From Leptogranulimonas caecicola (lineage in GTDB: Bacteria; Actinomycetota; Coriobacteriia; Coriobacteriales; Atopobiaceae), in contig NZ_AP025285.1 of assembly GCF_023168405.1 (NCBI RefSeq), forward strand, positions 1,734,001 to 1,798,000: DNA of 64,000 bases. The letters are read 5' to 3'. The notes beneath the pieces are model-generated. The model did no database searches. It had not been told where the DNA came from and worked only from the letters and a program-made list of their open reading frames with translations. The translations under genes and the position numbers were made by a program. Shown piece after piece: positions 1 to 64,000 of this stretch (position 1 is its first letter; the number at the start of each line of letters is the position of its first letter).

Positions 1-86
1 GTGTCAAGTCCGCAGTAGGCGCTTTGAAATGCGATCTGACTGCCCAGCACACCGCCGCCAGCTACCACTACCTTTTGAAATGCCAT
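1..86 (-). CDS. 3-hydroxyacyl-CoA dehydrogenase, 5' end only
   Basis: Only the first 28 codons are inside the window; the gene runs off the left edge. The translation begins MAFQKVVVAGGGVLGSQIA, a Rossmann nucleotide-binding start with the glycine pattern GGGVLG directly after the first beta strand. This is the NAD-binding start typical of 3-hydroxyacyl-CoA / 3-hydroxybutyryl-CoA dehydrogenases, which oxidise 3-hydroxyacyl-CoA with NAD. The ATG at 86-84 is preceded by an AAAGGA ribosome binding site about 6 bases upstream. Other NAD-dependent dehydrogenases share this fold, so the substrate is a best guess from the wording of the motif. Confidence 0.65.
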   Translation of the reverse strand, partial: MAFQKVVVAGGGVLGSQIAFQSAYCGLD

Positions 87-311
87 GGAACATCCTTTCT
101 TTTTGGTTCTTCCCACCCATTCATACCAAACCTACTCAGACAGAACTGTTCCATGTGCGCTGAAACGCAGTTTGAATACCACCTTAAAGTCGTGATTCGC
201 TGACATAGGTTCCCAGGATACGTAATCTGCCTGGCCTACAACGCAATGCGGTTCCTTATTCATATTCTACTTTTGATGACTACAGCGGTATGTCCGCCGC
301 CCATTCAGCTT

Positions 312-605
312 TTAATTGAGCCAAAAGGGAAAGCCCCAGAGCGGGCCAAAGATCAGCACAAGCCCATAGACCATCAAAAAGAGCGCGAAACCAAACCTGA
401 GCATCTGGCGGCTTTTATAGAGGCTCACTGCCATGACGGCAGAGACGGCCACCAGCACCGAGTTGCTAATCACAGTAGCAGTCCGTAGGTCCAACACCGC
501 GCACAGCATTCCCAACGTAGTGAGCACCAGCGCGGCTATCCACAGCCAGAAGGGATCTTCTTTGATGTGTTCAGCCAGTTGGTTTCCCACTTGTTCCATG
601 CGCAT
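312..605 (-). CDS. small membrane protein, unknown
   Basis: A 97-residue protein with three or four hydrophobic stretches (about residues 18-38, 42-62 and 70-93) and a short charged N-terminus. No family is recognised. The ATG at 605 has an AGAGG ribosome binding site 7 bases upstream; a second in-frame ATG lies two codons later. It stands alone between the dehydrogenase start and a regulatory-looking palindrome at 639-670. Its size and layout resemble small membrane partners encoded with MarR/PadR/GntR regulators, but no regulator gene is visible here. Function unknown. Confidence 0.6.
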   Translation of the reverse strand: MRMEQVGNQLAEHIKEDPFWLWIAALVLTTLGMLCAVLDLRTATVISNSVLVAVSAVMAVSLYKSRQMLRFGFALFLMVYGLVLIFGPLWGFPFWLN

Positions 606-638
606 GGCCAGACCTCTTTGCCGCCGCCTTCAGGGCTA

Positions 639-670
639 AACCAACTATATACTATATTATATAGTTGGTT
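639..670. promoter_or_regulatory. AT-rich palindrome, probable operator/promoter
   Basis: Perfect inverted repeat AACCAACTATAT (639-650) and ATATAGTTGGTT (659-670) with an 8-base spacer, 34 bases upstream of the start of the small membrane protein at 605. A TATAAT sequence is embedded in it on the minus strand (661-656), so a repressor bound here would cover a -10 element. The regulator is not encoded in the visible flank. Confidence 0.55.
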
Positions 671-886
671 TTAACTGCATTTATACAAAACTATACGTCA
701 CCCTATGCGCTCACCATACATCGGCCAGACATCTGTAAAAATCAAGCCGATGCCTATCTGACTCTTTGATTTCCAATCATTTTTGGACTGATTGCCCTAC
801 GCGATTCGAGGCCGTCCTCTGCGACTCTCATCTTGTCCAGGCTCTCGTCTTGTCCGTTTACTGCAAGGGTTGTAATAGCTTCTGTA

Positions 887-967
887 CTACCAGTAGAGCA
901 TCACGGGAGCCACCACCATGGGAAGCAAAACGGCCAGACAAGCAATAATGAGGATGGCTGCGAGCAT
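887..967 (-). CDS. possible 26-residue membrane peptide
   Basis: An open frame of 26 codons reads MLAAILIIACLAVLLPMVVA and ends in a short PVMLYW tail. It is almost wholly hydrophobic, enough for one membrane span. A GGAG ribosome binding site (GAAGGAGACTTCA before the ATG) makes translation plausible, and the sequence lies in a gap of more than 500 bases with no other gene. A TTACGA-17 bp-TATCTA promoter-like pair lies upstream on the same strand. Size and shape recall KdpF-like single-span peptides, but no kdp gene is nearby, so no function is assigned. Confidence 0.4.
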   Translation of the reverse strand: MLAAILIIACLAVLLPMVVAPVMLYW

Positions 968-1076
968 TGAAGTCTCCTTCGACCGAATCTTTTATCAACT
1001 TCAATGCTGACAGCCCTGCCCCTTAACATCCATCGATTTAGATAACAGGTCTATGACACTGTCGTAAGGTTCCTCT

Positions 1077-1117
1077 TACCGAGAAACACCAGCCCTGTGA
1101 GCTGGTGTTTCTCGGTA
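1077..1117. terminator. 17-bp perfect hairpin carrying ACCGAGAAAC in its arms
   Basis: TACCGAGAAACACCAGC (1077-1093), a 7-base loop and GCTGGTGTTTCTCGGTA (1101-1117) form a perfect stem just 3' of the nitroreductase gene ending at 1144. There is no U-run, so it would be an atypical terminator or an RNA 3' end. Both arms contain a one-base variant of the TGCCGAGAA word that is over-represented across the window. Confidence 0.55.
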
Positions 1118-1143
1118 TCCCAAGACCTGCGAAGCTCCGATCT

Positions 1144-1758
1144 TTAGACCAGCACCTCTTCTAGAGAGCGCTTGGGCACATGATGCACACCTTGGTCGTC
1201 GCGCCAGTACTTTATGCCGTCAGGGGAGCTGTCCAAAGGCTCGAGCACGCACTTCTCCACAGGAGTGCCCAGCGCGATGACCAGCAGGGGCTCGACGCCC
1301 TCCAAGCTTAAGAACTCTGCGAGATCGGGTTTGAAGTTGCGAAGGATGCAGCCGCCAAAACCAGCCTCGGTGGCTGCCAGCAGGATGGTTTGAGAAGCGA
1401 TGCCTGCGTCCACCCAGGTCAGAGGGGTGACCTTATCGGCAGCGCATACCACGACATAACCTGTGGGACGCTCTGCCAGCTCCGGTCCATCCCAGGTGGC
1501 AAGATAGCCGGCCCATCCCAGGCGCTTAAATACCCCATCGCGCACGCTGGCATCGCTCACCAACCGATAGCGAAGGGGCTGCAAATTGCCTGCCGAGGCC
1601 GTCTGGCGCGCCAAGTCTACCAAGGCCAGCATGAGTTCGCGAGGAATAGGGTCGCCGTCATCGAAGCGTCGATAGCTGCGACAGCCGCGTACAGTGGCTG
1701 CAATGTCATCAAGTCCGTAATCGAGCTCAGTGCGCTCGATGGTCTTCTCCATGTCCAT
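1144..1758 (-). CDS. nitroreductase-family flavoprotein
   Basis: A 204-residue protein of the FMN-dependent nitroreductase family. The early RSYRRF motif contacts FMN phosphate in this family, followed by a SAGNLQPLRY region; the middle part WVDAGIASQTILLAATEAG and the following GGCILRNF match the family core. Such enzymes reduce nitro compounds, quinones or flavins with NAD(P)H. The length is normal. The start at 1758 is preceded by an AGAGGG sequence; an ATG two codons later is an alternative. The HAD gene upstream runs the same way with a gap of 64 bases, so co-transcription is possible. Substrate unknown. Confidence 0.85.
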   Translation of the reverse strand: MDMEKTIERTELDYGLDDIAATVRGCRSYRRFDDGDPIPRELMLALVDLARQTASAGNLQPLRYRLVSDASVRDGVFKRLGWAGYLATWDGPELAERPTGYVVVCAADKVTPLTWVDAGIASQTILLAATEAGFGGCILRNFKPDLAEFLSLEGVEPLLVIALGTPVEKCVLEPLDSSPDGIKYWRDDQGVHHVPKRSLEEVLV

Positions 1759-1822
1759 CAGACACCCTCTCTCTAACTGGCTGCATACCGCGTCGACCGT
1801 GTCCTTACTGCTACAGCCGGCT

Positions 1823-2677
1823 CTACTTGTTCTTGCCGTCCTTGATCACCATGATGCAACGGTCCTCTTCGCACATGTGAAGCACGTCATCGATGAGGCC
1901 CAGGTGCACGCAGGCACGGTAAATGCCCGCATCGTCTACCGAAGTGGTGATCACATTGGCCACGTCTTTTGCCCTGTGGTCTGCGTTGCCCATGGCAACA
2001 CCGTTGCCCACTGCGGCCAACATCGAAGCGTCGTTGCCGCCGTCGCCAAAGGCATAGGCATCCTTGCGATCGATGCCGTAGTGGTCAAGCACCGCCCAGA
2101 CGCCTTGATCCTTGCCACCGTCTGCAGGGATGACGTCTGCGAAATCCTCGGTCCAACGCACCAGCTTTACCTTGTCGGTGACGTCGGTGATCAGGTGCTC
2201 GTCTTCGGGCGCGATAAAAGCATTGAGCTGATAGACCGGACGAGTATAGGCAGCCTCTGGCACGTCTTCATCAAACTTCACGTTAGCGTGCTCTTCGGCG
2301 GCAGTCACCAGCGGCCCGTGGCGTGGGGTGAAGGCGCGGTCCGCCGTCATATAGACGATGTCAAAGCCGCCCTTGAGCGCCTCCTCGGTGATGAGACGCA
2401 CCGCCTCGGGGTCCACCGCCGTCATGCGAAAGATGCCGCGCTCATCCAAGCACACCTGGCCTGAGTTGCACAAAAAGCCGTCGAAACCCTCGAAATCACC
2501 CTGGCCGTTGCGCAAGAACGAAGGCACCTGGAACAGCGCGCGGCCCGACGCCACATAGATGAGCACGCCGTTGTTGCGCAGCTCCTGCAGCGCTACCTGG
2601 GTGGTATGGGGCATCGAGTGGGTACGGAAGGATAACAGAGTGCCATCGATATCAAAGAACGCGATTTTTTGAGCCAT
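1823..2677 (-). CDS. Cof-type HAD-superfamily phosphatase
   Basis: A haloacid-dehalogenase-type phosphatase of about 284 residues. Motif I is FFDIDGTLL, with the nucleophilic aspartate about ten residues from the start, and the metal-binding motif IV is FGDGGNDASML near residue 200. Between them lies a type IIB cap, as in Cof/YidA/SupH enzymes, which hydrolyse sugar phosphates, flavin mononucleotide or nucleotide phosphates. The ATG at 2677 places motif I right at the N-terminus, as is normal; a start at 2722 would add 15 residues unlike the family. The ribosome binding site in front of 2677 is weak. Confidence 0.85.
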   Translation of the reverse strand: MAQKIAFFDIDGTLLSFRTHSMPHTTQVALQELRNNGVLIYVASGRALFQVPSFLRNGQGDFEGFDGFLCNSGQVCLDERGIFRMTAVDPEAVRLITEEALKGGFDIVYMTADRAFTPRHGPLVTAAEEHANVKFDEDVPEAAYTRPVYQLNAFIAPEDEHLITDVTDKVKLVRWTEDFADVIPADGGKDQGVWAVLDHYGIDRKDAYAFGDGGNDASMLAAVGNGVAMGNADHRAKDVANVITTSVDDAGIYRACVHLGLIDDVLHMCEEDRCIMVIKDGKNK

Positions 2678-2707
2678 AAAGAGTCTTCTTTCAAATCTTT
2701 GAGGGGT

Positions 2708-2815
2708 GGGCTTTCTTGACACAGGCCCTAAAGCCCGCCAGAAAGCATGAGGTTAATACTCGGGGAGTTGCCGCTGGACAGGATAAGATCCGCTAATGGA
2801 GCGACAGATCTTATC
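2708..2815. repeat. two inverted repeats between aminotransferase and HAD gene
   Basis: GGGCTTT (2708-2714) pairs with AAAGCCC (2730-2736), and GATAAGATC (2782-2790) pairs perfectly with GATCTTATC (2807-2815). They lie 3' of the aminotransferase gene and 5' of the HAD gene. No U-run follows either one on the minus strand, so they may be terminator remnants or protein-binding sites. Confidence 0.35.
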
Positions 2816-2896
2816 TATGAGCCACCTCACAAGATAGGATTCTCCCGTAGAGGTCCCGCTTGCGCCCAACCTTCATGAAAATCCCCGGAGACCCCC

Positions 2897-4060
2897 CTAG
2901 GCTCCAAACCCCGCTTCTCCGATCTTTGCGGCGGCACGGGCCAGCTCCTCTGGAGGCAGCACCAGCGCCAGACGCACATACCCCTCGCCCTCTGGGCCAA
3001 AGGCAGCACCGGGCGTGACCACCACTCCCGCCTTCTCCATGAGCTCCTGTACAAAGTCGAAAGAGTTTTCATAGCGCTCCGGAAGCTTTGCCCACATGAA
3101 CATGGTGCCCTGAGCATTGGGGCGCTCCCAGCCGATGGCCTCAAGACCGTCTGCCAGTGCATCCCTTCGTGCTTGATAATTAAGACGCTGTTGCTCCACA
3201 GGAGCCAAGTCGCTGGTGAGCGCCGCAATGGCCACCCTTTGCAGAGGAATAAACGTGCCAAAGTCCAGCTGGCCGCGAAGCTTGCGCATGGCAGCAACCA
3301 CATCAGGACGACCTACCAGGAAGGAGAGGCGCGCGCCGGTCACATCGAAGGACTTGGAGAGGGAGAAGAACTCCACGCCCACCTCTTTGGCGCCCTCGTA
3401 CGCCAGGAACGAGCCACCCTTGTTCCCATCAAAAATGATGTCAGAATAGGCATTATCGTGCACAATGAGCAGATCGTGCGCCTTGGCAAAGGCCACCAGC
3501 TCCTCATAAAACTCCGGAGTGGCTACAGAACCCACTGGGTTTGCAGGCAACGACACCACCATATAGCTGGCCTCATCAGCCTGTTGAGGGTCAATGCCTT
3601 CCAGGTAGGGAAGGAAGTTATGCTCGGCAGTCAGGGGATAAAACACCGGAGCCGCCCCCGCAAGATGCGCAGCGCCTGCGAAGATGGGATAGCAAGGATC
3701 TGGCACCAACACCGAATCACCGGGATCTGCCAGCGTCATCGCCAGGTGGGCCATACCCTCTTGGGTGCCCGAGACCATCATCACCATGTCGGGCGTGATT
3801 TCAACATTGAAACGACGCTTGTAGTAGGCACACACCGCATTCAAAAGTTCCGGCAAGTCATGGAGCGCATACTTCCAAGAATTGGGATCTTTGGCCGACT
3901 CCAGCAGCGCATCGACAATCTCTTGGGAAGGCGCAAAATCAGGGGTTCCCACCGACAGGTCGATCATGGTCTTGCCCTGGCCCTCCAGCGCGCGGCGCTG
4001 GGCATTGAGTGAGGCAAAAACCTCTTCGCCAAAAGCATCGAGACGTCGGGAGAATTTCAT
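2897..4060 (-). CDS. class I/II PLP aminotransferase
   Basis: A 387-residue fold-type I aminotransferase. The PLP-binding lysine is in FSLSKSFDVTGARLSFLVG (about residue 225); upstream are the cofactor-contact motif VSGTQEGMAHL and the substrate-side NPVGSVA. The family includes LL-diaminopimelate, aspartate and aromatic aminotransferases; overall wording is closest to the MtnE/DapL/AspC-like group, but the substrate cannot be fixed from sequence. The ATG at 4060 is chosen because an AAAGGG ribosome binding site lies 7 bases upstream; an in-frame start at 4081 has none. Confidence 0.88.
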   Translation of the reverse strand: MKFSRRLDAFGEEVFASLNAQRRALEGQGKTMIDLSVGTPDFAPSQEIVDALLESAKDPNSWKYALHDLPELLNAVCAYYKRRFNVEITPDMVMMVSGTQEGMAHLAMTLADPGDSVLVPDPCYPIFAGAAHLAGAAPVFYPLTAEHNFLPYLEGIDPQQADEASYMVVSLPANPVGSVATPEFYEELVAFAKAHDLLIVHDNAYSDIIFDGNKGGSFLAYEGAKEVGVEFFSLSKSFDVTGARLSFLVGRPDVVAAMRKLRGQLDFGTFIPLQRVAIAALTSDLAPVEQQRLNYQARRDALADGLEAIGWERPNAQGTMFMWAKLPERYENSFDFVQELMEKAGVVVTPGAAFGPEGEGYVRLALVLPPEELARAAAKIGEAGFGA

Positions 4061-4429
4061 AGCACTACCCTTTCGAGCCAAAGAACCAAACTTTTATCTG
4101 CTTCTAGACCAGCTCGACCACCAATCCCCCAGCCGCATGGTCCAGAATCGCGCACGTTCTTTATGCTACCCCCACACTTTTGCTTCGTGTGAGCTTAAGT
4201 GCCGAGAAGAGATGAGCTGTTACATCCAGCATCTCTTTTGGCCGCATGAATCTCTCGTCTCAATGAGTCATGCCCTTTGACGCTCGCAGCCGAGAAGGAC
4301 TACTCACCAGAAAGAGAGGGCCACGTCCTTGAAGCTGGTAAATGATAGGTAAGGCTGCCTGTGTCCCATGGGCGCAACACACCTTGTATAACGGTGTTCT
4401 AAACGTTGGCTAAGAGAAAGCGAACCACC
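4061..4429. other. divergent intergenic region with hairpin and motif copies
   Basis: A gap of about 370 bases between divergent genes. It holds TGCCGAGAA at 4200-4208, a one-base variant AGCCGAGAAGGAC near 4289, and a hairpin overlapping the first copy: AAGAGATG (4207-4214) pairs with CATCTCTT (4230-4237), with GCTG/CAGC inside and Ts after it on the plus strand. TATAAC near 4387 could be the -10 box of the SGNH gene. No gene was found. Confidence 0.4.
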
Positions 4430-5335
4430 ATGCTTGTATCTGTCATGGGCGACTCCATGTCGACTTTCGAGGGCTATATCCCTGAAGGTTGGAACGTGTT
4501 TTATACCGGCGAGAACCTAGACTTCACTGGCGTTACCACGGTAGACGACACTTGGTGGATGCAGGTCATCAAAGGTATGGGCGGCGAGTTTCTGGCCAAC
4601 GCCAGTTGGTCTGGCTCCTGCGTCGAGGGCGTAGGCTATCCTGCCGGAGAATCTCGCATGCGCACCAATGCCTTGCAAAAAGACGGCGTGCATCCCGATG
4701 CTGTCCTTATCTTTATGGGCATCAACGACTTTGGCTGGGGTGGCACCCTTAACCAAATGCTTGGACGCGGCACCGCCACCCCCTACAACATCGATCTTTC
4801 TAAGTATCCCGTCGAACCCCCTGCCATGTCCCCTGTGGATGCCGCAGAGAAGTTTGGCGAGGCCTACAGCCGCATGTTGCAAAACATTGTCTGTGACAAC
4901 CCCGGCGTGGAAGTGTGGTGCATCACCCTTCCTGTAGGCCGTCTCACAGGCGCCGGCTGCACCTGCTTTACCTATCCCTATCGTGGCAATCACTTCGACC
5001 GCTACAACAACGCCATTCGCATTGCGGCGGGTCAGTGGGAGAACTGCCACGTGGCCGACGCCCGCGCATTCAAGCTCGATTACGATGCTGCCGACGGCAC
5101 TCACCCCACCAAGCTTGGCATGCAGCAGATTGCCTCTCAGGTACTGGCGGCCATGGGGAAGGACGTGGAGCCTCAAGGCGTGGCCAAAAGCGAGCAAGTG
5201 TGCTTCCGTGACAACTGCATTGGATGCCCTTATGCCCGAGGCACGGCCTTTGGTTGGAACACGGTATGCGAGCTGCTCTTCCCAGACCGCACCTACACTC
5301 AGGTGCGCGGTGCAGACGCGCAGACCCAGGCTTAA
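4430..5335 (+). CDS. SGNH/GDSL hydrolase with cysteine-rich C-terminus
   Basis: About 301 residues. The catalytic serine block is VSVMGDSMSTFEGY at the N-terminus, the block III asparagine is in FMGINDFGWGG, and the catalytic Asp-His pair is in DGTHPTKLG, so all SGNH esterase landmarks are present. Members deacylate carbohydrates, lipids or peptidoglycan. No signal peptide is seen, so it is probably cytoplasmic. After the catalytic domain there is an unusual tail with four cysteines (C-x4-NC-x2-C, then another C about 16 residues on) that could bind metal or form disulfides. An in-frame TTG at 4406 is possible, but the ATG at 4430 sits just ahead of the serine motif; neither has a strong ribosome binding site. 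Confidence 0.85.
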   Translation: MLVSVMGDSMSTFEGYIPEGWNVFYTGENLDFTGVTTVDDTWWMQVIKGMGGEFLANASWSGSCVEGVGYPAGESRMRTNALQKDGVHPDAVLIFMGINDFGWGGTLNQMLGRGTATPYNIDLSKYPVEPPAMSPVDAAEKFGEAYSRMLQNIVCDNPGVEVWCITLPVGRLTGAGCTCFTYPYRGNHFDRYNNAIRIAAGQWENCHVADARAFKLDYDAADGTHPTKLGMQQIASQVLAAMGKDVEPQGVAKSEQVCFRDNCIGCPYARGTAFGWNTVCELLFPDRTYTQVRGADAQTQA

Positions 5336-5348
5336 GACTACCTCGCTT

Positions 5349-5382
5349 TATAGGTAGGCTGCTGGCGATGGGCCTACCTATA
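5349..5382 (+). terminator. hairpin after SGNH hydrolase gene
   Basis: TATAGGTAGGC (5349-5359) and GCCTACCTATA (5372-5382) form a perfect 11-bp stem 14 bases past the stop codon. It has no U-run and precedes a canonical terminator 28 bases further on. Confidence 0.5.
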
Positions 5383-5409
5383 ATCGTTGTGATGAGTCCT
5401 TTCTTATGA

Positions 5410-5441
5410 GCCCCTCTGTTTTGTGACAGAGGGGCATTTTT
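5410..5441 (+). terminator. rho-independent terminator
   Basis: GCCCCTCTGT (5410-5419), a 6-base loop and ACAGAGGGGC (5426-5435) form a 10-bp stem followed by ATTTTT. It lies between the convergent ends of the SGNH hydrolase gene and sbcC. Confidence 0.85.
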
Positions 5442-5469
5442 AGGCTTCATTCTTAAGTGCTGCTCTGAG

Positions 5470-8280
5470 CTAATCCAGATGCAATCTGGCTTCAGACCCA
5501 GTTTTGCCTCGCGTCACCACTATCTGCTTAGGGATGGTTTCACGCATGAGGTCGACGTGGCTGATGACGCCAACAAGCTTAGAATCGCCCGTGAGATTGG
5601 TAAGCGCATTGATGGCTAGCCCCAGTGACTCGGTATCCAATGAGCCAAAGCCTTCGTCGACAAACATCACGTCTAGGCGTACACCTCCCGCCTGAGACTG
5701 CACCACATCAGACAGCCCCAATGCCAATGAGAGCGACGCCTTGAACATTTCACCGCCCGAAAGCGTAGAAGCTGGCCTGCGCTTACCGGTGTAAGCATCG
5801 AAGACGTTGATATCCAAACCTGTTGCGCCTCGAAGGTCCCTAGACTCAACCGATCGCTCTAGGGCAAATCGTCCTTGAGTCATGGAAGAGAGCCTGCGGT
5901 TAGCTGCTGCGAGCACGCGATCGAACCAACGGGCCTGCAGGAAAGTCTCAAAATCAAGACCCTTGTGAATTCCCTCACGCCTTGCCACGCGGCCTAGAGG
6001 CTCGAGTACTTTGAATTCATCTCGGATCTGATCTTGGCGAGATGCCAATTCTTCAAGCACTTTCTTTACCCCGCTATTGGCAGCCGTTCTTTCTGCCAAT
6101 GCATCTTGCCGATCGCGCAATGCTTGGCCTTGCGCTTCCCAGGCATCACGATCTTTTTGATAGGCCTGTTTGTCTGGCACAGAAAGCTTGTCTCGTTGTT
6201 CTTGCAAAAGAAGCTGCTGCTGGGCTGTTTGCTCTAGTTTCTGTTGATTTTCTTGCAATGTCTTTTGTGCGGCCTCTCGAATTCGCTTCAACTCTGCCGC
6301 CTGATCATGGAACCCTTGAGCAGCTTCTCTTGCTTCATCAAGACTTGGATAGCTCAATCCGCTGGCCAGAGTGTTCAAGCGCTCCTTTGCAGCGGCCAAT
6401 GCACTGGAAGCTTGGCCTTGCTGTTCCAACGCGCTTTTAAGAGCTGCTTGGGCTTCTTCTTGGGCCTTCTTGAGAGTCCCAACACTCTGCTGAAGCTCCT
6501 GGGACTCCCTTTCTAATGCCTTTAAACTGTCAAGCTTGGTCTCAAGGGCCTTTCTTTGGCACTTTTCTTCTTTCATCATTTCTTTAAGGGTATCCACTTG
6601 TTTTTTAGCAAGAGCCGCCACCTGATCTGCAAACTCAAAACTGGTGCCTAGTGCAGTTTGATCTTCCGGATCCAACGCATTCCATGCGGTCTCATAGCGC
6701 CCCTGGGCAGAAGAGAGCTTCTTTGCTGCTGCGTCTCGAATCTCAATGGCCTGATCGCGAGCTTCCTGTAAATCATTGAGCTCGTCTTCTGTGGGCATGT
6801 CTTCAGCCAACGGGGCAGGTGACGGATGAGTAGTAGCTCCGCATACCAAGCAGGGCCGACCTTCTTGGAGCCTTTGGGCAAGAATTCCCGCCACGCCATT
6901 ACTGCGAGCATTGTCGGCCATAGACCAGCAATCTTTTGCGTCTTGGGCTGCTTTTTGCAGCTGGTTGTAGTCAACTGTTTTATTGAGGTAGTCCTTTGCC
7001 AACTTGGCTACATTGTCACAGGCGCCAATACGCCTCTCAAGAGACTCCACTTTCTTTTGGATACCGTTGAGCATCTCGGAAGCCCCAAGACGTTGCGTAT
7101 TTACCTCAGCAAGTTGAGCAATCCTTGCATCAGCCGCATCAAGCGCAGCCTTCGCCTCCGACTCTTGCGCCTGGGCGGCGTCCTTTGCCTGTTGAACGCT
7201 CTTCTCGGCAGCCTGTGCTTTATTTACATTCTCACGCTGTGCATCCACCGCAAGATAGTCGTCAAACTCTTTCTCTATTGCAAGGCTTTGAGCCGTAAGA
7301 TGATGCTCTTGAGTCTTGTTTTTCTGGACATCGCTATAACGATTCTTGGCCCTGGCAACAGCGCTTTCCAATTCGGGAAGCTGGCAAGTCACTCGAACAA
7401 TTGAATCATCGAGCTCCTGAGCACGTTCTAAAAGCTGACGCTGACGCTCAAGCTCAGAGGACTCTTTTTGGAATTGCGCTAGAACCGCCGAGAGTTCTGC
7501 GCGTTCACTTTCGTCGGCCTTGCATAGCTTCTCGACTACGCTAAGAGGATCAGCTACCGTGGCAGCTTCGCCCTGTGCCCAATTCTCAAGCTCTTCCATA
7601 AGTTTGAGCGCACCTTGAACTCGCATCACTTCGGTGCGGGCCTGATCCTTTATATTTTTAGCTTCAGCCTCCACTGAAGCCGCTTGCGACTTGAGCATCT
7701 CTTGTAAGACGCCCGCGTTGGCTGTGCGGAAGAGTGTCGAGAACACCTCTTTGCGCTCTTTGGTATCGGCCTCTAGCAAGCGTGCAAAATCGCCCTGAGC
7801 AATCATAGCTATCTGCATGAACTGCTTCTGGCTAAGTCCTAAAAGCTCCTCGATGCGCCTGGTTACCTCGCCCTTCTTGGTAATAGGCAAGATTCCTTGA
7901 GGAATAGCCCCACTCTCAACACCCTCCCAAAGCTCTACAGTGGGCTTGTTGGTGGTGACGCCTGTTTTGCCTTGCTTTGGCCTCTCATAGAACAAGGTAC
8001 GGTGCACTTTGTAGCGTATGCCCTTGAGTTCAAACTCCAGATCCACGTAGCCAGGAGTGCCAAACTCGGCAAATTGAGAGTACAGAGTGCTGTCGCTATC
8101 TCCATCATTGGCAGTACTGCCAAACAACGCAAAGGTGATTGCATCAAAAATAGTGGTTTTGCCAGCACCGGTGTCGCCGCAAATCAAATAAAGGCCCGAG
8201 GTTCCCAGCTGCTCGAAGTCAATGGTAGTTTCTTTTGCATAGGGCCCAAAGGCGCTCATGGTAAGGGTAAGCGGTCTCAT
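5470..8280 (-). CDS. sbcC: exonuclease SbcC (Rad50-like ATPase)
   Basis: A 936-residue SMC-like ATPase, partner of SbcD; together they cut DNA hairpins and process double-strand breaks. The N-terminal Walker A is GDTGAGKTT (about residue 35), followed by the Q-loop region FMQIAMIAQGDFARLL. Two long coiled coils rich in Gln, Glu and Ala flank a zinc hook PCLVCG near residue 475. The C-terminus has the ABC signature STLSGGEMFKASL and a Walker B LDVMFVDEGFGSLD. The start lies 3 bases after the sbcD stop, with a GGAGG ribosome binding site inside the end of sbcD, so the pair is translationally coupled. Confidence 0.97.
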   Translation of the reverse strand: MRPLTLTMSAFGPYAKETTIDFEQLGTSGLYLICGDTGAGKTTIFDAITFALFGSTANDGDSDSTLYSQFAEFGTPGYVDLEFELKGIRYKVHRTLFYERPKQGKTGVTTNKPTVELWEGVESGAIPQGILPITKKGEVTRRIEELLGLSQKQFMQIAMIAQGDFARLLEADTKERKEVFSTLFRTANAGVLQEMLKSQAASVEAEAKNIKDQARTEVMRVQGALKLMEELENWAQGEAATVADPLSVVEKLCKADESERAELSAVLAQFQKESSELERQRQLLERAQELDDSIVRVTCQLPELESAVARAKNRYSDVQKNKTQEHHLTAQSLAIEKEFDDYLAVDAQRENVNKAQAAEKSVQQAKDAAQAQESEAKAALDAADARIAQLAEVNTQRLGASEMLNGIQKKVESLERRIGACDNVAKLAKDYLNKTVDYNQLQKAAQDAKDCWSMADNARSNGVAGILAQRLQEGRPCLVCGATTHPSPAPLAEDMPTEDELNDLQEARDQAIEIRDAAAKKLSSAQGRYETAWNALDPEDQTALGTSFEFADQVAALAKKQVDTLKEMMKEEKCQRKALETKLDSLKALERESQELQQSVGTLKKAQEEAQAALKSALEQQGQASSALAAAKERLNTLASGLSYPSLDEAREAAQGFHDQAAELKRIREAAQKTLQENQQKLEQTAQQQLLLQEQRDKLSVPDKQAYQKDRDAWEAQGQALRDRQDALAERTAANSGVKKVLEELASRQDQIRDEFKVLEPLGRVARREGIHKGLDFETFLQARWFDRVLAAANRRLSSMTQGRFALERSVESRDLRGATGLDINVFDAYTGKRRPASTLSGGEMFKASLSLALGLSDVVQSQAGGVRLDVMFVDEGFGSLDTESLGLAINALTNLTGDSKLVGVISHVDLMRETIPKQIVVTRGKTGSEARLHLD

Positions 8281-8283
8281 GGC

Positions 8284-9426
8284 TTAGGCCTCCAAGCTTT
8301 CGACGGAGGCTTCCACTACAGCCACCTGTTCTGGACTCATAGAATGGCCTGTCTGTAGTTCAAAAAACTCGCCAAACAGCGCTTCCAAAGAAGCTTCGGC
8401 CTCTACCGGCATCAATGGCAGTTCATCCTCTGCATCTATCTCTGCCTGCAGCTCGAGTCCCATCAAATTGGGATAGGCTTCGCGTAAGCGGCCCATGGCA
8501 TCCAATGGCATGGCGTCATCGGTAAGTGTCACGTACACATAGTCATCAGCAGGTGCCGAAGCAAGTACTTCCGGACTCAAAAGCTCCTCCAACGGACCGC
8601 AAATCTTTCTCAAATCATGAACCGGTTCAATAGGCACGAGCTCGATGGATGTTGCACATACCCCATCTTTTTTTAATCCCAGCTCCACCAGCACCATCGA
8701 CTTTTCGCCAGCAGCCTCACTCACCGAGTACTTTACCGGCGAGCCCGCATAGCGCACCGTATTCCGAGACACCTTCTGAGGCCTATGCAGGTGACCCAGC
8801 GCCACATAATCAAAAGGCTCATAGACCGACACGTCGACATTATCTGTGCCGCCCACGCTCAATTCGCTTTCTGAGCGCTGAGGGCTCACCAACCCATTAG
8901 TGACAAATTGATGGGATACACAGACATTGCGCTGCGTCGTATCAATATTCATTGCGTCTATAAGAGCCCTGAGCGCCAGCGTATAGGTGTCTGCCTGGAC
9001 ATCCAAAACCGCACGCACCGTAGCTGGGCGAACGAAAGGAATGGGCCAGATGTATACAGGACCCTCCTCATCGCTCACCACTACGGGCTTGACAGGCGCC
9101 TTGAGAGGCCCTGTGACATGCACTCCACGAGAAGCAAGCAATTTGGATCCATAGCCCACCCGGGTTGCCGAATCATGGTTTCCCGGGGTCGCCACCACGG
9201 TGATGCTCTTCTCGGCAAGGGTTTCTAAAAAGCTGCCGATAAGATCTATCGCCCGATCGCTGGACTGTGCGCTGTCATAGAGATCGCCCGCCAAGAGCAC
9301 CACGTCAACCGCGCGATCCTCGCAGAGTTTTACAACCTGGGCGAGCGCAGACTTAAGCTCTTCTTCCATGGAGTATCCGCGCACCCGTTTACCCGCATGA
9401 AGATCTGAAAGATGTAGCAACCGCAT
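8284..9426 (-). CDS. sbcD: exonuclease subunit SbcD (Mre11-like)
   Basis: A 380-residue metallophosphoesterase nuclease subunit. The phosphoesterase motifs are clear: LHLSDLHAG at the N-terminus, VVLLAGDLYDS, VVATPGNHDS, then VCVSHQF and YVALGHLHRPQ, which together ligate two Mn ions. SbcCD acts on hairpins, inverted repeats and DNA ends. The ATG at 9426 is preceded by AGGGG. A LexA-type box lies about 56 bases upstream, suggesting DNA-damage control of the sbcDC operon. Confidence 0.97.
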   Translation of the reverse strand: MRLLHLSDLHAGKRVRGYSMEEELKSALAQVVKLCEDRAVDVVLLAGDLYDSAQSSDRAIDLIGSFLETLAEKSITVVATPGNHDSATRVGYGSKLLASRGVHVTGPLKAPVKPVVVSDEEGPVYIWPIPFVRPATVRAVLDVQADTYTLALRALIDAMNIDTTQRNVCVSHQFVTNGLVSPQRSESELSVGGTDNVDVSVYEPFDYVALGHLHRPQKVSRNTVRYAGSPVKYSVSEAAGEKSMVLVELGLKKDGVCATSIELVPIEPVHDLRKICGPLEELLSPEVLASAPADDYVYVTLTDDAMPLDAMGRLREAYPNLMGLELQAEIDAEDELPLMPVEAEASLEALFGEFFELQTGHSMSPEQVAVVEASVESLEA

Positions 9427-9481
9427 AGCCGCCCCTGCCCTCGATGTTTTTTGTCACTGTACACTAATTCGCTCTTGAATG

Positions 9482-9493
9482 GAACAGATGTTC
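9482..9493. promoter_or_regulatory. LexA/DinR-type SOS box upstream of sbcD
   Basis: GAACAGATGTTC matches the Gram-positive and actinobacterial SOS operator core GAAC-N4-GTTC exactly. It sits in the divergent region between sbcD (start 9426) and the pyrophosphatase gene (start 9648), nearer to sbcD. No second GAAC-N4-GTTC was noticed in the window. Confidence 0.65.
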
Positions 9494-9647
9494 TGATATC
9501 TTGTAGGTGCGGTGACGATCGGGCGCCTTACCCCATTCACCGCGCCACTAGAAGAAAAGTCCTGTTCTAATAGGTGGTATTTAAAGCTATGTTTGTCTTC
9601 AGGTACCCTTCATGCCTTAAGACACTCACCTATTCAAGGAGCAAACC

Positions 9648-11306
9648 ATGGCAGAGTCCATCCGCAAGGTAAATGTCATCGGGCATTTAAATCCCGATAC
9701 GGACAGTATTTGTTCCGCCATCTCCTACGCTTACCTCAAAAACGCGCTGGGTCCTAAAATCTTTGAGCCCCGCCGCTGCGGCAACATCAATCGTGAGACT
9801 GCATTCGTGTTGAAGCGCTGGGGTGCCGAGGAGCCGGAACTCATCACCTCGGTGCGCCCTCAAATCAAGGACCTCGAGTACCAAAAGCAAAAGGGCATCA
9901 ACGGCGAGATGTCGCTTTATGCCGCTTGGAACCTTATGCGCGAAGAGCACCAGGACACCCTCTGCATCACTGATGAGAACGAGGACCTGCGCGGCCTGGT
10001 CACCGTAAAAGACATCGCCAACGCCAATATGGCCATCTTCGACACCGATGTCTTGGCAACCGCTCGCACCAGCTACCGTAATGTGATCGAGACCCTCAAC
10101 GGCGAAATGGTGTTGGGCAATCCTGATGACGTCATCACCAGCGGCCGCGTCTTTGTAGGCACCAGCCCTGAGATGATGGAAGACACTATCGAAGAGGGCG
10201 ATATCGTCCTTGTCACCAACCGCTATGAGACCCAGCACTACGCGGTGGGAAGCGGCGCTGCCTGCCTCATCATCTGCTGCGACGCCCCTGTGACTCGCGC
10301 GCTTAAGAGTTCTGCCGAGCACCATGGCTGCCGCATCATCACCACCCCTTATGATACCTACGCAGCCACCCGCCTGATCTGCATGTCTATGCCGGTGCGC
10401 TCCATCATGCTCGACCACGACCTCGTCGAGTTCTCCGTCAATACCACCGTGGAAGACGTCCGCAAGGTCATGAGCTCTACCCGCCACCGCTTCTTCCCTG
10501 TCATCAATGAAGAGGGCCATTTTGACGGTGTCATTACCTCTGCCAACCTCTTCGACATCAAGCGCAAACATGTCATCTTGGTAGACCACAACGAGGTCTC
10601 CCAGGCGGTAGACGGCCTGTCTCATGCCATCATTCTTGAAATCATCGACCACCATCGCATTGGCTCGATCGAAACCTCTGCCCCCGCACTCTTCCGCAAC
10701 CAGCCGGTTGGCTGCACCTGCACCATCGTCAAGCAGATGTATGACGAGAACGGCGTCACTCCTCCGCCACACATCGCAGGTCTCATGCTCTCGGCTATCC
10801 TCTCCGACACACTCACCTTCCGCTCCCCTACCTGCACGGATCAAGACCGTATTGCAGCCCAGGAACTGGCTGGTATCGTAGGGGTAGACATCGATGCCTA
10901 TGCAGATGAGATGTTTGAAGCCGGCGCAGACCTCACTGGCCGTACCGCTGACGAAGTCTTCCACGGCGACTTCAAAGTCTTCTCTCGAGGCAGCGCACGC
11001 TTTGGCGTAGGCCAAGGCAGCTACATGACCGAGACCAGCCGCCGCGCCGCAGAGGACCTGCTGCGCCCCTATCTGGCTGACGCAGCTAAGAACGAGGATC
11101 TTCCCATCATTTTGTATATGTTTACCGATGTGAAGACCCAGACCACAGATCTGCTTTATTACGGCGAGGGCGCCGAGGCTGTCATCAAGGCCGCTTTTGG
11201 TGTCGAGCCTGAAGAAGGCATGGCCGTGCTACCTGGCGTCGTAAGCCGCAAGAAGCAAATGATCCCGCCTCTCATGAACGCCTTCGAGCGTCTCTCGGAG
11301 GAGTAA
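9648..11306 (+). CDS. ppaC: Mn-dependent inorganic pyrophosphatase with CBS/DRTGG domains
   Basis: A 552-residue family II (DHH-type) pyrophosphatase that hydrolyses PPi in the cytoplasm. The N-terminal metal motif is GHLNPDTDSICSA; the DHH motif EIIDHHRIGSIE and SDTLTFRSPT lie in the second half of the catalytic core, and a C-terminal SRKKQ supplies PPi-binding residues. Between the first and second metal motifs is a long insert of about 240 residues with two CBS-like segments around a DRTGG-like segment, so the enzyme is probably controlled by adenine nucleotides, as in the clostridial CBS-PPases of similar length. Start ATG with an AAGGAG site upstream. Confidence 0.93.
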   Translation: MAESIRKVNVIGHLNPDTDSICSAISYAYLKNALGPKIFEPRRCGNINRETAFVLKRWGAEEPELITSVRPQIKDLEYQKQKGINGEMSLYAAWNLMREEHQDTLCITDENEDLRGLVTVKDIANANMAIFDTDVLATARTSYRNVIETLNGEMVLGNPDDVITSGRVFVGTSPEMMEDTIEEGDIVLVTNRYETQHYAVGSGAACLIICCDAPVTRALKSSAEHHGCRIITTPYDTYAATRLICMSMPVRSIMLDHDLVEFSVNTTVEDVRKVMSSTRHRFFPVINEEGHFDGVITSANLFDIKRKHVILVDHNEVSQAVDGLSHAIILEIIDHHRIGSIETSAPALFRNQPVGCTCTIVKQMYDENGVTPPPHIAGLMLSAILSDTLTFRSPTCTDQDRIAAQELAGIVGVDIDAYADEMFEAGADLTGRTADEVFHGDFKVFSRGSARFGVGQGSYMTETSRRAAEDLLRPYLADAAKNEDLPIILYMFTDVKTQTTDLLYYGEGAEAVIKAAFGVEPEEGMAVLPGVVSRKKQMIPPLMNAFERLSEE

Positions 11307-11337
11307 TTCGAGACGGGGCGACATTAAAGGAAGGCCC

Positions 11338-13854
11338 ATGGAGACTTTTGGCACTCTGCACCTGCCGCCCTATAGCAAGATCACCACCTTCCCCGATCTT
11401 CTGGGTCAGGAGCCCTCTTCGGAGGGCTCCGCCCTCTCTGATGGACTGGCATTACTAGAGCCATCGAGCCGCTCATGGAACGAATGCGGGTGGAACTGGG
11501 CTCAGATAGATCCTGCTTCGGCCCATCCTCGTGCCCCTAGATGGGGTTATTTGATTCGCCTTCTGGATGGCGGCCACGTCAAAATCTATGGCTGTATAGG
11601 GCCAAACGGCGAGTTTTGGCCCTGTGAAAAACCCCAGAACGAGCCTCCTACCAAGGCACCCTTTATGCGCGTGGTTCCAGAAGGCAGAGGCAGAAGGGGC
11701 ACCATCACCGCAGACCTCAAAGATGCTCCTCCCTTTGCCTACTGGGAGGCCACCGGGCGCCACAAATACAAGCTCACCAAACTCCCTGAGAGGTTCAACG
11801 GCGCCCTTACCTCACCTGATGCACCTGAGCTGGATCTCTGTGAGCTCATCGCCCTTGCAAGCGCCTGCTTTGTAACTCTCTACGAAACTTCTGATGAGTC
11901 AGAGGAAGACATCCAGGAAGCATTCTCACTGGACGTTCTCACCAAAAGCCCGCTGCCAGATGCCCTGGACCGCCTCCTTGAAGCCAGTGATTCAACCGAT
12001 CCCCTAGCTCGTTATAGCGCCCGTATCCTAGCGCGATCAGGAGCAAAGTTCCTGCGTCCGCTGGCAGCCAAATACGACTGCACTATCGTGAGGCTTCCCA
12101 CTTCCAACCTCTGGTGGATCCGCATGCCCTCTGACCTTCCTTTGGAGGATCGCCGCCAGTTCCTCAAAGTAGAAAGCGCTATCAACCGCATCCAGCTCAT
12201 CTTGGACAATGAGAGCGCACTGGCTTCCAAAGACGAAGACTATATTCAATCCTTTGATGTCTACAAAAACACGGTGGGACTTTTAAACCTCATTGAGACT
12301 CATAGACTCAGTACCACCTCTGATGAGAATCCGCTGCGTACCGTACAAGGTTTCAGCGCCCCCAAGGGCTCCGAATGGGATGCGCGCACACGTATCTCTC
12401 AATCTTGCGAGCGATTCCCCTTCTTCACGAGGCTGGAATACCGCTGCGATATCGATATCAAACTAGGCGTAGCTACCTTCGAATATGCAGTGCCGGACCC
12501 TGACCTCATGCCTACTCCCTCAGAGAACGGTACAGGTACCACAAAACAGGACCTTGCCAATCTCTGTGGCATCTATCTCGCCGCATTCCTTGCAAGCACT
12601 GCCTTTGAGTCCAACGTCTGCATCCTGAATTGCGTGGTCAATGGGTTCGCCGGCTCATTAGGCGGAGAGTGCACCATGTCCTTCTCCTTCGCCCGCAGCG
12701 CTTTTGAGTCCCAGACGCTCGCAGCCCTTGAGAGTTGCCATTCCAACACCAAGCCAAAAGATGTCGCAACCACTCTTGGCCAGGTTGCTCGATTCTCAGG
12801 CCAAAACCAGCCTGTAGAGCCCTTCCGTGTTGAGGGGCTCACTTCTCGGCGTCGCGACCCCTCAGAAGACCAGCGAGAACTCCCCGACCATCTCAAGGGC
12901 TTGTTGCGTGCCGATCGCGTCTGCGAGCTTGAGGTAAATCGCGATTTTTATCCTGACGCCACCCGGCAAGTGGATCAGATTGTCGAGGAAGAAAAAGACA
13001 GCCCCGTGGTGGCCATCATGCGCCTGGAAACCCTGGCTGCCGAGGTGCTGGAAGCCTATGAAAAAGACTATGGCGCCCAAGAGGGCTTGGTGCCCCTCTA
13101 TTGCGACGGCTACTATGCCCGCATGACCATCCATAACGCCCCTCCAGGAGGCACGCTTCTCACGGGCATCGATGCGCTCAAAGATCCGCTGGCGCTTTCT
13201 CCAGAGCGTACGGCAGATCCTCATAAGCTTCGCTACTTCCGCGTGCCGGACGCCTACTTCGCCGCCAAGTACTCTTTGAGCAATCGCTATCGCGACCTCG
13301 ATGACTACCCCAGCGCTTTATCCATCCTCGACCAGCTTATCGCCATTGCCCCTAGCTCCAGCCGCCCTCGTCTGCAGCGTGCGGTGGTGCTAGGCGACAT
13401 GCAAGATTGGGCGGCTACCATAGAGGCCATCATCGACACACTCAAGGTGGCTCCTGATCTGGCGCTTTTCCCCTACTGTTTCTATCGCATGGCCTATGCC
13501 TATTGGCATCTTGGGCAACATGATCTTGCAGCGGCTTGCTATACCTTGGCCCAGCGAGATCCAGACATCAGCGATCAAGCCCAGCACGAGCTCTTTGCCA
13601 TGCAGGCGGAGACCCATATCGAGCTCCCCGACGTAGCCGAGGCTTCCCGCCGCCTCCAAGCCCAAGGCATCCCGCTGGTACCTGTGGCTTCTGCCTCTGA
13701 GATCCTGGCGCAATCCACCATCTCCCTGGTAGAGTGCGACGTTCCCCTTATGGCTTGGACCGGCACCTTCATCCTAGGGGACCGCATGTATAACGACGCC
13801 TTGGCAGGAGTAGGCCGCTCTCTGCTCGACGGCACGCCCAGTGCCTATGCCTAA
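11338..13854 (+). CDS. large TPR-containing protein, unknown
   Basis: An 838-residue soluble protein with no recognised family over its first two thirds. Around residues 640-760 there are tetratricopeptide-like helices (FAAKYSLSNRYRDLDDYPSA, then MAYAYWHLGQHDLAAACYTL), which usually bind other proteins. No signal peptide or membrane span is evident. The gene begins 32 bases after ppaC, with an AAAGGA site in front of the ATG, so the two are probably co-transcribed. Codon use looks like its neighbours. Function unknown. Confidence 0.75.
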   Translation: METFGTLHLPPYSKITTFPDLLGQEPSSEGSALSDGLALLEPSSRSWNECGWNWAQIDPASAHPRAPRWGYLIRLLDGGHVKIYGCIGPNGEFWPCEKPQNEPPTKAPFMRVVPEGRGRRGTITADLKDAPPFAYWEATGRHKYKLTKLPERFNGALTSPDAPELDLCELIALASACFVTLYETSDESEEDIQEAFSLDVLTKSPLPDALDRLLEASDSTDPLARYSARILARSGAKFLRPLAAKYDCTIVRLPTSNLWWIRMPSDLPLEDRRQFLKVESAINRIQLILDNESALASKDEDYIQSFDVYKNTVGLLNLIETHRLSTTSDENPLRTVQGFSAPKGSEWDARTRISQSCERFPFFTRLEYRCDIDIKLGVATFEYAVPDPDLMPTPSENGTGTTKQDLANLCGIYLAAFLASTAFESNVCILNCVVNGFAGSLGGECTMSFSFARSAFESQTLAALESCHSNTKPKDVATTLGQVARFSGQNQPVEPFRVEGLTSRRRDPSEDQRELPDHLKGLLRADRVCELEVNRDFYPDATRQVDQIVEEEKDSPVVAIMRLETLAAEVLEAYEKDYGAQEGLVPLYCDGYYARMTIHNAPPGGTLLTGIDALKDPLALSPERTADPHKLRYFRVPDAYFAAKYSLSNRYRDLDDYPSALSILDQLIAIAPSSSRPRLQRAVVLGDMQDWAATIEAIIDTLKVAPDLALFPYCFYRMAYAYWHLGQHDLAAACYTLAQRDPDISDQAQHELFAMQAETHIELPDVAEASRRLQAQGIPLVPVASASEILAQSTISLVECDVPLMAWTGTFILGDRMYNDALAGVGRSLLDGTPSAYA

Positions 13855-13899
13855 ATGTGAGAGCCGCTCAATCCTCCTCGCGCGCCGTATTTGGCATTC

Positions 13900-13974
13900 T
13901 GCCGAGAAACGCCCCTCCTCTCACGCTTGGCCCCTACGGTTGAAGCACACCGGAAGAGTCGGAGCTTCTCGGCA
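13900..13974. repeat. facing pair of TGCCGAGAA motif copies
   Basis: TGCCGAGAAACGCCCCTCC begins at 13900 on the plus strand, and TTCTCGGCA lies at 13966-13974, so the two copies face each other 57 bases apart. They are in the gap between the TPR gene and mscL. The first copy has the C-rich tail seen at other intergenic copies. Confidence 0.6.
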
Positions 13975-14093
13975 GAAGCCTTAATAAACCTGAACCGGCT
14001 AGAAGGAAAGTCTGGGGCATTTTAGGGAATTCTTCTTCAAGCACTGTTGCTCGAGACGGCCGGCACGCCTGTCTCCAAAACAAAGGAAGTCCC

Positions 14094-14537
14094 ATGTCGC
14101 AGGATCCTAAGAAAATTGCCGAGCAAAGCAAGGGCCTTTGGGCCGAGTTCAAAGAGTTTATCTCCCGCGGATCGGTGATCGACCTCGCAGTAGGCATGAT
14201 CATTGGCGCTGCGTTTACTGCCATCGTAAGCTCGCTGGTAAACGATGTGGTCATGCCCCTCATCGGCGTCATTATCGGCGGCATTGACTTCTCTGGCATT
14301 CAAACCCAGGTGGGCGGCGCCACCATCATGTGGGGCAACTTCATCCAGGCAATCATCAACTTCTTGCTTATCGCCCTGGTGGTCTTCCTCATGGTGAAGG
14401 CTATCAACACTGCCCACGATGTGATGACCAAAAAGAACGTCGAGGAGCTCGAGGAGGCTACCGCCGAGCCCACTCCTGAGGACAAGCAGCTGCAGCTGCT
14501 TGAGGAGATCCGCGACGCGCTGGTAAATCGCGAGTAA
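14094..14537 (+). CDS. mscL: large-conductance mechanosensitive channel MscL
   Basis: A 147-residue MscL, the pentameric channel that opens under high membrane tension to release solutes during osmotic downshock. The N-terminal helix and TM1 carry the family hallmark (FKEFISRGSVIDLAVGMIIG followed by AAFTAIV); TM2 is the IIMWGNFIQAIINFLLIALV region; the C-terminus has the charged helix EDKQLQLLEEIRDAL. Length is typical. An AAGGAAG ribosome binding site precedes the ATG, and a terminator follows at 14557. Confidence 0.97.
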   Translation: MSQDPKKIAEQSKGLWAEFKEFISRGSVIDLAVGMIIGAAFTAIVSSLVNDVVMPLIGVIIGGIDFSGIQTQVGGATIMWGNFIQAIINFLLIALVVFLMVKAINTAHDVMTKKNVEELEEATAEPTPEDKQLQLLEEIRDALVNRE

Positions 14538-14556
14538 TTTGCAGAGCGGCACCTGC

Positions 14557-14599
14557 AAACAGAGGCATGTCTGCCCAAAGGGCGGATGTGCCTCTGTTT
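14557..14599 (+). terminator. terminator hairpin after mscL
   Basis: AAACAGAGGCA (14557-14567) pairs with TGCCTCTGTTT (14589-14599), and an inner CTGCCC-AAA-GGGCGG extends the stem. It starts 20 bases after the mscL stop. The terminal TTT is short, so it is strong in structure but weak in U-run. Confidence 0.7.
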
Positions 14600-14665
14600 G
14601 AGACACTCCTTGGCAACAGGAAGGCCTACAGGGATTGCAGCTTGGCCCCTGGTTTCCGTTAAAGA

Positions 14666-15703
14666 TTAAAGAAGCATGTCCCCTGTGTTCAAACCCATGC
14701 TCACTGCAGATTCATAGAGAAGCTGGCTGGTGACAGGATCGGGCGGCTCCACCCCATCTTTGACGGCCAAGATATTGTCTACCACCACGTTGCCCATGCG
14801 CTCGCTGGACTCATAAGTGTTACCTGCGACATGCGGGGTTACCAGCACATTCTCATAGTCATAATAGGGTTGATGGATAGGCGGCTCCCTATCGAAGACG
14901 TCCGTGGCGAAGCCCCTGAGCCTTCCCTCTAGGAGCGCCTTGTTTAGGGCGTCATGGCGGACGATGCCAGCACGCGCAGTATTTATGAGAATTGCAGAAT
15001 CCTTCATCATTCGAAGCTCGCGTGCGCCTATAAGGTTTCGAGTCCCGTCGTTAAGAGGGGTATGGATGGTCACCACGTCTGAGCGTCGAAGCAGATCATT
15101 CAATGTTGTATATATTACGCCATAGATAGTCGGCTCGTTTCTCTGCACGATATCGTAACCAAGGATATCCATGCCAAAACCCATGGCGCGCCTGGCTACC
15201 GCACTTCCGATCTGCCCTACGCCCACAATGCCGATAGTCTTGCCATAGAGGCTCGTCCCTGCGATCTTGTCCCATCCTCCGCTGCGCGTGGATATGATCA
15301 TCTGCGAGATGTGACGCTCTAGGTCGAGGATCAGGCCCATGGTGAAGTCGGCCGTCTCCTCGCGGTTGGTCGCCGGAGCGTAGGTCACTTGGATATTGCG
15401 GGCTCGAGCCTCAGCAAGATCGACACCGTCAAAGCCCACGCCATAGCGAGCAATGATGCGCAATTTCCTAAGACGTTTTATCACGCTGGCAGGAAGGGGA
15501 TCATTGCCCAGGATTATCGCACGGGCATCTCCTGCGAACTCCACCATCTCACCCTTGGTAAGCGGGCGACCATAGGGGTTAAGTCGCACCTCGCACCCCG
15601 CCTCTTCCAGGCGACGCACCGGGCCTTCTGCGAATCGGCCGAACGTGACAGCACTCGAAGCTACGACCCACTTTGACGTACGAGACACGATTGCTCCCAC
15701 CAT
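14666..15703 (-). CDS. D-isomer-specific 2-hydroxyacid dehydrogenase
   Basis: A 345-residue NAD-dependent dehydrogenase of the SerA/GyaR/lactate type. The nucleotide-binding segment is GIVGVGQIGSAVARRAMGFG; the catalytic Arg is in LINTARAGIVRHDAL, the Glu in DVFDREPP and the His in VTPHVAGNT. These enzymes interconvert 2-keto acids and D-2-hydroxy acids. It is the last gene of a leftward run whose other members process a sugar acid, 103 bases after the lactonase gene, so it may act on a side product or on the pyruvate or glyoxylate level. The ribosome binding site is weak. Confidence 0.85.
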   Translation of the reverse strand: MVGAIVSRTSKWVVASSAVTFGRFAEGPVRRLEEAGCEVRLNPYGRPLTKGEMVEFAGDARAIILGNDPLPASVIKRLRKLRIIARYGVGFDGVDLAEARARNIQVTYAPATNREETADFTMGLILDLERHISQMIISTRSGGWDKIAGTSLYGKTIGIVGVGQIGSAVARRAMGFGMDILGYDIVQRNEPTIYGVIYTTLNDLLRRSDVVTIHTPLNDGTRNLIGARELRMMKDSAILINTARAGIVRHDALNKALLEGRLRGFATDVFDREPPIHQPYYDYENVLVTPHVAGNTYESSERMGNVVVDNILAVKDGVEPPDPVTSQLLYESAVSMGLNTGDMLL

Positions 15704-15806
15704 TCCATTAGCTGCTCTGAGGGCATTTTAGAGCAAGCAGGCGGCTCGAGGCTTCTCTGGCCATCGAACCGCCCGCGATTTACACGGCAGGTTGTCTCAT
15801 ACCTGG

Positions 15807-16712
15807 CTATGCCCAGTTAAGCAAACGCTGGGGATTCGCCCTCACCATGGCGTCAAAGGCTTCCTCGCCAATACAAGCCGTCAACTCTTTTTTGAGATCC
15901 GTAAGGATGTAGGCGAGGCCTGGCTTTCCCCCATAGGCAGGCCAATACTCCTTCTTGCCCATATCTCCAGCCAAACAAAGCCTGTCGCCAACACCTATCT
16001 CCACAAGCTCCTTGATCATTGACACGCGTTCGTGATCGCGACCGTCGAGGTCTCTCCCTACATGGTCGAGACTCACATAGGCTCCAGTGTTGCAAATAGC
16101 CGCAATATAGGCAGCGTTCAATGTCAGGTCCACATGGGAGAGACAGACGTGGCTTGGGTCCATCCCTTCGGCCTCAATAAGAGCCAGCTGCTCTAAGGCC
16201 ATGGTGCCTTTGTCACAATGAGTGATCATGGGCATATGATGCTCAACGGCAACCCTGGTGCAGATTTTGATCGCTCGACGTTCGCGGTCTGTGATGGTAT
16301 TCAGGCTTGTGCCCACCTTGACAGCTGCTGGCTTGATGCGGTGAGTGCCAATGCCGTCCTCGATCTCATCTGCCACCACCCCGGCTATCTCGTCATCGGA
16401 TAGCTTGTCAAACCATGTGGGAAGATGCTCCTCCTTATGAAGTCCAGTCACACAGAGAATGTGGCATCCTGTACGCGTGGCCATAACCTTTAAGGCCTCG
16501 GTATTTCGACCAAAGTTGAGTGGGGAAAGCTCCACAATGGTCGATCCCCCCGCAGCCATGAAGCTCTCGATCTCCTCCACACCGCGGTCCACGTCATCCA
16601 AGGTGTAGGGATAGAAGGCGGGCAGCTCGTTGGGCTTCACATAGAGGTGCTCATGAATGTAGGTGGTGCCAAGCTCGGCAACATCTACCGGCCCCAAAAC
16701 CGTATTGACCAT
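15807..16712 (-). CDS. phosphotriesterase-family (phospho)lactonase
   Basis: A 301-residue amidohydrolase-superfamily protein. Metal-site residues are visible in order: HxH in TTYIHEHLYV, the bridging lysine in IKPAAVKVGTS, histidines in MITHCDKGT and CLSHVD, and the aspartate in LCLAGDMG. Characterised relatives from Listeria and Mycoplasma that neighbour galactitol-type PTS genes hydrolyse phosphorylated aldonolactones. Context here is the same: PTS IIABC, a sugar-acid dehydratase and an aldolase. The ATG at 16712, 5 bases after the dehydratase stop, is preferred over 16769, which would overlap the upstream gene by about 50 bases. Confidence 0.8.
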   Translation of the reverse strand: MVNTVLGPVDVAELGTTYIHEHLYVKPNELPAFYPYTLDDVDRGVEEIESFMAAGGSTIVELSPLNFGRNTEALKVMATRTGCHILCVTGLHKEEHLPTWFDKLSDDEIAGVVADEIEDGIGTHRIKPAAVKVGTSLNTITDRERRAIKICTRVAVEHHMPMITHCDKGTMALEQLALIEAEGMDPSHVCLSHVDLTLNAAYIAAICNTGAYVSLDHVGRDLDGRDHERVSMIKELVEIGVGDRLCLAGDMGKKEYWPAYGGKPGLAYILTDLKKELTACIGEEAFDAMVRANPQRLLNWA

Positions 16713-16717
16713 GGCTG

Positions 16718-17863
16718 CTACCACTCGGCAATGGTGCCGTCGTAATTCTTCCAGGCGGGATTGCGCCACACGAGACCTTCGGCAGAGATTTGGCGGATCT
16801 TCTCCTCGTCCATGACGAGGCCCAGGCCAGGCTTATCGGGAATCTGCACGTAGCCGTCCTCAAACTCAAAAACCTCCTTGTTCTCGATGAAATCAAGGAT
16901 GTCGAAGCCCTGGTTGTAGTGGATGCCAAAGCTCTGCTCTTGAATGAACACGTTGGGAGTGCAGGCATCCACCTGAAGGGTGGCCGCCAACGCAATGGGA
17001 CCATAGGGGGCATGGGGCGCAGCGGCCATATCGTAGGCCTCGGCCATGGCACAGATCTTGCGAGTCTCAAGGATGCCACCACACATGGCCACATCGGGCT
17101 GGATGATGTCGATAGCGCCCTGTTGGAACAGCGTCTTGTACTCCCAGCGGCTATAAAGCCGCTCGCCGGTAGCCAGAGGCACGGCCACCTCGTTGGCGAT
17201 CTTGTCGAAGACCTCCCAGTTTTCAGGCAACACTACCTCCTCCAAGAACATGGGATGGTAAGGCTCGAGCGCCTTGGCGAGCACCTTGGCCATGGGCTTG
17301 TGCACGCGGCCATGAAAGTCGATTCCCACCTCGATGTCGTCGCCGCATACTTCGCGAATGGAGGCAATGCGGTCGACCACCGCCTTCACCTTGTCATAGG
17401 TGTCAACGTAATGAAGCTCCTCTGTGGCATTCATCTTGACCGCCTGGAATCCGCGGTCAAGACGACTCTTAGCTTGCTCGGCCACATCGGAAGGACGATC
17501 TCCGCCAATCCAGGAGTACACGCGAATGCGATCGCGGGCAGCGCCGCCAAGGAGCTCGTAAACAGGCACACCAAAGGCTTTTCCCTTGATGTCCCAGAGG
17601 GCCATCTCGATTCCAGAGACGATGGTGCCGTTGATGGGGCCGCCACGGAAGAAGGAGCGGTGCAGCTCTTGCCAGAGACGCTCGATCTCGAAGGGGTTGC
17701 GACCCACGATGCGCTCGGCCAGCTCCTTGGCGCCCTCTACCACCGTGCGAGTCTTGGTGCCAGAGATAAGCTCACCCCATCCAGAAATGCCTTCATCGGT
17801 GTTTACCTTGATAAAGATCCAGCGGGGTTTGACTTCAAAGAGCTCCACACCGGTAATTTTCAT
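16718..17863 (-). CDS. dgoD: galactonate dehydratase-like enolase-superfamily enzyme
   Basis: A 381-residue mandelate racemase/muconate lactonising enzyme family member. The N-terminus MKITGVELFEVKPRWIFIKV, the IKGKAFGVPVYELLGG capping region and SWIGGDRPSDV follow the pattern and length of E. coli D-galactonate dehydratase. Such enzymes remove water from an aldonate to give a 2-keto-3-deoxy acid. It is encoded between the PTS IIC and lactonase genes. Because no sugar-acid kinase is present and a PTS is, the natural substrate may be a phosphorylated aldonate; this is inference. The ATG has an AGGGGAT site. Confidence 0.85.
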   Translation of the reverse strand: MKITGVELFEVKPRWIFIKVNTDEGISGWGELISGTKTRTVVEGAKELAERIVGRNPFEIERLWQELHRSFFRGGPINGTIVSGIEMALWDIKGKAFGVPVYELLGGAARDRIRVYSWIGGDRPSDVAEQAKSRLDRGFQAVKMNATEELHYVDTYDKVKAVVDRIASIREVCGDDIEVGIDFHGRVHKPMAKVLAKALEPYHPMFLEEVVLPENWEVFDKIANEVAVPLATGERLYSRWEYKTLFQQGAIDIIQPDVAMCGGILETRKICAMAEAYDMAAAPHAPYGPIALAATLQVDACTPNVFIQEQSFGIHYNQGFDILDFIENKEVFEFEDGYVQIPDKPGLGLVMDEEKIRQISAEGLVWRNPAWKNYDGTIAEW

Positions 17864-17926
17864 ATCTATCCCCTGTTTCCAGAAGGGCCCAGAGGACAGC
17901 TCCTCTGGGCCAGATGAACAAATCTA

Positions 17927-19195
17927 TTACGCGAACAGGCCACCCAAAAGGGAGAGCACATAACCGATGAGGTGAGTACCTGCATCCTCGGTGCTAATGA
18001 GCTCCATGCCTTCGGGAAGGACAAATCCACCGGTAAGCGCAAGCTCAGTGTGAACGGGAGCCATGGCAGTGCCGATAAGCAGTACGGCTGCGGTAATAAG
18101 GGTTGCCGACAGGATGCCACGAACAATGTTGCCCTTTCCAAAGGCGCAGGGCCACGCGGCCAGCCACATGGCCTGATATGCGATGTCGGCCACAGGAAGG
18201 AGCTTGTTGCCAGGCAAGAAAGCCGCAAGCACTAGAGTAATGGGCACCATGATGATGCCTACAGTGATGACGGAATCATCAGCCACGGTCAGAGCGGCAT
18301 CGACGCCCATGGTGAAGTTGGCATCGGGGAATTTCTTGGACAGGGTGTTTTTGACGGCGTCGGCGAAGGGGAGCAGGCCCTGCATGAGGATCTGCATCAT
18401 CTTAGGGGTCAACACCATGGTGGCCGAGGTGCTCATGGCCACGATCATGATCTGCTCCACAGGATCGCCGGCAAGAATGCTGATAAGGGCGCCAAAGATA
18501 AGGCCCATGAACATAGGCTCACCCACAAAACCGAAGCGCTCTTGAATGCCTGCGGGAGAGGCATTGACGTTCTTGAGACCAGGGATAATACCCCAAAGCT
18601 TATCGAGGAAGAAGGCGACAGGAGCCCAGCACACCGAGTTGGACGTAGGGAAGTTCACGCCTTCCAGCTCGAAGTAATCCTCCACCACAGGAGTGGTCCA
18701 GTCGGCCAGCTTGAAGGAGATAATGGCGTCGATAGCCGCAGCCACAAGCGCGATCCAGGGATTGCCGCCAGTGGCGTACCATACAAGAGCGCCCGTGAAG
18801 ATGTAGTGGTTGTAGGACCAGAAGTCCACCATGACCGTGCGGGTCTGCTTGATGAGAAGCATCACCACGTTCACGCCGAGAATAACGAAAACCACCGGAG
18901 CTGCCAGAGGGAACGACCAGGTAGCAGCGGCGCGAGCCGGCCAGCCTACATCCATAATGGACGTCTGGATGCCCCAGTTGGCAACCATGGCCTGAACGCT
19001 ACCGGCCACTTGACCTACAAACCAGTTGATGACGATATTGACGCCTGCAAAACCTACGCCCACGAGGAGGGCGGATTTCAAAAGGGTGTTCATCTTCACG
19101 CGGAAGATCAGGCCTAGGATAAAGATGATGATAGGCATCATGCACATGGGGCCGAGCGACGCGAACGTCTGCAAGGCGGTAATCACGATCTCCAT
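17927..19195 (-). CDS. gatC: PTS galactitol-type transporter, IIC component
   Basis: A 422-residue multi-spanning permease of the GatC type. The N-terminus (ALQTFASLGPMCMMPIIIFI then GLIFRVK) and the internal FGFVGEPMFMGLIFGALISI match the family. It forms the membrane channel that moves a polyol or sugar acid during PTS phosphorylation. An AGGAGG site precedes the ATG. It follows the IIB gene by 42 bases and precedes the dehydratase gene by 63 bases. The precise sugar is not determinable: galactitol-type IIC proteins are also used for arabitol, ribitol and lactone or acid derivatives. Confidence 0.9.
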   Translation of the reverse strand: MEIVITALQTFASLGPMCMMPIIIFILGLIFRVKMNTLLKSALLVGVGFAGVNIVINWFVGQVAGSVQAMVANWGIQTSIMDVGWPARAAATWSFPLAAPVVFVILGVNVVMLLIKQTRTVMVDFWSYNHYIFTGALVWYATGGNPWIALVAAAIDAIISFKLADWTTPVVEDYFELEGVNFPTSNSVCWAPVAFFLDKLWGIIPGLKNVNASPAGIQERFGFVGEPMFMGLIFGALISILAGDPVEQIMIVAMSTSATMVLTPKMMQILMQGLLPFADAVKNTLSKKFPDANFTMGVDAALTVADDSVITVGIIMVPITLVLAAFLPGNKLLPVADIAYQAMWLAAWPCAFGKGNIVRGILSATLITAAVLLIGTAMAPVHTELALTGGFVLPEGMELISTEDAGTHLIGYVLSLLGGLFA

Positions 19196-19237
19196 GGAAC
19201 AAGCCTCCTAATGCGTATGCACTCTTATCTCTTGACG

Positions 19238-19534
19238 TTATTTCTTGAGCTCTTCTGCAATCTTGTCGAGCACAGCTTGCTCACCAACACCGGTAATGAA
19301 AGCAGTGCCTTTCACGATGGGCACATCAGTCTCGACACCCTTGAGCTTGCCAGTGGGAACGATGAGATCCACGTGGTTGGTAGCAAGATTGCCAAGCACC
19401 TCAGAGAACTTGCACTGAATGAAGTTGGGCTCAGGGGCGCCGATGGCCTTCGCCACTTCCTTGATCTTCTCTACCGCAACCGTAGAAGTGATCATTGATG
19501 AAGCGCAGCATACGATGACGGTTTTCTTCTCCAT
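19238..19534 (-). CDS. gatB: PTS IIB component, galactitol type
   Basis: A 98-residue IIB protein of the lactose/cellobiose-like fold. The phosphocysteine loop sits at the start, TVIVCCASSMITSTVAVEKI; the first or second cysteine (residues 9-10) is the phosphate carrier. It takes phosphate from IIA and passes it to the incoming sugar. AGGAAAGG precedes the ATG, and the gene lies 15 bases after gatA. Confidence 0.9.
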   Translation of the reverse strand: MEKKTVIVCCASSMITSTVAVEKIKEVAKAIGAPEPNFIQCKFSEVLGNLATNHVDLIVPTGKLKGVETDVPIVKGTAFITGVGEQAVLDKIAEELKK

Positions 19535-19549
19535 AATGCCTTTCCTCTC

Positions 19550-20008
19550 CTAATTAAAAATATCGACTACTTCATCTACGTTCGAAGCGTTCAGGGCTTT
19601 TTTGAGCGTGTCTTGGTCTTGGATAACACCCATGATTTTTTGAAGCGCATCTATCTGCTTCTCGGGCTTGTCAAACAAGCTCAGCACTACCACGGATACC
19701 TGCACCTGCTCGTCAGGGTCTTCCATGTTCTTCCAGGCCACTGGATTGGCGAGCGTTGCCACCACGAGCTTGGTAGCGCGGGCGTACTGAGGATCGGTGT
19801 GAGGAATAGCTGCGCAGATCTCACCCAGTTCAAGCCCGGTGGGATAGTTGTCTTCGCGCTCCAACAGGCTTTCCTCATAGCCAGGAACAATGGTCTTTTG
19901 AGCGGTCAAGTGCTCACAGAGCTGATGTATGACCTCTTCCTCGCTTGACGCCTTAAGCCCTAGCAGTGCGTCTTCAGGAGAAACACGAAACGTTGTCACA
20001 GCTACCAC
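19550..20008 (-). CDS. gatA: PTS IIA component, galactitol/fructose type
   Basis: A 152-residue IIA protein of the mannitol/fructose-like fold. The phosphohistidine is in the motif CAAIPHTDPQYAR (about residue 66). It accepts phosphate from HPr. It starts with GTG at 20008 and overlaps the aldolase stop by a few bases, showing tight coupling with the upstream gene; another GTG three codons in is possible. Confidence 0.88.
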   Translation of the reverse strand: MVAVTTFRVSPEDALLGLKASSEEEVIHQLCEHLTAQKTIVPGYEESLLEREDNYPTGLELGEICAAIPHTDPQYARATKLVVATLANPVAWKNMEDPDEQVQVSVVVLSLFDKPEKQIDALQKIMGVIQDQDTLKKALNASNVDEVVDIFN

Positions 20009-20628
20009 CTCACCCTTTTCTCCAGCTCTGCCAGGGATCGCGCAATGCCTTCCCCATTGTGTGTGGCTACATCTTCTGGGTTAAAGCAGCCTGAACCAAT
20101 ACCTGCATAGGATGCACCCGCATCAAAGTAGTCTTGGACGTTCTGGGCGTTGATGCCGCCCACCACCATGAGGGGCAGAGGACCAAGTGGAGCAGCCAGA
20201 TCTTTGAGGTAGGCAGGCCCTAGGCGGCTGGCAGGAAAGACCTTCACGATATCTGCCCCCATGTCAAACATAGTGGCAATCTCTGTGGGGCTGAACCCCG
20301 AAGGGACCGAGATGACGCCTGCATCCTTAGCCACATCGATAATCCCCTGAGAAAAGCCCACGGGCGAAAGCAAGAATGAAGAGCCTGCATCGATAGCTGC
20401 ATGAGCTTGCTCCACGGTGCGCACCGTGCCGGCGCCAATAGACAGCTCGTCGCCAAACTCATCGTTGAGCGCACGAATGGTATCCAAGGCGTCATCAGTG
20501 ACCAGCGACACTTCCATGGACCTAACTCGACTCTTGGTCATCTGGGCTGCAATGATTCGAGCTGCCTTCAGAGGGACACGCCTGAGGATCACCGTCACTT
20601 TGGGGAACGCCACGTTCTGACCAATCAC
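20002..20628 (-). CDS. KDPG/KDPGal-type aldolase
   Basis: A 208-residue class I aldolase of the Eda/DgoA family, which splits 2-keto-3-deoxy-6-phospho-sugar acids into pyruvate and glyceraldehyde 3-phosphate. Family landmarks are VTVILRRVPLKAA at the N-terminus (VTVILR replacing the usual VVPVIR), GAGTVRTVEQAHAAIDAGS and the Schiff-base lysine in ADIVKVFPASRLGP. It is the first gene of the PTS/dehydratase operon, so it most likely completes that pathway. The start is GTG at 20628 with a very strong AAGGAGGAG site. Confidence 0.9.
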   Translation of the reverse strand: MIGQNVAFPKVTVILRRVPLKAARIIAAQMTKSRVRSMEVSLVTDDALDTIRALNDEFGDELSIGAGTVRTVEQAHAAIDAGSSFLLSPVGFSQGIIDVAKDAGVISVPSGFSPTEIATMFDMGADIVKVFPASRLGPAYLKDLAAPLGPLPLMVVGGINAQNVQDYFDAGASYAGIGSGCFNPEDVATHNGEGIARSLAELEKRVRW

Positions 20629-21061
20629 TCTCTCCTCCTTCGATGTCGTATTTTTTTCTGTTAATAAGATTAGAGCACATGTATTCTACACATTCAATAG
20701 AAGGGGTCAATTCCTGTCCGTTAGTTTTATTACTGAATCTATCAGTTGGTATTTACGCAGGTATTTTGCTTATTAGATATTATTCAGTCATTCATGATCA
20801 CTTATGTAGGAACTATGTACTAACTGTCATGCTAGTTATGGTATGTATATTTTTTTTTCTTTTATGTATAGATTTTATTTTTGAATATCTACTGCACAAC
20901 CCGTTCCCCATGACACAAGCCAGTCCCTCGGCACAGAAAAGCGGCACGAAAGCTCACTGAGAACCTCCGTGCCGCCTGATGCCAGCACGCTCTATGTCGC
21001 TCCCATGCCAAAGAGGGCCCCAGAGCCATTGCCTTAAAGTCATCCTCGGACTAACTCCGCG
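20629..21061. other. AT-rich intergenic promoter region
   Basis: A gap of 430 bases. The first 290 bases are strikingly AT-rich compared with the neighbouring genes and should hold the promoter of the sugar-acid operon. GCGGCAC (20941-20947) and GTGCCGC (20969-20975) form an inverted repeat near the 3' end of the oxidoreductase gene. A plus-strand open frame over 20643-20960 is probably not a gene. Confidence 0.4.
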
Positions 21062-24000
21062 CTACTGCTCGTCACCCTTCTCTTGAGAGCCACACATATC
21101 TACAAGGCCGCTCAGGCGCCTATATACAGCGTCGCTATCCTTGGCCAGCTCTGACTGGAGGCGGCCGGAAAGCTGGGGCTCGCGATCGGCCAGGCTCTCG
21201 TAGCGGCGCATCTTGGCCAAGAAGGGCTTGAGCGGCTTGGAAGGTGCGGGAGAGTCAACGGTCAATGGGTCTTCTCCTTGAACGCTCTTGCGTGGGTCGA
21301 AGCGCCAAAGCGGCCAGTAGCCGGTTTGGGTGGCCTCGCGCATGATGCCTGTGACAGAGGACATGCCGCCTTCGATCTGCCAGCTGATGCAGGGGCAAAG
21401 GGCGATGACCACGCTGGGGCCGTCGTAGGAGTCTGCCTCGTGGAGAGCCTGGATGAGCTGGTTCATATCGGCGCCAAAAGACACATGGGCCACATAGACG
21501 TAGCCGTACTGGGTGAGCATGAGGCCCAAATCTTTCTTGGGCGTGCGCTTGCCGTTATAGGTGAAACCGGTCACCGCGCCCAGCTGGGTGGCCTTGCTCA
21601 TCTCACCGCCGGTGTTGGAGTAGCCCTCGGTGTCGAGCACCAGCACATTGATGTTCTCGCCAGAGGCCACTACCTCGTCCAGTCCCCCATAGCCAATGTC
21701 GTAAGCCCAGCCATCGCCGCCCACGGCCCAGACACTCTTCTTGCCAAACATCTCCTTGTAGTCCAGGACCTCAGCGGCCAACGAACGCTCGTCAAGTCCC
21801 TGCGCTGCGCCAGAGGCAGCCGATGGATGAGGTCCATCGGCGTAGGGTTCGAGCTTCTCGGCAATGGCGACGCCCAAGGGATAGGCGGCGTCGGGATCGT
21901 CTTTGGAGGAGAGCCAGGTAGACATGAGGTCGCGAGTCTCGGGATCGAAGGCCTTCTGGGAGAGGGCAGAGTTGACGCATTGGGCCAAGTGGTCTCGGCG
22001 GATCTTGACGCCCTTGGCGATGCCGTAGCCGTACTCGCCGTTGTCCTCGAACAGGGAGTTGCCCCAGGCAGGGCCGTGACCTGCGGCATTTGTGGCATAA
22101 GGGATGGCCGGCATGTAGGCGCCCCAGATGGAGGAGCAGCCGGTGGCGTTGGCCATAATGAGGCGGTCGCCAAAGATCTGGGTGAGCAGCTTCACATGGG
22201 GAGTCTCGCCGCAGCCGGCGCAGCAGCTGGAGAACTGCAGGAGCGGAGGCTGGAGTTGGGTGCCCACCACCGAGGTCGTAGGCATGAGGTCTGTCTTGAG
22301 CGAGATGGACCCCTGACAAAACTCCAGAGCCTCTTTTTGGGTCTCAAGCTGGGTTTCCAGGGGCTGCAGGCTCAGGGCATGACCGGGACAGCGATAGACG
22401 CAGCTGCCGCACCCCACGCAATCCTCGGGGAAGACCTGGATGCGGAAGTTCAAGCCTTTGAGGTCTGGATGGCGGGCAGGCTTTGTGTCGAAGCCCTCTG
22501 GGGCACCGGAAAGCTCCTGGTCTGTGGCCACAAAGGGTCGAATGGCGGCATGGGGGCACACGAAGGAGCACTGGGTGCACTGAATGCATTTGTCAGCATC
22601 CCAAAGGGGGACGTTCACCGCCACAGTGCGCTTCTCCAGCGCAGTGGTGCCCAGAGGGGTGAAGCCATCGGGAGTGAGGGCACTTACAGGCAAATCGTCG
22701 CCTTTGAGCTCCTCCATGGGCCAGAAGACGTCTTTGACGTAGGCGCTCTGAATGCGGTCGGCCTGCTCTTGGGCCTGAGTGAGGGGGCCTTGGGTGTCGG
22801 TAGCCCAACTAGCGGGATAGTCGATGGCCACCAGCGAATCCAGGGCTTGTTGGACCGCCTGGATGTCGGCGTCCACCACCTTGGAGCCCTTGGCAGCATA
22901 GACCTGAGCGATATCTTTCTTAAGGGCGTCCAGGAAGCGGTCGTAGTCCATAAGGCTCGAAAGCTTGAGGTAGACGCACTCCATGATGAGGTTGATCTTG
23001 CCGCCCAGGCCGCATTTCTCGGCCAGAGAAGTGGCGTCTACGGCGTAGAGCTTCGCATGCTTTTTGGCCAGTGCCTGCCTGAGCTCGGCGGGCACCTGAC
23101 GCTCCCAGTCTTGCGGAGTAGTCCAAGGCGCATTGATCACAAAGGTGCCACCCTCCTTGAGGCGGCTGGCCATGGGATAGCCGCGGCGCACATAGATGGA
23201 CTTGTGACAGGCCACGTAGTCTGCATTATCAATCAAGTAAGGAGCCTGGATGGGGGCATCGTCCAAACGCAGGTAGCAAATGGTGAGACCGCCGGACTTC
23301 TTGGAGTCAAACCAGCTGTATTCCTGCACGTAGATGCCCTGCTCCTTGGAGAGGATGCGCGCCGCCTGCTTGGAGGCGCCCACCGTGCCGTCGGAGCCAA
23401 AGCCATAGAACACGGCCTGGGACTTGGGCGCCTTGCCCACCTGGAAGGGTTCGCCCACCGGCAGCGACAGATAGGTGACGTCATCGGTGATTCCTACCGA
23501 GAAACGCTCCTTGGGCGAGCTGGAATCCATGTTGTCGAAGACAGCCTTGACTTGGGCCGGAGTGAAATCCTTGGAAGACAATCCATAGCGGCCGCCAAAG
23601 ACCTTGATGGCACGTCCGCTTGAAAGCACTGCCAGCGCCACGTCTTCGAAGAGAGGCTCGCCTAGGCTGCCAGGCTCTTTGGTGCGGTCCAGCACCGAGA
23701 TGCACTCCACCGTCTGAGGCAACGCATCCATAAGGTGAGCCCCGGAGAAGGGGCGATAGAGCCGCACGGCAACCACACCCACTTTGTGGCCTTCATCCTG
23801 CAGCTGCGCCACGGTTTGGGCCACCACCTGGGCCGACGAGGCCATGGTCACAATCACATGGGTAGCGTCCGGCGCACCGATATAGTCAAAGAGATGATAC
23901 TGGCGGCCGGACAGCTTTGCCAGCTTGTCCATGTTGGCCTGCACCAACGCCGGCAGCTTGTCATAATAGGGGTTGGCAGCCTCGCGATTTTGGAAATAGA

Positions 24001-24715
24001 TGTCAGGGTTTTGAGCGGTGCCACGCACCTGTGGGCGCTCGGGCTCCAGGCAACGCTGCCTAAAGGCGCGCACCTTATCCCAATCTACCAGTGGCTTCAT
24101 GGCCTCAGGGTCGACGGTCTCGATGGTCTCGATGGCATCCGAGGTGCGGAAGCCGTCAAAGAAGTGCACAAAGGGCACCGATCCGTCGATGGCCGACAAG
24201 TGCGCCACCCAGGACAAGTCCATGCATTCCTGCACCGTAGCGCTGGCCAACATGGCTAGACCCGTTGCCCTGATGGCCATGATGTCTTGATGGTCGCCAA
24301 AGATCGACAGAGCATGAGCCGAAAGCGAGCGGCACGTCACATGGAGCACACCCGGCAAAAGCTCGCCCGAGAGCTTATAGAGACTGGGAATCATGAGCAT
24401 GAGGCCCTGGGATGCGGTAAACGTCGAGGTAAGGGCCCCTCCTGCCAGAGCACCGTGCAGAGCGCCGGCCACGCCCTTCTCGGACTGCATCTCTTTGACC
24501 TCCACCGGTGACCCAAAGAAATTGAGGCGGCCGTCGCACGCCCAGCGTTCCACCGTCTCTGCCATCCGCGAGGCCGGCGTGATGGGATAGATGAAGGCCG
24601 CATCCGAGAGCGCATAGGCCGCCTGAGCCGCTGCCGTCATGCCATCCATAGCCTGAAGCTGGGATTTTGTCGTAGTCGACGATGCAGACGCAGGGGTAGA
24701 CGGAGTTTGTGCCAT
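21062..24715 (-). CDS. nifJ: pyruvate:ferredoxin (flavodoxin) oxidoreductase
   Basis: A 1217-residue fused oxidoreductase that converts pyruvate and CoA to acetyl-CoA, CO2 and reduced ferredoxin, the main pyruvate route of strict anaerobes. Domains in order: the pyruvate-binding domain starting DGMTAAAQAAYALSDAAFIY with YPITPAS; the gamma-type domain with FYGFGSDGTVGAS; two 4Fe-4S motifs CIQCTQCSFVCP (about residue 710) and CVGCGSCVYRCPG (about 765); and the TPP domain with CCAGCGETPH (about 835) and GDGWAYDIGYGG. The ATG at 24715 has GGGAGG four bases upstream; the longer open frame to 24808 has none. The first 20 residues are low-complexity Ser/Thr/Ala. Divergent from the ClC gene. Confidence 0.96.
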   Translation of the reverse strand: MAQTPSTPASASSTTTKSQLQAMDGMTAAAQAAYALSDAAFIYPITPASRMAETVERWACDGRLNFFGSPVEVKEMQSEKGVAGALHGALAGGALTSTFTASQGLMLMIPSLYKLSGELLPGVLHVTCRSLSAHALSIFGDHQDIMAIRATGLAMLASATVQECMDLSWVAHLSAIDGSVPFVHFFDGFRTSDAIETIETVDPEAMKPLVDWDKVRAFRQRCLEPERPQVRGTAQNPDIYFQNREAANPYYDKLPALVQANMDKLAKLSGRQYHLFDYIGAPDATHVIVTMASSAQVVAQTVAQLQDEGHKVGVVAVRLYRPFSGAHLMDALPQTVECISVLDRTKEPGSLGEPLFEDVALAVLSSGRAIKVFGGRYGLSSKDFTPAQVKAVFDNMDSSSPKERFSVGITDDVTYLSLPVGEPFQVGKAPKSQAVFYGFGSDGTVGASKQAARILSKEQGIYVQEYSWFDSKKSGGLTICYLRLDDAPIQAPYLIDNADYVACHKSIYVRRGYPMASRLKEGGTFVINAPWTTPQDWERQVPAELRQALAKKHAKLYAVDATSLAEKCGLGGKINLIMECVYLKLSSLMDYDRFLDALKKDIAQVYAAKGSKVVDADIQAVQQALDSLVAIDYPASWATDTQGPLTQAQEQADRIQSAYVKDVFWPMEELKGDDLPVSALTPDGFTPLGTTALEKRTVAVNVPLWDADKCIQCTQCSFVCPHAAIRPFVATDQELSGAPEGFDTKPARHPDLKGLNFRIQVFPEDCVGCGSCVYRCPGHALSLQPLETQLETQKEALEFCQGSISLKTDLMPTTSVVGTQLQPPLLQFSSCCAGCGETPHVKLLTQIFGDRLIMANATGCSSIWGAYMPAIPYATNAAGHGPAWGNSLFEDNGEYGYGIAKGVKIRRDHLAQCVNSALSQKAFDPETRDLMSTWLSSKDDPDAAYPLGVAIAEKLEPYADGPHPSAASGAAQGLDERSLAAEVLDYKEMFGKKSVWAVGGDGWAYDIGYGGLDEVVASGENINVLVLDTEGYSNTGGEMSKATQLGAVTGFTYNGKRTPKKDLGLMLTQYGYVYVAHVSFGADMNQLIQALHEADSYDGPSVVIALCPCISWQIEGGMSSVTGIMREATQTGYWPLWRFDPRKSVQGEDPLTVDSPAPSKPLKPFLAKMRRYESLADREPQLSGRLQSELAKDSDAVYRRLSGLVDMCGSQEKGDEQ

Positions 24716-24845
24716 GGTGCCTCCCAAGAAATGCGCGGACGCAATGAGTGCCTTCTGTCGGTCTATACCCCCAAGAAGCCCCATCCCAAGGCATGCGCCT
24801 GCCTGCATGGGTAAAAAGGAATCTACGGATATATGGGAGGTGAGT

Positions 24846-26102
24846 GTGGGCTCCGCGATTCGCCAGAAGACTGCCCAACTGCAGGGACGGATGGCTCGCT
24901 ACGACTGGGTACAAGGACGACGCAGACTGGCCTTTGCCCTGGTCTGCGGCCTGCTCTGCGGCCTTGCGAACATTGTGTTGTGCCGCAGCGTCTCCTGGAT
25001 AGGCGAGCTTTGGCGCGCATTCCCCTGGATGAGCGCCCTTTTGCCTGCGCTAGGGTTGCTGGAAATCGCGCTCTACCGAGCATTGCGCCTTCCCATGAAC
25101 CTCACCCCTGGATTTGACGGCCTCATCAACTCTATGAAGTCCCGGCGACGCTTTCCCGTCCGAGAAGGGATTGCCGTCTTTCTCGGCACGCTGACGTCTC
25201 TTGCGGGAGGCGCCTCCGTGGGGCCGGATTCTGCCTCCAAGCATCTGGGGGCCTCGGTAGGGACGCTGCTGCTTCCCTGGTTCTCCCTGGAAGAAGATGA
25301 CGGTGAGCCTGCCTGGGCTTGGGCGTGCGCCTGTGGCTTGACAGCGTGTTTCTCGGCACTGCTCTGTGCGCCGCTGGGCGTCTTTGCCTACCTGGTCGAG
25401 CATCTTCACGCCCACCGCATCGCCCTGCGCCATCTGCCCACCGTCTTGCTTTCTTGCTTGATTGGCGCCGCATTCGCGCGCCCCCTGGATTTGCAGATCG
25501 CCACCCCCTTTGTGGGTGTGCAGGGGGCCACTCCTGTGGATCTGTGGGCCGTCTGCCTGGTAGCCGTGGCGTGCGCGGTTGCAGGCGCCTGCTTTGGCGC
25601 CGGAGTGCGCTGCTTGGAGCGGGTGCGCGACAAGCTGGGGCGCTCCCCTGCGAAGTGTCTGCTCACAGGGGCGGTGCTGGTCACGCTGGCGCTCCTTCTC
25701 ATCCCCAAGCTCGCCACCTGGGCCGGCCTGGGAACCCAACTGATGATGCCAGCTCTCGCTCATGCGGAGCCTAGCTGGGGCTTTGCCTATAAGCTGCTGC
25801 TCACCATCGTATGTTTGGGCTTTGGCCTGAGGGGTGGCGAAGTGACCGTCATGTTTGTGGTGGGGGCGCTTCTCGGCTCCTCTATCGCGGGCCTTTTGGG
25901 AGCCAGTCCCTTGATCTGCGGCGCCCTCGCCATGGTGGCGCTCTACGGCGTGGCGCTGGACTCCCCTATCTCGGGCATGCTTATTGGCTGCGAGTTCTTT
26001 GGCTGGGGGTTTGCGCCCTGGATCGTTCCCTGCGTAGCTGCAGCCTACGGCTTGAGAAGGGGCATCGGGCGACTTTTCCCCTTCCGGCCGCGTACTCTGT
26101 AG
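24846..26102 (+). CDS. ClC-type chloride channel/transporter
   Basis: About 419 residues with roughly ten hydrophobic segments. The region TSLAGGASVGPDSASKHLGA corresponds to the ClC selectivity-filter helix (usual form GxSLGREGPxxxxG), and a later FGLRGGEVTVMFVVGALLG matches the second ClC signature (GxxGGxFxP). The glutamate gate of exchangers is replaced by Asp or Ser here, so channel versus antiporter behaviour is uncertain. The GTG at 24846 is chosen because GGGAGG lies five bases upstream; an ATG at 24807 has no site and would lie closer to the divergent oxidoreductase. Confidence 0.8.
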   Translation: MGSAIRQKTAQLQGRMARYDWVQGRRRLAFALVCGLLCGLANIVLCRSVSWIGELWRAFPWMSALLPALGLLEIALYRALRLPMNLTPGFDGLINSMKSRRRFPVREGIAVFLGTLTSLAGGASVGPDSASKHLGASVGTLLLPWFSLEEDDGEPAWAWACACGLTACFSALLCAPLGVFAYLVEHLHAHRIALRHLPTVLLSCLIGAAFARPLDLQIATPFVGVQGATPVDLWAVCLVAVACAVAGACFGAGVRCLERVRDKLGRSPAKCLLTGAVLVTLALLLIPKLATWAGLGTQLMMPALAHAEPSWGFAYKLLLTIVCLGFGLRGGEVTVMFVVGALLGSSIAGLLGASPLICGALAMVALYGVALDSPISGMLIGCEFFGWGFAPWIVPCVAAAYGLRRGIGRLFPFRPRTL

Positions 26103-26445
26103 CTTTTCGTTGCGCCCATGAGATGCTTTTTCGCGTGGCCTGAAACGATGGACGGATGCTGGCGGAGCGTATGCCAGCCTGATGGATGCTGGCTGGGCAC
26201 ATGCGGGCTGGGCACATGCGGGATGATACGGCGTGAGATTCGTTATTCGGACCCCTTTTTACGAAAAACCGGGCATTTTTTACGTGCGCAAGGCAACATT
26301 CTTGTTATAAGAAGGGTTTCGGCACTGGGGCTTTGCAAAGCCCCAGTGCCGAAACTGCACTAATAACGAATTGGATGCCAAAACGGATGCGATGACGACA
26401 GCCGTCAAAGGCTGCCCAACAATGGGCCGCCGGATACCTGCTCCC
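26103..26445. other. convergent intergenic region with tandem repeat and palindrome
   Basis: No gene found. It holds a perfect 15-bp tandem duplication GGCTGGGCACATGCG (26191-26205 and 26206-26220) and a nested inverted structure ending in the 40-bp palindrome listed separately. Both flanking genes end here. Confidence 0.5.
26316..26355. terminator. 40-bp perfect palindrome between convergent genes
   Basis: Arms GTTTCGGCACTGGGGCTTTG (26316-26335) and its exact complement (26336-26355) meet without a spacer. An outer pair ATTCGTTATT (26238-26247) and AATAACGAAT (26362-26371) encloses it. Position between convergent genes suggests a bidirectional terminator, though no U-run follows directly. 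Confidence 0.55.
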
Positions 26446-27624
26446 TTAGTGGAACATGGAGCACAGAACAGGCATGAGCCACACCCACAGAATGCAGGTG
26501 GCGGCAAAGCCCACGGTAGAGACGGCCACCGAGTTGGCGCCTTCCTTCACATAGATGTTGTAGCGGCTCGAGATGATGATGCCGGAGAACGCAGGAGGCA
26601 GGGCCACTGCCATGCAGAGCATGGAGATCTTCGCAGGGTCGGAGCCCATTCCCAACAGAAAGCCCGCGGCCACGATGACCGCGGGGGTGAGAATCAGGCG
26701 GAAGAACGTGTTCCAGATGACCTCTTTGTTGATGCCCAGGCTTACGGTAGAGAGCGCCAGACCAGCGGACAGCACGGCGACGCCGGAGTTTGCCTTGGCG
26801 ATAAGGTCGAAGCAGGGGTCCAGCGCATCGGGAACGCGCACACCCAGAAGCACCAGCGCCACGGCCAGCAGCGGCGCCGCCGCCACGGGCTTCTTCACCG
26901 CATTGACGATGGCGGCGAGGTTCTGGTTCTTGATGACATGCTTCTTGCCATGGCCGCGTTCCTCGGCACGAATGACGTCGATCTCCTTGCGGATGCCATG
27001 CTCCTTCTCGGCCTTGCGGGCCTCCTCGTCGGTTACCGGGGCGCCCTCAGGCGTAGGCGCCGGTGCGACAGCGGCCACGGTTTTGGCAGGGGCAGCCACC
27101 GCAGCAGCGGAGCCGTTGGAAGAGGCTGCAGACTGCTTGGCCACCTTGTCGCGCAGCTCGCTCTGGCCCTTGTTGATGAGGTAGAAGCCCAGGGGGATGG
27201 TCACAGCATTTACCACGATGGACACGATGCCAATAACCAGGTTGGTGGTGACGTCGTTGCCGTAGATGGGGTCGAGCACTGCGAATCCCAGAAAACCGAT
27301 GGTGGGCGAGCCTGCGATCATGGCGCAGATGGCTGCTTCCTGGGTGGTGTGATGGAACAGCTTCTTGCACAGCCAGTAGCTGAGCATGAACATTCCGGTG
27401 ACGCCCACCAAAGACAGGATGGTAAGCATGAGGTCGGAGGCGAGCATCTCGCGCGTAGCCTTGACGATGGACACAAAGAGGGCCGCAGGCAGGGCGATGT
27501 CCAGCACTACCTTGTTAAGACCCTGACGCTGGTCGTCATCAAAATAGTGAACGCGGCCGCAGATGTATCCCAAAGCCATGATCACCAAGATAGGGATGAT
27601 GTCGTTGACGATGATCTTGATCAT
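26446..27624 (-). CDS. AEC-family permease, candidate oxalate/formate carrier
   Basis: A 392-residue membrane protein of the auxin efflux carrier / malate permease family. It opens with a span (VNDIIPILVIMALGYICGRV), has about five spans, then a charged central cytoplasmic stretch of about 90 residues rich in Ala, Glu and Lys, and about five more spans. AEC proteins move organic acids. It follows the oxalyl-CoA decarboxylase gene by 80 bases on the same strand, so it is a good candidate for oxalate uptake coupled to formate export; this is inference from position. The ribosome binding site is weak, and a hairpin at 27648-27671 separates the genes. Confidence 0.82.
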   Translation of the reverse strand: MIKIIVNDIIPILVIMALGYICGRVHYFDDDQRQGLNKVVLDIALPAALFVSIVKATREMLASDLMLTILSLVGVTGMFMLSYWLCKKLFHHTTQEAAICAMIAGSPTIGFLGFAVLDPIYGNDVTTNLVIGIVSIVVNAVTIPLGFYLINKGQSELRDKVAKQSAASSNGSAAAVAAPAKTVAAVAPAPTPEGAPVTDEEARKAEKEHGIRKEIDVIRAEERGHGKKHVIKNQNLAAIVNAVKKPVAAAPLLAVALVLLGVRVPDALDPCFDLIAKANSGVAVLSAGLALSTVSLGINKEVIWNTFFRLILTPAVIVAAGFLLGMGSDPAKISMLCMAVALPPAFSGIIISSRYNIYVKEGANSVAVSTVGFAATCILWVWLMPVLCSMFH

Positions 27625-27647
27625 AAAGGGGCTTTTCTCTTAAGAGG

Positions 27648-27671
27648 GGCCGCCCGCCTTGACAGGCGGCC
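27648..27671 (-). terminator. intercistronic hairpin in oxalate operon
   Basis: GGCCGCC (27648-27654) pairs with GGCGGCC (27665-27671) between the decarboxylase and permease genes. It has no U-run and may act in RNA processing or partial termination, lowering permease expression relative to the decarboxylase. Confidence 0.4.
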
Positions 27672-27704
27672 TCCTCACTGACAGATCGCGTGGCATGCGC
27701 CAAG

Positions 27705-29501
27705 TTATTGCTGGGCAGGCTTCTCTTGCACCAACTTTCCGTCAACAACCTCTTCATTGAGGTCTTCACACTCGCCGGTAGCCAGCGGGCCAAAGATGGG
27801 CTTGGGGTTGAGGTTGCCGATGTGGCCGGACTCCTTGCCGGCATGGATGGAGAGCTGCACATGAATGAAGGCCGGCTTGCCCGAGGCCAGAGCCTCGGTG
27901 AGGTCTGCCTCTACCTCGGCAGGGGTGGTGGCGTAGTAGCCTTTGGCGCCGAAGGCCTCGCCCACCTTCTCATAGTGAGCCGTGGCATCCAAGGTCAGGG
28001 GGCTGGGATCTCCAGAGTCGCCCAGATCCTCGAAGTCGCCGCGGTAGATGCCGCCGTTGTTGAGGACGATGGTGACGATAGGCAGGTTGAAGCGGGTGGC
28101 AGTCTCGACCTCGAGAGGTGCGAAGCCATAGGCAGAGTCTCCGGAGATAGACACCACGGGCTTGCCAGTGGTCACAGCCGTACCGATGGCGTAGGGCATG
28201 GCCACGCCCATGACGCCCCAGGTGCCGCAGTCCAAACGATGGCGGGGCAGGTACATGTTCACGATGTCGCGGCAGTCGTCCAGGGTGTTGGCGCCGTCGT
28301 TGGTAAGATAGACGTCGTGGTTCTTGTCCAGCACGCGCTTGATGGCGCCCAGGGCGTTCTGATGGGTCATGGGCACGGTGTCTGCAGTCTCAGCGCCGCC
28401 AAAGCGCTCGTTGTTTTTCTTGGCGTCGGCCGCCAGCAGGTCCAGCCACTCCTGGCTTGCCTGCACCTTGTGGGTGGCCAGGCCGTCCACCAGCTGGCCC
28501 ATGACGGTCTTCGCATCGCCCAACAGCGGGCAGTCGATAGGACGGGCATTGCCGAATTCAGACTCATCGATATCGATCTGTATGAACTTGACGTTGGGAT
28601 TGTACTTCTTGCCTTTGCCGTAGCCCAACATCCAGTTGAGGCGAGCGCCCACCAGCAGGATGACGTCTGCCGTGCGCATGGCAAGGCCGCGGCAGGAAGC
28701 GGTGGAGTGGGGGTCGTCATCGGGGATGAGGCCCTTAGCCATGGACATGGGCTGGAAGGGGATGTTGGTCTTGTCGACAAACGCAGCCAACTCCTCCTCA
28801 GCACGGCCCAGAACTGCGCCCTTGCCAATGATGATCCAGGGGTTCTTGGCGCCCTCCAGAAGCTCCAGCGCCTTCTCCACCATGGCGGGATCGGCTGCCT
28901 GGGCAGGGGCGAGGTTTTGGGCAGGGACGAGGATCTTCTCGGCAACGGACTTCTCGATGGTCTGACCCATGAGGTCGTCGGGGAGGTCTACATAGACGCC
29001 GCCAGGACGGCCCGCCATAGCGGTGCGGATGGCGCGCTCGATGCCCAGAGGGATGTCCTCGATCTTGTCGATGCGGAAGGAGTCTTTGGCGAAGGGCACA
29101 GCGTAAGCGCGCTGGTCGAGGCCCTCGTACTCGCCCTCCTCCAGATCCACCGTATGGCGCACCGAGGAACCGGCCAGCTGGATGCAGGGCCAGCCATTCT
29201 CGGTCGCCTCTTTAAGGGAAGCGAGGCCGTTGAGGAAACCGGGAGCAGAAACGGTAAGGAACACGCCGGGACGGCCGGTAAGGAAGCCCTCGGCAGCAGC
29301 AGCGTTTCCTGCATCTGCCTCATGGCGCATACCGATGTATTTGACGCCCTTGGCCTGGGCAATGCGGGCGAAGTCGGTGACGGGGATGCCAACCACGCCA
29401 TACATGTTCTTCACACCATTGGCAATGATGGTGTCTGCCAAAAAATGCATGCCGTCGGTAAGGTCTTGAGTGGAAGTGGTAGGTGTGGTGCCAGTGGTCA
29501 C
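27705..29501 (-). CDS. oxc: oxalyl-CoA decarboxylase
   Basis: A 598-residue thiamine-diphosphate enzyme that converts oxalyl-CoA to formyl-CoA and CO2. The N-terminal pyrimidine-binding domain has VVGIPVTDFARIAQAKGVKY, GMRHEADAGNAAAAEGFLTG with the catalytic Glu, and VSAPGFLNG; the C-terminal TPP motif is SGDSAYGFAPLEVE ending NNGGIYRGD, as in Oxalobacter Oxc. The GTG at 29501 is chosen because AAGGAGG lies five bases upstream; a longer frame to 29564 lacks a site. It is slightly longer than the roughly 570 residues usual for the family. Divergent from frc. Confidence 0.95.
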   Translation of the reverse strand: MTTGTTPTTSTQDLTDGMHFLADTIIANGVKNMYGVVGIPVTDFARIAQAKGVKYIGMRHEADAGNAAAAEGFLTGRPGVFLTVSAPGFLNGLASLKEATENGWPCIQLAGSSVRHTVDLEEGEYEGLDQRAYAVPFAKDSFRIDKIEDIPLGIERAIRTAMAGRPGGVYVDLPDDLMGQTIEKSVAEKILVPAQNLAPAQAADPAMVEKALELLEGAKNPWIIIGKGAVLGRAEEELAAFVDKTNIPFQPMSMAKGLIPDDDPHSTASCRGLAMRTADVILLVGARLNWMLGYGKGKKYNPNVKFIQIDIDESEFGNARPIDCPLLGDAKTVMGQLVDGLATHKVQASQEWLDLLAADAKKNNERFGGAETADTVPMTHQNALGAIKRVLDKNHDVYLTNDGANTLDDCRDIVNMYLPRHRLDCGTWGVMGVAMPYAIGTAVTTGKPVVSISGDSAYGFAPLEVETATRFNLPIVTIVLNNGGIYRGDFEDLGDSGDPSPLTLDATAHYEKVGEAFGAKGYYATTPAEVEADLTEALASGKPAFIHVQLSIHAGKESGHIGNLNPKPIFGPLATGECEDLNEEVVDGKLVQEKPAQQ

Positions 29502-30094
29502 AACAGCCTCCTTCGAAGTAGTGAACAGGTGACGCAACCGGCAGCACGCGCGAGCCGACTGCACGCTCTAAGAAGGACGCTGAGCCCCTGAATACAAGGC
29601 CCAGCCGCCCCTAGATGAGCTCTTTCATCGCATTACGTCTCTTCCCATTAATCCGATCTCCTCACACCAACTTGACCGCCCACGCACAAAATCATCGGTC
29701 GGCGAGATGTTTCACAAGCTCACGCCCAACGCTAATTTCAGATTCCTTTTATATGTGCCAATACCTTTTTATTTTCATGCGGGTTTATTTGTTTTGATTG
29801 TTTATTTATTCTCCCTTGCCGAGAAACCCTTCCCCACCTCCGGCGGCTTTTTGCCCTGTGGCTCCAGTTGGCCTGAGCCCCTAAGCTGACGGCGGATGGC
29901 GGACAAATGACCGCCATGGGCGCAACAGCCCTGCTCGACAGTGAAGATTTTGGCGGCGGCTCCGTGCCGCAGGGTTGCGCGAATGGTTGTGGGGTAAGAG
30001 TGCCTGTGAACACTCATCGCACCATGAAGGCTTTTTGGTGGGGGTCCCTACCCCCATGAAGCTCGTCTGTCCTCCTTGGAATGAAAGGATTTTC
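29502..30094. other. divergent control region of the oxalate genes
   Basis: A gap of 590 bases between the divergent starts of oxc and frc. It includes an AT-rich stretch at about 29735-29815 suited to promoters, immediately followed by TGCCGAGAA at 29817-29825 with a C-rich tail. No gene or regulator was found. Confidence 0.45.
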
Positions 30095-31441
30095 ATGGCT
30101 GACACCACCAATACTGCGCCGCTTGCCGGCATCAAAGTCATCGACTGGACCCAGGTTCAGTCCGGCCCCTCCTGCACCCAGATCCTCGCCTGGCTAGGCG
30201 CAGAGGTCATCAAGCTGGAGAAGGTCCACGGCGGCGACCCCACCCGCAACGAGATGAACGACGTCGACGGCTCGTACTCTCTGTACTATCTGCAGCTGAA
30301 CGCCAACAAGAAGTCCATCACCCTGGATATGAAGGACGATGCTGCCAAGAAGATCCTCACCGACCTCCTCAAGGACGCCGACGTGTTTGTAGAGAACATT
30401 GGCCCCGGTGACGTGGAGAAGCTGGGCTTTGGCTGGAAGCAAGTGCACACCATCAACCCTAAGTGCATCATGGCCTCCCTCAAGGGCTTCAACCAGGGCA
30501 GCCGCTTTGCCCACGTGAAGGCCTTCGAGCCCGTGGCCCAGTGCGCTGGCGGTGCCGCTTCGACCACCGGTTGGAACGAGGGCGACTTCAACGTGCCTAC
30601 CCAGTCCGGCGCCGCCCTGGGCGACTCCAACACCGGTATGCACCTTTGCATCGGCATCCTCGCCGCCCTTATGCAGCGCGAGCACACCGGCGAGGGCACC
30701 TATGTCTATCAGTCCATGCAAAACGCCGTGCTCAACCTTTGCCGCATCAAGCTGCGCGACCAGCTCATCCTAGACCGCCTGCATCAGCTGAGCTACTACG
30801 CCTGCTACCCCGGCTACAAGTGGGGCAAGGCGATTCCTCGCGCCGAGAACGCCGAGGGCGGCCTGGTTCTGGGCTGGTGCTACCGCGCCAAGGGCTGGGA
30901 GACCGACCCCAACGCCTACGTGTACATCGTGATTCAGCAGTCGCCCAAGGGCTTCGAGGAGTTCTGCAACGCCATGGGCTTTGAGGACTGGCTCACCGAC
31001 CCCAAGTTCAACACTGCAAACGCACGCGATGAGCACAAGAAGGAGATCTACGAGCGCGTCGAGCAGTTCACCATGCAGTACGACAAGGGCACCCTCACCA
31101 AGATGCTTGGCGAGAAGGGCGTGCCCGTAGGCCCCGTCCTGGATTGGAACGAGCTGGAGAACGACCCCGACCTCAACACCGACGGCACCATCATCACCAT
31201 CGATCAGGATGAGGCTCGCGGTTCCTTCAAGACCATCGGCCTGCCCTTCAGCCTCTCCAACTACAAGCCCGACTACAAGCGCGCCCCCAACCTGGGCGAG
31301 AACAACGCCGAGATCCTCAAGGGTCTGGGCTACACCGACGAGCAGATCACCCAGCTCGAGCAGGCTGGCGTCATTGGCTCCAACAACGGCGTCAAGGCCG
31401 ACCTGGTAGCTGCTCCTGCCGCCGACGCTGCTTCCAAGTAG
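30095..31441 (+). CDS. frc: formyl-CoA:oxalate CoA-transferase
   Basis: A 448-residue class III CoA-transferase that moves CoA from formyl-CoA to oxalate, making the substrate for Oxc. Near the N-terminus are VIDWTQVQSGPSCTQILAWL and GAEVIKLEK. The catalytic aspartate is in GDSNTGMHL (about residue 180), and the C-terminal NAEILKGLGYTDEQI is typical. The ATG at 30095 has AAAGGA five bases upstream. Codon use is extremely biased towards C-ending codons, as for a highly expressed gene. A terminator-like hairpin follows at 31555. Confidence 0.95.
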   Translation: MADTTNTAPLAGIKVIDWTQVQSGPSCTQILAWLGAEVIKLEKVHGGDPTRNEMNDVDGSYSLYYLQLNANKKSITLDMKDDAAKKILTDLLKDADVFVENIGPGDVEKLGFGWKQVHTINPKCIMASLKGFNQGSRFAHVKAFEPVAQCAGGAASTTGWNEGDFNVPTQSGAALGDSNTGMHLCIGILAALMQREHTGEGTYVYQSMQNAVLNLCRIKLRDQLILDRLHQLSYYACYPGYKWGKAIPRAENAEGGLVLGWCYRAKGWETDPNAYVYIVIQQSPKGFEEFCNAMGFEDWLTDPKFNTANARDEHKKEIYERVEQFTMQYDKGTLTKMLGEKGVPVGPVLDWNELENDPDLNTDGTIITIDQDEARGSFKTIGLPFSLSNYKPDYKRAPNLGENNAEILKGLGYTDEQITQLEQAGVIGSNNGVKADLVAAPAADAASK

Positions 31442-31554
31442 CCCGCTGCTACAGAGTTGGTGTTGCAACGCAGCTACTGCGTCCTGCTCAGCCATTGTGT
31501 CCTGCAGTGCAGCTGCCGCATCTTGCTGCGCAGACATTGTGCTGAAAGCTTTTT

Positions 31555-31586
31555 AGAGGTGCCCCACCTAGCGATGGGGCACCTCT
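31555..31586 (+). terminator. terminator hairpin after frc
   Basis: AGAGGTGCCCCA (31555-31566) and TGGGGCACCTCT (31575-31586) form a perfect 12-bp stem with an 8-base loop, followed by TGTTGT. It lies about 110 bases past the frc stop. Confidence 0.75.
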
Positions 31587-31729
31587 TGTTGTGGGTCTTA
31601 GGGGCAATGCGATTCGGCCGACGGATAACGACTTCTCAGGCAGCCAAACCACTCCCCCTGCTGGCTATGCACCCTTGGATACGACGCAGTCTCAGAGGTC
31701 CCAAAAGAAAGACCATATAGGGCAGCCGC

Positions 31730-31899
31730 GTTCTTCTTAGGGCCTTAAAAGAACATCCAGAGGGAGCAGCTGTTCTCCTAGGCGCTCTAAGAGAACGGTT
31801 ATGTGAGCCTCCTGTTCTCCTAAGCAGCCAGATAGAACCCATTCTGTTCTATTTGGCTGCCTAGGAGTCCACTATCGCTTGAAGAGCGCTTGAAGAGCG
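31730..31899. repeat. run of hairpins built on GTTCTCCTAG, plus short tandem repeat
   Basis: Three successive inverted repeats: GTTCTT/AAGAAC (31730-31754), GTTCTC/GAGAAC (31771-31795), and a long stem of about 21 bp with two mismatches (31818-31838 with 31846-31866). All share a GTTCT-n-CTA core; a further TGTTCTCCTAG lies at about 31939. GCTTGAAGAGC is repeated in tandem at 31877-31898. The region lies between the frc terminator and the end of the nuclease-like gene; no gene is seen in it. Confidence 0.5.
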
Positions 31900-32023
31900 T
31901 TCTATTTGGAGTCTAATAGCCATCCCAGCTTTGCAAGTTGTTCTCCTAGATACTCATCTAGCACATCGAGATCCGCTCAAGATCGAGTTGCGAGGCAAAA
32001 TAATACCCGCAGCTACTGCCCTG

Positions 32024-33055
32024 CTACCAGATAGTCTGCAGGTGCATGAGTCGCCACGCCAAATCGTGCCGTTTTATTTGTGCATCTCCTGACCAATCAA
32101 ACTCGCGCTCTAGATAGTTGGTTATTTTTGCAAAAGCCAGATTGCGCCTTGTGTCATCTCGCATGGTGCTTCTGTCCACTGTTATCGTTCGCAATCCCAT
32201 TCGGTCATAAGCATCTCTGCGGTTGCGATCGTTTTGGGCTTGAGCTTCAGTCTGATCGTGTTCTTGATAACTGTCGTACTCAACCACAAGGCCCTTTTCG
32301 AGCCATGCTAAATCCGGAGTTATTCTTCGCTGGCCCCTGAACAAAGCCCTCGCATCACCAGGCAGGGGCATGGATTTGTTCATTGCTGGAAGCGGCAAGC
32401 CACATCCTCCCATGTTCTGGGGCAGGCAGAGCGCCAATTGCAGCACCGCTTCCATGGGAGAGTGCGCGCCAGGCGAAACGTATCCGAGTGCTTTTTGCAG
32501 TTGCACGCCGCCTCTCACCGAGGGAAGCGACACCAGCATAGTTTCAACCTCTTCTTTACAGCATAGGGGTACAGAGCGATATTGAATCACCCCGCCCAAG
32601 TCCGGGCGCACTAAAAAATCGCTCCACATTTGCGCCAGCAGATCGGCTACCCCCAATATATCCAACCTGCGCGCGCGTATAAGAGGATATGCCGCAGGGC
32701 TCACCACATAAATTGGTTCTCCGCTGTTAGCGGCCATTGGCGTTTTGCACAAAAACCCATGCATATCGCCTTGTGGCGCTACGTGACATTTGATAGATCC
32801 GCGACCACCATGCTGACAGCAAGGTGACACCATCAGATGCACTGGCACCGACCGCCCCTCCGGCAACCCCAGCAGCGCCCGGGTGTAGGACTCCCAGCTT
32901 TTCCACCAAACAAGACCGCGCACCATCGAGGCCACAGCCGAAGAGGCCCGTGCGCCCTCGATGACGCGGATGGCCTCAGCTTGCGGGACGGGGATGAGAG
33001 GCGCTCCTGAGGCATAGACGGTCCAAGCGCTTATGTCAGTCAAAATCACTTCCAT
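32024..33055 (-). CDS. orphan protein with DUF559/Vsr-like nuclease domain
   Basis: A 343-residue protein. The first two thirds are not recognised. The C-terminus (about residues 215-330) has SPMEAVLQLALCLPQ, then ITPDLAWLEKGLVVEYDSYQ-EH, then NDRNRRDAYDRMGLRTITVD. This is the layout of DUF559/Vsr-like PD-(D/E)xK domains found fused to AbiEi-type proteins in actinobacteria: an acidic residue before a hydrophobic strand, E-Y-D and a following H. No partner toxin, methylase or transposase gene lies next to it. A nuclease or nuclease-derived regulator is likely; its role is unknown. Confidence 0.6.
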   Translation of the reverse strand: MEVILTDISAWTVYASGAPLIPVPQAEAIRVIEGARASSAVASMVRGLVWWKSWESYTRALLGLPEGRSVPVHLMVSPCCQHGGRGSIKCHVAPQGDMHGFLCKTPMAANSGEPIYVVSPAAYPLIRARRLDILGVADLLAQMWSDFLVRPDLGGVIQYRSVPLCCKEEVETMLVSLPSVRGGVQLQKALGYVSPGAHSPMEAVLQLALCLPQNMGGCGLPLPAMNKSMPLPGDARALFRGQRRITPDLAWLEKGLVVEYDSYQEHDQTEAQAQNDRNRRDAYDRMGLRTITVDRSTMRDDTRRNLAFAKITNYLEREFDWSGDAQIKRHDLAWRLMHLQTIW

Positions 33056-33223
33056 GGGCGCACCCTAGCAGGAGCGTCTGACAAATTTCTGACCATTCTC
33101 TTACCAAAATCTGTCAAGTTTTAGGCTCCTGGATGCTCATCCGACCCTCTATCAGCACCTCCTATCCTTGCCGAGAAACTCCCCCATCCCTACCTCATCT
33201 TCTCCGTCGCTGAATCATCACAA

Positions 33224-33259
33224 CAATAGGTGGACACTCCCCTGAGCGCCCACCTATTG
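33224..33259 (-). terminator. hairpin after the giant ABC gene
   Basis: CAATAGGTGG (33224-33233) and CCACCTATTG (33250-33259) form a perfect 10-bp stem. On the minus strand it lies about 70 bases past the ABC gene stop and is followed by TTGTTGTG, a weak U-rich tail. Confidence 0.5.
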
Positions 33260-33329
33260 CGCACCTATCGTCAGTAATCGCTCTATGGATCTGCAGCACT
33301 TCTTAGGTCCGCAGCGGCCCCTACCCGCA

Positions 33330-36300
33330 TCACTCGCTGCGAAGCACCACCGCGGGATCCTTCTTGGCAGCAAGGCGTGCCGGAATAAAGCCGGCAACAA
33401 ACGTCAGCAGCACCGAGATTCCCACCAACAGCAATGCGTCATAGGGCGGAAGATAGGCAATGTTAGCCGCGCCATAGCTCTTATAAATCATGTCACTAAT
33501 GGGGATGTTGAGCAGCATCGTCACCACCACGCCCATGACGCCCGACATCAATCCTTCGATAAAAGTCTCAGCGTTGAAGATGCGCGTGATATCGCCTTTC
33601 GAGGCACCAAGCGCGCGCAAAATGCCAATCTCCTTGGTGCGCTCCAATACCGAGATGTAGGTGATGATTGCAATCATGATTGAACTGACCACTAGCGAGA
33701 TCGATACGAAGGCCAGCAGCACGGCAGTAATGATGTCGACGATCTCGGTGATGGAGCGAGTCATGAGCCCCACCATATCGGTATAAGTGATCTGATCTTC
33801 TTCTGAGGCCTGCGCGTTGTACTCGTTGATAAAATCCTGGACCTTTTGCTTGCTCTCGAAGTCTTTGGGGTAAAACGTGATGGCGTAAGGATCGTCCTCG
33901 GTTGCATAACCGAGTTGCGTCATCACCGCATCATAGCTGTTGGCAACAGCAGGATTCATCGAGGCTGCGAGCGATTCCAAATCCAGCGAACCCAACTGTG
34001 CGCCAAAGAGCGCCATGAGGTCTTCCTGGCTCATGGACGAAAGATACTGGCGAACAAGATCTTCCATCTGGCCAGAACCCATCGCCTGCGCAAGATACTG
34101 ACGCATAAGCTCATCAGTATCCATACCGGCCAGATAGCGTTTCATGAGCGTCTCCGGATCCATGGACCCCAGGTATTGCTGCATGTATTGCTTCATCAAC
34201 GCTTCGGTGTCTATGGAATCGATATAGTCCTGCAGATACTTTTGTGCCTCTTCCTCCAATCGCTTGGAAGCCTCAGCTTGCAGCTGATCCACCTGCTCGC
34301 GGGTAATCACCCCTGCATTAATCAAATCGTCAATTGTTACCTCGTTGCCCTGCAGAGCCGAGGCCAAAAGCGCCCTTTGCTCCGGCGTCAGCTGAGCGAG
34401 CGCCTGCAAAATAGCAGCCGTGGCGGCGTCGGTCTGCTGCGCGGGAATCGCCGCGAACGCCGCAGTGTACACGCAGTCGGCTTCCACCGCAGGTAGCGGC
34501 GTTCCCGCAGGATAGAGCAGCGACTCCCCCTCAGAGCGCCAGCCCAAAAAGACATAGGTGGTGTTGCCGTCGCCGGCATGGGTGGGCGTCGAGGGCACTG
34601 CCGAGGCAGGAATCTGCTGGCCCTGAGCCACCTCCACAGGCCCGCTCAGCACGGTGCCGTCCCAGTTCTTAAACGTTACCGAGAAAGTCGTGGCATCAGG
34701 AGTTGTGTCACCGGGGGTGGTCCCACCGTCATCAGGAGCCGCATCGCCAGGAGCCGCGCTGGCACCGGCACCGGAAGTTGTGTCGTCGGGAGTCGCAGCA
34801 TCTACCGTCATCAAACCCGGAACATCGGCAGGAGTCGCCAGATCCAGCTGAAGCCACTGTCCTGGCCGCGTCGCCAGGGCCTGGGGACTGCCGTGCATCG
34901 CAGACTCAGGCGTCTTGTAGCTGGAGTAGCTCATCATGCCACTCATCATGTTGCCGTAGAGGGAGTCGATAGAGCTCATGGCTTGCTCGGAGTCAGAGCC
35001 AAACTCCTTTCCGGTAAGCACGTTTTTCTCGGGATTGGAAAGCTGGGCTTTGACTACGGGAGTCTGGGCGGCTCGGTCCATGAGTTCATCGGTGAGCGCT
35101 CCGGTATAGACCACGCCAGAGGTATAGCTGGCAGACTCTTTGGCTTTGAGGACGCCGGCGATGTGCACCTGATAGCCGTCGCCTGCGTCGAGAGCCTCTT
35201 TCATGAAGGCGTCGTCGGACTCCATGTCCTCATAGATTTCGCCGTTGGCGCGGTAGAGTTGGGAGGGAGAGAAGACCGTGTATTCACGGTTCAAGATGGT
35301 GCGGTAGTCAAATGTCTCGGTGGGGTCGTCGATGTCAGTGCCGTTTTGAGCGGCGTCCACCACCTGCTGCATGCGGTCCATGTCCATGAGGCCCAGGGTG
35401 TAGAGGTAGAAGTCGCTGATGCGGTTGTCCTCGTCGACGACCAAGGCCACCTCGTTGGCTTCCTGGGGCCAATCGCCGGCCACCAACTCATAGTGATCCT
35501 CGCGAAGAACGGGGCTGTCTACCAGCTGCTTCCATTCGGTGGAGATGCCGCTGGTTTGAGAAAGCGCCATGGAGGCATAGCCGCCCTGCTCTTGAATGAG
35601 AGAGCGCGGACTCACCAGCACAGGATCGCCCTGGGAGTCTTTGCGCCACACCTGGGGATTCACGTCGTAGGAGTAGGCAATATCGGTGACGGCGTCGTCG
35701 ATCTCTCCTCGATGGGCCTCGATCCAAGTGCGGAAGGCCCCTAGATTATTGGTCTTCACCATGGAATCTAGATCGCGGTAGATCGATCCCACCAAGTTGT
35801 CAGAGGTCACCTCGCCGGGGTCAGCAGGTTGCCCGGCATCGTCGCCAGGCCCCTTGTCACCCGAGGCAGCCTCAGAGCCATCAGCTGACTCGCCACCCAT
35901 AAGGCTGTTCTCCTCTACGCGGCCCTGGCGATAGGACTGGACGTTGGCCATATCAAAGGAGCTACGGTCGATCTGCAGAGGATAGCTGCCCATGACATCG
36001 GTCTCGAGCTTGTTGATGTAGTCGTTCATCCCACTGGATAGCGACAGGATCAACGCGATGCCAATGATGCCGATAGCGCCCGCGAAGGCCGTCAAAAAGG
36101 CGCGGCCTTTCTTGGTGCGCAGGTTGTTGGCCGAAAGCCCCAGCGCCGCCGCAAAGGGCAGGTGGGTATGGGGCGGCTTCTGGTAGACAGGCTCGTCTGC
36201 CAGCTCTGCAGCCGTGGGTGGGTTGGAATCAGAGACCACCGACCCGTCGGAGAGGCGCACAGTGCGGGTGGCGTACTTCTCGGCAAGCTCTGGGTTGTGG

Positions 36301-36890
36301 GTCACCATGATCACCAGGCGGTCCTGAGCGATCTGGGCCAGCAGGTCCATGATCTGCACGGAGGTCTTGGAATCCAGGGCGCCGGTGGGCTCGTCAGCCA
36401 AGATGATGCCCGGATCGTTCACGATAGCGCGGGCAATGGCCACGCGCTGCATCTGGCCGCCGCTCATCATGGTGGGCTTCTTATGCAGCTGATCGCCCAG
36501 TCCCACACGCTCGAGGGCCTTGGTGGCGCGGCGGGTGCGCTCGGCCTTGGGAACACCGTCGAGCACCAGGGCCAGCTCGACGTTGGAGAGCACCGACTGG
36601 TGAGGAATGATGTTGTAGCTCTGGAACACAAAGCCAATGGAGTGGTTGCGGTAGGCGTCCCAATCGGCGTCCGAGTAGTCCTTCGTGGAGCGGCCGTCGA
36701 TACGCAGGTCGCCCGAGGTGTACTTGTCGAGGCCGCCAATGATGTTGAGCAGCGTGGTCTTGCCGCATCCCGAGGGGCCCAAAACAGCCACGAACTCGCT
36801 CTGGCGAAAGCTCAACGACACGTCATTAAGGGCCACTACCTCGCCCTCCGCCATGGGATAGCGCTTAGAGATATGAGCAAGCTCCAGCAT
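33330..36890 (-). CDS. MacB-like ABC ATPase-permease with giant extracellular domain
   Basis: A protein of about 1186 residues fusing a LolD/MacB-type ATPase to an FtsX-type permease. Walker A is GPSGCGKTT (about residue 35), the signature [15 protein letters not shown] and Walker [13 protein letters not shown] are near 150-170. TM1 is near 265-285 and the FtsX core with three spans is at the C-terminus ([20 protein letters not shown]). Between them lie about 750 extracytoplasmic residues, including an InlB/Listeria-Bacteroides-type repeat (about 740-805) and degenerate repeats of the form D-x-E-x-LMKQYLxxM (about 890-965). The ATG at 36890 has AGGAGG upstream. A role in export or envelope remodelling is inferred. 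Confidence 0.88.
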
Positions 36891-36997
36891 GGAATCCTCC
36901 TGAGGGTCAACAGTGCAAACGCCGAGGGACTTGCACAGCAAGGAGCCTGTGCCGTGCCAGCGTCCAGGCTCCCGCACTTCTCGCAAGGCTTGGGCGA

Positions 36998-37016
36998 TGC
37001 CGAGAAACGCCTTCCT
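36998..37016 (+). repeat. intergenic TGCCGAGAA motif copy
   Basis: TGCCGAGAAACGCCTTCC lies upstream of the giant ABC gene, in the 300-base gap before the ArsR gene. It has the AC plus C-rich tail of other intergenic copies. Confidence 0.55.
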
Positions 37017-37044
37017 TTAAGGGTCCCCTTCATTGGTTTCTAGT

Positions 37045-37082
37045 AACAACAAAAGGGTCCCAGGTTTTAAAACCCGGGACCC
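37045..37082 (-). terminator. rho-independent terminator of the ArsR gene
   Basis: On the minus strand GGGTCCCGGGTTT pairs with AAACCTGGGACCC with one mismatch and a two-base loop, and is followed by TTTTGTTGTT. It separates the ArsR gene from the ABC gene, so the ABC gene needs its own promoter in 36891-37040. Confidence 0.85.
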
Positions 37083-37192
37083 TCAACTGCTTACTGATAT
37101 TCCACTAGGTCGATGTCTTGGCGTCGATGTGGAGGTGTACGCCTTGCAGTGACCTTGGAATAGACCGAACTATGTACCAAAGGCAACAGCGG

Positions 37193-37588
37193 TTAGTCTT
37201 CCATAGCCACGCGGCGCACATCGCTATCTTGTCCGTCGTCCATGCGAATGACCGCAGGCTCTTGCTCTGTTTCCTGCCCGGTGCTGCGGCGGGCAGCACG
37301 AACTTTGAGCGAACGCGGGGTGCGCAAGCTGGTGACGCAGCGCTCCAAGCGATCCACCGCATCAAGGTTGATGGAGTAGTGGGTCCACTTGCCCTTGCGC
37401 TTGGCAACGACAATGCCCGCCCCAATAAGAACCTTCATGTGGTGAGAGAGAGTGGACTGCGCGATATCTAGGCGGTCGAGCAGGGAACTCGCCGTCACAC
37501 CAGGATTGCGTGCAATGCAACGAACGATTTCGACGCGGTTTTCATCTGCTAGAGCTTTAAAGATGGCAGCACTATCAATGCTCTTCAT
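37193..37588 (-). CDS. ArsR-family transcriptional regulator
   Basis: A 131-residue winged-helix regulator. The N-terminus IFKALADENRVEIVRCIARN and the recognition helix ASSLLDRLDIAQSTLSHHMK are typical ArsR/SmtB features; the wing follows with GKWTHYSIN. No CxC or obvious metal-binding cysteine site is present, so it may respond to something other than metals. About 35 charged C-terminal residues are extra to the fold. It lies upstream of the ABC gene in the same direction but is separated by a terminator; it may still control it. Confidence 0.9.
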   Translation of the reverse strand: MKSIDSAAIFKALADENRVEIVRCIARNPGVTASSLLDRLDIAQSTLSHHMKVLIGAGIVVAKRKGKWTHYSINLDAVDRLERCVTSLRTPRSLKVRAARRSTGQETEQEPAVIRMDDGQDSDVRRVAMED

Positions 37589-38245
37589 GGCTCCTCCAGC
37601 GCCTACGAAAAGATGGAACGATAGTTAGTATCTATAATGCATCCACTAGCGACGTTTGTCTATACGTAATTCCTAACCAGTTTGAAACGCGCCAAACATA
37701 TCGATGAACGCGCGTTGTTCCAATTCCTACATCCTAAAGTCAGGGGCAATTTAGCGCTAACTGTTGATGAATCCCCTAAAAAACTGTGGAGTTTTTCTTT
37801 TATATCGTTACTTAACAATATCTTTGAAAACCGTTTTCCCGCTGCATCTGTCGCTAAGAATATTACTGGTTGCATAGCCCCTGACGCACAGTCTACGATT
37901 TCGTGAGCATCTATAGTGCATAACACTATGATGAAGCTCAATATATTATGCAAATATACCCGCTAATTCCCCTTATTTTGCTTCCACGAGATAATGCCTG
38001 AATACACCCTTAGTAAACACATGCTAATCTATTTGAATTTATATTCTATATATATCAATTTCTTCTTTATTATTTGTATCAGGTTGCGTTCAACGTGTAA
38101 TAAGAGACACTATAAAAAATAATTATTTTTCATCATTGTTATAGCTGCCTGCAGGCTACCGTACAGGAAAACGCCCGAAAGCCCTCTCTAAAGGGCCATG
38201 GTAAGTGCGCATTGGGCAACCCATTTACGGACGTTTTACTACCGT
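37589..38245. other. AT-rich gap without a recognised gene
   Basis: About 650 bases, with 37620-38140 far richer in A and T than the surrounding genes. Short open frames exist on both strands (for example 37682-37906 plus), with no ribosome binding site and no recognised similarity. It could be a remnant of acquired DNA or a long regulatory region. A GCCC-GGGC hairpin lies at about 38180-38196. Confidence 0.4.
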
Positions 38246-38830
38246 TCACCCAAGTTGAGGATAACTGAACGTTGCAATGGTGCTGCCTGACGAATTCTGA
38301 AGCGTCACATTGCACTCCAGTGACCGGCCAGCGATCACCTGATGAAGCGCCACCACATAAATGGCAAGACTCGCAGCATTTTGGCCTTGGTTGCCCATAT
38401 CGTCTTTGGCGCAGGTGAAGGTGATCTGAGTGAGGTCGTCGTTGTAGTCCACCGCCACAATCTGGGGATAGTCTCGGGAGCCAGGAATGGCGTCGAGCAC
38501 TTTGCAGGTGGAGACCAGACTGTCTTCACAAAAGCGCTCGTAGTTGCCGTCACTCATGGTAACCAGATAATTGCCCTCGCCGTCACGCTCCACATCGGAG
38601 CCACCATAGCTTTCCAGCTGGGAAATGGCGCTCTTCTCGTCCTTGGAGCCAAAGAAGGCTTGCGGCACGGTAAACCGCCTGCCGGCAGTGGTCTGTTGGG
38701 AAACCTGCCCCGAGCTTGCAGAGCCAGCCGTGGCATCGCAGCCCACCAGCGCCAATGGGCTGGCGCAAAGGGCCGCGATCGCCACTGCGCAAAGCAGCTT
38801 GGGAGCCAATGCGTTTCTCAAAAGTGCCAT
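38246..38830 (-). CDS. putative lipoprotein
   Basis: A 194-residue secreted protein. The N-terminus has Arg and Lys, a hydrophobic stretch (LLCAVAIAALCASPLA) and the lipobox LVGC, so Cys at about residue 30 would be lipidated. The mature part starts with a Ser/Gln/Thr-rich linker and continues with a domain of about 150 residues that is not recognised. The ATG at 38830 is preferred over upstream in-frame codons because TAGGAG lies four bases ahead and the signal peptide begins there. Confidence 0.75.
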   Translation of the reverse strand: MALLRNALAPKLLCAVAIAALCASPLALVGCDATAGSASSGQVSQQTTAGRRFTVPQAFFGSKDEKSAISQLESYGGSDVERDGEGNYLVTMSDGNYERFCEDSLVSTCKVLDAIPGSRDYPQIVAVDYNDDLTQITFTCAKDDMGNQGQNAASLAIYVVALHQVIAGRSLECNVTLQNSSGSTIATFSYPQLG

Positions 38831-39016
38831 ACCGCTCCTAGAACAGTTCTTCGCAGCGCCCCGAAAACGAGGCCGCCGATTCCCCAAAAGCTCTCATCAA
38901 TTAGCCATATCTATGGTAATTATCGCCTGCACGCAAAGAGCGGGTACCATTCGGTACACATCGAGAGGACAAAACTTACGCGCCCCAAAGGCGAAACTCT
39001 CAGAGAGGATCCACCT

Positions 39017-40387
39017 ATGGCCGACATGCTCGACTACCTGGACTGGTTTGGCGACATCTCTTTGGCAGAAGTGCCCTTTAACGAGGTAGACAATGCTATC
39101 TTGTCCCAGCTTGCCTACTGCGCCCTCGAGGGTGTGGTGCCTAGCGTAGAGGAAGGCGGCGCCATCTCCATGGCCCAAGCCGACGTCCGCTATCGCCAGC
39201 TTCACGACAAAGAGTCTATCTATGGCTCCGCCGGGGTCATCTCGCCCTACACCGCCCTTTTGCCGGGGCGCCTAGGAGCCAGCAAACGCTTTGGAAACGC
39301 CCGGCTCTCAAATCTCTATTCTCACTTGGATGCCGAAAGCGCCGAGCAGTTTTGCGCCTTTCACATCGCGCTAGATGACGGTTCTACCTATGTCACCTTC
39401 CGCGGCACCGACGACACCTTGGTAGGCTGGCGCGAAGACTTCGAGATGACCTACGGCACCGTGGCCTCTCAGCGCTCTGCGGTAGACTACCTCAACGCCA
39501 CCTGCGCCTCCACCTCGGGCCCCCTTATGGTAGGAGGCCACTCCAAAGGCGGCAACCTGGCCATTTACGGAGCCGCCCTCTGTGCCACGCCCATCCAAGA
39601 CCGCATCGCCCGCGTGTGGAACAACGACGGCCCGGGCTTTGACAAAGGGGTTCTCGCTGCCGAGAAGCTCTCAGCCATCCAGGAAAGAATCTCCACCTTT
39701 ATCCCCGTGTTCGACGTGGTGGGGCAGCTCTTATCGGTAACTCAAGACGCCAAGATCGTGGAGAGCGACGCCACGGGAATCATGCAGCACTCGGCCATGA
39801 GCTGGCAGGTGAGAGGGCCGCGGTTTGTAGCGGCAAGCCCTCAGGAGCTCTTGCCTGCAGCCAAAAGCCTCAACCAGGCCTTCGACCGCTGGCTCAGCGA
39901 GACCACCGATCAGGAGCGCAAGCATGTCTTCACTGCGTTCTTCGACGCGCTGGCGGCCATCCCGGTGACCACGCTTTCTGATCTTATGAGCGGCGATCCT
40001 GCGATCTTGGCCGCCGTGACCGAGAAGCTGGTAAACGCCGACCCCAAGACCCGCGATTACATCATGGACTTGCTGGGCGTGCTGGCCGGCGGCTACATGC
40101 AGGAGCGGGTGACCACTGTGGCCCAGATGACCCAGGACACGGTGGCGGCCATGATAGACAACCCCATGAACCGCCGAGGTGCGCCCCAGATGGACGAGAC
40201 GGAGCCCTTAAGCCCCGAGGAGCTGCGCCGCTACCGCCGCTACCTGGGACGCGAGCAGGCCTGGGAAAACGTGGCCAAGCTTTTGGGGACGCGGGCTTCT
40301 CGGCTTAAAAAGGGATGCGCGGTGGCGGCTGGCGCGCTGGGTGCAGGGGCGCTCATCTCGGCTATTGTGCGCAGGCGTCAAGGCTAG
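39017..40387 (+). CDS. DUF2974 / Mbeg1-like alpha/beta-hydrolase
   Basis: A 456-residue protein with a lipase-like nucleophile motif VGGHSKGGNLAIYGA at about residue 175. The N-terminal LDYLDWFGDISLAEVPFNEV and the middle FRGTDDTLVGWREDFEMTYG are hallmarks of the DUF2974 family found in Firmicutes and Actinobacteria. The GHSKGG serine, the FRGTDD aspartates and the VWNNDGPGFD segment suggest a serine hydrolase, but substrates of the family are not established. The C-terminus ends in a small Ala/Gly-rich hydrophobic stretch and RRRQG, possibly a membrane tail. The ATG has AGAGGA upstream. Confidence 0.82.
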   Translation: MADMLDYLDWFGDISLAEVPFNEVDNAILSQLAYCALEGVVPSVEEGGAISMAQADVRYRQLHDKESIYGSAGVISPYTALLPGRLGASKRFGNARLSNLYSHLDAESAEQFCAFHIALDDGSTYVTFRGTDDTLVGWREDFEMTYGTVASQRSAVDYLNATCASTSGPLMVGGHSKGGNLAIYGAALCATPIQDRIARVWNNDGPGFDKGVLAAEKLSAIQERISTFIPVFDVVGQLLSVTQDAKIVESDATGIMQHSAMSWQVRGPRFVAASPQELLPAAKSLNQAFDRWLSETTDQERKHVFTAFFDALAAIPVTTLSDLMSGDPAILAAVTEKLVNADPKTRDYIMDLLGVLAGGYMQERVTTVAQMTQDTVAAMIDNPMNRRGAPQMDETEPLSPEELRRYRRYLGREQAWENVAKLLGTRASRLKKGCAVAAGALGAGALISAIVRRRQG

Positions 40388-40437
40388 CCCCGCTGGCCCA
40401 GGATCCTTTTGCGCGTCTGGGCCAACAGCCCCAGCTG

Positions 40438-42150
40438 CTAGCTTTGGGTGCGGGCGCTGTTGTCCACATGCATGGTCATAGTTTGGAAGCGGTGCTGCAT
40501 ATAGGCGTTGTCGTAGTGCTCGGCGCAAAAGCGCTCCACCTGGTTGGTCACCGGCACGCCGGCTTCGCGCAGGTACCAGCAGTCCAGCGTGGTGAGGGTG
40601 GCGGCCCCGTCAAAGAGGATGAGCACCGCACAGATGGCCGTGAGGCTGTAGCGCCAGCCCCAGGGGATCTTCTTGATGAAGTAGAGCATCACCGGCAACA
40701 GCAGCTTGACCCAAATGAGCCCCAAGACGCCCCAGCAGCACATATAGAAGAAGTTGGTGCGTCCGTCGATGTTCAAGAAGGTGCCAGAGTAATTCCAGGC
40801 GGTCACGCCAAAGGCGTACTGCATAAACCAGCTGGTAAAGAACTCAAAAGCTCCGCCGATAAGGGCGCTCACCAAAAAGATGACCGCCACCGGCTTGTTG
40901 TGAAAATGATTGAGGGCGATGGTCATGAGGCAGGCGCCGAAGCCATAGATGGGCGAGAAGGGGCCCCAGAGCATGCCGGCGCGGTCCATCCACCAGTGAT
41001 TGCCAATGTAGAAGTAGAGGGTCTCCACCACAAGGCCGATGACAGACGCGATGACGAAGATCCAAAAGAGATTGAAGAAGTTAAGGGTGATGTAGCCGGT
41101 ACCCGGACGCTTGCCCGGGGTGTTGGTGCGCTCGTCGGAGGAGAAGATCATGGCGCGCAGCGACTCGGACTCAGTGCGGCGGTTGGCGCGCTCTAGCGCC
41201 AGCTCGGGATCCCAATAGGAGTGCAGCGAGATAAGCAGAGCCGCATCGAGGGCGAAGATCACCAAAAACGAGGTCATGCCAAAGACCATCACATGGCACA
41301 GGATGGCGCCGGTGAGCACCGCCAGGCTGGCTTCGCACAGCTGGAGCCTGAAGCGCGTCTCCCCTTCCCACATGCGAAAGGCAAGGATAGCCAGCAGGGC
41401 GGCAAGCGCCAGAATGCACACGGACTCGGCCACAAAGATGGACACTGTGAGCATGAGGTTAGCGTGGTCGCCCGAGGAAAGATCGGTGAAGGCCACCACA
41501 GCCGCGCTGGCAAACAGCGGGATCAAAAAGACCGCGGCCACCAGACACAGCACAGCATAGATGGCGGTGGAGCGCGACAGGTTGTGCCCCAGCACTTCCA
41601 CATAGCTGGGCAGATGCAAGCCCTTGGAGGTAAGGATGCCAGCCCCCGCAGCCTCGGTCTCTGCCGCAGTGGGACGAGGCCCCTGCAGCCGAGAAGCCCG
41701 CACCTTCGCGGCCGGCGCTTTGGCGGGGGCCTCAGAGGCGCTCTGGGGCTGTGAGGGGGTGACTACGGGCGCAGAGGAGGCCGCCGCTTTCTGAGCGTCC
41801 TGTGGCTTTGTTGCGTTGGCTGTGTGGCCCCGCAAGGACTCTGAGGGCTGAGCCTCTGCGTCGAGCTGGGCTTCCAGTGCCTCCTCATCCACCACTGGGC
41901 CAAAGAAGGCATCCATGGTCTCGTCGTAGCGAGTACGGCCTATCTGGCGATCGATTTTGCGGCGCTGGCGCACCAGTTTTGCCTGCTGGTCGCCCAGCTC
42001 GCGGATCTGGTGCTCCAAGGCGTCGCGCTGCCGCTTGAGATCGTGGATATGGCTGGCGTCTGCCTTCATGGCAGCCTGAGCCTCGACCTGGGAGGCTTGA
42101 CCCTTCCCCGCCCGGAGGGAATGCTTTATATGATGATGACGAATCGTCAT
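40438..42150 (-). CDS. CmpB-like (putative ABC-transporter type IV) membrane protein
   Basis: About 570 residues. A coiled-coil N-terminus (DLKRQRDALEHQIRELGDQQ) and an Ala/Pro-rich linker of about 100 residues lead to about nine membrane spans. The C-terminal third matches the CmpB-type family: WWMDRAGMLWGPFSPIYGFG, then GGAFEFFTSWFMQ, WNYSGTFLNIDGRTNF and a final WGVLGLIWVKLLLP. The family function is unclear. The start is uncertain: the ATG at 42150 has AGGTG, a GTG at 42165 is possible, and another ATG is at 42069. Confidence 0.78.
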   Translation of the reverse strand: MTIRHHHIKHSLRAGKGQASQVEAQAAMKADASHIHDLKRQRDALEHQIRELGDQQAKLVRQRRKIDRQIGRTRYDETMDAFFGPVVDEEALEAQLDAEAQPSESLRGHTANATKPQDAQKAAASSAPVVTPSQPQSASEAPAKAPAAKVRASRLQGPRPTAAETEAAGAGILTSKGLHLPSYVEVLGHNLSRSTAIYAVLCLVAAVFLIPLFASAAVVAFTDLSSGDHANLMLTVSIFVAESVCILALAALLAILAFRMWEGETRFRLQLCEASLAVLTGAILCHVMVFGMTSFLVIFALDAALLISLHSYWDPELALERANRRTESESLRAMIFSSDERTNTPGKRPGTGYITLNFFNLFWIFVIASVIGLVVETLYFYIGNHWWMDRAGMLWGPFSPIYGFGACLMTIALNHFHNKPVAVIFLVSALIGGAFEFFTSWFMQYAFGVTAWNYSGTFLNIDGRTNFFYMCCWGVLGLIWVKLLLPVMLYFIKKIPWGWRYSLTAICAVLILFDGAATLTTLDCWYLREAGVPVTNQVERFCAEHYDNAYMQHRFQTMTMHVDNSARTQS

Positions 42151-42278
42151 GAGGCACCTGCTCACAGTGGGTTGCAGTCATAGTTCGGGGGGAGTATTCC
42201 CCTTCTCGCTGACTGCATCCACTGAAGCGGCCTTGAAGACAGCTCATAAAAAGTTTGAAAGACTCTTCAAGCCCTTAT

Positions 42279-42307
42279 CAGAGGCGCCCGGACACCGTGC
42301 GCCTCTG
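42279..42307. terminator. hairpin between MarR and CmpB-like genes
   Basis: CAGAGGCGC (42279-42287) pairs with GCGCCTCTG (42299-42307), 18 bases past the MarR stop. No U-run follows on the minus strand. Confidence 0.5.
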
Positions 42308-42325
42308 CTTTGACAATCTATGCGA

Positions 42326-42787
42326 TTAGCACTCATCGGACTCGCGGGCCACCTGCTCAGCCGCCTCGCTGATGGCATTGAGCATAGCCACGATCTTATC
42401 GGCATCGTCCTCGCCTACGCGCTCTGCCACAGCACCCACAATGTCCAAGATCTTGGCATGTTGGCGCTCGTAGATGTTGGAGCCGGGACGCAGCGTGGTA
42501 AAGACGCGGCGGCGGTCCACATCCGAGCGCTCCCGCTTGATAATGCCCTTGGCCTCCATGGAAGAGAGCGTGCGGTTCATCTGCGATTTGAGCATATGAG
42601 ACTCGTTGCATAGATCCGTGGCAGTGAGCTTGTGACCAGGATTCTCTACCTCGTTCTTCATGAGAATGTTGCAGATGACCGCCTCGTTATATCGAAGCTC
42701 CTGGAACTGTTGGACCTGCGCGACGCTCGCGGTGACCCTAAGCCAGGCCGCTAACATCCGTTCTTTGTCTTCCTTAGTCAAGGCCAT
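42326..42787 (-). CDS. MarR-family transcriptional regulator
   Basis: About 153 residues with the MarR winged helix: a recognition region TATDLCNESHMLKSQMNRTL, then SSMEAKGIIKRERSDVDRRR with the wing arginines. Such regulators usually repress nearby genes and release DNA on binding small phenolic or metabolic ligands. The ATG at 42787 has AGGGTG upstream; a GTG three codons earlier is an alternative. A palindrome about 20-40 bases upstream suggests autoregulation. Confidence 0.88.
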   Translation of the reverse strand: MALTKEDKERMLAAWLRVTASVAQVQQFQELRYNEAVICNILMKNEVENPGHKLTATDLCNESHMLKSQMNRTLSSMEAKGIIKRERSDVDRRRVFTTLRPGSNIYERQHAKILDIVGAVAERVGEDDADKIVAMLNAISEAAEQVARESDEC

Positions 42788-42805
42788 AGCTAGCACCCTA
42801 TCGTC

Positions 42806-42828
42806 GTTAATAAGTTATCATACTTAAC
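42806..42828. promoter_or_regulatory. probable MarR operator
   Basis: GTTAATAAGT and ACTTAAC form an imperfect palindrome (core TAAGT at 42811-42815 and ACTTA at 42822-42826) just upstream of the MarR gene, in AT-rich DNA suitable for a promoter. MarR proteins typically bind such sites. Confidence 0.5.
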
Positions 42829-42934
42829 AGGTTAGATGCTATATTTTGGCACCTAGTTGCCGTAGGTGTAGCGTGTCACAAACTGGGGTTTTCCGCAACC
42901 GTTCAGATTTATTTTCAGTAATATTTAGTTTTAA

Positions 42935-42967
42935 ATAATAAGGGATCTTGACCACAAAACAAGATCC
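42935..42967 (-). terminator. terminator of nitroreductase gene
   Basis: On the minus strand GGATCTTG and CAAGATCC (42967-42960 and 42950-42943) form a perfect 8-bp stem followed by CTTATTATTT. It lies 60 bases past the nitroreductase stop. Confidence 0.65.
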
Positions 42968-43026
42968 TTTAGGGAAAAACCGCTGTTCAGGCCTACTGTA
43001 TTTTAACGGACAAAATATGGTTGTTT

Positions 43027-43692
43027 TTAGGACCACGCCACATTTTCTCTGCCGGCTCCCAGCTCAAAATGACGCTTAACAATGCCTGCATCAACACTGG
43101 AAAACGGACCGGGGACCACGTTAAGGTGCACGGTGCCTCCGCGATACTCCACCCGGAAGCCCTGGCGGTTAAGGGCAGTAGGCGCCAGCTGCGCCGCCCA
43201 CATGCCTCGCTCGAACCAGCTGGGGGCCTCCCCCACTACACTGGAGAGCTGCTCCACCGACTTCACCGGATGAGTCTTGCCCTCACCTTTGCCGTAGCCA
43301 ATGGCGATGACGCATACGAGCTCCTGCCCAGGCTCCACATAGCGAAGCGCAGCCCTATGCGAAAAGGTGGCCCCTACCCAGCAGGTATTGAGGCCTTGCA
43401 TCTGCGCTTCGAGCACCAACTGCTCGCCCCAATAGCCCACGGCCTCGCCCAAGCCTGCACCTTTGGGGCCTGCGCACACGATGACGTTGTCGACGCCGGA
43501 GAACTTGCCGTAGCTGGCAAGCAGGTTCGAGAACACAGAGGGATCGTCCACCACCAGCGAAAACGCCAGCCCGCTCTCCTCGTTGACGGTGCCGATAAGC
43601 TCCCTGAGCAGGTCGGCTGTGGCAGGCTCGATGGGCCGCGACTCGTAGGACCTCACCGAATGGCGCTGCGCGATGGCGTCCATAATGTTCAT
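43027..43692 (-). CDS. nitroreductase-family flavoprotein (second)
   Basis: About 221 residues. The FMN-binding start IMDAIAQRHSVRSYESRPIE, the middle GYWGEQLVLEAQMQGLNTCW and VIAIGYGKGEGKTHP match the TM1586-like nitroreductase subgroup. The C-terminal part (WFERGMWAAQLAPTALNRQG) is typical of that group. It is a probable FMN-dependent NAD(P)H oxidoreductase of unknown substrate. The ATG at 43692 has AGGAG eight bases upstream. It is distinct from the shorter nitroreductase at 1.1-1.8 kb. Confidence 0.87.
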   Translation of the reverse strand: MNIMDAIAQRHSVRSYESRPIEPATADLLRELIGTVNEESGLAFSLVVDDPSVFSNLLASYGKFSGVDNVIVCAGPKGAGLGEAVGYWGEQLVLEAQMQGLNTCWVGATFSHRAALRYVEPGQELVCVIAIGYGKGEGKTHPVKSVEQLSSVVGEAPSWFERGMWAAQLAPTALNRQGFRVEYRGGTVHLNVVPGPFSSVDAGIVKRHFELGAGRENVAWS

Positions 43693-43727
43693 GGCATTCA
43701 CTCCTCAAAGGCGCTTGGGCCCGTAGT

Positions 43728-43749
43728 TGCCGAGAAGGACACCCCTCCT
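43728..43749 (+). repeat. intergenic TGCCGAGAA motif copy
   Basis: TTGCCGAGAAGGACACCCCT begins one base before 43728, in the promoter region of the nitroreductase gene, with a C-rich tail. Confidence 0.5.
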
Positions 43750-43809
43750 AGAAGCCCAAGCTCAGCTATTTGAAGTGTGTTATACCCAGCCTAAACCCCT
43801 AAGCCCGCC

Positions 43810-45111
43810 TTAAGTTCGCTCGCGGGACAGCGATTCCAAGAACGCCTGCGCCCGGGTGACCATGGGGCCGTCGGCGGCGTTGCGAGGATCGCAACCATCG
43901 CCGTTGAGCACCAGCAAAGGAACACCCGCCTCATCGAAAGCCTTCTCGGCTAGACCGGCCATGCCCAAGGTTTGCTTGCATCCCCAATGCCCAAAGACCA
44001 CTGCGCCGTCTGCTGCTGCCTCTTGAGCCATCTTAAGAGCCGCCTCTACGCGGCGGGCAGCCGGGCCGTTGGAGGTGTTTCCTACCAGGCGACGGGCCAT
44101 GAAGTCGAAGGGATCCTGAGGATCCAGCTGGTCTGCCAGATGCAGCACGTCATAGGCCATGTCGTTGCCCACCAGCTCAGCCGACTGGGCCTCATCAAAG
44201 ATCTGGCCCATGGAGTGCTGCCAGTTGGGCAGAGTGTGGATCCAAAAGATGCGAGGGGGCGCCGGGTTCCCAGCGGCGGCGGCAGGGCTTCTCGGCGACA
44301 AGGCTTGTGCAGCCAGAAGATCGTCTAGATAAGTTTCGGCAGCCTGGGTGCCCAGCAGCACGTGGGTGCACACCAAAAGGCAAAGCTCGGAGGTGAGGGT
44401 CATGGGCAGGGTGGAGGAGGCTCGGCGAGAGGCGAAGAGCTTGGCTTTGGCCAGCGTGCGCTGCGAGCGTTCGCAGATCTCCTGAAGCTTGCCCAGGTCG
44501 AGCTTGGCATGGAAGGTCTCTTCGAGCTGGTGAGCCAGCTGGCGCAGCTGAGAGGCGATATAGTCGATGTTTTGCTGCGTGAACTCCTGAGGCACGTCCA
44601 GCGTGAAGTGGGGCGAGGCGGCATGGGCGGCGAAGGAGCGGAAGCTCACCTGATTGGCGTCGCAGGCCAGGGTAGTGTTGGCGATGAAGGCAGGGGCGGG
44701 CAGCACGCCGGTGGACTCCATGCCTAGCATGAGCTTGTGATAGCTGCAAAAGCTCTCAGGGACGCCTGAGGACTCCGCCGACTCGCAAAAGACCTCTGCG
44801 CAGGAGGTGCAGGCCACATAAACTGAGATGCCCTCGGGAAACATGGGGGTGGCCCCCAGGGCATAGAGCAGTTCGCAGGGCATGAAGATGTTTACTACAC
44901 AGGCCCGCTCGGGATGGCGCATGCCATCCACGATCATCGAAGCCACCGCGCCGTTGCAGCGGTCTTGGGCAGCGATCGTGCCGCCGGGATAAGTCAAGCG
45001 CCCTTTGAGAGCAACCGCACTATAAGCGCAGGTCAAAAGTGTGCGTGCGCGCACCGGAGAGCGACGGGCAGCACGCTCTACCACCGACCCAAACAGCCGC
45101 ACGGGATCCAT
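43810..45111 (-). CDS. 2-hydroxyacyl-CoA dehydratase-type subunit
   Basis: A 433-residue protein of the HgdB/FldBC/BcrC-like family, whose members bind a 4Fe-4S cluster and dehydrate 2-hydroxyacyl-CoA or reduce aryl-CoA by radical chemistry. Characteristic stretches are VNIFMPCELLYALGATPMFP, YVACTSCAEVFCESAE, and near the C-terminus FGHWGCKQTLGM with LNGDGCDPRN; several cysteines could ligate a cluster. Only one subunit and no activator ATPase gene lie nearby, so it may be a stand-alone paralogue rather than a fermentation enzyme. The ATG at 45111 has GGAGG seven bases upstream; a longer frame to 45207 has no site. Confidence 0.82.
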   Translation of the reverse strand: MDPVRLFGSVVERAARRSPVRARTLLTCAYSAVALKGRLTYPGGTIAAQDRCNGAVASMIVDGMRHPERACVVNIFMPCELLYALGATPMFPEGISVYVACTSCAEVFCESAESSGVPESFCSYHKLMLGMESTGVLPAPAFIANTTLACDANQVSFRSFAAHAASPHFTLDVPQEFTQQNIDYIASQLRQLAHQLEETFHAKLDLGKLQEICERSQRTLAKAKLFASRRASSTLPMTLTSELCLLVCTHVLLGTQAAETYLDDLLAAQALSPRSPAAAAGNPAPPRIFWIHTLPNWQHSMGQIFDEAQSAELVGNDMAYDVLHLADQLDPQDPFDFMARRLVGNTSNGPAARRVEAALKMAQEAAADGAVVFGHWGCKQTLGMAGLAEKAFDEAGVPLLVLNGDGCDPRNAADGPMVTRAQAFLESLSRERT

Positions 45112-45332
45112 AAGTGCCCCTCCAAGGTTTTCCTCGCAGCGCCAGTCTGCGCACAGCAGCTGCAGAGCAACCCCGCGCCATGCCCAGCATATCTTGCGCC
45201 ATCCCACCTCTATGCCCCGGCCGCGCCAGTCGATGGTGTGCTAATCCAGACGAGTCGTCTTCCGAGGGTCTAGAAGCGAGAGTGATTAGGGTATCACTCA
45301 AACAATGAACATTCGTCGATGGGAGATTTTCC

Positions 45333-46040
45333 ATGGCCACTGATACGCCGACCCCTGAGTCCGGCACCCAGGACTCCAATGGCACCCTTTGCTCCCCGGT
45401 CACAGAGGCCGAGGTAGCACCCTACAAAGATAGCGATGGCACCGTGCACGACCCCGGCTTCATCCCCGCCATCCCCCGCGAGCCTCAGGTCAAAGAGGCC
45501 ATGGATGATGACGATGAGTCCGTCTACCCCAACTACATCGAGCCCGAGAGCCCTGAGGCCAAGCAGTTTGACGGCCCAGTTCCCCCTTCTGTGAACCCCG
45601 ATGCCCCTGCTGCCGAGAAGCCCGCCCCCTCCCAACCTGCAGGCGCCCCGGCACCCAAGGATGCGCCCGCGCCTGGCGCACCCAAGCCTGATGCGCCTAA
45701 GCCTGGGGTTCCTGCCTCCGCCAGCGAGGCCGAGCAGGCACGCATCGACCGCGAGCTGTCGCACCTGGGACACCGCCGCGCCCGCAAGGTCTATGACTGG
45801 CTGGGCTTCTTTGGCGGCGTCTTCGCCCTGGCTCTGGGCATCGTAATGCTCACTCAGGGCACCCCGGACGCCTCCATCGTGTTCCGCGGCGACTTCTACA
45901 CCGAGGCCTACCTGGCCATGGCGTCCATCGCCTTCATCTTGAAGATCGGCTTCTTTGGGTTGCTCTTCTCGGTTGGCCTGGGCCTCATGGGCTTCTTTGG
46001 GCCTCGCCTGATGCGCGACGACCGCCCTTATCGCCGGTAG
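45333..46040 (+). CDS. membrane protein with Pro/Ala-rich cytoplasmic N-terminus
   Basis: A 235-residue protein of unknown function. Residues 1-145 are hydrophilic, acidic and then Pro/Ala-rich (for example PAPGAPKPDAPKPGVP); two membrane spans follow (about 155-175 and 195-220), and the C-terminus is basic. The region at residues 93-103 is encoded by a copy of the TGCCGAGAA word followed by a C-rich tract, as in intergenic copies. The ATG has a GGGAGA ribosome binding site. Confidence 0.65.
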   Translation: MATDTPTPESGTQDSNGTLCSPVTEAEVAPYKDSDGTVHDPGFIPAIPREPQVKEAMDDDDESVYPNYIEPESPEAKQFDGPVPPSVNPDAPAAEKPAPSQPAGAPAPKDAPAPGAPKPDAPKPGVPASASEAEQARIDRELSHLGHRRARKVYDWLGFFGGVFALALGIVMLTQGTPDASIVFRGDFYTEAYLAMASIAFILKIGFFGLLFSVGLGLMGFFGPRLMRDDRPYRR

Positions 46041-46253
46041 GCTTGCGCCACCGCGCGCCGCTTCGCCGCGAGGCGGCGCATCGGCGCAGGCGGAAGGCCG
46101 CCTAGCGCCCGTGCTGCACCTGCTGCATGTGCATGGACACAAATTCTGCACGCCAAGTGGGTACATATCGCCACTGAAAACCTTTGGGCCTGCCTTGGCT
46201 CAAAGCTCAGGCCGCCATTTTGGTTGGCACGCTTCTTTTGAGGGAGATCTCTT

Positions 46254-46913
46254 ATGAACGTATCTTTGACTCAACAGTATTTGCTCTGCGCCTTGGACGA
46301 CAAGGGCGCCTTCGCCTCCAAGGAGGCTGCTGCCACCCTGCCCGTGGTAGCCATGTATGAGCTGGTGAGCGACGGCTATCTGCACTTGAGCGAGGACGGC
46401 ACCGAGCTTCGTCCCTCCGCAGAGCCCACCAAGAAGCAGGCAGACCTGCTGACCTGCTACACCTATGTAGAAGAGCGCCGCGTGGTGAACGTGCAGAAGT
46501 TCATCGAGCACTTCTCTGGCAAGGGTGACGGCGCCGCTTCCTTCCTGGCCGCTGTCGCCGATCCCCTGCGCGACGAGGGCCTCATCAAGGCCGCCAAGAA
46601 CCAGGTCGTCTTTGTGCCCGCCCCCACTGCCCGCAAGCAGATGGTGGACACCATCGAGAAGGCTCTGGACGGCAAGGGCGAGATGACTCGCGACGTCGCC
46701 GCGCTGCTCACCTTTGTGCTGGGCGCCGGCTTGCTGGACAAGCTCTTCAACCGTGAGGCCCGCCGCAACCTGGAGCGCGTCCTTAAGGACGGCAAGTGGG
46801 ACACCTTCCGCTTCGCCACCACTCCTGCGGGCAAGGACACCTTCCTGTCTGTGCACCAGGACATCGAGAAGCGCTACGCTCCCATGGTGCGCTACTTTGT
46901 GGCCAACAACTAA
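46254..46913 (+). CDS. GPP34/GOLPH3-like protein (tentative)
   Basis: A 219-residue soluble protein. The start SLTQQYLLCALDDKGAFASK with the following VVAMYELVSDGYLHL resembles the start of GPP34 (GOLPH3/Vps74-like) domains, which bind phosphoinositides in eukaryotes and are found, without known role, in actinobacteria. The rest is alpha-helical with conserved-looking ALLTFVLGAGLLDKLF. The match is from pattern memory only and is weak in the second half. The ATG has a GGGAG site upstream. Confidence 0.55.
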   Translation: MNVSLTQQYLLCALDDKGAFASKEAAATLPVVAMYELVSDGYLHLSEDGTELRPSAEPTKKQADLLTCYTYVEERRVVNVQKFIEHFSGKGDGAASFLAAVADPLRDEGLIKAAKNQVVFVPAPTARKQMVDTIEKALDGKGEMTRDVAALLTFVLGAGLLDKLFNREARRNLERVLKDGKWDTFRFATTPAGKDTFLSVHQDIEKRYAPMVRYFVANN

Positions 46914-47072
46914 CAGCGGGCTTGTGGCCTAACGCTGCAAGCTGAATAGCGATCCCTGCGGCCGCGACCGCCTGCAATCAGACCGCCGCAGCCGGTGCGG
47001 CTGGCAACCCAGCCGCCTGCACCCAAGCTGCTGCACAAAGTACCCCGTTTCTCTCGAGCTCCTAATAGCTAG

Positions 47073-47106
47073 GGTCCCAGCATCTTTGCGATGCCGGGGC
47101 CTTTTT
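47073..47106 (+). terminator. rho-independent terminator
   Basis: GGTCCC-A-GCATC and GATGC-C-GGGGCC form a stem with a TTTGC loop, followed by TTTTT. It lies 160 bases past the GPP34-like gene and could end its transcript. Confidence 0.75.
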
Positions 47107-47120
47107 CGTGCAGCAGCAGA

Positions 47121-47290
47121 ATGGGCGCCCATTGAGATGGTGGGGTTTCTCGGCATCAAACGATGGCAATCTTGGCACGAGCGCCTCCTAAACGATGGAT
47201 TTCGCCCAAATCCATCGTTTAGTGCACCTTTCTGCCAGCTTTGCCATCGCCTAACCGCACCTCGTGCCAACGGCCAACCCGCGCCCAGCC
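47121..47290. repeat. nested inverted repeats with motif copy
   Basis: A perfect 15-bp hairpin CTAAACGATGGATTT (47188-47202) with complement (47208-47222) is enclosed by CGATGGCAA...TTTGCCATCG (47161-47169 with 47241-47250) with extra pairing of TGGCA/TGCCA, and further out by GGCACGAG/CTCGTGCC. The palindrome ATGGGCGCCCAT (47121-47132) and TTCTCGGCA (47147-47155, preceded by GGTGGGG) lie just to the left. It is in the convergent gap before the SRAP gene; no gene is seen. Confidence 0.5.
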
Positions 47291-47352
47291 ATACCAGCGA
47301 GCCAAGGCGTACCATCGTCCAGCGCCCATCCTGCCAGCGCGCTCGCTGCCGG

Positions 47353-48138
47353 CTAGAACAGCGTGGCCTGGCCGGGATCCTCGGGCTCAGACGAGAGCGG
47401 AGTGGCGCTGCGGTTGGCCAAGCTCGCAAAATGGGGGCCCAGCCAAATGGCCACTTCCTCGGGCTCGAGCACCAGTGGCATACGGCGGTGGATGGGCGCC
47501 ATGGTAGCGTTGGGCTCGGTGGTGACAATGGAGAACACCTGGCCATCAGAGACCGCGCCCAGCAATGTGACCTGGGCATCGGGCGAGCTAAAGCTATAGA
47601 TGCGTTTGATCTGCTTGCCCGAGCGCTTGCTGGTGACCGTCTCGATGTCGCTGGCCTCGAAGAAGCGGCGGCAAGGTACTACGCATCGTCCATGTTCGAT
47701 GGGATCTTTCCAAAAGCCGTAGCCCTGCTGCAGGTCCCCCAGCGCCGTCTCGATGCGCGTGTTGAACACGGTGCCCCTGGCTTTCCAAGGTACCGAGAAA
47801 CCCCAGCTCATAGGCGCAGCAGTAAGCTCGTCGGGGCCCATGGCGTCCGGCGCAGGGCCGCCAGGGGGCGCCGCAGGCCGCGCCTCTGGATCCATCGCCC
47901 CCGGCGTCAGCAGATCGGCGGAGACTTGCAAGGCCGGATCAACCAGCGATGCGCGCTCGGCCAGCGCGTAGGGCAAAATCAACTGAGCTTGGGCGCCGGG
48001 AAAGGCGTCCTTCTCGGCAACGTTCCAGAGGCCACCCAGAGGAACGTCGCTATAGTCGCCGGTGGCTCGGCCGCGAGCCAGGCTTTGGAGCACCGCCATC
48101 ACTTGCCTGAGCGTCAAGGGTACAAACCTGCCGCACAT
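47353..48138 (-). CDS. SRAP-domain protein (HMCES/YedK-like)
   Basis: A 261-residue SOS-response-associated peptidase-family protein that crosslinks to abasic sites in single-stranded DNA and shields them. Cys2, exposed after removal of Met1, is the nucleophile (MCGRFVPLT). The NxRxE motif is FNTRIETA, the glutamate region is CVVPCRRFFEAS and the catalytic histidine is in APIHRRMPLVL. The usual aromatic W after the glutamate is replaced, and there is a Pro/Ala-rich insert near residues 85-110. The ATG at 48138 has AGGAGG eight bases upstream. Confidence 0.92.
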   Translation of the reverse strand: MCGRFVPLTLRQVMAVLQSLARGRATGDYSDVPLGGLWNVAEKDAFPGAQAQLILPYALAERASLVDPALQVSADLLTPGAMDPEARPAAPPGGPAPDAMGPDELTAAPMSWGFSVPWKARGTVFNTRIETALGDLQQGYGFWKDPIEHGRCVVPCRRFFEASDIETVTSKRSGKQIKRIYSFSSPDAQVTLLGAVSDGQVFSIVTTEPNATMAPIHRRMPLVLEPEEVAIWLGPHFASLANRSATPLSSEPEDPGQATLF

Positions 48139-48318
48139 GACTGCCACCTCCTGCGGACGCTGCATCCTAAATCGACCGCCCTACCATAACGCGCCCATTT
48201 GGGGGAGCGCGGTCGTTGCGGGTTACACTACTAGCAACCTTATAGCCAATGGTTGGCGCGGCCAACTGGGAGAGGCGAGGCCAAAGCGCGCGGATTCGCC
48301 TCGAAGAGAGGAGCTCCA

Positions 48319-49503
48319 TTGAACGGGTTTGTCTACTCCATCCCTACCACTATTTACTTTGGTGACGATCAGTTTGACAAGTTGGGCGAGGTAGTGGCCT
48401 CCTACGGATCCTGCGTGCTTCTCACCTACGGCGGCGGCTCCATCAAGCGCACCGGCCTCTATGACCGCATTATGGGGCTGCTGCAGGCGCAAGGACTCTC
48501 GGTGATCGAGCTGGGCGGCATCGAGCCCAATCCGCGCATCGCCTCGGTGCGCAGGGGCGCCCAGATGTGCAAGGAAGGCAATGTCGACGTAGTGCTGGCC
48601 GTAGGCGGCGGCTCCACCATCGATTGCTCCAAGTTCATCTGCGCGGGCGCCAAGGCCGATCGCGACCCCTGGGACTGGTTTGCCGATAAAACCACGCCCA
48701 TCGACGACGCGCTTCCGCTGGTCACCGTGCTTACCCTTGCGGCCACGGGCTCTGAGATGGACTCGGGCGGCGTGATCTCCAATCCTGAGACCCATCAGAA
48801 GGAAGGCCGCGGCGCAGCGTGCCTGCTGCCAAAAGCCAGCTTCTTAGATCCTCAGAACACCTATACGGTGCCACCGTTCCAGACGGCGGCCGGCTCGGCA
48901 GACATCATCAGCCACACCTGCGAGACCTACTTCTCCCAGGACAAGGACCTCTACTTCCTGGACACCTTCATGGAGGGCCTGCTGCGCACCGTCATCAAGT
49001 TCGCACCCATCGCCATGGCGGATCCCGCCAACGGGGAGGCCCGCGCCAACCTCATGTGGGCCAGCAGCTGGGCCATCAATGGCTTTGCCGACGGCGGCAA
49101 GACCCAAGCTTGGAGCGTGCACCCCATGGAGCATGAGCTCTCGGCGTTCTACGACATCACCCATGGCTTGGGCCTGGCCATCCTCACTCCTGCCTGGATG
49201 CGCTTCGTGCTGGCCAAAGACCCAGACGGCACGCTGCCCAAACTGGTGCAGTTCGCCCAGAACGTCTTTGGCATCGACGATCCTGCCCTGAGCGACCTGG
49301 AGCGCGCCAACGCCGGCATCGACGCCCTCCAGAGCTTCTTTGTGAACGACCTCAAGCTGGCACCCACTCTCACTGCCATCGATATAGATGACGAGCACTT
49401 CGAGCAAATGGCCGAGAAGGCCTGCCACAAGAACCCGGCCATCGCCGGGTTCGTGGACCTCACGCCCCAAGACATCGTAAAGATCTACAAGGCCTGCCAG
49501 TAG
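48319..49503 (+). CDS. iron-containing alcohol dehydrogenase (butanol dehydrogenase-like)
   Basis: A 394-residue group III alcohol dehydrogenase. The N-terminus NGFVYSIPTTIYFGDDQFDK, the NAD(P)-binding VLAVGGGSTIDCSKF and the iron-ligand region HPMEHELSAFYDITHGLGLA match the YqhD/BdhA subgroup, which reduces aldehydes with NAD(P)H. The start is inferred to be TTG at 48319, because AGAGGAG lies five bases upstream and the family begins here; the open frame extends upstream without a site. Confidence 0.92.
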   Translation: MNGFVYSIPTTIYFGDDQFDKLGEVVASYGSCVLLTYGGGSIKRTGLYDRIMGLLQAQGLSVIELGGIEPNPRIASVRRGAQMCKEGNVDVVLAVGGGSTIDCSKFICAGAKADRDPWDWFADKTTPIDDALPLVTVLTLAATGSEMDSGGVISNPETHQKEGRGAACLLPKASFLDPQNTYTVPPFQTAAGSADIISHTCETYFSQDKDLYFLDTFMEGLLRTVIKFAPIAMADPANGEARANLMWASSWAINGFADGGKTQAWSVHPMEHELSAFYDITHGLGLAILTPAWMRFVLAKDPDGTLPKLVQFAQNVFGIDDPALSDLERANAGIDALQSFFVNDLKLAPTLTAIDIDDEHFEQMAEKACHKNPAIAGFVDLTPQDIVKIYKACQ

Positions 49504-49560
49504 CACAAGGCCTGCCTCTAAAATCCGGCCGCGGCTCACCGCGCCGCTGCTCCGTACTAC

Positions 49561-49962
49561 TTAGGCGAGCTCGGGCGCCCTATGGGCCTCGAGCTCGCGC
49601 ACTAAGGCGATGGCCGGGGCAGAGAGCGTCTCCCAGCCCCTGTGGGCGATGCCAAAGACAAAGGGGTCCACGCCACAGATGGGAACCACCACCGCGCCTG
49701 TCCCTGCTACAGAGCCCACCAGGTCGATAGTGAGGCAGATGCCCAATCCCGCCCCCACCATGGCCTTGGCGGTAGTGAGGTCAGAGGTATAAAAGCGCAC
49801 GTCGGGATGAACGTCTTTCTCGGCAAGGAGGGCGTCGGTGTTGGTGCCGCGCCGAGGATTGATCTGCACCATAGGCCCGCGGTCGAACTCCTCAATGGCG
49901 AGGGAGGCTCGGCGGGCGTAGGGGTGGTCGGCGGGGACCAGGGCCACATAGCCGCTATGGCT
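49561..49962 (-). pseudogene. LysR-type regulator, C-terminal remnant
   Basis: About 130 codons encode the second half of a LysR substrate-binding domain (SGYVALVPADHPYARRAS through AKAMVGAGLGICLTIDLVG). The DNA-binding helix-turn-helix and first half are absent; the similarity stops at about 49960, where a transporter remnant begins on the other strand. There is no ribosome binding site at the first GTG. It is judged a truncated, non-functional gene. Confidence 0.75.
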
Positions 49963-50447
49963 GCGACATCTCCTGCGTCTCCATCGCCACAGGCATCTTC
50001 ACTATCGGCTGTTTGGCGGCACGCTTTTGCGGCGGCCGCCTTCCTCGCAGTGATCCTTGCCAGCCCCCTCACCCCTCAAGAGAGCGCCGAAGGCCCACGC
50101 TGCTCATCGTCCCCAGCTTCATCGCTTTGGGCGCCGGCATCTTTTTGATGGGGCTCTCTACCAACGGCATCGAGCTGCTGGCAGCGGCGGCTCTTATCCG
50201 CTATGGCCTGGGCGCCATCCAACCCACCGGCCTGGCCCTTTCCACCCAGTACCTAGGCAGGTCGCGCTACACCGTGGCCAACGCCACCTTCTACATGATG
50301 ACCGACCTCGCCTGCGGCATCTCCCCCATCACCTTTGGGTTCGTGGTGCCCGTCCTGGGCTACCGAGGTCTCTTTTGCAGCCTTCTTGCGCTCTCGGCGG
50401 CAGGCATCGCCGGCTATATAGTGCTCCATCGCGCCCACAGAGTCTAA
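49955..50447 (+). pseudogene. MFS transporter, C-terminal remnant
   Basis: The frame starting near 49957 reads YGCDISCVSIATGIFTIGCL, then AARFCGGRL, and later GLGAIQPTGLALSTQYLG and GISPITFGFVVPVLGYRGLF, matching the second half of a major facilitator permease. A stretch of about 25 residues after GGRL (Pro/Arg-rich) does not look like an MFS loop and suggests a local rearrangement. The first six spans are missing, as is a start signal. It abuts the LysR remnant. Confidence 0.7.
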
Positions 50448-50508
50448 CGGAACACATCGCCAGAACCAGCATAGGCCGCCAGTAAAGTCGCGCTCACTAT
50501 ATATGCAA

Positions 50509-51318
50509 TCATTCTTGCGGCAAGCGCGAGAACACCAGTCGATGACTACCCGCCTGTGAGCGTTCCTCATCCAGTCGATAGCCGGCTTCCTCAAAACCGG
50601 AAAGCTCCCCTACCTCGCACACCTCATGCTCGGCGCACCAGCGCACAAACGTCCCGCGAGTTTCCTTGGCCGCAGTGGCGCGCTGCAGCCAGCGGCCGCC
50701 CTTCTCGGTGCCAAAGAGGCAAGTGACCACCTGGACACCGGCGTCCGCAAGCAGTTCAGACGTGCCAGAACCGCTGCATGCCGCCTTGGCGTACTCCTCG
50801 GAAGCCACGTTGACCAGCACGTCTGTGCCTTCTTGCACCAACGCCCAAGCCAGTCGGTCGCCCCAGTACTGATAAAGATTGCACACGGGCGCTCCCTGCC
50901 CGACGACGCACAGGGGCTCAGAGAACTTGGCGCCCATTTCCAGCCGATAAGGACAGACTCCGTCAAAGGGGCGCAACAGGCCGTAGAGTCCTGAGAGGAT
51001 CCTCAGGTGATCCTGAAGGTAGTCTAGCTGCCGTTGAGTCATCACTGCCGGCGCCATACGGGTGTACTGGATGCCTTGATAGGCCAAAAGCGCGGGAGGC
51101 GATGCGGGACCCGCGGGCTCCCAGGCCTCTAGGGTTGCGAGGCAGCGGGCCGTAAGCGCGTCAGAGGTGCGCCAGAGGCGCTGGAGTTTCTCGGCAGGAA
51201 GGGATCGCAACAGCGAAGTAAGCGCTTGGGCATCGGAGGCGAAGCGCGGGGTGGTGACTGAGGGCAACGAGTCCTCGGCGACCATCTTTTTTGCGGGGGA
51301 GATGACAAGGCGCAGCAT
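50509..51318 (-). CDS. yaaA: YaaA-family peroxide-stress protein
   Basis: A 269-residue DUF328/UPF0246 protein. The start LRLVISPAKKM and the middle LAYQGIQYTRM with LRILSGLYGLLRPFDGVCPY and RLEMG are the family hallmarks. In E. coli YaaA limits free iron under hydrogen peroxide stress. It is the last gene of a CDF-pth2-yaaA run (15-base gap to pth2), so it is probably co-transcribed with a metal exporter, which fits a metal or oxidative stress role. Confidence 0.92.
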   Translation of the reverse strand: MLRLVISPAKKMVAEDSLPSVTTPRFASDAQALTSLLRSLPAEKLQRLWRTSDALTARCLATLEAWEPAGPASPPALLAYQGIQYTRMAPAVMTQRQLDYLQDHLRILSGLYGLLRPFDGVCPYRLEMGAKFSEPLCVVGQGAPVCNLYQYWGDRLAWALVQEGTDVLVNVASEEYAKAACSGSGTSELLADAGVQVVTCLFGTEKGGRWLQRATAAKETRGTFVRWCAEHEVCEVGELSGFEEAGYRLDEERSQAGSHRLVFSRLPQE

Positions 51319-51333
51319 GGACGCGGGCGAGAG

Positions 51334-51762
51334 CTAGTAGAGCGGCAAGTCGCCGGTGAGGGGGTCTACCTGCTCGGGGAAGAGGGGCTCTAGGGCCAGG
51401 CAGGTGTAAGTGGGTTCGCCGTGGAACTCGGTGATGCCGGCGTCGCGCACCAACGAGACCAAAAAACCCTGGTCCATGGCCTGCTGGGCGATGTCTAGCA
51501 GGGCATCTTCCCCATCTACGTAGACGCACACCTTGGCCACGCCGGCGCCAAACCAGGCGGCCAAAGGAGATTCGTCATTGGGAGCAAAGCGAGGCTCGCC
51601 GTCTTCCTCCAACGCCACGCCGCGGCCATTGGCAGCGTGAGCAGCCAGCGCCTTAAGAGTGGCATCCACGCAGGCATGCCCTGCCTGAGCGGCGATCTTT
51701 CCCTTGCGCATCTTGAGGTCGCGGCGCATCACGATCATTTGCTTGGCCTTATAGGTAGCCAT
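51334..51762 (-). CDS. PTH2-type peptidyl-tRNA hydrolase
   Basis: A 142-residue member of the archaeal/eukaryotic-type Pth2 family, which releases tRNA from peptidyl-tRNA. The N-terminus KAKQMIVMRRDLKMRKGKIA, then AAQAGHACVDATLKAL, and the C-terminal half with VRDAGITEFHGEPTYTCLAL and a final LTGDLPLY carry the conserved lysines, histidine and aspartates. Bacteria normally rely on unrelated Pth; this would be an extra or specialised copy. The ATG at 51762 has AGGAGG six bases upstream. It lies between CDF and yaaA genes. Confidence 0.88.
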   Translation of the reverse strand: MATYKAKQMIVMRRDLKMRKGKIAAQAGHACVDATLKALAAHAANGRGVALEEDGEPRFAPNDESPLAAWFGAGVAKVCVYVDGEDALLDIAQQAMDQGFLVSLVRDAGITEFHGEPTYTCLALEPLFPEQVDPLTGDLPLY

Positions 51763-51791
51763 AGGGGGTCCTCCTGAAGGCAAGAAAAGCG

Positions 51792-53039
51792 TTACTCGGC
51801 GTAGTCTACGTCTACGTGGACAGTGTAGGTGTATTGGGGATGAAGTCGGGTGAGGTCGTCGATGATCTGCTGGCGAAACTCCTCCACGTTGGTGACGCCA
51901 AAATCGCGCACCACATCAAGGGTCACATGTCTCTTGGCATGGTCGACGTAGAGCGCATGCATGGACAGGGCGCCTGGATGGCGCATAACCTCTTCGCGGA
52001 TGGACTGGTTGAAGGCGCGCCACTGCGGATCGTTGGGATCGGCGCCGTAGATGCCGCAGGTCAGGATGATGTGGTGCTTGTCAAAGACCTCTTTGGAGAT
52101 GGCTCGGGAAAGCTTGTCTATCTCCTGCGCCGTAAGCTGGGCCGGCACCTCCAGGTGAATGGAGCCAATCATGGAGTTGGGACCATAAGAGTCGAGGTAG
52201 AGGTCATGGGCGCCGATGACAGGCTTGAAGGACTCCACCTCCTGGCGCACTTCCTTGGCCAGCGTGGGGTCGATACGCTCGCCCAGGATCTCGTTGATGA
52301 TGTTTGCCAACATATCCCAACCGGATTTGATAACCACAGCCGAGATGAACGCTGAGATCCATCCGTCCAACGTGATGTGCCAGATCATGGTGATGAACAT
52401 GCCCACCAAGGTGGCGCCGGTGACCACCGCATCGAAGAGCGCGTCGATGCCCGAGGCGTCGAGGGCCTCCGATTGGGTCTCCTTGCCGCGCTTGCGGGTA
52501 TAGAGCCCCAGCCAGATCTTCATGGCGATGGAGAGCACGATGACGATGACGGCCACCAGGTCATAATGGGCGAGCTCGGGATGGATGACCTTAAGGATGG
52601 AGTCGCGCATGGTGATGATGCCGGTGGCAAAGACCGCAGTGGCCACCAACAACGCCGACAGGTACTCTACACGCCCGTAGCCCATGGGGTGCTCTTTGTC
52701 GGCAGGCTTTCCCGCCAGCTTCACGCCGATGATGGTGACGATGGAGGAGAGGGCGTCAGTAGCACTGTTCACTGCGTCCAACACGATAGGCAGCGAGTTG
52801 GCGATGAGGCCAATGACCGCCTTTGCCAAAGCCAACCCTACGTTAGCGATTATGCCCACAGTGCCCGTGCGAGTGATCACCTGGTTGCGATGCTGAATCT
52901 TTTGCTCCAACGTCCTGGGCTGTGCGGCAGGTTGCGAAGGGGAGCTTGACTGCCCTGATGCGGCGTGTGTGGTGGATTGCGTCTGTCCCGCGTACTCGGT
53001 GGGCGCGGCGGCGTTGTGGGATGTGTTCTGTGATGTCAT
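51792..53039 (-). CDS. cation diffusion facilitator
   Basis: A 415-residue CDF-family antiporter with about six spans. After a Ser/Thr/Gln/Ala-rich N-terminus of about 50 residues come TM1-TM2 with the metal site LDAVNSATDALSS, the HPMGYGRVEYLSALLVA motif, and TM5 with EALDASGIDALFDAVVTGATL; the C-terminal cytoplasmic domain follows. Such proteins export Zn, Fe, Mn or Co. Metal ligands include Asp in TM2 (DAVNSATD) and TM5. The ATG at 53039 has AGGGG upstream. First gene of a run with pth2 and yaaA. Confidence 0.92.
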   Translation of the reverse strand: MTSQNTSHNAAAPTEYAGQTQSTTHAASGQSSSPSQPAAQPRTLEQKIQHRNQVITRTGTVGIIANVGLALAKAVIGLIANSLPIVLDAVNSATDALSSIVTIIGVKLAGKPADKEHPMGYGRVEYLSALLVATAVFATGIITMRDSILKVIHPELAHYDLVAVIVIVLSIAMKIWLGLYTRKRGKETQSEALDASGIDALFDAVVTGATLVGMFITMIWHITLDGWISAFISAVVIKSGWDMLANIINEILGERIDPTLAKEVRQEVESFKPVIGAHDLYLDSYGPNSMIGSIHLEVPAQLTAQEIDKLSRAISKEVFDKHHIILTCGIYGADPNDPQWRAFNQSIREEVMRHPGALSMHALYVDHAKRHVTLDVVRDFGVTNVEEFRQQIIDDLTRLHPQYTYTVHVDVDYAE

Positions 53040-53101
53040 GAAATCGCCCCTGTTGATCTTTGCGCACAGAGGTCTATACCCAACAAGAGCTGCAGGTTGA
53101 G

Positions 53102-53121
53102 GGGGCAGGGGTTTCTCGGCA
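53102..53121 (-). repeat. intergenic TGCCGAGAA motif copy
   Basis: On the minus strand the copy reads TGCCGAGAAACCCCTGCCCC, with the full AC plus C-rich tail. It lies between the divergent CDF gene and the small acidic protein gene. Confidence 0.6.
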
Positions 53122-53257
53122 GCAAGAAACCAGAGGGGTTTGCGCAAACGGTGGGGTCAGAAGTTGCGAGGACTAGGAATCGCTTGGTTGGGCACACCTT
53201 AGACGCAGACAATTCGATCCGACGCCTTAAGGCGCCCGGCACAGAAAGGGGACTCCA

Positions 53258-53524
53258 ATGTCTGAGCATATGGACGCAAAGAAGGCCGAGCAGACGCTGG
53301 TTGACGACGTTGTCGCCGAGGGCAAGCTCGAGGACGAGACCCGCTCCATGGAGGCCTCCATCAAGCCCAACTACAACATCGAGGACAAGTACAACGATCC
53401 TGAGGTTGGCAAGGCCATCGAGGGCGCCGAGGACGAGATCCTCCAGGAGCACATCACCGTTGGCACCGATGAGAACGGCCACCAATACGCCGAGGTCACC
53501 GAGGACGTCACTGGCGAGGAGTAA
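53258..53524 (+). CDS. small acidic protein, unknown
   Basis: An 88-residue protein with about 30% Asp and Glu and no hydrophobic span. It has no recognised family. An AAAGGGG ribosome binding site precedes the ATG, codon use is strongly biased to C-ending codons as in highly expressed genes, and a terminator follows at 53609. Function unknown; its composition would suit a cytoplasmic binding or stress protein. Confidence 0.7.
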   Translation: MSEHMDAKKAEQTLVDDVVAEGKLEDETRSMEASIKPNYNIEDKYNDPEVGKAIEGAEDEILQEHITVGTDENGHQYAEVTEDVTGEE

Positions 53525-53576
53525 CGTTTCTCTAAGATTTTGTCTCTTTAGGCCTTGCGCATACACCTTGTTATAA

Positions 53577-53675
53577 GGGCCTTTGCGCATACACGGAGAC
53601 AGTTCGAGCGCCCCCACTGCATCTAATGATTCAGTGGGGGCGTTTTTTAGATGTCGCCTTAGCATGCACAAGGCC
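53577..53675 (+). repeat. structured repeat element, copy A
   Basis: Left arm GGGCCTTTGCGCATAC-ACGGAGAC (53577-53600), then an inner rho-independent terminator hairpin CGCCCCCACTG / CAGTGGGGGCG (53609-53619 and 53632-53642) with TTTTTT, then right arm GTCGCCTTAGCATGCACAAGGCC split over 53653-53675. The left arm is partly duplicated just upstream (GGCCTTGCGCATACAC at 53551-53566). It lies 52 bases past the small acidic protein gene. See copies B, C and D. Confidence 0.7.
53609..53648 (+). terminator. rho-independent terminator inside element A
   Basis: A perfect 11-bp GC-rich stem followed by six Ts ends the small acidic protein transcript. It forms the inner hairpin of structured element A. 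Confidence 0.85.
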
Positions 53676-53833
53676 TCACGGGTCGCTCTCTCTGAGCTGC
53701 GGGGCTCTCTCTAAGCATCACTCGCTTTCTGAACGTCGCTGTCGTTCTAAGTGGCGCCTTATTCTGCCTGCGCTCTCGTCTGTACAGGCGCCCGTCATGC
53801 GCGGGCGCCCCCCTGTTTGTCCTCCTGCCCTGC

Positions 53834-53858
53834 TGCCGAGAAACCCTCCACGCCGCCA
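53834..53858 (+). repeat. intergenic TGCCGAGAA motif copy
   Basis: TGCCGAGAAACCCTCCACG begins at 53834, about 70 bases upstream of the ribokinase start, with the usual AC plus C-rich tail. Confidence 0.55.
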
Positions 53859-53904
53859 CCTGGGTTAGAGTGAAGGCAAAGGCGACCGGCACGAAGGAGT
53901 GGCT

Positions 53905-54855
53905 ATGGCAAAGCTCGTCGTATGCGGCAGCATGAACATGGACCTGAGCATCCAGGTGGACAGGATGCCTCAGGCAGGAGAAACCCTCACTGGTTCGAAC
54001 TTTATGACCACTCCCGGCGGCAAGGGAGCCAACCAAGCAGTGGCCGCCTCGCGACTTGGAGCTCCAGTGAGCTTCATAGGCGAGGTGGGCGACGATGCCT
54101 TTGGCCGTGAGCTGCGCGCCATGCTGGAAGCCGATTCCATAGATACCCGCCACTTGGGTCACAGCACGCTTCCCACAGGCACGGCCATCATTGTTCGCTG
54201 CGATGCCGAGAACCGCATCATCCTTAACCCCGGCGCCAATGGCGGCTTTGGGCCAGACTTCGTGCGCGAAGCGTTGGAGTCGATGGCAGAGTCGGGCGAT
54301 ATGGCGCTCACTCAGTTTGAATGCGCCCCTGAGGCAGTCCGCACATTTATTTGCACCGGACACGAACTGGGGCTTTACACCCTGGTGAACCCCGCGCCCG
54401 CAGCGCCCATGGACGCCGATCTTCTCTCCTGCTGCGACCTGGTGTGCCTTAATGAGACGGAGTGCGAGATTGTCTGCGGCATCCTGCCTATCTCGCTGGT
54501 GGACTGCGAAGCCGCTGCCGCAAAGCTTCATGAGGCGGGAGTGCGCCAGGTGGCGATCACGCTGGGCGAGCGTGGCGCCTATGGAAGCACTCCGGCTTCC
54601 GACGATTGGCTTCTCTCCTCTAACCTGCGCCCAACTGCGCCACTGGAACTCTCTGCTCGGCTTGTCGAGGCGCTTCCTGTCGAGGCAGTAGACACCACTG
54701 CGGCCGGCGACACCTTCTTGGGAGCGCTGGCGGCAGCTCGACTGGAAGGCGCGTCATTCTTTGATGCCCTCGCGTTTGCCACCCGAGCCTCTGCCCTGAC
54801 GGTCACTCGACTTGGCGCCCAGGTGTCCATTCCATACCGAGAAGAGCTGGACTAG
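53905..54855 (+). CDS. rbsK: PfkB-family ribokinase
   Basis: A 316-residue sugar kinase. The N-terminus KLVVCGSMNMDLSIQVDRMP and the family signature TPGGKGANQAVAASRLGAPV are typical of ribokinase; the C-terminal ATP/catalytic motif is AVDTTAAGDTFLGALAA with the catalytic Asp in AAGD. It phosphorylates ribose or a close pentose. No ribose transporter lies next to it. The ATG at 53905 has AAGGAG five bases upstream; a GTG at 53899 overlaps the site and is not used. Element B follows the stop. Confidence 0.9.
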   Translation: MAKLVVCGSMNMDLSIQVDRMPQAGETLTGSNFMTTPGGKGANQAVAASRLGAPVSFIGEVGDDAFGRELRAMLEADSIDTRHLGHSTLPTGTAIIVRCDAENRIILNPGANGGFGPDFVREALESMAESGDMALTQFECAPEAVRTFICTGHELGLYTLVNPAPAAPMDADLLSCCDLVCLNETECEIVCGILPISLVDCEAAAAKLHEAGVRQVAITLGERGAYGSTPASDDWLLSSNLRPTAPLELSARLVEALPVEAVDTTAAGDTFLGALAAARLEGASFFDALAFATRASALTVTRLGAQVSIPYREELD

Positions 54856-54881
54856 CGCTACGTTGGGCTTCATGCTTCTTC

Positions 54882-54952
54882 GGGGGCTTTTGCATACACG
54901 GAGACAATCGAGCGGCAGATTTCGTCCCATCAATAAAATCTGCCTAAGCCCC
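54882..54952 (+). repeat. structured repeat element, copy B
   Basis: GGGGGCTTTTGCATAC-ACGGAGACAATCGAG (54882-54912) is followed by a hairpin GGCAGATTT / AAATCTGCC (54914-54922 and 54936-54944) and a short closing AAGCCCC (54946-54952) that pairs with GGGGCTT. The long right arm of copies A, C and D is missing, so B looks shortened. It lies 26 bases past the ribokinase stop. Confidence 0.65.
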
Positions 54953-55066
54953 AGCTACCGCATCACAAACATGACTCCGTAAAAGCAGCGCTCCCCTTTG
55001 GAGTGCCAAAAAAAGAGCCTCTCGCTATAAGACGAGAGGCTCTGCAAGTGCTCTAAGCGCGGGCTT

Positions 55067-58000
55067 CTAGCTGCGCCTACGCTGCAGCACCACTCCGCTG
55101 TCGAGAAGCGCTGCCACTGCAAGCCCGATGATGCCGGGCAGCAGGGACTCGTCACCGGTCTTGGGGATGGCGACTTTACCTGCAGGGGCCACCGTCTTAC
55201 CATCCGGTGCGGGAAGCACGGCGCCGCCCTGGGTCACATCGGCGCCCACCGGATAGGCGACCGAGCTCTGTATCACAAGGTTGGAGCTGGCGAACTCGTC
55301 CCAAAGCTCGCTGCCGGAAGCCGGGTCGCCAGGCTTGGGCCCGCGGCTGTTGGGGTTGTTGGGCTTATCGGGATCGTCACCATCAGAAGGTTGGTTTTCC
55401 TTCCATTGAGACGGTTTATGGCCACCTAGATAGGCGACGTTGCCAATGTCGGCGCCTACACCCTCGTGATTGACTCGGGCCTCAAAAGTGAGTTCCAGGT
55501 CGTGGCCGCCCCAGAGATGTCCGCCGTACACCGCCAGGGTACGGGTGGCAGGATCAAAGATGGCATCGGTGGGAGCATAGAGAGTGCCGCCCTGATCGCG
55601 CAAGTGCGCAGATCCTGCCACATAATCGAGACCTTGGGGCAGCTGATCGCGAAGGACCACCTCCATCCAACCAGCGCCGGGCGTCAACGCCTTGGCTGTG
55701 AGGGTGTAGCGGATGATATCCCCCTCGTAGGTGGCGTCGGTATGGGAGAGGTTGGCAGCCTCTTTGGTGATTGCCATGTCCTTGGAAGTGGCGTCTGCCG
55801 GGATCACAGAGTCGGGCTCCACGGGAGCGCTGGAGGCCAGCGGCTCGTCGAAGAGAGCTGGGTCCACCGGAAGGCCAGGCTCTTCAGGCACCTGCGGCTT
55901 CGTGGGGTCTGAGGGACTGGATGGGTCATCCGGGTCTGTGGGGTTGGTTGGGTCGTCGGGGTCAGAGGGATCGTCCGGGTTTGAGGGGTCGGGCTTCTCG
56001 GCAGGAAGGTCTGAGGGCAGCGTGCCGGTACCGTAAGCCTGATTGGCCAGGGGCTGCTCCAGTGCCTCGGGGTTCACCTGGCACTGGAAGGTGAGCGTGG
56101 CGCTGGTGCCGCCGGGAAGGCTGCCAAGGCTTAGAGCGATGGTATGGGAATCGGCGTGGTAGGCGCTGTCGGGGACTTGGTGGGTGGCGCCGGCAGCATC
56201 GGTAAGCTGGAGGGTGCCGGGGATGAAGGTGAGGCCGGAGGGCAGCGGATCGGAGACGGCAGCAAAGAGCAGGCTGGAGTTGGCTGCGCCGTTGTTGGTA
56301 AAGGTGCAGCTATAGGCCACCTTGTCGCCCACCTGCACGCCGGTAGCGTCAGGATGGGTGAGGTTCTTGAAACTCTTTGCCAGGGCGAGATCGTCCTTTT
56401 TGGGGTCGGCCGGTGAGACCTTCTCGCCGGGCTTGCCAGAGGGTGTAGCCGGACCGGCAATGGGAGTGTTAGGCGACTCAGGGGAAGTGGGAGCTTCGGG
56501 CGAGGTGGCGATGTTGTCCAGCACTTGGCCTGGGGCATCGTCGTTCACTCGACAGATAAAGGCCACCGTGGCGCTCTGGGGCGTCTGTTCTGTGGAGGCG
56601 ATGATGTCTCCCATAAAGAACTTGAGCGTTTGCTGGCCGTTGGCTGCGGTGGCAACGCTGTACTGGCCGGAGGCAGGAGCATCGGCTGCGGCTGCCACCT
56701 GAGTGAGCTCGCCTGAGAAGGGAGCCAAGGTGTTGTTGTTGGTGAGGTGGACGGGTTTGTCGGCAGCGAGGGTGAGGCAGGCGGGCAGCTGGTCGGTGAC
56801 CAGGGCGTCCCCCCAGACCGATCCCTCGCGCTCGTTGGAGGCCATGACCTGGTAGGCCAGCAGGTCGCCCGGCTGGGTGGGGCCGTCAGGATGGGTGAGG
56901 TTGACCACCTGCTTGTCCAGTTTGGGCGCAGGAGGGATGTCGGGAGCGGGGTCCACGGTGATGTCGTAGACAAAGTGGCTGGGCAGATAGGCGCCGTTGG
57001 CCTCTTGGGTAAGGTGCAGCTCGGTTTGACCCACAGCCTCGGGGTCCACGATGAGGTCGTAGGTGCCGTCGGCGTTTTGGATAGGGTTGCCACTGTCATC
57101 TGCGCGCAGGTAGGCGCGCACGATGCCGCCATTGCTGTCGGTGAGGGTGAAGGCGCCTGAGCTGGGCGACTTGACCTTGAGCACTGCCTCGCCAGCGGGG
57201 CTGCCGTCATCGTTGTTGGCATGGTAGATGAGGTGCAGAGATCCGTGGCCGCTGATGGCCTCGGGATCGTTGACGCCCTCCACTGGGGTGAAGCTAGTAC
57301 CGTCGGGCAGACTGTCAGCGGTCACCTGGGGCTTGGGATCCACCGGGTCTATGTGCACCTCAGCGCTGGGCACGCTGTCGTTTTCTGCAGGGTTGGTGCT
57401 CTCCAGGTAGTTGGCAGGGCCTTGATAGTCGGCGTCTGGTCGTAGGAATTGCACCGAGACCTCGTGCTTGTTGTCGCCGGTGGCCTTGGGCACCAGATAG
57501 TCGGAGTCAGCCGGCGTGAAGACGTAGTTGAAGACCGTAGTAGAGCCGCCCTTGCCGTTGGGCACCTCGGTGGCATTCTTGGGCATCAAGACTTTGGTGC
57601 CGGCCTTGGCAGCGCTGGCGCGCTTGAGGGCGGTCTTCTCGGCAACCTCGACCTCGGTGTCTTGGAAGAGGATGGGGATAGGGTCGCCTTGGGGCTCGTC
57701 GTCGATGAAGAGCTGGATGCGGCCGTGGGGAGCCTTGCAGGTGTCGGCGGTGTGGGTGCCGTCCTCAAAGACGCCGCCCTCGATCTCGCAGGTGACCTGC
57801 AGGGCCTTGCGGGAGTCGTGGGCGATATCGCCCTTTTGGCTGTCCTCCACCCAGGTAGCGTCCACCAGCTTGATGGAGGAAGGCACCGGCGAGATGTCGC
57901 ACCAGCCGTAAGCCCGGTGGCCCCAATAGTTCTCGCGGAAGTCCTTGTACTCCGGAGCCGGGTTGTTGGAGTACTGGGTGGAGGTCATCACAAAGCGCAT

Positions 58001-60169
58001 GACACCCACGTCGGAGGGCATCTGGTTGTTATCAGAGACCTCGGGGCCCAGAGGCTGGCCGCCGCGCTCGGTGAAGCGCTGATAGCGCCAATCCACCGCA
58101 CGAGGATCGTTGAGTGTCTTGGGCATGTCTTCTTTGGTGGTGATGGCGTTGGGGTTGCCGTTCTCGTCGGTACCCCCTAGGTCGTAGGCCTCGAAGGGCA
58201 GTCCGTCATAGTATTTAGAAAGGTGATCCGTATAGGTCTTGGGCAGCTCGAAGTCGATGTAGCGCTTGAGGGTGTCCACCTGCCCAGGGTTGCGGAACAG
58301 CGGGTTGATCTTTTGGACTTTGCCCTCATCGTCGATGTAGGAGAGGTTCACCGTCACTTGCTTCTCGGTAGCTGATTTAGGTAGCCACAGGTAGAGCTTG
58401 CCATTGTCGAACTGCTGAGGGGCGCCGTAGTTGTAGGGCTCGTTGGCCACCAGCAGCTCCCAGTCCCAAATGAGGTTGTTGCCGGCGGCCCCGTTACCCT
58501 TGATCTCAGAGGACAGATCGATGGTCACCATGAAGACCTTGTTGGGATCGTTGGGATTGCCCGTGTTGTAGCCAGGCTCAAGGTAGTTGCTGTTTCCCCA
58601 GGCCGTGGAACCGATGCCCTGGAAGCGGGTGGCGGGGTCCGAGCAGCGCACCGAACCGCCGGTGATCTCCACATAGCCCTTGGAACCGCCGATCTCGGGG
58701 AAGACGTTATAGTCGCCGGTGTGGGCGCCGCCTCCGCCGCTGCCGGGAACAGGGATGAGGGTGCCTCCGGTCACCTTGATGGTCTTGCCCTTGTTGGAGG
58801 ACCAGCAGGCGCTTCCAAAGGCGCCGCCATGCCAGCCACCCTGAGAGTAGATGTAGCCGCCGTTGATGGTGATGTTGCCGGCGACGTTGGGGTTGTCTCC
58901 AGTGCATCGGGTGGTGCCACGACTTGGGATGGCATTGGGCTGGCGGTCCCCCACAAAACCGTCGTGGCCGCTATGACCCGCACCAATGCCGGCGCCGTGG
59001 AGGCCGCCATAGGCGTGGATGGTACCGCCATTGAAGGTCATGACGGTAGCGGTGCCGTCTGCAGATCCCGCGGCGCCGATGCCTGCCGAGTAACTCGCAG
59101 CCCCTTCGCCGGAAGAGTCCCAGCCATAGGTACGCACGTCGAGGTTGCCGCCGTTGAACGTCATGGTGCCGCCGTTCTCAGCGGGGCTTCCTCCTATACC
59201 TGGGGCATAGCCGCCGCCCACAATGGAGAGGGTACCGGGATTTGGGCTGTCGAGCTCGGTAGAAGCGGTGCCGGCGGCAATCTCCTTGCCACCCACGAGC
59301 ACCGCCGACTCGACGACCTTCTCTCCTTCGACCTTGGCCTCGCCACCATTGGCAAGGCGGTTGTCCAGCTCGTCATCGATGGTGAGGACGGAGCCCTCGC
59401 CACAACGGATGCCTGCATTGTTGGTGGGGCTCGCCGTGGTAAGGCTGTTGGTGCTCCCGTCCTTGATCTTGAGGTAGAGAGAGGTGGGGTTCCTGATCTG
59501 GGAGCCGTCGGTCGCAGGCGCGCCTGTAGCCGTGTCGTTGATGTTGGTGATGAGGTTGATGGCAGGAAGCGAAGCGTTCTGGATGCGCACTCCCGCCAAG
59601 GTGATCTCACTGTGAACGCCGGGATTGATCTGAATGGTGGAGCTTGTGGGAGCGGGGGTCGAGAGGGTGAGGGGTGTAGAGGTCAGAACCGTGAGAACCG
59701 TGCCGCTATAGCTATAATCTGTGCCCGCGACGCCGCCGGTCACCTCGAAGGGGCCGGCTGCCTGCCGCGAACCGTCTGCGACGGAAGCCTGCTTGAGCTG
59801 GGTATCCTGGGATTCCAGCTTTTCCCTCAGCTGTCCTGCGTCCAGCTGCGCCTCTTTATCACGAGACGAATCGGCGGGTTGCTCCGGCTCGAATGCCAGA
59901 TCGTCCTCCAGCTTCGTGGAACCTTCCATTTTTGCGGCAGCGTCTGTTTTCTCGGAATCCACCGATTTCACTTCTATGTTTGTAGATGCATCTTCCGATG
60001 GCCCTACAGGTTGCGTTTCCTCTAGCGCTATCTCTGAATTCTGGGGACTCTCTGGAGCCAGCACTTGGGCATATGCTTGTATATTTGAATTTGCTAGTAT
60101 CATTGTAATACTTAATATCACAACTAGTAAGTTCTTATACCATGATCCATTGCGCGCTGATTGCCTCAT
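55067..60169 (-). CDS. sortase-anchored giant surface protein
   Basis: A 1700-residue cell-wall protein. The signal peptide occupies the first 34 or so residues (KNLLVVILSITMILANSN then IQAYAQ). Residues about 140-500 contain Gly-rich repeats such as APGIGGSPAENGGTMTFNGG and GAGIGAGHSG, likely a beta-helix. Later come three DUF11-like repeats, each opening with NLTHPDG, NLTHPDA or NLSHTDA and leading to DQLPACL, DPLPSGL or DQLPQGL. A PDPSNPDDPSDPDDP-type spacer and a sorting signal IPKTGDES with a hydrophobic span and RRRS end the protein. Adhesion is plausible but unproven. Confidence 0.9.
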   Translation of the reverse strand: MRQSARNGSWYKNLLVVILSITMILANSNIQAYAQVLAPESPQNSEIALEETQPVGPSEDASTNIEVKSVDSEKTDAAAKMEGSTKLEDDLAFEPEQPADSSRDKEAQLDAGQLREKLESQDTQLKQASVADGSRQAAGPFEVTGGVAGTDYSYSGTVLTVLTSTPLTLSTPAPTSSTIQINPGVHSEITLAGVRIQNASLPAINLITNINDTATGAPATDGSQIRNPTSLYLKIKDGSTNSLTTASPTNNAGIRCGEGSVLTIDDELDNRLANGGEAKVEGEKVVESAVLVGGKEIAAGTASTELDSPNPGTLSIVGGGYAPGIGGSPAENGGTMTFNGGNLDVRTYGWDSSGEGAASYSAGIGAAGSADGTATVMTFNGGTIHAYGGLHGAGIGAGHSGHDGFVGDRQPNAIPSRGTTRCTGDNPNVAGNITINGGYIYSQGGWHGGAFGSACWSSNKGKTIKVTGGTLIPVPGSGGGGAHTGDYNVFPEIGGSKGYVEITGGSVRCSDPATRFQGIGSTAWGNSNYLEPGYNTGNPNDPNKVFMVTIDLSSEIKGNGAAGNNLIWDWELLVANEPYNYGAPQQFDNGKLYLWLPKSATEKQVTVNLSYIDDEGKVQKINPLFRNPGQVDTLKRYIDFELPKTYTDHLSKYYDGLPFEAYDLGGTDENGNPNAITTKEDMPKTLNDPRAVDWRYQRFTERGGQPLGPEVSDNNQMPSDVGVMRFVMTSTQYSNNPAPEYKDFRENYWGHRAYGWCDISPVPSSIKLVDATWVEDSQKGDIAHDSRKALQVTCEIEGGVFEDGTHTADTCKAPHGRIQLFIDDEPQGDPIPILFQDTEVEVAEKTALKRASAAKAGTKVLMPKNATEVPNGKGGSTTVFNYVFTPADSDYLVPKATGDNKHEVSVQFLRPDADYQGPANYLESTNPAENDSVPSAEVHIDPVDPKPQVTADSLPDGTSFTPVEGVNDPEAISGHGSLHLIYHANNDDGSPAGEAVLKVKSPSSGAFTLTDSNGGIVRAYLRADDSGNPIQNADGTYDLIVDPEAVGQTELHLTQEANGAYLPSHFVYDITVDPAPDIPPAPKLDKQVVNLTHPDGPTQPGDLLAYQVMASNEREGSVWGDALVTDQLPACLTLAADKPVHLTNNNTLAPFSGELTQVAAAADAPASGQYSVATAANGQQTLKFFMGDIIASTEQTPQSATVAFICRVNDDAPGQVLDNIATSPEAPTSPESPNTPIAGPATPSGKPGEKVSPADPKKDDLALAKSFKNLTHPDATGVQVGDKVAYSCTFTNNGAANSSLLFAAVSDPLPSGLTFIPGTLQLTDAAGATHQVPDSAYHADSHTIALSLGSLPGGTSATLTFQCQVNPEALEQPLANQAYGTGTLPSDLPAEKPDPSNPDDPSDPDDPTNPTDPDDPSSPSDPTKPQVPEEPGLPVDPALFDEPLASSAPVEPDSVIPADATSKDMAITKEAANLSHTDATYEGDIIRYTLTAKALTPGAGWMEVVLRDQLPQGLDYVAGSAHLRDQGGTLYAPTDAIFDPATRTLAVYGGHLWGGHDLELTFEARVNHEGVGADIGNVAYLGGHKPSQWKENQPSDGDDPDKPNNPNSRGPKPGDPASGSELWDEFASSNLVIQSSVAYPVGADVTQGGAVLPAPDGKTVAPAGKVAIPKTGDESLLPGIIGLAVAALLDSGVVLQRRRS

Positions 60170-60496
60170 ACTACACGCCCCTTAAGTGCATATTCTTGCC
60201 AGCTGATGAGGTTGGCTCATCTTCTCTACGAAGAGTGTGATGGCTATTACGTGTAGTTTGAATTGTAGCTGAAGTAACACGTTATCTAGGGAGTATCCCT
60301 TGGTTTTGTTACTAGGCGTATGGATACCACAGCTAGGGGCTTTTGCATACACGGAGACAATTCGAGACCCCGTCTGCATCTGGCGATGCATCCGAGGCCT
60401 CTCAGACGTCTCCTAAGTATGCAAAAGCCCCCACCGCAGCACCTACGTACTCGCAACACAGACCTCTCTCTATCTCGCATTCCCTCGCTTCACGGA
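60170..60496. other. promoter region of surface protein, with element C
   Basis: AT-rich upstream DNA (about 60170-60320) should hold the surface-protein promoter. The rest is structured element C, next to the 3' end of yjdF. No gene was found. Confidence 0.45.
60336..60431 (+). repeat. structured repeat element, copy C
   Basis: Left arm GGGGCTTTTGCATAC plus ACGGAGAC (60336-60358) and right arm GTCTCC-TAA-GTATGCAAAAGCCCC (60408-60431) pair along almost their whole length. The tip contains TGCATCTGGCGATGCA (60375-60390), a sequence shared with copy D. It lies 3' of yjdF. Confidence 0.75.
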
Positions 60497-60916
60497 CTAA
60501 TGGCCGCGCCTCTTCTCCTTGCGCGATTTGGCACGCTGTTCGAAACGAGCTTTCTTTTCGCTGGCATAGCGCTCTTTTCGCTTCCGCAACGATTCTTGCC
60601 TGAGCTCTTCTCGCTGCTCAGCCAGGGCTGCCTGCGCTTTCGTGCTCATGGGCGCCCGCTGAGCAGTCCGTGCTGCCTCGCGCTGACGGCGTTTTGGGTT
60701 TGCTGCCAAAGGCTTGGCAGCAGAAAGCTGTACACCGCCAAACGCGAGGGTTTGCCATTTTTCAATCACAAAATGCAAAACCTCTTCATTTGAAGGCTCT
60801 GCTCCAAACACAATGCGAGAAGCTCCAAGACGCCCGTCTTCAACATGCTCGATGATACCCACCCAAAATTGCCCATCATGGAATAAGGTCAGGGTGGATG
60901 ACACGCTGATCCGCAT
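60497..60916 (-). CDS. yjdF: YjdF-family protein (DUF2992)
   Basis: A 139-residue protein whose start TLFHDGQFWVGIIEHVEDG, the middle RIVFGAEPSNEEVLHFV and a long Lys/Arg-rich C-terminal helix (NPKRRQREAAR, TKAQAALAEQREELRQES) match the YjdF family. The family is known as the gene controlled by the yjdF riboswitch, which senses azaaromatic compounds; a role in handling such compounds is proposed but not settled. The basic tail suggests nucleic-acid binding. The ATG has AAGGAGG upstream, and a structured leader precedes it. Confidence 0.87.
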   Translation of the reverse strand: MRISVSSTLTLFHDGQFWVGIIEHVEDGRLGASRIVFGAEPSNEEVLHFVIEKWQTLAFGGVQLSAAKPLAANPKRRQREAARTAQRAPMSTKAQAALAEQREELRQESLRKRKERYASEKKARFEQRAKSRKEKRRGH

Positions 60917-60929
60917 GGCTTGTTCCTCC

Positions 60930-61040
60930 TTTATGTAGACACACCATGCAGAGAAGGGACAACCAAGGAGGCAGGTTACTGATACGGCGCCTGTGCCGTA
61001 CGCCCTCGACTACCCGACGGGGACTGTGTTTTCATCTCTG
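60930..61040 (-). promoter_or_regulatory. probable yjdF riboswitch leader
   Basis: The yjdF gene has an untranslated leader of about 110 bases after a TATACT -10 box (61054-61049). It includes AAAACACAGTCCCCGTCGGG, a GTACGGC-ACAGG-CGCCGTA hairpin and CAGTAACCTGCCTCC, consistent with a conserved structured RNA. Identification rests on the gene association and on partial recall of the yjdF motif; a covariance-model search would decide. Confidence 0.7.
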
Positions 61041-61150
61041 ATGCTTCGAGTATAACGCAGAAAACCGCAGACGCCTGAGCAAGACAGGCAGCCAAGACTC
61101 GCTGCGTGACTCTGGATCGCAAGCCTTCAAGCTGCGGCAATGGCGCTTAA

Positions 61151-61246
61151 GGGCGGTTTGCATGCTAAGGAGGCTTTTTGAGAAGGCCCGGGTGCATCGC
61201 CAGATGCACCCGGGCCTTCGATTGCCTCCGTGTATGCAAACCGCCC
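61151..61246 (-). repeat. structured repeat element, copy D
   Basis: Read on the minus strand, GGGCGGTTTGCATAC-ACGGAGGC pairs with GCCTCC-TTA-GCATGCAAACCGCCC. An inner perfect 16-bp hairpin AAGGCCCGGGTGCATC with loop and complement (61183-61198 and 61203-61218) carries the same TGCATCTGGCGATGCA tip as copy C. It lies 35 bases past the ettA stop, on the same strand. The outer stem differs from C but keeps pairing (GGGGCTTTT/AAAAGCCCC versus GGGCGGTTT/AAACCGCCC). Confidence 0.75.
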
Positions 61247-61280
61247 ATTGCCCCAAAGCCCAAGCTTTAGGACACACGCC

Positions 61281-62975
61281 TTAGTCGCGGGTGAGCTTGC
61301 GGTGGATGCGGTGGGGCTTGGATAGATCAGGACCCAGGCGCTTCTCACGATCCTTCTGGTAGGCCTCGAAGTTGCCCTCGAACCAGTGCCAGTGGCCGGG
61401 GTTCTCATCGGTGCCTTCCCAGGCAAGGATGTGGGTGGCCACGCGGTCCAAGAACATGCGGTCGTGGGAGATCACCACCGAGCATCCGGGGAAGTCCAAA
61501 AGCGCCGCCTCTAGGCTGGAGAGCGTTTCCACGTCCAGGTCGTTGGTGGGCTCGTCCAAAAGCAGCAGGTTTCCGCCCTGCTTCAAGGTGAGGGCCAGGT
61601 TCAGGCGGTTGCGCTCGCCGCCGGAGAGCACGCCGGCCTTTTTCTGCTGGTCGGGACCTTTGAAGCCAAAGGCCGCCACATAGGCGCGGCTGGGGACCTC
61701 GGTCTCGCCCACGGTGATGAAGTCGTTGCCGTCGGAGACCACTTCCCACACCGTCTTGTTAGGATCGATGCCGGCACGGTTCTGGTCCACATAGGAGAGC
61801 TTGACGCTCTCGCCCAGCTCCACCGAGCCGGCATCTGGCAATTCAAGGCCAACGATGGTCTTGAACAGGGTGGTCTTGCCAACGCCGTTAGGGCCGATGA
61901 CACCCACGATGCCGTTTCTCGGCAAGGTGAAAGAGAGGTCGTCGATAAGGACGCGGCGCTCGCCGGAAGGATCATCGAAACCCTTCTCCAGGTGCTCCAC
62001 CTCGAGGACCTTGGCGCCCAGGCGCGGGCCCACGGGTATCTGGATCTCGGCGAAGTCCAGCTTCTTGGCGCTTCTGGCCTCGGCCTCCATCTGCTCGTAG
62101 CGCTCCAGACGGGCCTTGTTCTTGGTGAGGCGGGCGCTGGGGCTGGAGCGCACCCATTCCAGCTCGGCGGCCATGCGCTTGGCCAGGCGTGCCTGCTGCT
62201 GGCCCTGGGCGGCCAGGCGGCGCTCCTTGGTCTCCAGGTAGGTGGAGTAGTTACCCTCGTAGGGATAGAGGGTGCCGCGGTCCACCTCGCAGATCCACTG
62301 GGCCACATGATCCAGGAAGTAGCGGTCGTGGGTGACGGCCATGACGGCGCCGGGGTAGTTTTGCAGGAAATGCTCCAGCCACAGGACGCTCTCGGCGTCT
62401 AGGTGGTTGGTAGGCTCGTCCAAAAGCAGCAGGTCGGGGGCCTCCAGCAGCAGGCGGCAGAGAGCCACGCGACGGCGCTCGCCGCCGGAGAGCACAGAGA
62501 CCGGGGTATCGGGGTCCGGGCACTGAAGCGCGTCCATGGCCTGGGAGAGCTGGGAGTCCAAGTCCCAACCGTTGGCAGCGTCGATCTGGTCTTGGAGGGT
62601 GCCCATCTCGGCCATCAGGGCGTCGAAGTCTGCATCGGGCTGGGCCATCTCGTTGCCGATCTCGTTGAACCGGTCGATCTTCGCCAGCAGCGGGCCAAAG
62701 GCCTGGCGGATGTTCTCCAGCACCGTGGCGTCTTCGTCCAGCTCAGGCTCTTGGTCCAGCATGCCCACGCTGTAGCCGGGGGCCAGGCGGGCCTCGCCGT
62801 TTGAGATGTCCTCTTTGCCTGCCATGACCTTGAGCAGGGTGGACTTGCCCATGCCGTTAGGGCCCACCACGCCGATCTTGGCGCCCGGGAAAAAGCCCAT
62901 GGTGACGTCGTCCAAGATCACCTTGTCGCCGGCGGTCTTGCGCACGTCGTGCATCTGGTAGACAAACTCTGCCAT
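61281..62975 (-). CDS. ettA: ABC-F protein EttA
   Basis: A 564-residue ABC-F ATPase, the energy-dependent translational throttle that binds the ribosomal E site. Two ATPase domains carry Walker A GPNGMGKST (about residue 40) and GPNGVGKTT (about 370); the signatures are LSGGERRRVALCRLLLEAPD and LSGGERNRLNLALTL, with Walker B LLLLDEPTNHLD and LLLLDEPTNDLD. The linker with coiled coil and the arm region is of EttA length, and the start MAEFVYQMHDVRKTAGDKVI is the EttA pattern. AAGGAG precedes the ATG. Element D lies at its 3' end. Confidence 0.96.
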   Translation of the reverse strand: MAEFVYQMHDVRKTAGDKVILDDVTMGFFPGAKIGVVGPNGMGKSTLLKVMAGKEDISNGEARLAPGYSVGMLDQEPELDEDATVLENIRQAFGPLLAKIDRFNEIGNEMAQPDADFDALMAEMGTLQDQIDAANGWDLDSQLSQAMDALQCPDPDTPVSVLSGGERRRVALCRLLLEAPDLLLLDEPTNHLDAESVLWLEHFLQNYPGAVMAVTHDRYFLDHVAQWICEVDRGTLYPYEGNYSTYLETKERRLAAQGQQQARLAKRMAAELEWVRSSPSARLTKNKARLERYEQMEAEARSAKKLDFAEIQIPVGPRLGAKVLEVEHLEKGFDDPSGERRVLIDDLSFTLPRNGIVGVIGPNGVGKTTLFKTIVGLELPDAGSVELGESVKLSYVDQNRAGIDPNKTVWEVVSDGNDFITVGETEVPSRAYVAAFGFKGPDQQKKAGVLSGGERNRLNLALTLKQGGNLLLLDEPTNDLDVETLSSLEAALLDFPGCSVVISHDRMFLDRVATHILAWEGTDENPGHWHWFEGNFEAYQKDREKRLGPDLSKPHRIHRKLTRD

Positions 62976-63187
62976 ATTGGCTCCTTAACACCTGACTCTA
63001 TGCGGGATTATCAACCTCCCATCATGCCCTAGGAAGCCGTGCCTTCCCAAAAAATCCCAAGGTAAGCTGGCAACCGCAAGAGGGGTCGGCTCCGATCTGT
63101 GGCAGCTTTGTGGCAGGAATCTAAAGGTTTCAGGTCTCATTACTCCCTAAGATCAAGGCAGTTCCATAAAGGTCGATGGGAGCACCC
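62976..63187 (+). other. short intergenic gap upstream of the last gene
   Basis: About 210 bases between divergent starts of ettA and the last gene; it must carry both promoters. No repeat or motif copy was noticed. Confidence 0.3.
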
Positions 63188-64000
63188 ATGGTTTCCTATG
63201 CCAGAGAGCTTTTTCGCGCGATCCTCCATAGCCCTTGGATTTATGCTGCCGCGCTGCTTTTATGCCTGTTTTTGTGGCTGCCGCTGGCCGGCGTGGGATC
63301 CACCGCCGGCGCCGATATGGTCGAGAGCTACGTGACCCAGCATGCCCAAGACATTGGCCCTCGCATCCAGATGCTTCAGGACTCAGGGGCTGCCGACAAT
63401 ATCATCAACCTCTGGAAGGAAGCCCAGCAGGCGCTGGACGAGGCCGGATCCAGCCCAAGAGGCTCTGCTGAGCAACTTCGTGCCTTAGGCCGTTACTGCC
63501 AGGCGATATTGGCGCTTTGCGATGCAGGCTACTTCGCCGGAACAGACGAGGCCATGATTCGCGCGAACTCCCTCACCATGGTGCGTGTGGGAGAGCTCCA
63601 AGAGCCGGTGGTCTATGGCACCACCCACCAGATGGGCGCATGGCCCTACCTGGCCGTTGTCTACGGGCAAGTGCCTCCGCTGCTATGGCTCGCCATAGCA
63701 GCGGAGGTGGCGGGGGTGGGGGTTTCTCGGCAAGAGCCAAAGGGCCTACTGGGACAATGCCCCATGAATTCCGGAGCAAAGGCGCTGGCGAGCATAGGGG
63801 TGACAACCATCGTAGCTTGGCTGCTCATGATGGCAGCCTGCGTGGTGGCGTTTTGCCAGCGTGGGCTGGCTGCGGGATTTGGGGATCCGGGATATCCGGC
63901 AGTGTTCGTCCAGGGTCAGCAGGTACTGGATCTCACCGCAGCCCAAGTGCTGGGGCGAGCTGCTGTGTTATTGCTGATCCAATGCGCCTGCTGCGCGTCG
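63188..64000 (+). CDS. ABC-2-like membrane protein, 5' part
   Basis: The frame stays open from the ATG to the right edge, giving 271 residues. TM1 is near residues 18-36 (WIYAAALLLCLFLWLPLAGV), followed by an extracytoplasmic region of about 120 residues, then spans around 160-180, 205-225 and near the edge. The layout resembles ABC-2 type permease subunits, but the ATPase gene is not in view. An internal perfect 15-bp hairpin and a TGCCGAGAA copy with a long C-rich tail lie inside the frame (63674-63732). GGGAG precedes the ATG. Confidence 0.65.
   Translation, partial: MVSYARELFRAILHSPWIYAAALLLCLFLWLPLAGVGSTAGADMVESYVTQHAQDIGPRIQMLQDSGAADNIINLWKEAQQALDEAGSSPRGSAEQLRALGRYCQAILALCDAGYFAGTDEAMIRANSLTMVRVGELQEPVVYGTTHQMGAWPYLAVVYGQVPPLLWLAIAAEVAGVGVSRQEPKGLLGQCPMNSGAKALASIGVTTIVAWLLMMAACVVAFCQRGLAAGFGDPGYPAVFVQGQQVLDLTAAQVLGRAAVLLLIQCACCAS
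63674..63732. repeat. hairpin plus motif copy inside a coding region
   Basis: CCTCCGCTGCTATGG (63674-63688), a 4-base loop and its exact complement (63693-63707) are followed, after TGGCGGGGGTGGGGG, by TTTCTCGGCA. On the minus strand the motif reads TGCCGAGAAACCCCCACCC. The whole block encodes a low-conservation-looking segment of the membrane protein. Confidence 0.55.

Follow-up and report, generated by a model that had tools for sequence, protein, structure and literature searches.

A probable kinase-free, PTS-dependent branch of galactonate-type catabolism with a remodelled DgoD-family dehydratase

Results

A seven-gene operon pairs a PTS with galactonate-type enzymes

How might galactonate-type catabolism run from an operon that holds a PTS and no kinase? 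This question is raised by a minus-strand operon at 14666-20628 of the window, a 64,000-nucleotide stretch of the Leptogranulimonas caecicola contig NZ_AP025285.1. An ORF check of the window showed seven genes with small intergenic gaps, in the order aldolase, PTS IIA, IIB, IIC, DgoD, PTE-family lactonase and D-2-hydroxyacid dehydrogenase. Neither the ORF list nor a Pfam search revealed a kinase inside the operon. A preliminary description had given this order without a kinase, and coordinates, strand and Pfam matches all agree with it; each of the seven products exceeded its Pfam family cut-off. Promoter and terminator scans gave counts at shuffle level (5 versus 3.9 and 4 versus 5.0 in shuffled sequence, respectively). 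A chance grouping of the operon genes was rejected, as the same core was found again at related loci.

The first gene encodes a KDPG/KDPGal-type aldolase (20002..20628, minus strand; PF01081, 94.3 bits, cut-off 27.8) that scored 126.8 bits against TIGR01182 eda, under the cut-off of 156.05. Its alignment shows an IVKVFPA lysine and a GG...GIGS stretch, which we take to be the Schiff-base lysine and the phosphate loop. The three PTS genes follow on the same strand: a galactitol-like IIA of the PTS_EIIA_2 fold (19550..20008; PF00359, 103.3 bits), a galactitol-like IIB (19238..19534; PF02302, 24.7 bits, cut-off 23.6) and a IIC of the EIIC-GAT family (17927..19195; PF03611, 216.4 bits, cut-off 24.2). 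All three fell below the galactitol PTS equivalog or subfamily cut-offs (IIA, top NCBIfam match PRK09665 galactitol IIA, 64.8 bits against 139; IIB, PRK10310, 56.7 against 95; IIC, TIGR00827, 362.5 against 542.2), and the transporter does belong to the EIIC-GAT superfamily.

The dehydratase (16718..17863, minus strand; PF13378, 228.7 bits; PF02746, 71.4 bits) reached 613.8 bits against the NCBIfam galactonate dehydratase model NF010624, nearly double the cut-off of 311. It had been called "galactonate-dehydratase-like"; the family was right, and the enzyme is a full DgoD-family member rather than merely DgoD-like. The PTE-family (amidohydrolase) enzyme, a proposed phospho-aldonolactonase, occupies 15807..16712 on the minus strand (PF02126, 167.4 bits). 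Its start is probably at 16712 and not at the listed 16769, because relatives align from that methionine. The candidate metal ligands H20, H22, K132, H165, H193 and D250 were invariant in 19 homologues, matching what we take to be the binuclear metal ligands of PTE enzymes (HxH, Lys, His, His, Asp). It is the only PTE-family gene in its genome.

The last gene encodes a D-isomer-specific 2-hydroxyacid dehydrogenase (14666..15703, minus strand; PF02826, 191.2 bits; PF00389, 82.5 bits), with homologues of at least 250 bits at 10 of 84 PTS-linked loci (described below). Beside such a homologue, related operons can hold a second dehydratase (ILVD_EDD in L005, GD_AH in L082).

A GAT PTS accompanies one clade of DgoD

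We compared DgoD loci chosen by DgoD sequence only, taking the best 80 of 539 relatives by closeness to the window DgoD and not by context. A GAT PTS was present at 80 of these 80 loci and DgoK at none. With four further loci that joined the set because of their own PTS (L085, L094, L172 and L173), a GAT PTS IIC was present at 84/84 loci, compared to 0/34 other DgoD loci; these loci are related by kinship, so that the counts are not independent. The window itself is absent from the 84 loci. Gene order was usually the same, although L034 has IIC and DgoD without an aldolase match. This core occurs widely among Bacillota and Coriobacteriia.

The 34 non-PTS loci comprised E. coli, 8 of 10 fetched plasmid matches (of 60 listed), 11 loci from the window's phylum and 14 from Bacillota. 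The phylum part represents 11 of 15 over-cut-off matches in 396 genomes, leaving aside the window, a near-copy (G012), a partial match (G379) and a low-scoring one (G175). The Bacillota part represents 14 of 20 matches in 398 genomes, leaving aside G396 (identical to L015), L174 (a repeat of L025), two PTS-linked matches and the low-scoring L178 and L179. The alignment and tree held 84 PTS-linked rows, namely the window and 83 loci (L080 omitted). L086 was dropped from the alignment (its extraction ended at a stop codon), as was the repeat L183, and L117-L132 were unused.

In the tree, the 84 PTS-linked DgoD rows grouped together to the exclusion of all other rows (SH-aLRT 100, stem 0.45). The galactitol names that NCBIfam gives as best matches to the three PTS proteins would also fit a galactitol-type PTS that merely happens to lie next to a standard galactonate pathway. 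We find this scarcely credible: a GAT PTS at all of the 80 nearest DgoD loci and at none of 34 others, usually in the same gene order, refutes it by recurrence.

The PTS-linked clade carries a distinct capping loop

D182, H184, E208, E234 and H284, which we take to be the metal and catalytic residues of DgoD, were kept in 84/84 PTS-clade rows and 33/33 other rows. Eight active-site positions were checked in the PTS clade, and all were unchanged. We observed 24 clade-specific positions in PTS-linked DgoD, five of which are residues 34-38; a nine-row outgroup clade (stem 0.40) had six clade-specific positions and none in 34-38.

Residues 34-38 read Ser-Gly-Thr-Lys-Thr in the window enzyme (17750..17764, minus strand) and lie in the capping domain at the start of helix 1, where they form a proposed phosphate-binding loop. 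Conservation in the PTS clade was nearly complete (S34, 84/84; G35, 84/84; T36, 83/84; K37, 81/84 with R in 3; T38, 84/84). Outgroup DgoDs had Glu35 (33/33) and Gly36 (33/33) in the same loop and Glu-Gly occurred in 0/84 PTS-clade rows, a clade difference among kinase- and SDR-linked members rather than a curated DgoD criterion. The kinase-linked DgoD of an Enterococcus plasmid carries the kinase-type residues. The five residues directly precede helix 37-48 of a structure model (whose numbering is one lower), and such a loop at a helix start would suit a phosphate. From the secondary-structure string and the general anatomy of the fold, we propose that this loop points towards the substrate's distal end. 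The preliminary description had suggested inspecting the active-site loops of the dehydratase for phosphate-binding residues; the clade-specific SGT(K/R)T motif is a candidate for these.

Two further sites lie outside this loop. Lys12 in the first beta hairpin turn (codon 17828..17830, minus strand) was present in 83/84 PTS-clade rows and is not exclusive to them, being found in 4/33 outgroup DgoDs. Right after His284, Ala285-Pro286-Tyr287 (codons 17003..17011, minus strand) showed A285 and Y287 in 84/84 rows each; position 287 was Leu in 33/33 outgroup DgoDs.

The lactonase follows the transporter type and not the dehydratase

The IIC proteins of PTS-linked DgoD loci split into types A, B and C, and the window's IIC is type A. 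One Lacticaseibacillus zeae strain has both operons (L012 and the type B locus L014). A PTE lactonase was present at 25/25 loci with IIC type A (the match at L079 is short, a 103-bit hit to an 80-residue ORF) and at 0/59 loci with types B and C. The lactonase had been placed in the pathway as such; it is indeed present with a PTE family score, but it goes with one transporter subtype and is not part of the core. We also considered PTE as a general companion of the GAT PTS and rejected it: among 20 fetched GAT-IIC places (of 36 listed; 37-42% identical to the window IIC), PTE, DgoD and this aldolase were each found at 0/20. At all 20 places the type B IIC gave a higher score than the type A IIC, which makes them a weak control for type A itself. 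A short ORF that follows the type B dehydratase genes, first taken as a possible lactonase, was discarded; its representative in L018 had no Pfam match.

On the DgoD tree, the type A label needed 9 changes, of which at least 7 were forced, and type A and type B DgoDs intermix. No DgoD position cleanly separated the two types, the most different position still overlapping by 0.29. Because the types differ in transporter and lactonase and not cleanly in DgoD, these data suggest that types A and B feed one common acid.

This bears on the identity of the substrate. The same logic could serve another substrate: some other aldonate or aldonolactone, such as a pentonate, or a 2-keto-aldonate that the dehydrogenase would reduce. 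The DgoD clade would then have altered its preference for the sugar in addition to accepting phosphate. The sub-cut-off galactitol scores of IIA, IIB and IIC would fit such a change, as would the dehydrogenase homologues at 10/84 PTS loci, some beside a second dehydratase, and the 14/24 clade-specific DgoD positions that fall outside 12, 16, 34-38, 42, 44 and 45. We nonetheless consider another substrate rather unlikely, given the near-twofold margin of the galactonate dehydratase score, the eight unchanged active-site positions and the common acid suggested for types A and B.

Kinases are scarce around PTS-linked DgoD

A whole-genome search found no DgoK-family match in the window's own genome, and a DgoK elsewhere in that genome was thereby rejected. 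PfkB kinases gave 8 matches, 7 of them above cut-off. One, a KDG-type kinase (L095, G000:C1 near 97 kb), lies at a distance from the operon, in a cluster that has a KDPG aldolase of its own plus an SDR-like ORF. The absence of a kinase that had been claimed is thus correct for the operon and for DgoK, whereas a KDG kinase does exist in a separate cluster.

For the carriers, 50 genomes were chosen from the 80 loci, and 49 of them were searched. DgoK was found in 0/49. A KdgK-like kinase was present in 16/49 at E 1e-40 and 33/49 had none at that threshold; divergent KDG kinases would escape it (several kinases of the outgroup loci score only ~90-112 bits). Locally, a kinase match of at least 80 bits occurred at 3/84 PTS-linked loci compared to 22/34 other DgoD loci (KDG/KDGal kinase). 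The matches at PTS loci were all more than 6 kb from DgoD, and the one at L045 pairs with another aldolase fragment. At 80 bits, 12/34 non-PTS loci also had no kinase match; several of these are SDR-linked.

The KDG-type kinase of the genome and the KdgK-like kinases of 16 carriers could support a free-acid route: galactonate would come from a phosphatase or from import without phosphorylation, and the DgoD product would be phosphorylated by the KDG kinase of the genome. In Clostridium L044, the gene after DgoD encodes a HAD hydrolase, which would fit as well. We judge this route quite improbable. It would be wasteful to phosphorylate and then dephosphorylate, the altered loop goes together with the PTS, the window genome's KDG kinase has its own aldolase alongside, and the 49 carrier genomes lack DgoK and, in 33 cases, any KdgK-like kinase detectable at that threshold.

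Discussion

Our data are best explained by a branch of galactonate-type catabolism that depends on a PTS and uses no kinase, a reading that we consider probable. Its central element, already put forward in the preliminary description, is that PTS phosphorylation on entry would replace the kinase and that the dehydratase would act on the phospho-aldonate. The association of the GAT PTS with this DgoD clade, the lack of DgoK in the 49 carrier genomes searched and the remodelled capping loop support it.

We propose that IIA, IIB and IIC, assigned by family, import an aldonolactone (most likely D-galactono-lactone) or the acid and phosphorylate its terminal hydroxyl. The PTE-family enzyme, tied to IIC type A, would hydrolyse the phospho-lactone to 6-phospho-aldonate. 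DgoD, judged by its clade, its context and the change from Glu-Gly to Ser-Gly-Thr-Lys-Thr, would dehydrate this to 2-keto-3-deoxy-6-phospho-aldonate, the compound that DgoK would otherwise have to make. The aldolase, by its family, would split that product into pyruvate and glyceraldehyde 3-phosphate. The dehydrogenase may be accessory, perhaps reducing a 2-keto-aldonate phosphate into the pathway. KguD acts likewise in 2-ketogluconate catabolism.

A wider proposal is that Bacillota and Coriobacteriia share a widespread, apparently undescribed branch in which a GAT PTS takes up an aldonate or aldonolactone, and in which SGTKT, as a new phosphate-binding capping loop, has turned a mandelate-racemase-subgroup dehydratase into a 6-phospho-aldonate dehydratase. 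Its modules would be interchangeable: type B an acid importer, type A a lactone importer with a phospho-lactonase. We give this fuller statement about an even chance. Within the titles, abstract beginnings and passages of open PMC papers, we found no description of a galactonate PTS or of an enolase-superfamily 6-phospho-aldonate dehydratase.

If the proposal is true, genes annotated "galactonate dehydratase" and "galactitol PTS" at such loci would encode a dehydratase of phospho-aldonates and a PTS for aldonates or aldonolactones. The pathway would then be mis-specified in numerous genomes, among them those of lactic acid bacteria, enterococci, clostridia and gut Coriobacteria. The use of galactonate-type acids without DgoK in these bacteria would be accounted for. 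Within the enolase superfamily, the acid-sugar dehydratases would gain a phosphorylated substrate and a short loop whose exchange allows specificity to be probed. The coupling of IIC to the lactonase would offer a direct handle on lactone-carrying transporters.

Comparison with known systems

With the De Ley-Doudoroff route and E. coli dgoRKADT, the operon shares a DgoD-family dehydratase, a KDPGal-type aldolase and the expected products. It differs in having a PTS in place of the DgoT symporter, no DgoK and SGTKT in place of the EG loop, and in that dehydration is proposed to come after phosphorylation. The Mycoplasma phospho-furanose lactonases reportedly act on phosphorylated pentonolactones. 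They share the PTE-family fold (NF045706; 3msr/3ovg) with the window enzyme, which is distant from them (110.3 bits, cut-off 630).

Some known PTS pathways have a comparable logic. The Enterococcus gluconate PTS phosphorylates an aldonate on entry, as proposed here, but is of the mannose type and feeds 6-phosphogluconate to other enzymes. The Ula ascorbate system has a PTS of another family, a lactonase of another fold and a different pathway downstream. According to its published description, it too uses a PTS to import and phosphorylate a lactone, which the lactonase UlaG then opens (PMC3302838). Compared to the lyase of the Salmonella DgaABCDEF glucosaminate pathway, the operon here has an enolase-superfamily dehydratase, and its PTS is of the GAT family. 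The two resemble each other in that a dehydratase-type enzyme acts before an aldolase and a kinase is absent. According to published accounts, DgaABCDEF uses a mannose-family PTS and phosphorylates an acid sugar on import (PMC4987338), the glucosaminate lyase being a glucosaminate-6-phosphate ammonia-lyase (PMC9529869).

Organization of the operon and its neighbours

The window carries a compact operon on the minus strand, from 20628 down to 14666. The ORF listing confirmed the gene order given in the preliminary description: aldolase, PTS IIA, IIB, IIC, galactonate dehydratase (DgoD), phosphotriesterase-family enzyme (PTE) and D-2-hydroxyacid dehydrogenase. All seven proteins exceeded their Pfam cut-offs. 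DgoD scored 613.8 bits on the curated galactonate dehydratase model (cut-off 311). The three PTS proteins were galactitol-PTS-like, yet under the cut-offs of the galactitol PTS models, and the PTE protein was under the cut-off of the phospho-furanose lactonase model. By sequence, the nearest solved structure to DgoD was 3rr1/3rra from Ralstonia pickettii, and 3rra was also the best solved match to its predicted fold (Z 49.1, rmsd 2.1 over 371 residues, 47% identity).

We saw no PTS-domain regulator adjoining the operon. The next same-strand ORF upstream (21062-24808, minus strand) encodes a 1248-residue protein that reads as a pyruvate:ferredoxin oxidoreductase. The ORF at 14094-14537 (plus strand) reads as an MscL-type channel.

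Recurrence of the core operon and absence of DgoK

We searched the best 80 of 539 DgoD relatives in named genomes, using translated searches up to 8 kb either side. Hosts included Lactobacillales, Clostridia, Erysipelotrichaceae and Coriobacteriia, among others, and the closest named locus among these 80 was that of Olsenella sp. KGMB02461 (DgoD 98% identical). A galactitol-family (GAT) IIC was present at 80/80 loci. Adding two loci on plasmids and two from other genomes, all taken in because a PTS was present, brought the PTS set to 84 loci, the window not counted. Here we observed IIC at 84/84, aldolase at 83/84 (L034 being without), IIA at 82/84 and IIB at 83/84. The core of aldolase, GAT PTS and DgoD is therefore widespread. 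A PTS-domain regulator often lies upstream, such as a PRD protein with EIIA (L015) or a LevR-like sigma-54 activator (L064).

The comparison set of 34 non-PTS DgoD loci comprised E. coli K-12, eight plasmid loci and 25 loci drawn from samples of the window's phylum (396 genomes) and of Bacillota (398 genomes). None of the 34 had a GAT IIC. Kinase matches of at least 80 bits occurred at 22/34 non-PTS loci versus 3/84 PTS loci (23/34 versus 5/84 at 50 bits or more); 12/34 non-PTS loci were likewise without a strong nearby match. The weak matches at PTS loci lay more than 6 kb from DgoD, and the one at L045 was a PfkB protein adjoining a second aldolase fragment. The earlier claim that the operon has no kinase held: none is encoded in it, and DgoK, the 2-keto-3-deoxygalactonate kinase, was found in 0/80 of the nearest loci (up to 8 kb per side) and in 0/49 carrier genomes searched. 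A kinase closely resembling KdgK was present in 16/49 at E 1e-40; this threshold would miss divergent KDG kinases, so at most 33/49 lack one.

The window's own genome has a separate cluster near 97 kb of G000:C1 (L095, L192), with a PfkB KDG-type kinase and its own KDPG aldolase (both by Pfam), and SDR-like and regulator-like ORFs by reading. This cluster is likely the uronate/KDG pathway of this genome.

A clade-specific loop in PTS-linked DgoD

A quick maximum-likelihood tree (119 rows) placed the 84 PTS-linked DgoDs, from the window and 83 loci, in a single group with no foreign row within it (SH-aLRT 100), whose stem measured 0.45 changes per column. Twenty-four positions were conserved in this clade yet nearly absent from 33 outgroup DgoDs, including F72 (outgroup Tyr, 33/33), A285, Y287 (outgroup Leu, 33/33) and five consecutive residues, 34-38. 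Most other DgoDs have Val/Ile/Leu-Glu-Gly-Arg-Ala at 34-38 (Glu35 and Gly36 each 33/33). The PTS clade has Ser-Gly-Thr-Lys-Thr (84, 84, 83, 81 and 84 of 84), three rows having Arg rather than Lys at position 37. K12 was nearly fixed in the clade and present too in 4/33 outgroup DgoDs. The eight catalytic or active-site positions checked were unchanged in all 84 PTS-clade and 33 outgroup rows.

Finding five of five positions in this stretch, given 24 in 381, gave P = 6.5e-7 (Fisher's test), for a stretch picked post hoc and rows that are related. A control outgroup clade of nine rows (stem 0.40) had six clade-specific positions, none within 34-38; a control pair had one there (position 34) and a control trio none.

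In the predicted DgoD model (mean pLDDT 85.9, pTM 0.88; residues numbered one lower than in the protein), a strand precedes this stretch, which sits at the start of the first capping-domain helix. In the enolase superfamily, substrate specificity is governed by capping-domain loops around residues 20 and 50, and Ser/Thr/Lys where a helix begins often serves as a phosphate site. The preliminary description proposed inspecting the active-site loops of the dehydratase for phosphate-binding residues; the clade-specific Ser-Gly-Thr-Lys-Thr lies at the helix start, and we infer that it binds phosphate.

On an Enterococcus faecium plasmid, a DgoD linked to a kinase (L086:7001-8146) has the loop of the kinase-linked kind, so the loop difference tracks context, not genus. 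Its frame, beside a 2-dehydro-3-deoxygalactonokinase, contains one in-frame stop, and this copy may be inactive. The kinase-linked DgoDs of L169 and L170 are sister rows of the PTS clade (support 93 for the fork holding both), and can usefully stand for the state before the switch in comparisons of the loop.

Coupling of the proposed lactonase to the transporter type

Three types of IIC protein are seen: A, which includes the window's; B; and C, a small set (L082, L172, L173) whose DgoDs belong to the same PTS-linked clade. A PTE gene was present at 25/25 type A loci versus 0/59 others, the L079 copy being short. Residues matching known metal ligands were invariant in 19 PTE sequences. On the DgoD tree the type A label has to switch nine times, and supported branches force no fewer than seven of these switches; therefore type A IIC and PTE appear to travel as one. 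Both types occur in Enterococcus malodoratus (L033, A; L042, B) and Lacticaseibacillus zeae (L012, A; L014, B). We found no DgoD position cleanly separating type A from type B. PTE was absent from 20 other GAT-PTS loci, all of them closer to type B than type A. Across the 398 Bacillota genomes sampled, the top match to the window's IIC was 42% identical, and thus no close type A IIC was found outside DgoD loci in this sample. Most simply read, the two transporters would both feed one phosphorylated acid, type A via a lactone needing opening.

Additional enzymes in related operons

A D-2-hydroxyacid dehydrogenase homologue (at least 250 bits) occurred at 10/84 PTS loci, seven from Coriobacteria and three of type C. 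In some of these operons a further dehydratase, from a different family, is present. At L005, an ILVD_EDD-family dehydratase (Pfam; 10121-11758) lies directly 3' of the lactonase, so that one operon holds two unrelated dehydratases, and L007 has an ORF of equal length with a near-identical start. L082 has a two-piece GD_AH (altronate/galactarate-type) dehydratase besides DgoD, and L172 has ORFs matching these pieces in size and order. Second dehydratases beside the dehydrogenase hint that another substrate may enter the pathway from the side.

Many type B operons have, after DgoD, a small protein of about 150-200 residues with a hydrophobic start (L018:6561-7049, L085:8173-8664 and relatives); the L018 protein had no Pfam match. 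In a Clostridium operon, DgoD is immediately followed by a HAD-family hydrolase (L044:9224-10063), possibly a detoxifying sugar phosphatase, and other clostridial loci have ORFs of similar size.

Proposed pathway and comparison with known systems

A PTS phosphorylates its imported substrate, and KDPG/KDPGal aldolases take a phosphorylated 2-keto-3-deoxy acid. Because no kinase stands between the two, the dehydratase should meet a phosphorylated acid. A lactone or acid would be imported as its 6-phosphate, PTE would open the phospho-lactone, DgoD would dehydrate the phospho-aldonate, and the aldolase would yield pyruvate and glyceraldehyde 3-phosphate. The analysis establishes the gene identities and their order, the recurrence, the DgoK absence, the clade with its loop and the IIC-PTE coupling, whereas the substrate and each reaction are what we infer. 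At that level the earlier interpretation of a PTS acting in place of a kinase is supported, and it is broadened beyond the window operon. To our knowledge, no mandelate-racemase-subgroup dehydratase acting on a phosphorylated acid was known before; this step, if shown, would be new.

Within the open-access literature searched, we found no description of a galactonate PTS or an enolase-superfamily phospho-aldonate dehydratase. A study of E. faecalis reports dgoD, along with PTS-Gat IIABC, among the galactose-metabolism genes that were blood-specific (PMC6042284). By score the window dehydratase belongs to the DgoD family, and its loop is divergent. The dgo pathway has a kinase and a symporter; the window operon is without both, so its pathway is not the dgo pathway. 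The proposed pathway would work like the Salmonella glucosaminate PTS pathway (PMC4987338), and its lactone step like that of the ascorbate PTS with UlaG (PMC3302838).
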